Source: Nitrospirota bacterium
GTDB taxonomy: Bacteria; Nitrospinota; Nitrospinia; Nitrospinales; VA-1
NCBI GenBank assembly: GCA_003246675.1
Contig: QJZQ01000019.1
Coordinates: forward strand, 1-37,196
Direction of reading: 5' to 3'
DNA: 37,196 nt
Shown here: piece by piece, positions 1 through 37,196 of the stretch
Numbering within the stretch: position 1 is the stretch's first letter
Layout of the letters: the number at the start of each line of letters is the position of its first letter
The notes under the pieces: generated by a model
Database searches by the model: none
Told to the model about the DNA's origin: nothing
The model's input: the letters and a program-made list of their open reading frames with translations, nothing else
Made by a program: the position numbers and the translations under genes

Positions 1-1
1 C

Positions 2-127
2 AGGCCCGCCGACCTCATCGCCCTGAAACTGGAAGGGCTGCCGGAGAATTGGCAGGATGTACCATTTGAGCCTGCCCGGAGCAAGGTCGATGGCCATGTC
101 ATCGCCGGTGAAGTGTTGGAGGTCTGA
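2..127 (+). CDS. C-terminal fragment of an unidentified protein (5' truncated by window edge)
   Basis: Reading from base 2 there is an open frame of 41 codons ending in tandem stops TGA-TAA. The peptide ends in a short beta-like stretch (VDGHVIAGEVLEV). Codon choice is GC-rich and coherent up to the stop, and the sequence after it loses coding character, so I read this as the tail of a real gene running in from the left. I do not recognise the family; the fragment is too short to assign. The ATG-initiated ORF of the track at 57-299 is in another frame and is a shadow. Confidence 0.5.
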   Translation, partial: RPADLIALKLEGLPENWQDVPFEPARSKVDGHVIAGEVLEV

Positions 128-468
128 TAATTCCCGCTATTTCAGGAAGTATCCGGGGCACCGGTGTATTTCGTCAGTCCGAAACCCCCGGTTCCGGGCG
201 TTGAGCGAAGTGGGCCAGGGAGGTGGATACCGCCGGCCCGGCAGGTGGGGCGAAAAAAAACATCGGCCGCATCAAAAAACAGGCCTTTGGAGGGGGTAAA
301 GGCCGTGGTCTGGGGGCCGGTGGAAAAAATATTGAAAAATTTTGTGTTCGGTGATAAATTTCGTTGTTAAATTTCCGCCATCCATGATAAAGTGCCATCA
401 ATCGTAATCCTCAAAAAATAAGAAGCCTTTCTTTTCCGCGGAACATCTCTGAAATTTGCTTTTTATTG
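128..468. other. Non-coding gap upstream of the tRNA cluster
   Basis: About 340 bases without a convincing gene. The track ORFs here (57-299, 164-370 on + and 174-401 on -) give low-complexity Pro/Lys-rich peptides and no family resemblance. One structure is visible: GGCCTTT (282-288) pairs with AAAGGCC (298-304). Read on the - strand it is followed by TGTTTTTT, so it has the form of an intrinsic terminator for leftward transcription. From about 340 the sequence becomes AT-rich, leading into the tRNA promoter. Confidence 0.5.
276..304 (-). terminator. Possible leftward intrinsic terminator
   Basis: A 7-bp perfect stem (GGCCTTT/AAAGGCC, 9-nt loop) is followed on the - strand by six T residues. 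No - strand gene lies to its right before the tRNAs, so it could only stop antisense transcription or may be chance. Confidence 0.25.
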
Positions 469-498
469 TTGACATATTCCGATATAAGTCAGTAAGAT
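469..498 (+). promoter_or_regulatory. Sigma70-type promoter of the tRNA/rpmG/secE cluster
   Basis: A perfect -35 TTGACA (469-474) is followed after 18 bases by TAAGAT (493-498), five of six to consensus. The start of transcription would fall near 505, about 10 bases before tRNA-Thr(TGT). The sequence around it is AT-rich compared with the rest of the window. This is the only strong promoter before secE and probably drives the tRNA transcript; read-through into rpmG, secE and nusG is inference. Confidence 0.75.
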
Positions 499-514
499 GA
501 AGGTTTTTTACTGA

Positions 515-590
515 GCTGGCGTAGCTCAGTTGGTAGAGCAGCTGATTTGTAATCAGCAGGTCGGGGGTTCGAGTCCCTTTGCCAGCTCCA
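515..590 (+). tRNA. tRNA-Thr (anticodon TGT)
   Basis: 76-nt cloverleaf: acceptor GCTGGCG pairs with TGCCAGC (one G-T pair), D arm with TAGCTCAGTTGGTAGAGCA, anticodon stem GCTGA/TCAGC around loop TTTGTAA, T arm GGGGGTTCGAGTCCC. The 3' CCA is encoded (588-590) after discriminator T. It is the first gene after the promoter and is followed by a T-rich stretch without a hairpin. Confidence 0.95.
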
Positions 591-700
591 TTCTTTTTTT
601 TGTGGGTTTAAGTTAAAGATTCTGGCGCACGGCATTGGGCGTTTTTTTTTGTGCCGCGACCGACTTTATATTGTCGGGGGGAGAATTCCTCTCGCAGGCC

Positions 701-782
701 GGGGAGGTTCCCGAGTGGCCAAAGGGAACAGACTGTAAATCTGTCGGCTCAGCCTTCGGAGGTTCGAATCCTCCCCTCCCCA
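701..782 (+). tRNA. tRNA-Tyr (anticodon GTA)
   Basis: Class II tRNA with a long variable arm. Acceptor GGGGAGG pairs perfectly with CCTCCCC; the anticodon region GACTGTAAATC gives GTA; the T arm is GGAGG-TTCGAAT-CCTCC. The discriminator is A, as is usual for bacterial tRNA-Tyr. CCA is not encoded. It lies about 110 bases after tRNA-Thr in the common order Thr-Tyr-Gly-Thr. Confidence 0.95.
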
Positions 783-811
783 TTCCAAATTCTTTTGTTT
801 TGGAGTACGTT

Positions 812-888
812 GCGGGAATAGCTCAGTTGGCTAGAGCGTCAGCCTTCCAAGCTGAGGGTCGCGGGTTCGAGTCCCGTTTCCCGCTCCA
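812..888 (+). tRNA. tRNA-Gly (anticodon TCC)
   Basis: 77-nt cloverleaf: acceptor GCGGGAA/TTCCCGC, D arm TAGCTCAGTTGGCTAGAGC, anticodon stem TCAGC/GCTGA around CTTCCAA, T arm GCGGGTTCGAGTCCCGT. Discriminator T is normal for bacterial tRNA-Gly. CCA is encoded (886-888). Confidence 0.95.
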
Positions 889-971
889 TTAACGCTTTTC
901 CTGTTTGATGGGAAGGTGTGGGCCCCGGTGGCCGAGTGGGGCGTCAAAAGCAGGGTATCAAGGCTTCCAAG

Positions 972-1043
972 GCCCACGTAGCTCAGGGGTGGAGCACTTC
1001 CTTGGTAAGGAAGAGGCCATCGGTTCAAATCCGATCGTGGGCT
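972..1043 (+). tRNA. tRNA-Thr (anticodon GGT)
   Basis: 72-nt cloverleaf without encoded CCA: acceptor GCCCACG/CGTGGGC, D arm TAGCTCAGGGGTGGAGCA, anticodon stem CTTCC/GGAAG around TTGGTAA, T arm TCGGTTCAAATCCGA, discriminator T. In many Gram-negative genomes a tuf gene follows this tRNA; here 113 bases of GC-rich non-coding DNA lead directly to rpmG. Confidence 0.94.
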
Positions 1044-1156
1044 TATTATAAATGCGGTAGGGTGAAATCCGGGTCCGGCGGGCCCGGGCGGCGGAGGCGG
1101 GGCGTTTTCTGCCTGGCTTGGCCTGACCGGTCATCGACACTGTTTGGTAAAAAATA

Positions 1157-1306
1157 ATGAGAGATATTATTCATTTGGCCTGTTCGGATTGCAAACGCAA
1201 GAACTATTCCACGACCAAGAATAAGAAGACGACGACGGGCCGCTTGGAATTCAGCAAGTATTGCAGGTTCTGCAGGAAGCACACCCCCCACAAAGAGACT
1301 AAATAA
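1157..1306 (+). CDS. rpmG: 50S ribosomal protein L33
   Basis: A 49-aa protein missing from the ORF track because of its length. It is a small rRNA-binding protein of the large subunit. It has the four-cysteine zinc-ribbon form: C9-x2-C12 and C36-x2-C39, with the family motifs NYSTTKNKK and a basic tail ending HKETK. An in-frame stop nine bases upstream leaves ATG at 1157 as the only start; no clear Shine-Dalgarno is seen before it. It sits between tRNA-Thr(GGT) and tRNA-Trp, the usual place next to secE. Confidence 0.95.
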
Positions 1307-1347
1307 AAGTTTTTCGTGTGAGGCATCAAGGCTGGGATGCTGGTCTG

Positions 1348-1366
1348 GGCCGCGGGTCCCGCGGCC
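1348..1366 (+). promoter_or_regulatory. Very stable GC hairpin between rpmG and tRNA-Trp
   Basis: GGCCGCGG (1348-1355) and CCGCGGCC (1359-1366) form a perfect 8-bp stem with a 3-nt loop. No T run follows, so it is not a standard intrinsic terminator. It lies 25 bases before the mature 5' end of tRNA-Trp, so a role in transcript processing or in protecting the rpmG mRNA 3' end is possible (inference). Confidence 0.5.
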
Positions 1367-1390
1367 AGGTGTGTCGAATGGAATTTGATT

Positions 1391-1464
1391 AGGCCAGTAG
1401 CTCGAACGGCTAGAGCACCGGACTCCAAATCTGGGGGTTGGGGGTTCGAATCCCTCCTGGCCTG
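1391..1464 (+). tRNA. tRNA-Trp (anticodon CCA)
   Basis: 74-nt cloverleaf: acceptor AGGCCAG/CTGGCCT, anticodon stem CCGGA/TCTGG around CTCCAAA, T arm GGGGGTTCGAATCCCTC, discriminator G as expected for tRNA-Trp. CCA is not encoded. It immediately precedes secE, the typical bacterial arrangement. Confidence 0.94.
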
Positions 1465-1493
1465 TAGCTTTTTGGCCCTTTCAGCGGGGAAAT

Positions 1494-1682
1494 ATGGTAA
1501 CCAAGGCGTTAGGATTTTTGACTCAGGTCAAGGCGGAGGTCAAGAAGGTCACGTGGCCCAGCCGGCGCGAGGCCCTCGGCGGCACTGCCGTGGTTGTGGC
1601 GGTTGTTTTCCTCATGTCTTTGTTTTTAGGGCTTGTGGACGCCATGCTGGCGAAATTGATTCAGGGCCTCGTTAAAATCTGA
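1494..1682 (+). CDS. secE: Preprotein translocase subunit SecE
   Basis: 62 aa, the short single-span form of SecE. An amphipathic N-terminal helix contains the family signature KKVTWPSRREAL (about residues 17-28), followed by one hydrophobic membrane segment (about 30-55). It is an inner-membrane protein that clamps SecY (encoded at 26291) in the SecYEG channel. ATG is preceded by a purine-rich AGCGGGGA. E. coli SecE has two extra N-terminal spans that are absent here. It is followed 21 bases later by nusG, as in most bacteria. Confidence 0.95.
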   Translation: MVTKALGFLTQVKAEVKKVTWPSRREALGGTAVVVAVVFLMSLFLGLVDAMLAKLIQGLVKI

Positions 1683-1703
1683 GCGGCCGGGGGGAAGGGT
1701 ACT

Positions 1704-2237
1704 TTGGAAAAACAGTGGTATGTGATTCATACGTACTCAGGGTATGAGGCGAAGGTCCGGCTCAGCCTTGAGGAGCAGTTCGAGACCTCTTCGGTCCATA
1801 AGGAGAAGTTGGGGGAGATCATCATCCCCACCGAGGAGGTTGTTGAGGTGCGCGGCGGGAAGAAGAAGGTGTCTTCCCGGAAGTTCTATCCTGGTTACGT
1901 CCTTATCAAAGTGGCGATGGACCAGGACATCTGGTACATGATCAAGAACACTCCCAAAGTCACCGGTTTTCTGGGTGGCAGTCAGGGGCCAGTGCCCCTC
2001 TCCGAGGAGGAAGTCAAGATGATCATGGATCAGATGAAAGGCGAATCCGCCCGGCCGAAGCCGAAGTTCTCTTTCGAGAAGGGCGAGGGTGTGCGGGTTA
2101 TTGAGGGACCGTTTGTCAATTTTAACGGCGTGGTGGAGGACGTGAACCATGACAAGGGCAAAGTCCGTGTCATGGTGTCGATCTTTGGCCGGGCGACTCC
2201 CGTCGAGCTGGAGTTCCAGCAAATCGAAAGAGTGTAG
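1704..2237 (+). CDS. nusG: Transcription termination/antitermination protein NusG
   Basis: 177 aa, normal length. The N-terminal NGN domain (WYVIHTYSGYEAKV at the start) binds the RNA polymerase clamp; the C-terminal KOW domain (about 126-177, GEGVRVIEGPFVNFNGVVED) binds Rho or ribosomal protein S10. It couples transcription to translation and modulates pausing and Rho termination. The start codon is TTG, chosen because it directly precedes the conserved EKQWYVIHTY start and follows a strong GGGGGGAAGGG ribosome site; no ATG is available nearby. Confidence 0.97.
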   Translation: MEKQWYVIHTYSGYEAKVRLSLEEQFETSSVHKEKLGEIIIPTEEVVEVRGGKKKVSSRKFYPGYVLIKVAMDQDIWYMIKNTPKVTGFLGGSQGPVPLSEEEVKMIMDQMKGESARPKPKFSFEKGEGVRVIEGPFVNFNGVVEDVNHDKGKVRVMVSIFGRATPVELEFQQIERV

Positions 2238-2271
2238 AGCGCTTGCGGTCTGAATTAGAAAGGAAGATGTT

Positions 2272-2700
2272 GTGGCGACGAAACAGATAACGGGACAGAT
2301 CAAGCTTCAGATCCCGGCCGGGCAGGCAACGCCCTCACCGCCGGTGGGGCCGGCGCTGGGCCAGCACGGGGTGAATATCATGGAGTTTTGCAAGGCGTTC
2401 AATGCAAAAACCCAGGGCCAGGAGGGGTTGATCATCCCTGTGGTCATCAGCGTATACAAGGATCGCAGCTTCAGCTTTATCACCAAGTCGCCGCCGGCGT
2501 CGGTGCTGCTTAAGCGGGCCGCCGGGGTTGCCAAGGGGTCGTCGAACCCCAGCCGTGAAGGTGTAGGCAAGGTGACCCGCGAGCAGGTCCTGGATATAGC
2601 CAAGATGAAAATGCAGGATCTCAACGCTCATGATCTGGAAGCCGCCCTTCGCATCATCGCCGGGTCGGCGAAGAGCATGGGAATCAAGATCGAAGACTAA
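2272..2700 (+). CDS. rplK: 50S ribosomal protein L11
   Basis: 142 aa. N-terminal domain has the Pro/Gly-rich [19 protein letters not shown] segment that contacts the GTPase-associated centre and thiostrepton-type drug site; the C-terminal domain (about 75-142) binds 23S rRNA. It forms the stalk base with L10/L12 and senses uncharged tRNA with RelA. Start is GTG at 2272 after AAAGGAAG. First gene of the rplKAJL block, 34 bases after nusG. Confidence 0.97.
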
Positions 2701-2722
2701 CCAGAAAACACGGGACGGCAGG

Positions 2723-3412
2723 ATGGCCAAGCACGGGAAAAAATACAGTTCGGCGATAGGGAAGGTGGACCAGGGGTCCAAGTATGACCTCAAGGAAGCC
2801 CTGCGGTTGACCAAGGAAAACGCCTACGCCAAATTCGATGAATCGGTGGATGTGGCGGTGAACCTGGGGGTTGACCCGCGCAAGGCGGACCAGAACATCC
2901 GCGGCAGCGTGGTGCTGCCCAAGGGCACGGGCAAGAAGTTCCGCGTTCTCGTTTTTGCCAAGGGTGAAAAGGAGATCGAGGCGCGGGAAGCCGGAGCCGA
3001 GCATGTCGGTGGTGATGACATGGTAGCGAAAATCCAGGGAGGCTGGCTGGAATTCGACCGTGTCGTGGCGACGCCGGACATGATGGGTCAGGTGGGCCGG
3101 CTGGGCAAGGTGCTTGGTCCGCGCGGCATGATGCCCAACCCGAAAACCGGGACGGTGACCTTCGATGTGAAGCAGGCTATCGAGGAAATTCAGGCGGGTA
3201 AGGTTGACTTTCGCGTCGACAAGGGCGGTATCGTCCATACCACGGTCGGCAAGGTGAGTTTTTCCGTTGAGGATCTCGCTGAAAATTTTGAGGCGGTGCT
3301 GTCCGCCCTGGTGAAGATGAAGCCCTCGTCGAGCAAGGGGGTTTATGTGAAGGCGGTATCTCTTTCCTCCACCATGGGGGTGGGGGTGAAGGTGGCTTAC
3401 ACGCAGAATTAA
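2723..3412 (+). CDS. rplA: 50S ribosomal protein L1
   Basis: 229 aa. Forms the mobile L1 stalk at the ribosomal E site; in E. coli it also represses its own rplK-rplA mRNA. The signature [20 protein letters not shown] and [14 protein letters not shown] are present. The track extends the ORF upstream to 2630 into rplK, but ATG 2723 (MAKHGKKY) after GGCAGG matches the family N-terminus. No L1-binding leader is obvious before rplK. Confidence 0.96.
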
Positions 3413-3485
3413 GCAGGGTTCAATTTGATTAATGGCCGCCGGCCGAGCCTGCGGTGGAAAAATATTGCGACGAAAGGTTTTAGTT

Positions 3486-4013
3486 GTGCCTACTCCAGCA
3501 AAAGAACAGGTGGTCAAGGAGCTGAACGAAGTATTCCAGAGGGCGAAATCCGCCGTGCTGGCTGATTATCAGGGCATCGATGCGGAAACCATCACCACCA
3601 TGCGGGCGAAGATGAGGGAGCAGTCGGTGGAGTTCAGGGTCATCAAGAATACCCTGGCCCGCCAGGCGGCAAAGAACACGCCCTTCGAGGTGCTGGACGC
3701 GGACTGGAAGGGGCCGGTTTCCATTGTGGTCAGTTTTGATGACCCGGTGGGGCCCGCCAAGGCCATTGCGGAATGCGCCAAGGGGCAGGCGGAGAAGACT
3801 CCGAAGGTGCTTTGCGGGGTGGTCGAGGGTAAGAAAATCAACCCCGAACAAGTGAAAGCCCTGGCCGACCTCCCCTCGCGGGAAGCGCTGATCGCCATGA
3901 TGCTGGCGACAATGCAGGGGCCGACGACGAATTTTGTGGGCGTGTTCCACAGCCTGCTGAGAAAGCTGGTGGGGACCCTGGATGCGATTCGGGAAAAGAA
4001 GGGCGGTTCCTGA
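3486..4013 (+). CDS. rplJ: 50S ribosomal protein L10
   Basis: 175 aa; anchors the L7/L12 dimers to the ribosome. N-terminal rRNA-binding domain and a C-terminal helix for L12 binding (about 140-165, near NFVGVFHSLLRKLVGTLDAIREK). The track start (3432) adds an atypical Gly/Arg-rich leader; I choose GTG 3486 because MPTPAKEQVVKELNE aligns with the family N-terminus and AAAGG lies 8 bases upstream. The gap after rplA is 73 bases. It is followed by a terminator-like hairpin before rplL. Confidence 0.94.
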   Translation: MPTPAKEQVVKELNEVFQRAKSAVLADYQGIDAETITTMRAKMREQSVEFRVIKNTLARQAAKNTPFEVLDADWKGPVSIVVSFDDPVGPAKAIAECAKGQAEKTPKVLCGVVEGKKINPEQVKALADLPSREALIAMMLATMQGPTTNFVGVFHSLLRKLVGTLDAIREKKGGS

Positions 4014-4023
4014 TCGCGGTGGG

Positions 4024-4045
4024 CGGGGGCGTCCCCGTTTTTTTT
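4024..4045 (+). terminator. Intrinsic terminator/attenuator between rplJ and rplL
   Basis: CGGGG (4024-4028) and CCCCG (4033-4037) form a 5-bp GC stem with loop GCGT, followed at once by eight T residues (4038-4045). This is the textbook form of a Rho-independent terminator, placed 11 bases after the rplJ stop. Partial termination here would leave rplL to its own start or to read-through. Confidence 0.65.
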
Positions 4046-4095
4046 CAGGCAGGAAGAAATTTAAAGTTTCAAAAATCGTTTACGACAACAAAATA

Positions 4096-4101
4096 TATAA
4101 T
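4096..4101 (+). promoter_or_regulatory. TATAAT in the AT-rich leader of rplL (possible -10 element)
   Basis: A perfect TATAAT lies in an AT-rich leader, in contrast to the GC-rich surroundings. No -35 hexamer stands at 16-18 bases (TTTACG at 4079 is only 11 bases away). A start at about 4108 would fall in the ribosome site of rplL. It may be a weak promoter or simply an unstructured AT-rich translation enhancer. Confidence 0.25.
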
Positions 4102-4118
4102 TTTGAAAGGAGGGCGTG

Positions 4119-4496
4119 ATGGCCGTCACGAAAGAGGATGTAGTTTCCTTTATAGATAATATGACTGTTCTTGAGATGTCGGAATTCGTCAAGGAGCTGG
4201 AAGATAAATACGGCGTGACCGCGGCCGCTCCCGCGGTGGCGATGGCGGGTCCTGCGGCGGCTGGCCCGGCGGCTGCGGAAGAGCAGACCGAGTTCACGGC
4301 GGTGCTCACCGGCGCAGGTGACAAGAAGATTCAGGTGATCAAGGAGGTTCGCGCCATCACCGGCCTGGGCCTCAAGGACGCGAAGGATCTTGTTGAAGGT
4401 GCTCCGAAGCCGATTAAAGAGGGTGTGAGCAAGGAAGAAGCCGCTGAAATCAAGAAGAAAATCGAAGAAGCTGGCGGGACTGTCGAAGTCAAATGA
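4119..4496 (+). CDS. rplL: 50S ribosomal protein L7/L12
   Basis: 125 aa. The stalk protein present in several copies per ribosome; it recruits EF-G, EF-Tu and other GTPase factors. N-terminal dimerisation domain (1 to about 33), Ala/Pro/Gly hinge (about 36-57), and C-terminal factor-binding domain with the family motif [20 protein letters not shown]. The track begins at GTG 4116, but ATG 4119 gives the standard MAVTKEDVV start and better spacing from the strong AAAGGAGGG site. That strong site suits the high copy number needed. Confidence 0.97.
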
Positions 4497-4502
4497 CCTG
4501 AT

Positions 4503-4560
4503 TGAAAGATCGGCATTGCCCCTCCAGCGGGAGGGGCAAAACACCTTTGTTAATCTTTCA
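4503..4560 (+). promoter_or_regulatory. Two-tier stem-loop between rplL and rpoB (attenuator or RNase III site)
   Basis: Inner hairpin: GCCCCTCC (4518-4525) pairs with GGAGGGGC (4530-4537), 4-nt loop. Outer arms: TGAAAGAT (4503-4510) pairs with ATCTTTCA (4553-4560). There is no long T run. The E. coli rplL-rpoB gap holds both an attenuator and an RNase III cleavage site; the position and the long double-stranded form here suggest a similar role in setting less RNA polymerase than L12. Confidence 0.6.
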
Positions 4561-4580
4561 GATTGAGGGTTAGGCAGCCT

Positions 4581-7500
4581 ATGTCGAAAATCCTTCCCCA
4601 AAGAGCGAGCGGAAATCTTAGGGAGCGAACCAACTTTTCAAGAATCCCGACAGTCAGTGAAATACCCAATTTAATCGAAATACAGGTTAAATCATTCGAA
4701 GCCTTTATCCAGTGGGCCACTGCTCCCAAAGAGCGCGAGGCCAAAGGTCTGGAGGAGGTTTTTCGTGATATTTTCCCCGTTTCCGACCTTAACATCAACG
4801 CCAGGATAGAATACGTTGGTTATGAGGTGGGTGTCTGGGATTGTGGGTGTGGAGAGTACAGGGAGCTTGGCGGGCCGGGCGTGGTCTGTGAGGTTTGCCA
4901 CCAGGAAGTTGCTTACAATGAAAAGCACAAGCTCAGCGAATGCCGCCAGAAGGGGCTGGTGTATGCCGACCCCATTAAAATCATGGTGCGCCTGGTTCTG
5001 TTCGACAAGGAGACCATCGACGTCACCCCCAAGTCTCTGAAGGATCTGCCGGGGAAATATATCGTCGAGGAAGTGAAGCATCCCGAGACCGGCAAGGCGT
5101 TCATTCCGGCCCGCACCGAAATCACCGAAGATATTATCGAGCGGCTGCAGGAAGGGAAAATTCCTCAAATCACCATCAACTCCGTCCGCGAGGTCAAGGA
5201 GCAAAAGATTTTCCTGGGCGAGATGCCCATGATGACCGGCACCGGCACGTTCATGATCAACGGCGTCGAGCGCGTGATCGTCAGCCAGATGCACCGGTCC
5301 CCCGGCGCATTTTTCTCGCACGACAAGGGAAAATCCCACATCAGCGGAAAAATTCTGTACTCCGCGCGGATCATTCCTGACCGTGGGTCCTGGGTCGATT
5401 TTGAGTTCGACATCAAGGATATCCTCTACGTCAAGATCGATCGCCGGAGAAAGCTGCCCGCCACCGTTCTTCTGCAGGCGTTTGGCATGGATATCCCATC
5501 CATCCTGGAAACGTTCTACTCGGTCGAGAAGGTCGCGTTCAAGGATGGCCGTTACCGCATGGACGCGAAGAGCCTGCTGGTTGGGTTCAAGGTTCTGGAG
5601 GATCTCCTCGACGCTAAATCCGATGACGTTGTGCTTAAAGCCGGTAAGAAAGTGACCCCGGTGGCCGCCAAGAAGATTGGCCGCCAAGCGCGCGATCAGC
5701 AAGTGGAGTTCGACCCCGAAGGCCTGATTGGCCGGTTCCTGTTCGACGAGCTTGTGGACCCGGAAACCGGTGAGGTGGTGTACGAATGCAACCAGCCCAT
5801 CACTCAGGAGACGCTGGCGTTCATCGACAAACGCAATATTCAGGAGTTCCGCATTCTTCATGTCGATGAAGAGGCGACCGACACCTGCATCCGCGATACC
5901 CTGGCGGCGGGAAAAATCACCACCCAGGAAGAAGCGATTCGCGAGATCTACAAGCGTCTCCGGCCGGGCGATCCGCCGACGCCGGACATCGCCAAGTCCC
6001 TGTTCTGGAACCTGTTCAAGAACCCGAAACGGTACAACCTGTCCGTGGTGGGGCGGATCAAGCTCAATGAAAAATTCGGGCTGGATGTCCCCCTGGACAA
6101 CCGCCTGCTCACGCTGGAAGACCTGCAGAAGGTCATGCTGTATCTCGTGGATCTCAGAAACGGCATCGGCACCATTGACGATATCGATCATTTGGGCAAC
6201 CGCCGCGTGCGGGCCGTGGGCGAGTCGCTGGAAAACCAGTTTCGCGTTGGGCTGGTGCGCATGGAACGCGCGATCATCGAGCGAATGTCGATTCAGGATG
6301 TCGATGTTTCCATGCCGCACGACCTGATCAACTCCAAGCCGGTGACGGCCGCGATCAAGGAATTTTTTGGCAGCAGCCAGCTTTCCCAGTTCATGGACCA
6401 GACCAACCCCCTCTCCGAGGTTACGCACAAGAGGCGGCTCAGCGCCCTTGGTCCGGGTGGTCTGACGAGGGAGCGGGCCGGGTTTGAGGTGCGCGACGTG
6501 CATCCCACCCATTACGGGCGAATTTGTCCCATCGAGACGCCGGAGGGTCCCAATATTGGCCTGATCGCTTCTCTTAGCACCTATGCCCGCGTCAATGAAT
6601 ACGGTTTCATCGAAACCCCGTACCGCAAAGTGGAAAAGGGGCACGCGATGGATGAGGTCGATTTTCATACTGCTCTCAGGGAAGATCAGTACGTCATCGC
6701 CCAGGCCAACGCCGCTCTGGACAAAAATAACAAGTTCGTCGATCAGATTTTATCCGCCCGCAAGGGTGGGGACTTCACCTTGTCGGCCTCGGACAAGATC
6801 GACTACATGGATGTTTCTCCCAAGCAGTTGATCAGCGTGGCGGCGTCCCTCGTTCCATTTCTGGAAAATGACGATGCCAACCGCGCTCTCATGGGATCGA
6901 ATATGCAGCGGCAGGCGGTTCCTCTGTTGCAGGCCGAGGCCCCCCTCGTGGGAACGGGCATGGAAGCGATCGTGGCGCATGATTCCGGCGCCGTGGTGGT
7001 GGCCGAGAACGACGGGGAAGTGATTTCCGCCGATGCGACGCGCATCGTGGTCAGGACGGAGCGCCAGAAAACCGGCCGAATTAAAACTCAGAGAAGCCGG
7101 TTGATGGATTCCAACGTCGATATCTATACCCTGTATAAATATCAGCGTTCAAACCAGAACACCTGCATCAATCAGCGGCCGCTGGTATCCACCGGCGCCA
7201 AGGTTAAAAAAGGCGATGTCCTCGCCGATGGCCCGTCCACCGACAACGGTGAGCTGGCGCTCGGCCGCAACGTGCTGGTCGCCTTCATGCCCTGGGACGG
7301 CTACAATTTCGAGGATGCCATCATCGTCAGCGAAAAACTGGTGAAGGAGGACGTCTACACCTCGATCCACATCGAGGAGTTCGAAGTCGAAGCGCGCGAT
7401 ACCAAGCAGGGCAAGGAAGAAATTACCCGCGACATCTCCAATGTTGGCGAAGAGGCCTTAAAGAACCTGGACGATAGCGGCATCATTCGCATCGGCGCCA

Positions 7501-8795
7501 CGGTGAAGCCCAACGACATCCTGGTGGGGAAGATCACCCCGAAAGGTGAAACCCAGCTCAGCCCCGAAGAAAAGCTTCTCAAGGCCATCTTCGGCGAAAA
7601 AGCGGGCGATGTCCGCGATACCTCGCTCAGGGTGCCGCCGGGGATTCAGGGCACCGTGATCGACGTCAAGGTGTTTTCGCGCAAAGGGGTGGACAAGGAC
7701 TCGCGCACCATCGCCATCGAGGAAGAGGAGATTGCGCGCGTTGAAAAGGACTATAACGACGAAATCAAGATCGTAAAGAGCGAGACGGATAAGCGAATTC
7801 GAAGCCTGCTCAAGGGCGGAGTGTTCGACAAGGCCGTCACCCTGGGCAAGAACAAATTCAAAAAGGGTGACCTCGTCAGTGAGGAGCTGCTTGATGAAAT
7901 CAGTTCGCGGGATCTGGCGAAGATTCCCGTAGCCGGCGTCGATGAAGAAGCTGTCAAGGCCCTGGAAGCCAGCTGCGCGGATCAGATCCAGATCCTCAAG
8001 TCCATGATGGATGACAAGATAACCCGCGTGCAGAAAGGGGATGACCTGTCCCCGGGCGTCATCAAGCTCGTGAAAGTTTTCATGGCGATGAAGCGCAAGC
8101 TTCAGGTGGGCGACAAAATGGCGGGTCGTCACGGCAACAAGGGCGTCGTATCCCGGATCGTTCCCGTGGAAGATCTGCCCTTCATGGAGGACGGCACTCC
8201 CATCGAGTTGATCCTCAACCCCCTGGGCGTTCCCTCGCGAATGAACGTGGGGCAGATACTGGAGACCAACCTGGGGATGGCCGCCAAGGTCACCGGCAGG
8301 CACATGGCCACCCCGGTGTTCGATGGCGCGAAGGAAGACGACATCCGTCGTCTGCTGGAGGAAAAGGGCTGCCCGCCCTCGGGTGAAGTGCCCCTGTACG
8401 ACGGCCGCACCGGCATCCGTTTTCGTCAGAAGGTCATGGTGGGTTATATCTACATGCTCAAACTGCACCACCTGGTCGACGACAAGATTCACGCACGTTC
8501 CACCGGCCCCTACTCGCTCGTTACCCAACAGCCGTTGGGCGGCAAGGCGCAGTTCGGGGGTCAGCGCCTGGGAGAAATGGAAGTCTGGGCGCTGGAAGCC
8601 TACGGAGCCGCTTACACCCTGCAGGAAATGCTGACCGTAAAGTCCGACGATGTCGAAGGCCGGAAGCGAATGTATGAAGCCATCGTCAAGGGCGATACCA
8701 ACCTGAACCCCAGCTTGCCCGAATCGTTCAACGTTCTGGTCAAAGAACTTCAGAGTCTTTGCCTCGACGTGGAATTGATAGAGTCAGGCCAATAA
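4581..8795 (+). CDS. rpoB: DNA-directed RNA polymerase subunit beta
   Basis: 1404 aa; with beta' it forms the catalytic core of RNA polymerase. The rifampicin pocket is intact and of sensitive type ([19 protein letters not shown]), followed by the conserved [18 protein letters not shown]; the C-terminal clamp segment has [21 protein letters not shown] long charged lineage insertion (about 1050-1130) is typical of Gram-negative beta. Unusual: residues 86-110 hold a four-cysteine motif, W-D-C-x-C-G ... C-E-x-C, absent from E. coli beta and closely like the RpoC zinc domain. ATG 4581 (MSKILPQ) is preferred to the track's TTG 4563, with AGG six bases upstream. Confidence 0.97.
4836..4910 (+). other. 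RpoC-like four-cysteine zinc motif inserted in RpoB
   Basis: Encodes RpoB residues W86 to V110, with C88, C90, C103 and C106. Compared with the RpoC zinc domain encoded at 9074-9148 (W67 to V91), the spacing is identical over 25 positions and 13 residues are the same, including all four cysteines, W, Y and GVVCE. Against E. coli beta, the stretch between the conserved YxxG and the EC-x-x-(K/R)G positions is about 28 residues longer. Zinc binding and descent from RpoC are inferences. Confidence 0.7.
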
Positions 8796-8808
8796 GGCAA
8801 GGGCGGGC

Positions 8809-8826
8809 CCGCGGCAGCCGCCGCGG
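8809..8826 (+). promoter_or_regulatory. GC hairpin in the rpoB-rpoC gap
   Basis: CCGCGGC (8809-8815) pairs with GCCGCGG (8820-8826) around a 4-nt loop, 13 bases after the rpoB stop. No T run follows, so it is more likely an mRNA-stability or processing element than a terminator. Confidence 0.4.
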
Positions 8827-8875
8827 AAAAGGTAGGGAAACGGTTTTCAACCTTAAATATTAGGAGATCAACCTG

Positions 8876-12961
<4,086 letters not shown>

Positions 12962-12998
12962 CAGGGGCTTGCCGTAGAGAGAATTAAAATTATTTTGC

Positions 12999-13026
12999 TT
13001 GACTCTTTGTCAAAGGGTGATAGAAT
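12999..13026 (+). promoter_or_regulatory. Sigma70-type promoter of the str/S10 block with operator-like dyads
   Basis: TTGACT (12999-13004), 16-base spacer, TAGAAT (13021-13026); each box matches five of six consensus bases. Transcription would start near 13033, leaving about 115 bases of leader before rpsL. Two overlapping inverted repeats lie over the -35 box and the spacer: TTGAC-tcttt-GTCAA (12999-13013) and CTTTG-t-CAAAG (13005-13015). They could bind a dimeric regulator or be chance. This is the only internal break in the cluster with a clear promoter. Confidence 0.7.
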
Positions 13027-13148
13027 GACGGACTTTCATCCTTATGTCCAAAGAATATTTAACCCTTTGATTTTATTGCCGTCCAGGGGTATTAGCAGGC
13101 GGAGCAACCCCAGGGTGGATCCGTTGCCCATTAAGGGAGGGTATTTTT

Positions 13149-13526
13149 TTGCCAACGATCAATCAGTTAGTCAGGGAAGGCCGCAGCAAACCGGTCCGCA
13201 AGACCGCAAGCCCGGCGCTTAAATCCTGTCCCCAGAAGCGGGGTGTTTGTGTGAGGGTTTATACCTCAACGCCCAAAAAGCCGAACTCGGCTCTCAGGAA
13301 GGTGGCGCGCGTGCGCTTGACCAACGGAATGGAGGTCACCACCTATATTCCTGGCGTGGGGCATAATCTGCAGGAGCATTCCATTGTTATGATCCGGGGA
13401 GGTCGAGTTAAAGATCTTCCTGGCGTGAGATACCATGTCGTGCGTGGAAGTCTGGATACCCTTGGGGTGGAAAGCCGCCGGCAGGGCCGTTCAAAATACG
13501 GGGCGAAAAAGCCCAAAGGGAAATAG
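13149..13526 (+). CDS. rpsL: 30S ribosomal protein S12
   Basis: 125 aa; lies at the decoding centre and controls accuracy. The streptomycin loop [15 protein letters not shown] and the second loop [13 protein letters not shown] are wild type, with lysine at the usual resistance positions. Start is TTG 13149, preceding the conserved [11 protein letters not shown], with AAGGGAGGG about eight bases upstream; no ATG is possible. First gene after the strong promoter, so likely head of the str-S10-spc-alpha transcript. Confidence 0.96.
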
Positions 13527-13538
13527 TCTTAAAATCCT

Positions 13539-14009
13539 ATGGCCAGAAGACGAGAAGCGCAAAAAAGACAGGTCATGCCCGACCCGAAGTACAACGATGT
13601 CCTGGCGGGCCGATTCATCAATGCCATTCTTGAGGGTGGAAAGAAGAGTCTGGCGGAGCGGATTTTTTATGACGCGTTGGATCGCGTGGGTGAAAAATCC
13701 AAGGAGGATCCGATTCGGGTCTTCAAGAAAGCCATCGATAACGTGGCTCCGCTGCTGGAGGTCAAATCCCGCCGTGTCGGTGGTTCGACCTATCAGGTGC
13801 CGGTGGAGGTGAAGGAGAGCCGCCGCGTGGCGCTGAGCATCCGCTGGGTGATTCAGAATGCCAAGGCGCGTTCCGGGCGGTCCATGGCGGAAAAGCTCAC
13901 GGGAGAGCTGATGGATGCCTTCAATAACGTGGGTGGCGCCGTGAAGAAAAAAGATGAAGTTCATCGTATGGCCGAAGCCAATAAGGCATTTGCCCATTAC
14001 CGCTGGTGA
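13539..14009 (+). CDS. rpsG: 30S ribosomal protein S7
   Basis: 156 aa; primary binder of the 3' domain of 16S rRNA and part of the E-site/exit channel. The start [20 protein letters not shown] and the ending NKAFAHYRW are standard. In E. coli S7 represses the str operon through a site between rpsL and rpsG; here the gap is only 12 bases, so a site of that size is not present. Confidence 0.97.
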
Positions 14010-14029
14010 CGGGAGTATCCATAAAGACA

Positions 14030-16129
14030 ATGAGTAAAAAGACCGACCTTAGTAAGATCCGCAATATCGGCATCATCGCCCATATCGATGCGGGAAAGAC
14101 CACCACCACCGAGCGCGTCCTGTATTACACGGGAAAGAGCCATAAGATCGGTGAGGTGCACGAAGGCACCGCCACCATGGACTGGATGGAGCAGGAGCAG
14201 GAGCGTGGCATCACCATCACCTCCGCGGCGACGACGTGTTTTTGGCTGGGTCATCAAATCAATATCATCGACACCCCCGGCCACGTGGACTTTACGGCCG
14301 AGGTAGAGCGCTCCCTGCGGGTTCTGGATGGCGCCATCGGCGTATTCTGTGCCGTGGGTGGGGTTGAGCCGCAATCGGAAACCGTTTGGCGCCAGGCCAG
14401 CAAGTATAAGGTTCCGCGCATCGGCTTCGTTAACAAGATGGATCGGGCGGGCGCGAACTTTAGCGTCTGCGTGGGGCAGATCAAGGACAGGCTCGGGGCG
14501 AACCCCGTGCCCTTGCAATTGCCCATCGGCGCCGAGAATCAATTTATCGGCATTATCGACCTTATCGACATGAAGGCCAATGTCTATGAGGAAGGTAAAG
14601 GCAAGGGGGAGACCTACGAGATTAAGGATATCCCTGCCGACATGTTAGATGAGGCGCAGTTGTATCGCGAGGCTCTCGTTGAAGCGGTGGCGGATGTCGA
14701 AGAAAGCATCATGGAGAAATACCTGGCGGGTGAAGACGTAACTCGGGAGGAGCTTATTGCGGGGATTCGTAAGGGCGCCATCGAGCTTAAGTTCACCCCC
14801 GTACTCTGTGGCGCGGCTTTCAAGAACAAGGGAGTTCAACAGCTGCTCGACGCCGTGACCCTGTACCTGCCGGCCCCTGTTGACGTCGCGGCGATCGAGG
14901 GAGTCAATCCCAATACGCAAAAGGAAGTCTTTATCAAGCAGGATTCCGGCGAGCCGCTTTCGGCGCTTGCTTTCAAGATCATGACCGACCCTTTCGTCGG
15001 TCAGCTGGCATTTTTCCGGGTTTATTCCGGTGAATTGAAAAGCGGTTCATATATTTATAACTCCACCAGGAATCAGCGGGAAAGGGTGGGGCGGCTGCTC
15101 CGAATGCACGCCAATAAGAGGGAGGAAGTGACCTCGGTTTCGGCGGGAGACATTGCGGCAGCCATCGGCCTGAAGAGCACCTTCACGGGCGATACCCTTT
15201 GCACCCAGGACCATCCTGTGATCCTGGAGTCCATCGTTTTCCCTGAGCCGGTTATCTCTGTTGCCGTCGAGCCTAAAACCAAGGCGGAGCAGGAAAAGCT
15301 TTCCGACTGTCTCGTGAAGCTCTTGCAGGAAGACCCCACCTTCAGCGTGAAGGTCGACCCCGAGACCAGTCAGACCGTTATCTCCGGAATGGGTGAATTG
15401 CATCTGGAGATCCTGGTCGATCGCATGAAGCGGGAATTCTCTGTGCTGGTCGATGTGTCCAAGCCCCAGGTAGCCTACAGGGAGACCATCACCAAGGCTG
15501 TGGACTATAACTACAAATACGTCAAGCAGACCGGCGGGCGTGGGCAGTACGGCCATGTCGTTATCCGGGTGGAACCGCGTGAGTCCGGAGCCGGGTTCGA
15601 ATTTGTCAATAAGATCGTCGGTGGCTCCATTCCACGCGAGTACATTCCGGCGGTTCAGAAGGGGATTCAGGAGTCCATGGAGCGCGGAATTATTTCCGGG
15701 TGCAGCGTGGTCGATGTAGGGGTGACCCTGCTTGACGGCTCATACCATGAAGTCGACTCCTCGGAAATGGCTTTTAAGATCTGTGCATCCATTGCCTTCA
15801 GGGAGGCCTGTCAGAAGGCTGCGCCTGTTATGCTGGAGCCGATCATGGAGGTGGAGGTGGTGACCCCCGAGGAGTTCATGGGCGATGTCATCGGCAACCT
15901 CAATTCCAAGCGGGGCCGCATCAAGGAAATGAGCGATCGCGCTGGCGCTAAGGTGATCCGCGCCGAGGTGCCGCTCTCCGGAATGTTTGGGTATTCGACG
16001 GACCTCCGGTCCGCCACCCAGGGCCGGGCCAACTATTCCATGGAATTTTCCAAGTACGAACAGGTTCCGGCCGCCATAGCGGAGGCGCTGGTGGCAAAGG
16101 CCGCGGGGACCAAAAAGGTAGCCGTTTAA
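14030..16129 (+). CDS. fusA: Elongation factor G
   Basis: 699 aa translocase GTPase that moves tRNA and mRNA through the ribosome. G1 [13 protein letters not shown] (17-29), G3 DTPGHVDF and G4 NKMD are intact, followed by domains II to V with the usual [21 protein letters not shown] 14030 ([15 protein letters not shown]) is preferred to the track start at 14006, which overlaps rpsG. GGGAG lies 14 bases before, so the ribosome site is not ideal. Confidence 0.97.
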
Positions 16130-16163
16130 TATTTCAATGATAAAAAATTTGGAGTGAACGAGC

Positions 16164-17354
16164 ATGGCGAAAGAAAAATTTGTCAGAGATAAACCCCATT
16201 TGAACGTTGGGACCATCGGCCACGTCGACCATGGCAAGACCACGCTGACGGCGGCTATTACCGAGGTGTTGGCAAAGAAGGGGCTTGCCGATTATATTCC
16301 CTTTGATCAGATCGACAAGGCTCCGGAGGAGAAGGAGCGGGGCATCACCATCGCCATTTCCCATGTTGAATACCAGTCGGTAAACAGGCATTACGCCCAC
16401 GTAGACTGTCCGGGTCATGCCGACTATGTTAAGAATATGATCACCGGTGCGGCGCAGATGGACGGAGCTATTCTGGTTCTTAGCGCTACCGATGGTCCCA
16501 TGCCGCAGACCCGGGAGCACATTCTGCTCGCGCGTCAGGTCGGCGTGCCCAAAATCGTCGTGTTCATGAACAAGGTGGACATGGTTGACGATGAAGAGCT
16601 GCTGGACCTCGTTGAGCTGGAAGTCCGGGAATTGCTCGACAAGTACGAGTTTCCTGGTGACGAGATTCCCGTCATTCGCGGCAGCGCCTTGCAGGCCCTG
16701 GAAAACCCCGATGATGAGTCGAAGACCAAATGTATCTGGGATCTCATGGAGGCGCTCGACACCTATTTCCCGGTGCCGGATCGCCCAGTGGACAAGCCGT
16801 TCCTCATGCCTATCGAAGACATCTTCAGCATTTCCGGCCGCGGCACCGTGGCGACGGGGCGTGTGGAGACCGGCATCGTGAAGGTTGGTGAGGAAGTGGA
16901 GATCGTCGGTTTCCGCCCCACCACCAAAACCACCGCAACCGGCGTCGAGATGTTCCGCAAATTGCTGGATGAGGGCCGGGCCGGTGAGAACGTCGGAATT
17001 CTGCTGCGCGGCACCAAGCGCGACGAGATCGAGCGCGGCCAGGTTCTGGCCAAGCCGGGAACCATCACCCCGCACACCAAGTTCAAGGCTGAAGTCTACA
17101 TCCTGAACAAGGAAGAGGGCGGGCGGCACACTCCGTTCTTCAATGGATACCGACCGCAGTTTTACTTCAGGACCACCGACGTGACCGGTATCGCTACCCT
17201 GCCCCCAGGCGTAGAGATGGTCATGCCTGGTGATAACGTTTCGCTGGAAATCCAGCTCATCACCCCTGTGGCTATGGCAAAAGAACTTCGCTTCGCGATT
17301 CGCGAAGGAGGTCGCACCGTCGGCGCAGGTGTCGTTAACGAGATCATCGAATAA
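16164..17354 (+). CDS. tuf: Elongation factor Tu
   Basis: 396 aa GTPase that delivers aminoacyl-tRNA to the A site. G1 GHVDHGKT (19-26), DCPGH with catalytic H85, and NKVD (136-139) are intact; domains II and III follow to the usual [10 protein letters not shown]-type end. A GGAGTGAACGAGC site precedes ATG. This is the only tuf gene in the window; the second common location, upstream of secE, is empty. Its stop overlaps the start of rpsJ by one base. Confidence 0.98.
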
Positions 17355-17662
17355 TGAGCGACCAGAAAATCAAGATCAGGCTCAAGGCTTACGACCACAA
17401 GCTTCTCGATGGCTCGGTGAGCGAAATTGTAGAAACCACGCGCCGCACCGGCGCCAAGGTGGTGGGGCCCATACCCCTGCCCACTGTGACCAACCGGTGG
17501 ACGGTGTTGCGTTCCCCCCATGTGGACAAGAAGTCGCGGGAGCAGTTCGAAATCCGCACTCACAAGCGGGTTCTGGAGATTCTGGAGCCCACGCCACAGA
17601 CGGTGGACGCCCTCATGAAGCTCGACCTTTCGGGCGGCGTGGATATAGAAATCAAGCTGTAA
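17354..17662 (+). CDS. rpsJ: 30S ribosomal protein S10 (NusE)
   Basis: 102 aa. Small-subunit head protein and, as NusE, a partner of NusB and of the NusG KOW domain in antitermination and coupling. Motifs [16 protein letters not shown] and [17 protein letters not shown] are standard. It starts within the tuf stop (TAATG), so translation is probably coupled and there is no room for the long L4-responsive S10 leader of E. coli. Confidence 0.97.
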
Positions 17663-17705
17663 TGCATGGGAGCCGGATTTAATTCCGGGGACTCGGTTAA
17701 TTAAT

Positions 17706-18341
17706 ATGGAACAGATACTGGGAAAAAAAATAGGCATGACGCAGATCTTCTCCGAAGGGGGAGACTGTGTCCCGGTGACGGTCATCCAGGTCGGACGCTG
17801 CATTCCGGTGGAGCGAAAGACGCAGGACAAGCAGGGATACGATGCCGTTGTCGTGGCCTATGGAGAGCGAAAGCCCAAGCATACGAACAAGCCGTTGCAG
17901 GGGTATTACGACAAGCTGAAAATTGCGCCGGCGAAAATGCTGCGCGAGTTTCGCGGCCAGGAAGTTGCCGACGAAGCCATCGGGCAGCAGCTCAAGGTGG
18001 ATATGTTTGGCGAAGGTGACCGTGTGAGCGTCATCGGTGCCTCCAAGGGGCGTGGATTCGCCGGCGTTATGAAGCGCTGGGGTTTTCACGGCAAGCCCGC
18101 CTCTCGCGGCACGCATGAATCGTTTCGTGGGGGTGGTTCGGTAGGTATGCACACCTATCCCGGACGCGTGCTCAAGGGTAAAAAAATGCCCGGCCGCATG
18201 GGTGGCAATGTCAACCATATCAAAAATCTCCAGGTGGTCCGCGTGGATGCTGAGAACAATGTTCTCCTGCTCAAAGGGGCGGTTCCCGGGGCCAATGGCG
18301 GGATCGTTAAAATTGTGAAAACTAAGAGTAAAGCGAAATAA
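17706..18341 (+). CDS. rplC: 50S ribosomal protein L3
   Basis: 211 aa; early assembly protein whose loop reaches the peptidyl-transferase centre. Starts MEQILGKKIGMTQIF and contains GASKGRGFAGVMKRWGFHG (about 117-135) and SVGMHTYPGRVLKGKKMPG. A small CCGGA/TCCGG hairpin lies in the 43-base gap after rpsJ. Followed one base after its stop by rplD. Confidence 0.97.
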   Translation: MEQILGKKIGMTQIFSEGGDCVPVTVIQVGRCIPVERKTQDKQGYDAVVVAYGERKPKHTNKPLQGYYDKLKIAPAKMLREFRGQEVADEAIGQQLKVDMFGEGDRVSVIGASKGRGFAGVMKRWGFHGKPASRGTHESFRGGGSVGMHTYPGRVLKGKKMPGRMGGNVNHIKNLQVVRVDAENNVLLLKGAVPGANGGIVKIVKTKSKAK

Positions 18342-18342
18342 A

Positions 18343-18969
18343 ATGCCCGAAATTGATCTCCTGGATATAAGCAATAATAAGGTAGGCACCGTTGAGGCGT
18401 CGCCCGAGGTTTTCGATGTGAAGGTTCGACCTCATTTGGTGCACACCTGCGTGGTCAGCCAGTTGGCGGCCCGGCGCAGTGGAACCGCGGCGACGAAGCA
18501 GTCGCGCGGTGAAATTAGCGGCAGCGGCAAAAAGCCGTGGCGGCAGAAGGGCACCGGCCGAGCCAGGCAGGGTAGTATTCGTGCCCCGAACTGGCGCGGG
18601 GGTATGACCGTGTTCGGCCCCTCGCCGCGGGACTACGACTTCAAGGTGACCAAGAAGGCCCGCAGGCTGGCGCTGAAATCCGTTTTGACCGACAAGTTGC
18701 GCTCTCAGGCACTCACCGTTGTGGAGAGCCTGACCCTGGAAAAACCCAGGACCAAGGACGCTGCCGCTCTTATTAAAAGCCTGGGCCTGCCGGCGCGCAC
18801 CCTGTTTCTCGTCGAGGGGAAGAACGATAACCTGACGCTCGCGGTGCGCAATCTGCCGCATGTGGATGTCCTGCCGGTGGAGGGTCTTAATGTGTACGAC
18901 CTGGTCCTGCACGAAAAGATAGTCTGCACCCCTGAGTCCATCAAAAAGATCGAAGAGAGGTTGAGCTGA
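18343..18969 (+). CDS. rplD: 50S ribosomal protein L4
   Basis: 208 aa; its long loop lines the nascent-peptide exit tunnel near the macrolide site (RQKGTGRARQGSIRAPNWRGG, shortened here in mind to its core GTGRARQGS). The globular Rossmann-like part follows. In gammaproteobacteria L4 represses the S10 operon; the needed leader is not seen here. The stop overlaps the rplW start (TGATG). Confidence 0.96.
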   Translation: MPEIDLLDISNNKVGTVEASPEVFDVKVRPHLVHTCVVSQLAARRSGTAATKQSRGEISGSGKKPWRQKGTGRARQGSIRAPNWRGGMTVFGPSPRDYDFKVTKKARRLALKSVLTDKLRSQALTVVESLTLEKPRTKDAAALIKSLGLPARTLFLVEGKNDNLTLAVRNLPHVDVLPVEGLNVYDLVLHEKIVCTPESIKKIEERLS

Positions 18970-19256
18970 TGCAAACTCACCGTGTGCTGGAAAAACCGTT
19001 GCTCACAGAAAAGAGCACGCAAATGCAGGCCGAAGGCAATTGGGTGTCCTTTCGAGTGAACCCGAATGCCAATAAAATCGAAATTAAACAAGCAGTTGAG
19101 TCCATTTTCGATGTCCACGTCCTCCGGGTCAATACCTCCGTGGTGCGCGGCCAGTGGAAGCGGTTTGGCCGCTCCCTCGGCCAGAGCGCAAGCTGGAAGA
19201 AGGCGATGGTGCAGTTGAAAGAGGGCGACAAGATTGAATTGTTTGAAGGAGCTTGA
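18969..19256 (+). CDS. rplW: 50S ribosomal protein L23
   Basis: 95 aa; sits at the tunnel exit and docks SRP, trigger factor and SecYEG. Family motifs: [14 protein letters not shown] at the start, [17 protein letters not shown] in the middle and the loop with [19 protein letters not shown] overlaps the rplD stop by one base, so translation is likely coupled. Confidence 0.96.
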
Positions 19257-19261
19257 CCGGA

Positions 19262-20089
19262 ATGCCAATTAGAAAAATGAGTGCCCGGTCTCCCGGGTCG
19301 AGATTTCGCACCATTTCAGGTTTTGACGAAATCACGAAATCCACGCCGGAAAAAAGCCTTCTTGTTTCCATGCCGCGAAAAGGCGGCCGCAACAATAACG
19401 GCCGAATCACCGCAAAGCGGCGGGGTGGTGGCCACCGGAAGCAATACCGGCTGATCGATTTTAAGAGAAATAAGGACGGCATCGAAGCCCGCGTAGCCGG
19501 CATCGAGTACGACCCCAACCGGTCGGCCAACATCGCCCTTCTTATTTATGTGGATGGCGAGAAGAGGTATATCCTCGCCCCCGCCAAATTGAAAGTTGGG
19601 GACGTTGTCTGCTCCGGCAAGGACGCTGAGGTCAAGGTTGGAAACTGTCTGCCTCTCCTCAATATTCCGGAAGGTTCCATCGTGCACAACGTGGAGCTTC
19701 GCGCGGGCAAGGGCGGGCAGTTGGCCCGAAGCGCCGGCGGATCCATTCAGTTGATGGCCAAGGAAGGCAAGTACGCGACGCTTAAACTCTCCTCCGGCGA
19801 AATTCGCCTGGTGGATAAAAACTGCCGCGCAACTCTTGGCACGGTCGGCAACGCCGATTATGAAAATATCTCCATCGGTAAAGCGGGCCGAGTGCGCTGG
19901 ATGGGTAAGCGCCCAAGGGTCCGCGCCGTGGCCATGAACCCTGTGGATCATCCCATGGGCGGCGGTGAAGGCCGGTCTTCAGGTGGCAGGCATCCGTGCA
20001 GTCCCTGGGGGCAGATCGCCAAGGGACTCAAAACCAGGAAGGTGAGAAAACCTTCCAGTCGCTACATTGTGCGTAAGCGCAAGAAGTAA
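19262..20089 (+). CDS. rplB: 50S ribosomal protein L2
   Basis: 275 aa; near the peptidyl-transferase centre and needed for subunit joining. The C-terminal signature with the essential histidine is present ([18 protein letters not shown], then RHPCSPWG). ATG 19262 ([15 protein letters not shown]) is preferred to the track's TTG 19253, which would overlap rplW; AAGGAG stands 10 bases upstream of the ATG. Confidence 0.96.
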
Positions 20090-20111
20090 CGGTTAAAATT
20101 CTGGAGCTCGT

Positions 20112-20390
20112 ATGGCGCGTTCGCTAAAAAAAGGACCTTTTGTCGATGATTCACTCTCCACCAAGGTGGAGCAAATGAATCGGCAGAATGAAAAAAAGAT
20201 CATCAAAACCTGGTCCCGACGATCCACCGTCACACCCGACTTCGTCGGGCACACGCTGGCGGTGCACAACGGCAAAAAATTCATCCCCGTTTTCATCTCC
20301 GAAAATATGGTGGGGCACAAGCTGGGAGAATTTTCGCCAACGAGGACCTTCCGCTCCCATGGTGGGAAAACCAAGAAGGCCGGCAAATAA
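20112..20390 (+). CDS. rpsS: 30S ribosomal protein S19
   Basis: 92 aa; head protein of the small subunit next to S13, contacting the A/P-site side of the subunit. Standard start [15 protein letters not shown] and the motif [16 protein letters not shown]. Spaced 22 bases after rplB in the normal S10 order. Confidence 0.97.
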
Positions 20391-20411
20391 CACGGATAGA
20401 GACTAAGAATC

Positions 20412-20747
20412 ATGCAAGTGCAAGCCAAGCTCAGACACACGCGGACCACGCCCCAAAAGGCGCGGCTGGTAGCCAATATGATCCGCGGAAAAAACGTCAA
20501 TGACGCGATGAATATCCTGATGTTCACGCCCAAGCGCGTGGCCGAGAAATTTCAGAAATTACTCAAGTCGGCGATAGCCAATGCGGAAGAAAATCACAAG
20601 GTGTTGGATGTGGACGACCTGGTCGTTAAGAATGTCCTGGTGGACGAAGGCGTGACCTGGAAAAGAAATATGCCTCGCGCCCGGGGTATGGCGACCATGC
20701 TGCGCAAGCGGACGAGCCACATCACCCTGATTTTAGAAGAAAAGTAA
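20412..20747 (+). CDS. rplV: 50S ribosomal protein L22
   Basis: 111 aa; its beta hairpin lines the peptide exit tunnel with L4. Motif [17 protein letters not shown] near the start, and the hairpin tip [17 protein letters not shown] is unaltered, so no macrolide-resistance-type change is visible. Confidence 0.97.
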
Positions 20748-20763
20748 TTCTCGGAGGAAGCAC

Positions 20764-21441
20764 GTGGGTCAAAAAGTTCATCCCTATGGATTTCGCCTGG
20801 GTTATAACAAGACCTGGATCTCAAGTTGGTATGCACGCAAGGACTATGCCGACCTGCTGCAGGAAGATATTGCCCTCAGAAAACACATCATGAAGACCCT
20901 GTCGCATGCGGGAATCTCTCGAGTGGAAATAGAGAGATCGGCCAACCGGGTGAGGATCAATATCCACACCGCTCGCCCCGGCATCATTATTGGTAAAAAG
21001 GGTCTCGAGGTCGACAGGCTGAAGGACGAGTTGCAGAAGGTCATGGCCGGCCGGCAGGTCAGCCTGAACATCAAGGAAGTCCGCCGTGCGGAGCTGGATG
21101 CGGCCCTCGTCGCCCAGAACATCGCCCTGCAGCTTGAGAAGCGGGTATCATTCCGGCGAGCCATGAAGAAAAGCGTGGTCTCCTCGCTCAGATTTGGCGC
21201 CCTGGGGATCAAGGTCCGCGTCTCGGGAAGGCTGGGAGGAATGGAAATCGCCCGAAGCGAATGGTACCGGCAGGGCCGAGTGCCGCTGCACACCCTGCGG
21301 GCCGATATCGACTACGGGACCGCGGCGGCGAACACGACCTTCGGCGTCATCGGCGTCAAGGTGTGGATCTACCGGGGGGATATCCTGCCGGAAAAGGGCA
21401 GGCTGCCGGAGATAAACAAAGCGGCTGGCGAAAACGCTTAA
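20764..21441 (+). CDS. rpsC: 30S ribosomal protein S3
   Basis: 225 aa; with S4 and S5 forms the mRNA entry tunnel and its helicase site. N-terminal KH domain contains [14 protein letters not shown]; the C-terminal domain ends at the conserved [13 protein letters not shown]. Start is GTG 20764, giving [14 protein letters not shown], after CTCGGAGGAAG. Confidence 0.97.
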
Positions 21442-21486
21442 AGCAAAAACAGGCGGGGCTCAGGGCCTCGAAGGAGTTGCAGCATC

Positions 21487-21894
21487 ATGTTGATGCCCAA
21501 AAAAGTAAAATACAGGAAGAGGCATAAAGGCCGGATGCGCGGCACTGCGTATCGCGGTGGCCACCTGAGCTTCGGATCTTTCGGTCTTCAGGTGCTCGAA
21601 TGCGGACGCATCACCAATCGTCAGATTGAAGCCGCTCGAATTGCAATGACCCGTCATATCAAGCGTGGTGGTAAAATCTGGCTGAGGATTTTTCCCGACA
21701 AACCCGTCTCCAAAAAACCCGCAGAAACCCGCATGGGTAAAGGTAAGGGGAATCCGGAGTTCTGGGTCGCGGTGGTCAAGCCGGGGAGAATTCTGTATGA
21801 AATGGAAGGGGTGGCTGAGCCCATCGCAAAAGAAGCGTTCCGGTTGGCGGCGCACAAGTTGTCGCTGAAAACGAGGTTCGTGGTTAAAGACTAG
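21487..21894 (+). CDS. rplP: 50S ribosomal protein L16
   Basis: 135 aa; binds near the A-site tRNA elbow. Start [19 protein letters not shown] is the family standard; the loop [16 protein letters not shown], which reaches towards the peptidyl-transferase centre, is conserved. AAGGAG lies 15 bases upstream of the ATG, longer than usual. Confidence 0.97.
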
Positions 21895-21925
21895 GGCTTG
21901 TTTACGGGCCCCGACGGGAAAGATC

Positions 21926-22150
21926 ATGAAAGTACAGGAAATCAGAGAGCTCTCGGAAAAAGAGAGGCAGGACAAGGTTTCGGATCTGGAGCAGGAGTTC
22001 TTCAATCTCAAGTTTCAGTTGGCGACGGGCAAGATTGAAAACCCGAGCCGCCTCAGGCTGATTCGAAGAACCATCGCCAGGATCAAAACCGTGCAGCGGG
22101 AGAACTCGGAAGAAGGCGGCGTGAAGGCAGCTGCCCAGGCCGAAGCGTAA
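21926..22150 (+). CDS. rpmC: 50S ribosomal protein L29
   Basis: 74 aa, helical hairpin at the tunnel exit. Family motifs: MKVQEIRELSEKE, then EFFNLKFQLATGKIENPSRLR and RRTIARIKT. The C-terminal tail (about 62-74) is Ala/Glu-rich and slightly longer than the minimal family. Confidence 0.96.
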   Translation: MKVQEIRELSEKERQDKVSDLEQEFFNLKFQLATGKIENPSRLRLIRRTIARIKTVQRENSEEGGVKAAAQAEA

Positions 22151-22179
22151 GAAGCCAGAGCGAATAAAAGGAGCTATCG

Positions 22180-22461
22180 TTGAAAAGTTCGTCCAAGAGG
22201 AAAACGATGACCGGGACCGTGGTCAGCGATAAAATGGATAAAACCGTTGTCGTTCGCGTGGACCGGAGTCTTTCGCACTCCAAATTCAAAAAAGTGGTCA
22301 AGACCAGCACCAAATATAAAGTCCACGATGAAAATAACGAGTGCCATGCGGGAGACTACATCACCATTTGTGAGACGCGTCCCCTGAGCAAATACAAACG
22401 CTGGCGGTTGCTTGAGATCCTCAAGCGGGCCGAAAGCGTGGATAAGGGAAAATCGGAATGA
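22180..22461 (+). CDS. rpsQ: 30S ribosomal protein S17
   Basis: 93 aa OB-fold protein binding the 5' domain of 16S rRNA. Motifs [20 protein letters not shown] and [15 protein letters not shown] are standard. Start is TTG 22180 with AAAGGAG about seven bases upstream; ATG codons further in would remove conserved residues. Its TGA overlaps the rplN start by four bases (ATGA). Confidence 0.95.
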
Positions 22462-22826
22462 TCCAGTTAAGAACCGTAATGGAAGTGGCAGATAACAGTG
22501 GCGCCAAGGTCGTCCAGTGCATCAAGGTGCTCGGAGGCTCCAAGCGGCGCTACGCCCGGGTTGGCGATATCATCGTCGTGGCGGTCAAAGAGGTGGACCC
22601 GAACGGGAATTTCAAGAAGGGCGAGGTCAAGAAAGCCGTTGTCGTCCGCACGAAAAAGGAAATCCGCCGCTCAAACGGCAGTTATATTAAGTTCGACAGC
22701 AATGCCGCCGTATTGATTTCCGACAGTCGTGATCCGATTGGCACCCGCATATTCGGGCCCGTCGCGCGCGAACTCAGGGCGCGCCGGTTCATGAAGATTC
22801 TTTCCCTGGCCCCGGAGGTTCTGTGA
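22458..22826 (+). CDS. rplN: 50S ribosomal protein L14
   Basis: 122 aa; at the subunit interface. Starts [17 protein letters not shown] and ends [12 protein letters not shown], both typical. The four-base overlap with rpsQ and one-base overlap with rplX indicate tightly coupled translation. Confidence 0.97.
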
Positions 22827-23164
22827 TGGCAAAGACGAAAGCCCGGGTGGCGATTAAGAAAGACGATATCGTCCAGGTGACCGCTGGCCGGGAGAAGGGC
22901 AAAAAAGGCAAGATTCTGACCGTCCTGGTGGATGAAGGCCGGGTGAAGGTCGAGAAACTAAACATGTACAAGCGTCACATGAAAGGCGACGGCAAGACCC
23001 GCCAGGCCGGCATCATCGAGGCCGAGGGCAAGATCGCCATTTCCAACGTGCTGCTCGTATGCGACAAGTGCGGCAAGGGCGTCCGCATTAAACGGAAAAA
23101 GCTGGAAGACGGCAAGCGCGTTCGCGTCTGCGTGAAATGCGGCGAAGTGATGGATACAATCTGA
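22826..23164 (+). CDS. rplX: 50S ribosomal protein L24
   Basis: 112 aa; KOW-domain assembly initiator of the large subunit. [19 protein letters not shown] holds the KOW motif. The C-terminal part has two CxxC pairs (CDKCGKG and CVKCGEV), the zinc-ribbon-like form common in many bacteria. The track's GTG 22823 is skipped for ATG 22826, which overlaps the rplN stop as TGATG. Confidence 0.95.
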
Positions 23165-23165
23165 T

Positions 23166-23705
23166 ATGGCAAACTTGAAAATCGCGTTCAACGAAAAACA
23201 CAAGGCCCAGATCCAGAAGGACCTCGGTCTGACTAATGTGATGCAGGTCCCCCGCATGGAAAAAATAGTCATCAATGTGGGGCTGGGGGAAGCTTTGCAG
23301 AATGCCAAGCTCATTGAGTCGGGCATCGAACAGTTGCGCCTCATTACCGGTCAGCAGCCGGTGGTGACCCGGGCAAAAAAAGCCATATCGAACTTCAAGC
23401 TGCGTGCCGGGGTTCCGATTGGCTTGCGCGTCACTTTGCGCGGCGATCGCATGTATGAGTTTTTGGAGCGGTTGATTTCCATTTCGCTCCCCCGGGTACG
23501 AGATTTTAAAGGGGTGTCCCCGAAATCGTTTGATGGTCGCGGCAACTACACCCTGGGCATCAAGGAACAGTTGATTTTTCCGGAAATCGATTTTGACAAG
23601 ATTGAAAAAATCAAAGGCATGAACATTACTCTTTGCACCACCGCAAAGACCGACGAGGAAGGAAAGAATCTGCTCAGCCACCTGGGTTTCCCCTTTCGCA
23701 AGTAA
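23166..23705 (+). CDS. rplE: 50S ribosomal protein L5
   Basis: 179 aa; binds 5S rRNA in the central protuberance and contacts P-site tRNA. Motifs include [17 protein letters not shown] and [17 protein letters not shown], ending [12 protein letters not shown]. One base separates it from rplX. Confidence 0.97.
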
Positions 23706-23747
23706 GGGCGGAACAATCCCGGCGGCGGCCAGAATCATGGACCCGTT

Positions 23748-23933
23748 ATGGCAAAAAAATCATTAATCTCCAAATCCAGCAAGCCCCAGAAGTTCAAGGT
23801 CAGGGAGTACAGCCGTTGCCGCGTGTGCGGCCGGCCGCGAGGCTACCTCAGGAAGTTCGGCATGTGCCGCATCTGCTTCCGCGAGCGCTCTCTTCGCGGA
23901 GAAATTCCTGGCGTCACCAAGGCCAGTTGGTAA
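23748..23933 (+). CDS. rpsN: 30S ribosomal protein S14, zinc-binding short form (type Z)
   Basis: 61 aa, the short zinc form: C24-x2-C27 and C40-x2-C43 with [18 protein letters not shown]. It lies in the head of the small subunit next to S3 and S19. Ends KASW as usual. The long zinc-free form (about 100 aa) found in E. coli is not present in this window. Confidence 0.97.
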
Positions 23934-23963
23934 AAAAAATCGAGATGAGGAGTTGAACCCGTT

Positions 23964-24359
23964 ATGTCAATGACCGATCCCATTGCGGATCTCTTCACAC
24001 GAATCCGAAACGGCCAGATGGTTGGGCACGAAAAGATCGACATCCCCAATTCGCGGATGAAGACCCGGATTGCGGAGATCCTGAAGGATGAAGGCTTCAT
24101 CAGGAACTTCCGCGCCTATGAAGACGGCAAGCAGGGAATTTTACGAGTCTATCTGAAATACGCAGGGGAAGAACCTGTGATTCATGGGCTGAAGCGAATA
24201 AGCAAACCCGGCCGCCGCGCTTATGTGGGGAGAGACGAAATCCCACGTGTTCTCAATGGCCTGGGTATGGCGATCCTGTCCACTTCCTCCGGGGTTATGA
24301 CCGACCAGCATTGCCGAGAAAAAGGTGTTGGCGGTGAGGTCCTCGGATACATCTGGTAA
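23964..24359 (+). CDS. rpsH: 30S ribosomal protein S8
   Basis: 131 aa; central-domain assembly protein and, in E. coli, the repressor of the spc operon through a site at rplX-rplE. Motifs [17 protein letters not shown] and [20 protein letters not shown] are standard. The one-base rplX-rplE gap leaves no extra leader; any S8 target would have to lie within coding sequence. Confidence 0.96.
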
Positions 24360-24374
24360 AATAAAGAAGCGACC

Positions 24375-24920
24375 ATGTCAAGAATTGGAAAATTACCTGT
24401 AAAAATCCCCTCCGGTGTGCAATGTAAGGTGCTGGGTAGCCGGTTCACCGTCAAGGGGCCCATGGGGCAGCTCGAACGCGATTTGCACCCTAACATGAAA
24501 ATCGTTCAGGAAAACGACGAGTTGAAGGTGGAGCGTCCCTCCGACGCCAGGACCGATCGTGCCCTGCATGGCCTCACCCGGTCTCTGCTCAACAACATGG
24601 TGGTCGGGGTGACGGACGGGTTCAGCAAGCAGCTCAACATCGTCGGCGTCGGTTACCGGGTGGAGCTCAAGGGGAAAGACCTTCTTTTGAGCCTGGGCTT
24701 TTCGCACCCTATCACCTACGCGGCGCCCGCGGGCATCGAGTTCGTGGTGGACCCCAAGGCCAATACAATCATCGTCAAGGGAATCGACAAAGAGCGCGTC
24801 GGGCAGACGGCGGCGGAAATCCGCAAGTTTCGTCCCCCGGAGCCCTACAAGGGCAAAGGCGTTATGTATTCGACCGAGCGCATTCGGCGAAAAGTCGGAA
24901 AAACCGCTGGAGGCAAGTAA
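24375..24920 (+). CDS. rplF: 50S ribosomal protein L6
   Basis: 181 aa; two related L6 domains, near the factor-binding site. Starts MSRIGKLPVKIPSGV and carries the C-terminal signature PPEPYKGKGVMYSTERIRRKVGK. Only seven bases separate it from rplR. Confidence 0.97.
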   Translation: MSRIGKLPVKIPSGVQCKVLGSRFTVKGPMGQLERDLHPNMKIVQENDELKVERPSDARTDRALHGLTRSLLNNMVVGVTDGFSKQLNIVGVGYRVELKGKDLLLSLGFSHPITYAAPAGIEFVVDPKANTIIVKGIDKERVGQTAAEIRKFRPPEPYKGKGVMYSTERIRRKVGKTAGGK

Positions 24921-24927
24921 GCGAACC

Positions 24928-25293
24928 ATGAAAACGACTGAAAGGCGGCGTCTCAGAATCACCCGGAAACATCGAGTCAAGGCCAAGTTGCAGTGCAACC
25001 AGGGCCGGCCGCGTTTAACGGTGTTTAAAAGCGCCAAACACATCTACGCACAAATCATTGACGACAAGACGGGGCGGACGCTTGTGTCCGCATCGACCAT
25101 GACCCCGAGTTTCAAAGAGCAGATGAAGAACGGTGGTAACGTCAAGGCAGCATCTCTGGTGGGCAGCGCGATCGGAGAGCTGGCCACAAAAGAAGGCATC
25201 AAGGAAGTTGTGTACGATAGAAACGGATTCATCTACACCGGCCGGGTCAAAGCCCTCGCCGACGCCGTGAGGGAAAAGGGCGTCAAATTTTAA
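24928..25293 (+). CDS. rplR: 50S ribosomal protein L18
   Basis: 121 aa; binds 5S rRNA with L5. Basic N-terminus KTTERRRLRITRKHRVKAK and the family core RPRLTVFKSAKHIYAQIID; ends LADAVREKGVKF. Confidence 0.97.
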   Translation: MKTTERRRLRITRKHRVKAKLQCNQGRPRLTVFKSAKHIYAQIIDDKTGRTLVSASTMTPSFKEQMKNGGNVKAASLVGSAIGELATKEGIKEVVYDRNGFIYTGRVKALADAVREKGVKF

Positions 25294-25338
25294 TCCCTCC
25301 CCCTCGGGTGAGTGGGGCCAGGCCTTTAGGAGGCATCA

Positions 25339-25830
25339 TTGCAAGACCACAGCAATAGCAAACAGGAATTCGTCGACAAGATTGTCAAAATCAACCGCGT
25401 GGCCAAAGTGGTCAAAGGCGGCCGGCGTTTCAGCTTCAGCGCCCTGGTGGTTGTAGGCAACCGGGAAGGGGAAGTCGGTTGGGGGCTGGGCAAGGCCAAC
25501 GAAGTGCCCGAAGCCATCCGCAAAGGCGTCGAAAAAGCCAAGAAAAATATGATCTCCGTCAAGCTCGACGGTTCGACCATTCCGCATGAAGTGATCGGCG
25601 CCTACGGCGCGGGCCGGGTATTGTTGAAGCCTGCTTCGCGCGGAACGGGGTTGATAGCCGGTGGCGCCGTGCGAGCGGTCCTGGAAGCGGCGGGAGTGCG
25701 CGACATTCTCACTAAATGCTTGCGGACCAACAACCCGCACAACGTAGTAAAAGCAACGATCCAGGGACTTAGCAACCTGCGCGACCGGGCCACCTGCGCC
25801 GGAATTCGCGGCAAGGCCGTATCAGAATAA
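25339..25830 (+). CDS. rpsE: 30S ribosomal protein S5
   Basis: 163 aa; mRNA entry and accuracy (ram) protein. N-terminal double-stranded RNA-binding fold with [20 protein letters not shown] and the [12 protein letters not shown] stretch; C-terminal ribosomal fold with [19 protein letters not shown]. Start is TTG 25339 with AGGAGG five bases upstream; no ATG lies between it and the conserved [14 protein letters not shown]. The next gene is rplO after 19 bases, so rpmD (L30), usually here, is missing. Confidence 0.96.
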
Positions 25831-25849
25831 AATCAGCCGGAAATAAAAA

Positions 25850-26290
25850 ATGATCAATTTGTCGAATTTAAAACCACCCCCAGGGGTGAAGAAGAACCGA
25901 AAACGCATCGGCCGCGGCGCTGGCTCGGGAACGGGCAAAACCAGCGGCAAGGGGCAGAAGGGGCAGAAGTCCCGCTCGGGCGGCAGTCCGCATCCCTGGT
26001 TTGAAGGCGGGCAGATGCCGCTGTACCGACGTCTCCCGAAGCGTGGTTTCACCAATATATTCAGAAAAGAGTACGAGGTGGTCAATATCAGCCAGCTCGC
26101 GGAGATCACCGGCGTCGATCCTGTGACACCGGCGGTCCTGAAGGAAAAAGGCTTGGTCAAGAAGATCGATGCCGTAAAAATTCTTGGAGATGGCGAACTG
26201 TCCGCGGGAATCAACGTGGAGGCACACAAATTCAGCCGATCGGCCATGGAAAAAATCGAGAAGGCAGGGGGAAAGGTCAAAATCATTTAA
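25850..26290 (+). CDS. rplO: 50S ribosomal protein L15
   Basis: 146 aa; late assembly protein. N-terminal Gly/Lys-rich segment KKNRKRIGRGAGSGTGKTSG is characteristic, followed by the PLYRRLPKRGFTN motif and the C-terminal globular domain. Its stop codon is followed immediately, with no gap, by the secY start codon. Confidence 0.97.
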   Translation: MINLSNLKPPPGVKKNRKRIGRGAGSGTGKTSGKGQKGQKSRSGGSPHPWFEGGQMPLYRRLPKRGFTNIFRKEYEVVNISQLAEITGVDPVTPAVLKEKGLVKKIDAVKILGDGELSAGINVEAHKFSRSAMEKIEKAGGKVKII

Positions 26291-27607
26291 ATGAGCGGAG
26301 CTCAAGCGGCTGGTAATATATTCAAAGTTCCCGAACTGAAGCGGAGGATTCTTTTCACCCTTGGGCTTCTGATCGTTTATCGGATTGGCGCACACATTCC
26401 GACCCCGGGCATCAACTCCATGGCGCTGGCGGAGTTATTCGCCCGCGCGCAGGGGACCATATTGGGATTCTTCAATATGTTTTCCGGCGGAGCGCTCAGT
26501 CGGCTGACGATTTTCGCGCTGGGCATCATGCCCTACATCAGCTCGTCGATTATCATCCAGCTGATGACCATGGTTTCTCCCACCCTGGCGCGCCTCAAGA
26601 AAGAGGGCGAGCAGGGTCAGAAGAAAATCACCCAGTACACCCGCTATGGCACCGTGTTGCTCAGCGGTATTCAGGGGTCGGGCATTGCGGTCGCGCTCGA
26701 AGCGATGACGAGCCCTGGTGGAACCCCCATCGTGCCTACACCCGGTTGGTCGTTCCGCATGATGACGGTGCTTACTTTGACCGCGGGCACCTGTTTTCTC
26801 ATGTGGCTGGGCGAGCAGATCACCGAACGCGGCATTGGCAACGGCATATCCCTGATAATTTTTTCAGGCATCGTCGCGGGGACTCCGGCGGCGATATTCC
26901 AGTCGATGGACCTGATGGGAACCGGAGAGCTTTCTGTGCTCCTGGTGCTTTTTCTGGCCGTTTTCATGGTATTTGTGGTGGGCGCCATCGTATTCACCGA
27001 GGGAGGACAGCGGCGAATACCTATTCAGTACGCCAAACGAGTGGTGGGGAAACGGATGTACGGCGGGCAGAGCACCCATTTGCCGCTGAAGGTTAATACC
27101 TCCGGCGTTATTCCGCCGATCTTCGCCTCGTCGCTCATCATGTTTCCGGCGTCTATCGGCCAGTTCACCACGCATCCCATCATGCAAACGGTGTCGGGAT
27201 GGCTGACTCCGGGCAACCTGGTGTACAGCCTGATATTCGCGGGCCTGATATTTTTCTTTTGTTATTTTTATACCGCGGTTATTTTCAACCCGGTGGATGT
27301 TGCCGAAAACTTTAAGAAGTACGGCGGGTACATACCCGGAATCCGGCCCGGGGCTAAAACCGCTGAGTACATCGATTTCATCCTTTCGAGGATCACTTTT
27401 TACGGCGCGATCTATCTCTCTTTGGTCTGTATTTTGCCGGATTATCTGATAAAATACTTCAATATTCCGTTCTATTTTGGTGGAACCAGTCTTTTAATCG
27501 TGGTGGGCGTGTCTCTGGACACGATGCAGCAGATCGAATCCCACCTGGTTATGCGGAATTACGATGGATTTGTCAAAAAGGGAAGACTCAAAGGCCGCCG
27601 AGGCTGA
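26291..27607 (+). CDS. secY: Protein translocase subunit SecY
   Basis: 438 aa inner-membrane channel protein with about ten membrane segments. N-terminal VPELKRRILFTLGLLIVYR; plug-region GGALSRLTIFALGIMPYISS; cytoplasmic loop QRRIPIQYAKRVVG that binds SecA and ribosomes; ends VMRNYDGFVKKGRLKGRRG. Works with SecE (1494). No gap after rplO, so its translation depends on reinitiation or read-in from rplO. Confidence 0.97.
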   Translation: MSGAQAAGNIFKVPELKRRILFTLGLLIVYRIGAHIPTPGINSMALAELFARAQGTILGFFNMFSGGALSRLTIFALGIMPYISSSIIIQLMTMVSPTLARLKKEGEQGQKKITQYTRYGTVLLSGIQGSGIAVALEAMTSPGGTPIVPTPGWSFRMMTVLTLTAGTCFLMWLGEQITERGIGNGISLIIFSGIVAGTPAAIFQSMDLMGTGELSVLLVLFLAVFMVFVVGAIVFTEGGQRRIPIQYAKRVVGKRMYGGQSTHLPLKVNTSGVIPPIFASSLIMFPASIGQFTTHPIMQTVSGWLTPGNLVYSLIFAGLIFFFCYFYTAVIFNPVDVAENFKKYGGYIPGIRPGAKTAEYIDFILSRITFYGAIYLSLVCILPDYLIKYFNIPFYFGGTSLLIVVGVSLDTMQQIESHLVMRNYDGFVKKGRLKGRRG

Positions 27608-27610
27608 TCC

Positions 27611-28252
27611 ATGAGGTTGATTCTTTTAGGGCCTCCTGGTGCGGGCAAGGGGACCCAGGCCAAGATGTTGAAGGACAAGTTCGGCATCCCGCAGATATCC
27701 ACCGGGGACATACTCCGGAAAGCCATCCGGGACAACACCGATCTCGGATTCAAGGCCCGGACGTTCATGGATGGCGGACAGCTGGTTCCCGATGATCTCG
27801 TGATCCGGCTGATCAGGGAAAGAATCAGGCAGGACGACTGCCAAAAAGGCTTTATTCTCGATGGTTTTCCGAGGACCATCCCCCAGGCCGAGAAGTTGAG
27901 CGAAACCCTGGGCGAAATGGGCCTCACTCTGGACGCGGTTGTGGATCTGGAGATCGAGCCGGAAGAAGTGACCGAGCGGCTCGCCGGGCGCAGCAATTGC
28001 TCGCAGTGCGGGACGATGTATCACGAAGTATCGCGTCCCCCCAACCGGCCCGGCGTCTGCGACCTGTGCGGCGGAGAGCTTTACAAGCGCGAGGATGACA
28101 ACCGCGAAACGATCCATAAACGATTGGATGTTTACGCAAAAGAAACCGCACCGCTCAAGGAATATTACGGCAGCCAGGGCAACCTGAAAGCCGTAAAAGC
28201 CAAAGGAACGGTGGAGGAGATATTCATGCAGGTTTGTTCCATGGTGTCCTGA
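27611..28252 (+). CDS. adk: Adenylate kinase
   Basis: 213 aa; converts ATP and AMP to two ADP in the cytoplasm. P-loop [10 protein letters not shown] (7-16), AMP-binding [10 protein letters not shown], and DGFPRT. The LID is the zinc form with four cysteines ([10 protein letters not shown] ... [14 protein letters not shown]). Located three bases after secY. A map gene often follows adk in this cluster, but here infA comes next after one base. Confidence 0.97.
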
Positions 28253-28253
28253 T

Positions 28254-28472
28254 ATGGCCAAAGAAGAATCCATCGAAGTGGAGGGCACGGTCCTTGAGCC
28301 TCTGCCCAACGCAATGTTCCGGGTGGAGCTTGAAAATGGCCATAAGATACTGGCGCATATTTCAGGGAAAATGAGGCTGCATTTCATCCGCATCCTCTCT
28401 GGAGATAAAGTCAAGGTGCAGTTGTCCCCCTACGATTTAAGCCGGGGCCGAATCACCTATCGATATAAGTAG
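28254..28472 (+). CDS. infA: Translation initiation factor IF-1
   Basis: 72-aa OB-fold protein that occupies the A site of the 30S subunit during initiation. [19 protein letters not shown] and [19 protein letters not shown] are standard and the length is exact for the family. One base after adk, 30 bases before rpmJ. Confidence 0.97.
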
Positions 28473-28502
28473 GAATCTGAATAAGAAAAGGATAAAGGAA
28501 TC

Positions 28503-28616
28503 ATGAAAGTTCGCGCATCTGTCAAGCCGATTTGCAACAAATGCAAGGTCATCCGCCGCAGAGGGGTGGTGCGCGTGATTTGCGAGAACCCGAAACACAA
28601 GCAGCGGCAGGGCTGA
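28503..28616 (+). CDS. rpmJ: 50S ribosomal protein L36
   Basis: 37 aa, too short for the ORF track. [20 protein letters not shown] begins it, with zinc ligands C11, C14, C27 and H32, the CCCH form. ATG follows AAAAGGATAAAGGAATC. It stands between infA and rpsM, the usual location. Confidence 0.97.
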
Positions 28617-28657
28617 CCCGCCCAAAGAGTAAACCAAGGCTTTAATAGGAGAAACCG

Positions 28658-29032
28658 GTGGCCAGAATAGCGGGGATTGATATTCCCAAGGACAAACGGG
28701 CGGTCATCGCCCTGACCTACATTTTCGGCATTGGAAAATCGCGGTCTCAGAAAATATTACAAGCAGCCGAAGTCTCGGAAGACATCCGCATGAAGGACTT
28801 GACCGAGGACGAGGTCACGCGCATCCGATCCATCATCGACAAAGAATACGAAGTCGAGGGCGACCTCCGCCGTAATGTCAATATGGGAATCAAGCGTTTG
28901 ATGGATATTGGCAGCTATCGTGGCCTGCGCCACAGGAAGGGGCTGCCCGTTCGAGGGCAGCGTTCGCACACCAATGCGCGCACCCGCAAGGGCCCCAAGA
29001 AAACCGTGGGAAGCAGGGCATCCAAAAAATAA
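28658..29032 (+). CDS. rpsM: 30S ribosomal protein S13
   Basis: 124 aa; head protein bridging to the large subunit (L5) and contacting P-site t[22 protein letters not shown] start, helix-two-turn-helix with [15 protein letters not shown], and basic C-terminal [19 protein letters not shown]. Start is GTG 28658, with TAGGAGA upstream. First gene of the alpha block. Confidence 0.97.
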
Positions 29033-29053
29033 TCACTGAGGGAACCAGCGTTC

Positions 29054-29449
29054 ATGGAAAAAGGAAAAGCAGGCAAAACCGGCAAGAAGAAGCAGAAGAC
29101 CGCCCCCGAAACGGGCATGGCCCATATTCAGGCGACCTTCAACAACACCATCGTGACCCTCAGCGACATGTCCGGAAATGTTATTTCCTGGTCGAGCGCC
29201 GGGGCCCAGGGCTTCAAGGGGTCGAGGAAAAGCACGCCGTTTGCCGCCCAGGTGGCCGCCGAAAAAGCGGCCCAGAAAGCCCGGGACATGGGCATGCGAA
29301 AGCTGGAGGTTCACGTGAAGGGCCCGGGTTCAGGCCGGGAGTCTGCCATTCGTGCCCTGCAAGCCGCGGGAATGGAAATCATCGTCATTCGCGACAAAAC
29401 CCCCGTGCCGCATAACGGGTGCCGGCCGCGAAAACGAAGAAGAGTTTAA
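29054..29449 (+). CDS. rpsK: 30S ribosomal protein S11
   Basis: 131 aa; platform protein at the mRNA exit path. A Lys-rich N-terminal tail (1 to about 20) precedes [18 protein letters not shown]; the core includes [14 protein letters not shown] and the end [15 protein letters not shown] is standard. Confidence 0.97.
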
Positions 29450-29490
29450 TCGAAACTAATCGTCTCAATCATCCAGTGGGGGAATGAAAC

Positions 29491-30117
29491 TTGGCAAGAT
29501 ATACGGATTCCGTCTGCCGGCTGTGCCGCCGGGAAGGCATCAAGCTGTTCTTAAAAGGCGACCGCTGCGAAACCGCCAAATGCGCCATTGATCGCCGGGC
29601 CTATCAGCCCGGTCAGCATGGGCAAAGAAGGGTTAAGCCCACCGAGTATCTGGTGCAGCTTCGGGAAAAGCAGAAGGTCAAGCGGATCTACGGCGTATTG
29701 GAAAAGCAGTTCCGCCTTTATTTCAAGGCGGCCGATCGCAAAAAAGGCATTACCGGCGAGAATCTGCTGCAGAACCTTGAACTCAGGTTCGACAATGTTG
29801 TTTATCGCATGGGCCTGGTTCCCTCCCGCAGCGCGGCAAGGCAACTGGTTCGCCACAATCACTTCACCGTGAACGGGCAACGCGTCAATATTCCCTCCTA
29901 CATTTTGAAGCAGGGGGATGTCATTGCCCCCAGCCCGAGCAAGATCGGGAAGGAGACCATTAAAAACGCGTTGGAGCGGGTCAAGAGCAAGACCCAGCCC
30001 CATTGGCTGTCTTTTGACGTCGAGAGCAAGCAGGGAATCGTCCAGTCGCTGCCTACCCGGGAGGATGTCACTATCCCGATTCAGGAACAGCTGATCGTCG
30101 AGCTGTATTCCCGATAA
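29491..30117 (+). CDS. rpsD: 30S ribosomal protein S4 (zinc form)
   Basis: 208 aa; 16S 5'-domain assembly initiator, mRNA entry protein and, in E. coli, repressor of the alpha operon. The N-terminus holds four cysteines C9, C12, C26 and C31, the zinc form. An S4 RNA-binding domain follows ([20 protein letters not shown]). Start is TTG 29491, preceding the standard [15 protein letters not shown], after GTGGGGGAATG. Confidence 0.96.
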
Positions 30118-30194
30118 TCGGGCGGGCGACATTAGAGTTCAGACAAATACCAGACGCCAATAAAAACTGGCAAAAAAGAATTACCGGAGACTTC

Positions 30195-31226
30195 ATGTAT
30201 ACCACACAGGGAATCGTCAAACCGAAACGACTGGAATTTGACAAGAAGAACAAAACGTCCTTTTACGGGAAATTTGTTGCGGGCCCGTTTGAACGTGGAT
30301 ACGGAGTGACCATCGGCAACTCCCTTCGCCGCATGCTGCTGTCCTCCATCGAGGGGTCTGCCATCGTCGCCGCGAAGTTTGAGGGCATCTACCATGAGTT
30401 TTCTTCTATCCCCGGCGTGTTGGAGGATGTTACCGAAATCATCCTCAATCTCAAACAGGTGAATCTCAAGCTTATCGGAGACAGCGACAGCAAGAGAGTT
30501 TATCTGAAAAGTTCCACCGCAGGCACGGTCAAGGCGGGAGACATCACCGCCGATCCCGATGTGGTGATTCTGAACCCCGACCACCACATCGCCACCATCG
30601 ACCATAACGGCACCCTGGAAATCGAGATGATCGTTCGCAAGGGGCGCGGTTACGTACCCGCCGACAGGCAGGTGCTTGAGGACGAGTCGGTACAGATGAT
30701 TCCCCTCGACTCGGTCTTTTCCCCCGTGGAGAAGGTCAACTACCGCGTCGAAAACACCCGCGTGGAGCAGTCCACCGATTACGACTCCCTCATCATGGAG
30801 CTTTGGACTAACGGCGGCATCACCCCGGACGACGCCGTGGCCCATGCGGCGAAGATCGTGAAAGACCACATGCAGATCTTCATCAACTTCGATGAAGAGC
30901 CCGAGCCCGTGCAGCCCCAGGTGGACGAAAAGAAACAGAAAATGCTCGCCAACATGGCTAAATGCGTGGAAGAGCTGGAACTCTCGGTTCGCTCTTACAA
31001 CTGCCTGAAGAACGCCAACATCCAGACCATCGCCGAACTGGTTCAGAAGACCGACTCGGAGATGCTGAAAACGCGCAACTTCGGCAGAAAATCGCTGAAT
31101 GAGATTAAGGAAATCCTGGAAGAGATGGGGCTCCACCTCGGCATGAAAGTGGAAGAGGAAGACCTCAAGCAGATCAGCCAGGCGAGAAAAAAGAAAGAGG
31201 TCGAGGCCGATATCGCCGAGCGATAA
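30195..31226 (+). CDS. rpoA: DNA-directed RNA polymerase subunit alpha
   Basis: 343 aa. N-terminal dimerisation and assembly domain (to about 235) with [19 protein letters not shown]-terminal domain (about 255-320) with [20 protein letters not shown] and the two-helix motif ending LGM, which binds promoter UP elements and activators. A charged tail follows. ATG 30195 ([15 protein letters not shown]) after ACCGGAG. It lies 77 bases after rpsD, the largest gap of the alpha block. Confidence 0.97.
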
Positions 31227-31259
31227 CGCCCACCCTAACCCAGGAGAACACCAGGACCG

Positions 31260-31787
31260 ATGCGTCATTTAAAAGTAGGCAGAAAATTTGGCCGTACCTC
31301 AGCGCACAGGAAAGCCATGTTCCGCAACCTTGTCACCGCCCTGATCGAAAAAGAGCGGATTCGCACCACCCTGCCCAAAGCCAAGGAACTGCGCAGCAAG
31401 GTCGAGAAAACCATCACCCTGGGGAAAAGGGGAACCCTGCATGCTCGCCGGCTGGCGTTTCGCAACGTGACGGACAAGGCCGCCCTGCAAAAGCTGTTTG
31501 GCCCGATCGCAGAGAAATACGCCAACCGCAATGGCGGCTACACCCGCATCATCAAAATCGGCAATCGCCGAGGTGATGACGCGCCCATGGCCTTCATCGA
31601 ACTGGTTGAGGGAGAAGTGGTGAAAGGCAAGGATAAAAAGGCCGCCCCGGCTAAAGCCGCTGCTCCTAAGAAAAAGGCCGCGGCTTCAAAAGCGGCGGAT
31701 AAGGATAAAAAGGAAAGCGCCCCGAAAGCCAAAAAAGCGGCCCCCAAGGCCAAACCGGCTGACGAGGAAAAGAAAGACTCCGAGTAA
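31260..31787 (+). CDS. rplQ: 50S ribosomal protein L17 with a long Lys/Ala tail
   Basis: 175 aa. The conserved core (1 to about 118, [19 protein letters not shown] to [10 protein letters not shown]) is a complete L17 at the tunnel exit. About 55 further residues form a low-complexity tail of Lys, Ala, Pro and Glu ([16 protein letters not shown] type). Such tails occur in other bacterial L17 proteins and are probably disordered. It is the last gene of the cluster, followed by a terminator. Confidence 0.95.
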
Positions 31788-31809
31788 AAGCAAAACACCC
31801 CGTATAGAT

Positions 31810-31840
31810 GGCCCTTGGAACCCCCAAGGGCCTGTCTTTT
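31810..31840. terminator. Terminator ending the ribosomal cluster (probably bidirectional)
   Basis: GGCCCTTGG (31810-31818) pairs with CCAAGGGCC (31824-31832), 9-bp stem, 5-nt loop, followed by TGTCTTTT. It lies 22 bases after the rplQ stop. The convergent ykgJ-type gene ends at 31864 on the other strand, so the same hairpin can serve both sides, although the T run is weaker for the leftward side. Confidence 0.8.
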
Positions 31841-31863
31841 AGATAGATCCCCCCCTTAAAGCA

Positions 31864-32274
31864 TCAGATGCAATTGGCCGGCACCCCCGTGGGTTCCTGT
31901 TTGAAGCGGAAGTTCGTGTTGGCCTTGATGTAGCGCAGAAGATCATCGTAGCTCTTGAAATGCTCGCTGAACCCGTAGTCGTCCCCGGTGAATTCGCAAT
32001 TTTCCGTGCTGTGCTCCCGGCACATATAAGGCCGGTTATCATAAATAGCGCACTTGTTTTCCGGCGTCAGGAAGTTGCAGCGGGTATGAATCATGATGTA
32101 CCACGACTTGCGATAAATATAGATGGACACCTTGTCATGGGCGATCTTCCATAGCAGACTGTCGTAATCCTTCCTGTCTTCCGGCTCGTCGATTTCAAAC
32201 GCAAAATAATTGCAACAGTACGCCGGCAGGCAGCGCTCGCATTGGCTGGTATTGTCCCTTTCGCTCTGTGCCAT
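31864..32274 (-). CDS. YkgJ-family cysteine-cluster protein (putative zinc- or iron-binding)
   Basis: 136 aa. Cysteines C12-x2-C15-x4-C20-C21, then C66, C75 (CNFLTPENKCAIYDNRPYMC) and C85 form the pattern of the YkgJ/UPF0153 family, thought to bind zinc or an iron cluster; the cellular role is unknown. The track ORF starts at 32355, but the inner ATG (MAQSERDN) has AAGGATGGG just upstream and the first 27 residues do not look conserved, so I choose 32274. It lies downstream of the PflX-type gene on the same strand (about 100 bases) and may share its transcript. Confidence 0.8.
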   Translation of the reverse strand: MAQSERDNTSQCERCLPAYCCNYFAFEIDEPEDRKDYDSLLWKIAHDKVSIYIYRKSWYIMIHTRCNFLTPENKCAIYDNRPYMCREHSTENCEFTGDDYGFSEHFKSYDDLLRYIKANTNFRFKQEPTGVPANCI

Positions 32275-32373
32275 ATCCCATCCTTGTTGAAGCGAGTAAC
32301 GGTAAGCCGAATGGCTTTCAGAAAATACCAGAAATATTATCACAGGTTGGCGCAAAGAAAAAGCGAACCCCCC

Positions 32374-33315
32374 TCAAGGCTGCGCGTTGAAGCGGTGAAG
32401 CCCTGATGCCCGTGCGACTGAGTAAGCGTTTTCCAACTCCTCGCCGCTGACGCGCCGGTTGATCTCTGCGTAGCGGGCATCACTCACCCGGCCCGCCGGG
32501 CGGTACTGATCCATGAGGTTGACGTAGGTGTCGGGAGAGAGATCCGACAGAAAGCGCATGATTGCTGTTAAATCCTCTCCGGCGCCTGGCATCAGCAAAT
32601 GGCGCACCAGCAGGCCACGCCGCGCAAGCCCCGTCTCGTCGAACACCAGGTCTCCCACCTGGCGGTGCATTTCCCGTAGCACCCCTTGCGCCACCTCGGG
32701 GTAATCGCGCGCCTTGAGATATTTCTCCGACCGGTCCGGGTCCCAGTATTTGAAGTCCGGCATGTAGATGTCCACCACCCCATCGAGCAGGCGCAGGCTC
32801 TCCATCGAATCGTACGCGCCGGTGTTATAAACCAGCGGAAGCCGCAAGCCCATCTGCACCGCCAAAGGCAGGGCTTCCAGAATTTGCGGGACCACATGCT
32901 CCGGCGTCACGAAGTTGATGTTGTGGCAGCCGCGTTTTTGCAGATCGAGCATCATCAGGGCCAGGTCCTCGGCAGTGGCTTCCATGCCATCCACCTTCTG
33001 GCTGATATCGAAATTCTGGCAGAACACGCACATGAGATTGCACATGGAAAAGAAGATGGTGCCGCTGCCGTGCGTTCCCTTGAGGCAGTCCTCCTCGCCA
33101 AAATGAGGAAAATGGCTCGATACGATGGCCCGCCGCCCACTTTTGCAGAGCGCGGTTTCATCGGCCAAGCGGTCCACGGCGCAATCGCGCGGGCAAACCC
33201 GGCACGAAGCGAGTGAGCGCACCGCTTCGCGGGAACGCCGGTACAGCTCGCCGGTGCGAAAGAGTTTCATGTACGCCGGTTCGAAATGACCGGAATCGAT
33301 GCTGAGCTTTGTCAT
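32374..33315 (-). CDS. Radical SAM protein of the PflX type (pyruvate formate-lyase activase homologue)
   Basis: 313 aa. Radical SAM cluster C92-x3-C96-x2-C99 (MCNLMCVFCQN) binds a [4Fe-4S] cluster and S-adenosylmethionine. An N-terminal four-cysteine group (C38, C41, C45, C57: CRVCPRDC ...) is typical of the PflX/COG1313 family. Motifs INFVTPEHVVPQIL and VDIYMPDFKYWD also fit. The family is named after Pfl activase but its substrate is not established, and no glycyl-radical enzyme gene is nearby here. The ribosome site before ATG is weak. Confidence 0.85.
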   Translation of the reverse strand: MTKLSIDSGHFEPAYMKLFRTGELYRRSREAVRSLASCRVCPRDCAVDRLADETALCKSGRRAIVSSHFPHFGEEDCLKGTHGSGTIFFSMCNLMCVFCQNFDISQKVDGMEATAEDLALMMLDLQKRGCHNINFVTPEHVVPQILEALPLAVQMGLRLPLVYNTGAYDSMESLRLLDGVVDIYMPDFKYWDPDRSEKYLKARDYPEVAQGVLREMHRQVGDLVFDETGLARRGLLVRHLLMPGAGEDLTAIMRFLSDLSPDTYVNLMDQYRPAGRVSDARYAEINRRVSGEELENAYSVARASGLHRFNAQP

Positions 33316-33551
33316 GCGGTATGCGATGGGGGCTGAATGTCTATTTTGTCCTCTTGATGGTCGGGCGCACCCCGAAAATCAGCAGGTTGTGACCGCAACG
33401 GGACCGTATTAAGGGGAAACGGGCCACCCTGCGCAAAGCCTGGGCAGGTGTCCCCTCGCGTCGGGAAAAAGGATTGAGTTAGATTGAATCACTTGACAAT
33501 TTTAGCAAATTCTCTGCAATAAAAACAATGTGTTGTGGAATAAAGGGCCCT
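33316..33551. other. Structured non-coding DNA upstream of the PflX-type gene
   Basis: No gene is supported. The main structure is a stem-loop at 33413-33455: GGGG closes with CCCC, and inside CACCCTGC (33425-33432) pairs with GCAGGTG (33444-33450) with one bulged C. Further left, TCGGGCGCACCCCGA makes a short dyad. A TTGACA (33493-33498) faces right toward the small broken gene, but the matching -10 is poor (CAATAA at 18 bases). Confidence 0.4.
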
Positions 33552-33754
33552 ATGGAGCATATTCTGTGGATTACCCTATTCGTCCTTTCAATTCCAGCAA
33601 CTGCGCATGCCGACATGGACCCTGGGGTTTTGGGCTCCCTTTGCCAGATAGCTTACACACGGGTCTTTGGCGTGCTTGCAGGATGGATGCTTAAGGCCCT
33701 ACCGGGTACATCACATCCGTATTTAAAAGGTTGAAAGGACTGCTTAAAGCCTAA
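33552..33754 (+). pseudogene. Small secreted or membrane-anchored protein gene with a frame break
   Basis: ATG 33552 opens a signal peptide (MEHILWITLFVLSIPATAHA, cut likely before DMDPG), then a hydrophobic segment VFGVLAGWML. The open frame continues to 33734 but loses membrane-protein character after WMLK, ending ALPGTSHPYLKG. One frame over, the same DNA reads PTGYITSVFKRLKGLLKA and stops at TAA 33754, a basic tail that suits a one-span protein. A one-base deletion near 33693-33698 explains both. The start DPG-plus-one-span layout resembles small envelope proteins of unknown function. A sequencing error is an alternative. Confidence 0.45.
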
Positions 33755-34088
33755 AGAAGGAGGCCTTGCCCGAAGCGGAATGCCGGCTTGTTTTCCAGCA
33801 TGAAAAAATAGAGACGCTGACGTACTCTGTAGAGTGCTGTCCCTCCATGCTGAAGCAGGCCGCCTATCCCTGAAATATTTTGTTTTCCGGTTCTCGCCCG
33901 GTGCATGTAGGACATGCTTCGATTGTACCGGCCCAAGGGGCATCTATTGCATCCGGCCGGGAAACCCCTGACTCCTTAAAGTCATCTGCTGTAAACGCTC
34001 TTAGTTGTTAGGCCAGCTTAGGCTAAATTTATTTTAGCCGGTTTGCCTTGTGTTTCAAGCCGGCGAAGTCGATGCTGTCACTGCCTCA
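33755..34088. other. Structured intergenic region between the broken gene and dnaE
   Basis: About 330 bases without a supported gene but with several dyads: CAGCATG (33796-33802) with CATGCTG (33846-33852), enclosing ACTC-TGTA-GAGT (33824-33835); GCATGT-agg-ACATGC (33903-33917 region); CCGGCC (33928-33933) with GGCCGG (33955-33960); GGCTAAA-tttat-TTTAGCC (34021-34039); and GCCGGTTTG (34037-34045) with CAAGCCGGC (34056-34064, one G-T pair). The last two share bases and cannot form together. They lie just past the dnaE stop and may end that transcript. Confidence 0.4.
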
Positions 34089-37000
34089 TTAGCTGGGCTT
34101 CGTTGAATGAGGAACGTCCGTAACCCGGCTCAGCCGGTGCGCGGTCACGGTGAAGGAGCCGCCCTCCCGCTCCACCCGCCCGGTGACGGTGTAGGGGCCG
34201 CGGTCGTAAAGTAGTGGCCCGAAACGGCTGTAAACACGAGGGAACAAGGTCACCTCGAAGGCCGCCGTGGCGTCTTCGAGCATCAGGAATTTCATGAACT
34301 CGTTTTTAGCCGTGCGCGTGCGCTTGGCATGGACGAGCCAGCCGGTCAGCGTGACCACCCGCCCGGCGAGGCGCGCGAGCGCTTTCGCCGGTACGCGCCC
34401 CTTGGTGTTAATGTCGTACAACGAAAGCAGATGGTTCGAGACCGCGATGTCCAGGCACGAAATCTCGGCCAATAGCTTTTCCCGAAGCGTGTAATCCGGC
34501 AGGGAGGGGATGGGGATGCCGTTCGAGGGAGTGAAAAAGCCGGGCAGGCAGGTTGCATCCCTTTCCCTCCGGCGCGCGAGCCGCTTGAGCAGCCACAGCA
34601 GTTCGGGGCGCGTCCGCCCAAGCCCGTCGAACGCGCCCGCGAGGATAAGCGCCTCCGTTTCACTTTCGCCGATAACCACCCGCGATAAAAAACTGTCGAG
34701 CGAGGAGTAGGGGCCGCCCCTCCGGCGCGCATCGAGGATGGAGGAGAGGGCCAGGCGGCCCAGGCCCTTGAACTGGCCGAGCCCGACGCGGATGGCGTTC
34801 GCCGCTCCGGACCCGCCGCCCGGCCAGGACACCGCCGTGAATGCCTCGTCGCTTGCGTTGACGCTGGGGGGCAGGATCGCAAGCCCCATGCGCCGCGCTT
34901 CCTCGACGTAGGCGGCGGTGTCGTAGAAGCCGCCCCGGTTCGACAGCACCGCGGCCATGAACTCGGCGGGGTAATGCGCCTTGAGGTAGGCCGTCTGGCA
35001 GGAGACGACAGCGAAGGACGCGCTGTGCGCCTTGCAGAAGGCGTAGCCCGCGAAACTCTCGATCTGCCGCCAGATTTCGATGGCCGCCTCCGGGCGCACC
35101 CCGCGCGCGGTTGCGCCGGAGAGGAACCGCTCGCGATGCGTGCGAATGTCCTCCCAGTTCCGTTTCTTGCTCATGCATTTTCTCAGGCTGTCGGCCTCTC
35201 CCAGGCTCATCCCGGCGATTTCGTGAGCCACCTTGATAACGTCCTCCTGATAAATCATGACGCCAAAAGTATCCCTGAGAAGCTCCGCCATGCGCGGATG
35301 CGGGCAGCGCACCGCTTCGCGCCCGTTATGGCGATCGATGAACGCTTTCATCATGCCGCTGTCGGCGACCCCGGGGCGGATGATCGAACTCGCCGCGGTC
35401 AGCATCTCGAAGGTCTCGACCCGCAGCTTCTTCAGCAGATTGCGCATGCCGGGCGATTCGATGTAGAAGCAGCCGAGGGTGTCTCCCCGGCGGATGAGTT
35501 CGCGGGCGCCCCGGTCGCGCGCCGGGTCGAGCCGCGCAAAGTCGACCCGCACGTTGTGCCGCGCCTCCACCGCCCGCACCGTATCGGCAAGAACGGCGAG
35601 CCCCTTCTGCGCCAGCAGGTCGATCTTGAGCAGGCCCATGTCTTCCACCGGGTACATGTCGAACTGCGTGACCACGAATCCCTTGGGCGTTTTCTCAAGC
35701 GGCAGCCGCTGCGTGATCGGAAACGGCGAGATGACGATGCCGCCGCAATGGATGGACAGATGGCGCGGCAGCCCCTCGATTTTCTGCGCGAGGGCGATCA
35801 TGCCGCGGTAGGGCTCATCCTCCAGGGGGAGGTGGCGGCATTCGGGAATCACCTTCCTCACCGAATCGAGATGCTCCAGATCCACCGAATACGGCAGCGC
35901 CCGGGTGAACGCGTCGATTTCCGCCGGCGGGATGCCCAGCGCCCGGCCCACCTCGCGGAGTGCGGAGCGCCCGCGGAAATGCACGTGCGCCGAAATCAGG
36001 GCGACGTTCTCGCGCCCGTATTTCTCGAAGACATAATCCAGCATTTCATCGCGGCGGTTCCATGGAAAGTCGATGTCGATATCCGGGTAATCCGTCCGCT
36101 CCGGGTTCAGAAAACGCTCGAAGTACAAGTTGTGGCCCAGGGGGTCCACCTCGGTGATCCCCAGCGCCCGGCACACCAGGCTGTTCGCCGCCGAGCCCCG
36201 GCCCACCGTGGGGATGCCGCGCGCGCGCGCCTCGCGCACGATGTCCCAGACGATGAGAAAATAGGGCGCGAAGGACAGATCGTTGATGACCTTGAGTTCG
36301 TGGCGAAGGCGGGCGTCGGCGGCCCTCATGCGGCCGGGGTAGAGCCTGCGAACGCCGCGCCGGGCGAGCGCCTCCAGGCGGGAGGCGGGCGTCTCTCCCG
36401 CGGGCAGGGCGAATCGGGGGAACAGGGTTTCACCGATGGGAAGGGTCACGTCGCAGCACTCGGCGATCCGCCGCGTGTTGCGCACCGCCTCGGGTGCGTC
36501 GGCGAAGAGGCGCGACATCTCCGCCGGCGTCTTCATCCAGCTCGCGGCAGGGACGGCCGCGTTCGCCGGCAGCGTGGCGAGAGTGGTGCCGGTGCGGATG
36601 GCCGCGAGCAACCGGTGCACCTCCATGCCCTCCGGACGCAGGAAGAACACGCGGTTCGTCGCCGCCACCGGCAGGCCCCGGCGGCGGGCGAAAGCGAGGA
36701 GGTCCCGGCTTGCGCGGCCCCCGCCCAGCCGCGTCAGCTCGGCGTAGAGGTTGCCGCCGCCACGGCCCCGCGCCACAGTATCCAGAACCCGCGCGTCGGC
36801 CGAGAGGATCACGACCCGGTCGCTCACCTCCCGGAGACGCGCCGCGAGAGAGAAGCCGGGGGCCAGGTGGCGGTCGGTGATGACGCGGCACACCTCCCCG
36901 AACCCCGAAAGGTCTCTCGCAAGAAGCACCGCGCGCGGCGCGGGCGTCTCCGGGTTTTTCGCATCGGTGATTTCCGCGCCGAAAACCGGGTGGAGTCCGG

Positions 37001-37166
37001 CGGCCCGGGCCGCGCGATGGAAGGCCACCGCCCCGTAGAGCCCGTCGGTATCGGTGAGCGCCAGTGCCGGGCAGCCCATGGCGGCGGCGGCGCGGGCCAG
37101 GGCGTCGACAGGGTCGACGCCGGCCTGAAGTGAATAGTGGCTGTGGCAGTTCAGGTGGATGAACAT
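34089..37166 (-). CDS. DnaE-family DNA polymerase III alpha subunit, short form (error-prone DnaE2/ImuC-like)
   Basis: 1025 aa. N-terminal PHP domain begins HLNCHSHYSLQAG (HxH at 8 and 10), but the later DxH-type metal site reads NRVFF (171-175), so PHP activity is probably lost. The polymerase core is intact: PDIDIDF (361-367) with catalytic D364 and D366, and LLKIDLLAQ with D516. A helix-hairpin-helix part and an OB fold (about 920-1015, VTLTGWLVHAKRTRTAKNEF) end the protein; the C-terminal tau-binding part of long DnaE is absent. Length and ending resemble DnaE2/ImuC translesion polymerases, but some motifs differ, so the subtype is uncertain. ATG 37166 is the only start codon within the window; the frame stays open to the edge. 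Confidence 0.85.
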   Translation of the reverse strand: MFIHLNCHSHYSLQAGVDPVDALARAAAAMGCPALALTDTDGLYGAVAFHRAARAAGLHPVFGAEITDAKNPETPAPRAVLLARDLSGFGEVCRVITDRHLAPGFSLAARLREVSDRVVILSADARVLDTVARGRGGGNLYAELTRLGGGRASRDLLAFARRRGLPVAATNRVFFLRPEGMEVHRLLAAIRTGTTLATLPANAAVPAASWMKTPAEMSRLFADAPEAVRNTRRIAECCDVTLPIGETLFPRFALPAGETPASRLEALARRGVRRLYPGRMRAADARLRHELKVINDLSFAPYFLIVWDIVREARARGIPTVGRGSAANSLVCRALGITEVDPLGHNLYFERFLNPERTDYPDIDIDFPWNRRDEMLDYVFEKYGRENVALISAHVHFRGRSALREVGRALGIPPAEIDAFTRALPYSVDLEHLDSVRKVIPECRHLPLEDEPYRGMIALAQKIEGLPRHLSIHCGGIVISPFPITQRLPLEKTPKGFVVTQFDMYPVEDMGLLKIDLLAQKGLAVLADTVRAVEARHNVRVDFARLDPARDRGARELIRRGDTLGCFYIESPGMRNLLKKLRVETFEMLTAASSIIRPGVADSGMMKAFIDRHNGREAVRCPHPRMAELLRDTFGVMIYQEDVIKVAHEIAGMSLGEADSLRKCMSKKRNWEDIRTHRERFLSGATARGVRPEAAIEIWRQIESFAGYAFCKAHSASFAVVSCQTAYLKAHYPAEFMAAVLSNRGGFYDTAAYVEEARRMGLAILPPSVNASDEAFTAVSWPGGGSGAANAIRVGLGQFKGLGRLALSSILDARRRGGPYSSLDSFLSRVVIGESETEALILAGAFDGLGRTRPELLWLLKRLARRRERDATCLPGFFTPSNGIPIPSLPDYTLREKLLAEISCLDIAVSNHLLSLYDINTKGRVPAKALARLAGRVVTLTGWLVHAKRTRTAKNEFMKFLMLEDATAAFEVTLFPRVYSRFGPLLYDRGPYTVTGRVEREGGSFTVTAHRLSRVTDVPHSTKPS

Positions 37167-37196
37167 GGTGGCGAATAAAAAGCGAAAATAAGGGTC

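What the first reader, a model, noticed from the sequence alone, without database searches (positions are those of the whole stretch)
4836..4910. RpoB carries an insertion that copies the RpoC zinc-binding motif
RpoB residues 86-110 read W-D-C-G-C-G-E-Y ... [11 protein letters not shown]. The beta' zinc domain in the neighbouring rpoC (residues 67-91, 9074-9148) reads W-E-C-N-C-G-K-Y ... [11 protein letters not shown]. Spacing is identical across 25 positions and 13 residues match, including all four cysteines. In E. coli beta the corresponding place has only seven residues between conserved flanks, against 35 here. The simplest reading is that a piece of the beta' zinc domain was copied into the beta protrusion, giving the enzyme an extra zinc site. 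I know of no described function for such a domain in beta; it could contact nucleic acid or a lineage-specific factor.
Basis: partly seen in the sequence, partly recalled or inferred. Interest (0 to 1): 0.78.

Follow-up and report, generated by a model that had tools for sequence, protein, structure and literature searches.

The report
Second zinc ribbon in RNA polymerase beta
In Nitrospinota-group bacteria the beta subunit of RNA polymerase carries a small extra domain that is an old copy of the zinc-binding domain of its partner subunit beta-prime; the copy has lost the nucleic-acid-gripping surface, and several lineages have since lost the zinc-binding cysteines while keeping the domain.

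Summary
RpoB (4581-8795) has a 35-residue stretch where E. coli beta has 7, with a CxC-x12-CxxC motif matching the neighbouring beta' zinc-binding domain at 13 of 25 positions. It is not a one-genome oddity. It is fixed in length across Nitrospinota and three further GTDB phylum-level groups, which form one clade in an RpoB tree built without the insert. It is absent from 11 control genomes of other phyla and from every listed match in a 195-genome neighbouring phylum. Similarity to the beta' domain far exceeds what four matched cysteines give (profile-profile E 1.2e-13), and beta' chains are all 60 listed PDB matches. A joint tree separates all beta inserts from all beta' domains at one branch: one old copying event. 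The basic loop of the beta' domain (charge about +5) became a conserved E-Y-x-x-L-G-G loop (about -1), so nucleic-acid contact is unlikely. The cysteines were lost about six times, always from four to one or none, while the loop stayed intact. Best reading: a structural zinc ribbon that presents a protein-docking surface on the beta protrusion. Zinc binding and a partner remain unproven.

The parts
4581..8795 (+). rpoB, RNA polymerase beta (1404 aa)
4818..4937 (+). Lineage-specific insert with flanks (residues 80-119); insert proper is about residues 85-119, between YEVG and EC
   Evidence: Alignment with 11 insert-less beta proteins
4836..4910 (+). Cys4 core [25 protein letters not shown], copy of the beta' zinc-binding domain (beta'-bD1)
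4854..4874 (+). Codons of loop EYRELGG (residues 92-98), conserved also after cysteine loss; replaces the basic KYKRMKH loop of beta'
8876..12961 (+). rpoC, RNA polymerase beta', source subunit of the copied domain
9074..9148 (+). beta' zinc-binding domain core (residues 67-91)

Best explanation
Once, in an ancestor of Nitrospinota and its sister groups, the small zinc-binding domain of beta' (beta'-bD1) was duplicated into the beta protrusion, between the strand ending in YEVG and the EC-helix, and then inherited vertically. There it folds as a compact zinc ribbon: four cysteines, one zinc, structural. It displays a new conserved loop (E-Y-x-x-L-G-G) on the protrusion. Having lost the basic residues that let the beta' domain hold RNA, it most likely serves as a protein docking or bracing surface on the protrusion, the region where Mfd docks in E. 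coli. Zinc only scaffolds the loop, so several lineages replaced the zinc knuckles with hydrogen-bonded turns (CxxC-G to D-x-x-T-G) without losing the domain. Shown: presence, distribution, homology to beta', single origin within P1-P4, loop change, concerted cysteine loss. Inferred: zinc binding, fold identity with the beta' domain, protein docking. Unknown: the partner.
For: Homology: 12.3 of 25 mean identity to beta' (range 6-17); hhalign 98.1%, E 1.2e-13; all 60 listed PDB matches are beta'/gamma chains. Single origin: joint tree split 100/100; P1-P4 one clade at 100 SH-aLRT in an RpoB tree without insert columns once one second-copy row is left out. Site: Cys counts among 86 P1-P4 inserts are 75 with four, 7 with none, 4 with one, none with two or three; six changes on the tree. 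Beta' keeps its four Cys in the 68 beta' sequences extracted, including the genomes that lost them in beta for which beta' was read. Loop: E6/L10/G11/G12 kept in 11 of 11 cysteine-less inserts; charge -1.09 against +4.97; beta' R77, L78 and K79, the positions changed here, contact putRNA in E. coli (PMC9378689). Mfd RID binds the beta protrusion (PMC7864632), and the genome encodes a CarD/TRCF-RID protein. AlphaFold2 gives the insert about 91 pLDDT in beta context.
Against: No experiment shows zinc. Foldseek on the isolated 40-residue model found nothing significant; beta' appears only at rank 6 with E 8.6. No partner is identified, and Mfd docking is widespread in bacteria, so it does not explain a lineage-specific domain. 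The loss of positive charge argues against nucleic-acid contact but does not exclude it.
Confidence: 0.6

Rival explanations
1. The insert is an unrelated zinc ribbon that converged on the beta' motif; only the cysteine spacing is shared for structural reasons.
For: The P5 group (L079, G085) has a Cys4 insert at the same place with the same spacing but only 3 of 21 non-Cys identities to its own beta', which is chance level. The isolated fold found no significant structural match.
Against: For P1-P4, non-Cys identity beats nearly all shuffles, profile E is 1.2e-13, and no other zinc protein in the PDB outranks beta'.
Confidence: 0.1
2. The insert is a beta' copy that still binds nucleic acid, for example upstream DNA or the non-template strand near the protrusion.
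For: The parent domain binds RNA at the exit channel (PMC9378689); the protrusion lies along the DNA path (general knowledge).
Against: Net loop charge fell from about +5 to about -1, and the RNA-contacting R77 and K79 positions became E/G/D and G.
Confidence: 0.15
3. The insert is only a structural spacer that stabilises the protrusion, with no partner, persisting by drift or entrenchment.
For: Zinc was lost several times without loss of the domain. A second insertion later arose in the same domain.
Against: The loop E-Y-x-x-L-G-G is conserved across phylum-level groups and after cysteine loss, and no Nitrospinota-group beta examined had lost the insert, apart from a foreign-looking second copy in G009.
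Confidence: 0.25

Closest known systems
Bacterial RNAP beta' zinc-binding domain (beta'-bD1 of Alvarez-Carreno et al. 2024, PMC11515920; E. coli beta' C70/C72/C85/C88)
   Same: CxC-x12-CxxC spacing, W-E, G-x-[11 protein letters not shown]; significant profile homology
   Different: Sits in the beta protrusion; basic K-Y-K-R-M-K-H-K loop replaced by E-Y-x-x-L-G-G; cysteines repeatedly lost
Lineage-specific BEAN insertions in bacterial RNAP-beta (PMC11515920)
   Same: Clade-specific insertion domain in beta, vertically inherited, related to a domain of beta'
   Different: Different fold class and size (about 30 residues; unclassified insertions under 50 residues were left out of that study); different site; metal-type motif
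C-terminal zinc site of archaeal/eukaryotic Rpb2 (from general knowledge)
   Same: A zinc site in the beta homologue
   Different: At the other end of the protein, not related to beta'-bD1; not compared here
C+/C- ribosomal proteins (from general knowledge)
   Same: All-or-none loss of four zinc cysteines with fold retention
   Different: There as paralogue pairs tied to zinc supply; here a single-copy RNAP domain, with no test of zinc supply

Membership tests
beta' zinc-binding domain (beta'-bD1) | CxC-x12-CxxC cysteine spacing | tested here: met
   75 of 86 P1-P4 inserts; the other 11 have lost three or four Cys
beta' zinc-binding domain (beta'-bD1) | Sequence homology beyond the cysteines | tested here: met
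   hhalign E 1.2e-13 against shuffled controls; PDB ranking; not met for P5
beta' zinc-binding domain (beta'-bD1) | Basic RNA-contacting loop | tested here: not met
   Loop charge -1.09 against +4.97; R77/K79 positions replaced
beta' zinc-binding domain (beta'-bD1) | Location in beta', RNA exit side | tested here: not met
   Insert lies in beta; hence a derived copy, not a member in place
beta' zinc-binding domain (beta'-bD1) | Same three-dimensional fold | tested here: inconclusive
   AlphaFold2 about 91 pLDDT in context but Foldseek on 40 residues not significant
beta' zinc-binding domain (beta'-bD1) | Binds one zinc ion | not testable with these tools
   Indirect support only from concerted cysteine loss
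BEAN insertion domain | CATH 3.90.105.10 fold, two bracket elements, at the published insertion sites of beta | tested here: not met
   The insert matches the beta' zinc domain, not a BEAN; it lies in the N-terminal protrusion (uD1). Site list from PMC11515920

The most novel reading that the evidence does not exclude
A domain was copied between the two catalytic subunits of RNA polymerase and repurposed into a clade-specific protein-docking platform on the protrusion, recognised by a so far unknown Nitrospinota transcription factor, with zinc serving only as replaceable scaffolding.
Probability: 0.35. Interest if true: 0.8.

Novelty: new variant of a known kind. Interest (0 to 1): 0.64.

Why it matters
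RNA polymerase is one of the most studied enzymes, yet an inter-subunit transfer of the beta' zinc domain into beta was not found in the literature searched. It gives a clean natural experiment: about six parallel losses of a zinc site in a domain that is otherwise kept, separating the role of the metal from the role of the fold. It is also a shared derived marker uniting Nitrospinota with neighbouring candidate phyla, and a specific surface to fish for new transcription factors in marine nitrite oxidisers and relatives.

Tried and rejected
Foldseek of the 549-residue beta model listed only RNA polymerase entries, beta chains by their labels, and of the isolated insert nothing significant. Pfam has no model for the insert. 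Recent gene conversion between rpoB and rpoC was considered and rejected: the joint tree puts all inserts on one side of one branch. Chance pattern hits: most of the 63 stretches in the genome-contig scan are not RpoB. General loss of zinc sites was considered for the cysteine-less lineages and rejected for RNAP, because beta' keeps its four Cys. Published papers on RNAP insertions and on the Nitrospina gracilis genome do not mention the insert in the passages searched.

Full report
Observation. The window holds rpoB (4581-8795) and rpoC (8876-12961) in the usual rpl-rpo gene cluster. At 4836-4910 RpoB reads [25 protein letters not shown]; RpoC at 9074-9148 reads [25 protein letters not shown]. 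A search of the whole genome of the window with the RpoB N-terminus found, besides itself, only rpoC at E<=0.001. Searched against the PDB, beta chains align on both sides of the stretch and leave it out, whereas only beta' chains align to it.

Distribution. In the window's phylum (77 genomes held), 67 matched. Record titles of contigs with the same lengths name it Nitrospinae/Nitrospinota. Every Nitrospinota beta N-terminus read has the insert at identical length, apart from a second rpoB of one genome, G009. A DNA pattern scan of the named collection of 84,980 species genomes for CxC-x12-CxxC followed by the EC-helix and Met gave 63 stretches. Those that are RpoB come from Nitrospinota and from five further genomes not among those 77: L077, L079, L082, L089 and L114. 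Searches around them show four more phylum-level groups: P2 with 24 genomes, of which all but one matched and those read carry the insert; P3 with two genomes; P4 with one; P5 with four genomes held, in two of which the insert could be read. Their record titles say Nitrospinaceae, Nitrospinae/Nitrospinota, Tectomicrobia or just bacterium. The pattern required Met after the helix, so lineages with Leu or Val there, and bacteria at large, are not exhaustively covered. Eleven control genomes of other phyla with a readable rpoB match lack the insert; the twelfth gave only a weak match in the beta' motif.

One origin, old. A tree of RpoB with the insert and the second insertion removed puts P1-P4 in one clade (99, with one second-copy row from G009 nested inside; 100 when that row is left out). 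P5 sits on a long branch; grouping it with P1-P4 is neither shown nor rejected (p-AU 0.49). A joint tree of all four-Cys beta inserts and beta' domains splits them at a single branch with 100/100 support, so there has been no repeated copying or conversion. It has only 29 columns and cannot say which lineage's beta' was the donor. The direction beta' to beta follows from the wide presence of the beta' domain, seen here also in the control genomes without the insert.

Homology, not just cysteines. With the four Cys fixed, shuffled inserts reach the observed identity to their own beta' in 0-52 of 100,000 trials for P1-P4 examples, against 11,844 for P5. Profile comparison gives E 1.2e-13, score 51.6; the best of 30 column-shuffled controls scores 24.9. 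An HMM of inserts against all PDB sequences has 77 matches up to E 10; all 60 shown are beta' or gamma chains. The copied part matches the published insertional domain beta'-bD1 of about 27 residues (PMC11515920).

What changed after copying. Shared: W, E, C-x-[14 protein letters not shown]. Changed: beta' K-Y-K-R-M-K-H-K became E-Y-K-x-L-G-G-P, net charge of the loop +4.97 to -1.09. In E. coli beta' R77, L78 and K79 contact putRNA (PMC9378689), and these are positions that changed. This argues that the copy is not a nucleic-acid-binding domain of the parental type.

Loss of the metal motif. Of 86 P1-P4 inserts, 75 have four Cys, 4 have one and 7 have none; none has two or three. On the tree this needs six changes, at least four forced by well supported branches. 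W0, E6, L10, G11, G12 and V15 are kept in 11 of 11 cysteine-less inserts, and the second knuckle turned into D/C-x-x-T/S/N-G. In the genomes concerned for which beta' was read, beta' keeps its four Cys. All-or-none loss is what one four-cysteine site predicts; survival of the loop shows that the loop, not the metal, is the constrained part.

Structure. AlphaFold2 of beta residues 15-563 with 60 homologues gives mean pLDDT 84 and about 91 over the insert. Isolated, the insert gives 80 and no significant Foldseek match; several of the weak matches are zinc-binding proteins by general knowledge, among them a beta' chain at rank 6.

Mechanism. The insert lies in the beta protrusion, upstream in sequence of the segment VREVKEQ, which aligns to the E. 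coli segment holding the Mfd-contacting residues (position from general knowledge). The protrusion is the dock of Mfd (PMC7864632), and the genome encodes one CarD/TRCF-RID protein in an 813-residue open frame. The most economical reading is a structural ribbon that presents a docking or bracing loop. The partner is unknown and this step is inference.

Novelty. Lineage-specific insertions in beta are a known kind (PMC11515920); that study set aside unclassified insertions under 50 residues and lists no insertion site in the N-terminal part of uD1. No paper found describes a beta' zinc domain in beta. Subscription literature could not be searched.

Noticed in passing
window 5016-5190 (RpoB residues about 146-203): A second insertion of about 47 residues in the same protrusion domain, resembling a BEAN-type segment of beta' (TIGR02386 match E 4.2e-6 at residues 154-205; PDB beta' 7ye1_D). 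Present only in the Nitrospinales and families f5-f7, so apparently younger than the zinc insert; the site is not among those listed in PMC11515920.
   Followed up: partly
L044 / L241 (G009 contig C14, about 479500-487700): A second rpoBC without the insert in a Nitrospinota genome, on a 488 kb contig; its N-terminus looks proteobacterial. Contamination or a second, foreign copy.
   Followed up: no
L079 and L121 / G085: Small phylum-level group with a divergent Cys4 insert (YVCSCG...PCERCG) at the same beta site; independent gain or very diverged descendant.
   Followed up: partly
window 22823-23164: Ribosomal protein L24 with a CxxC...CxxC tail, CDKCGKGV...CVKCGE, as read from the sequence.
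   Followed up: no
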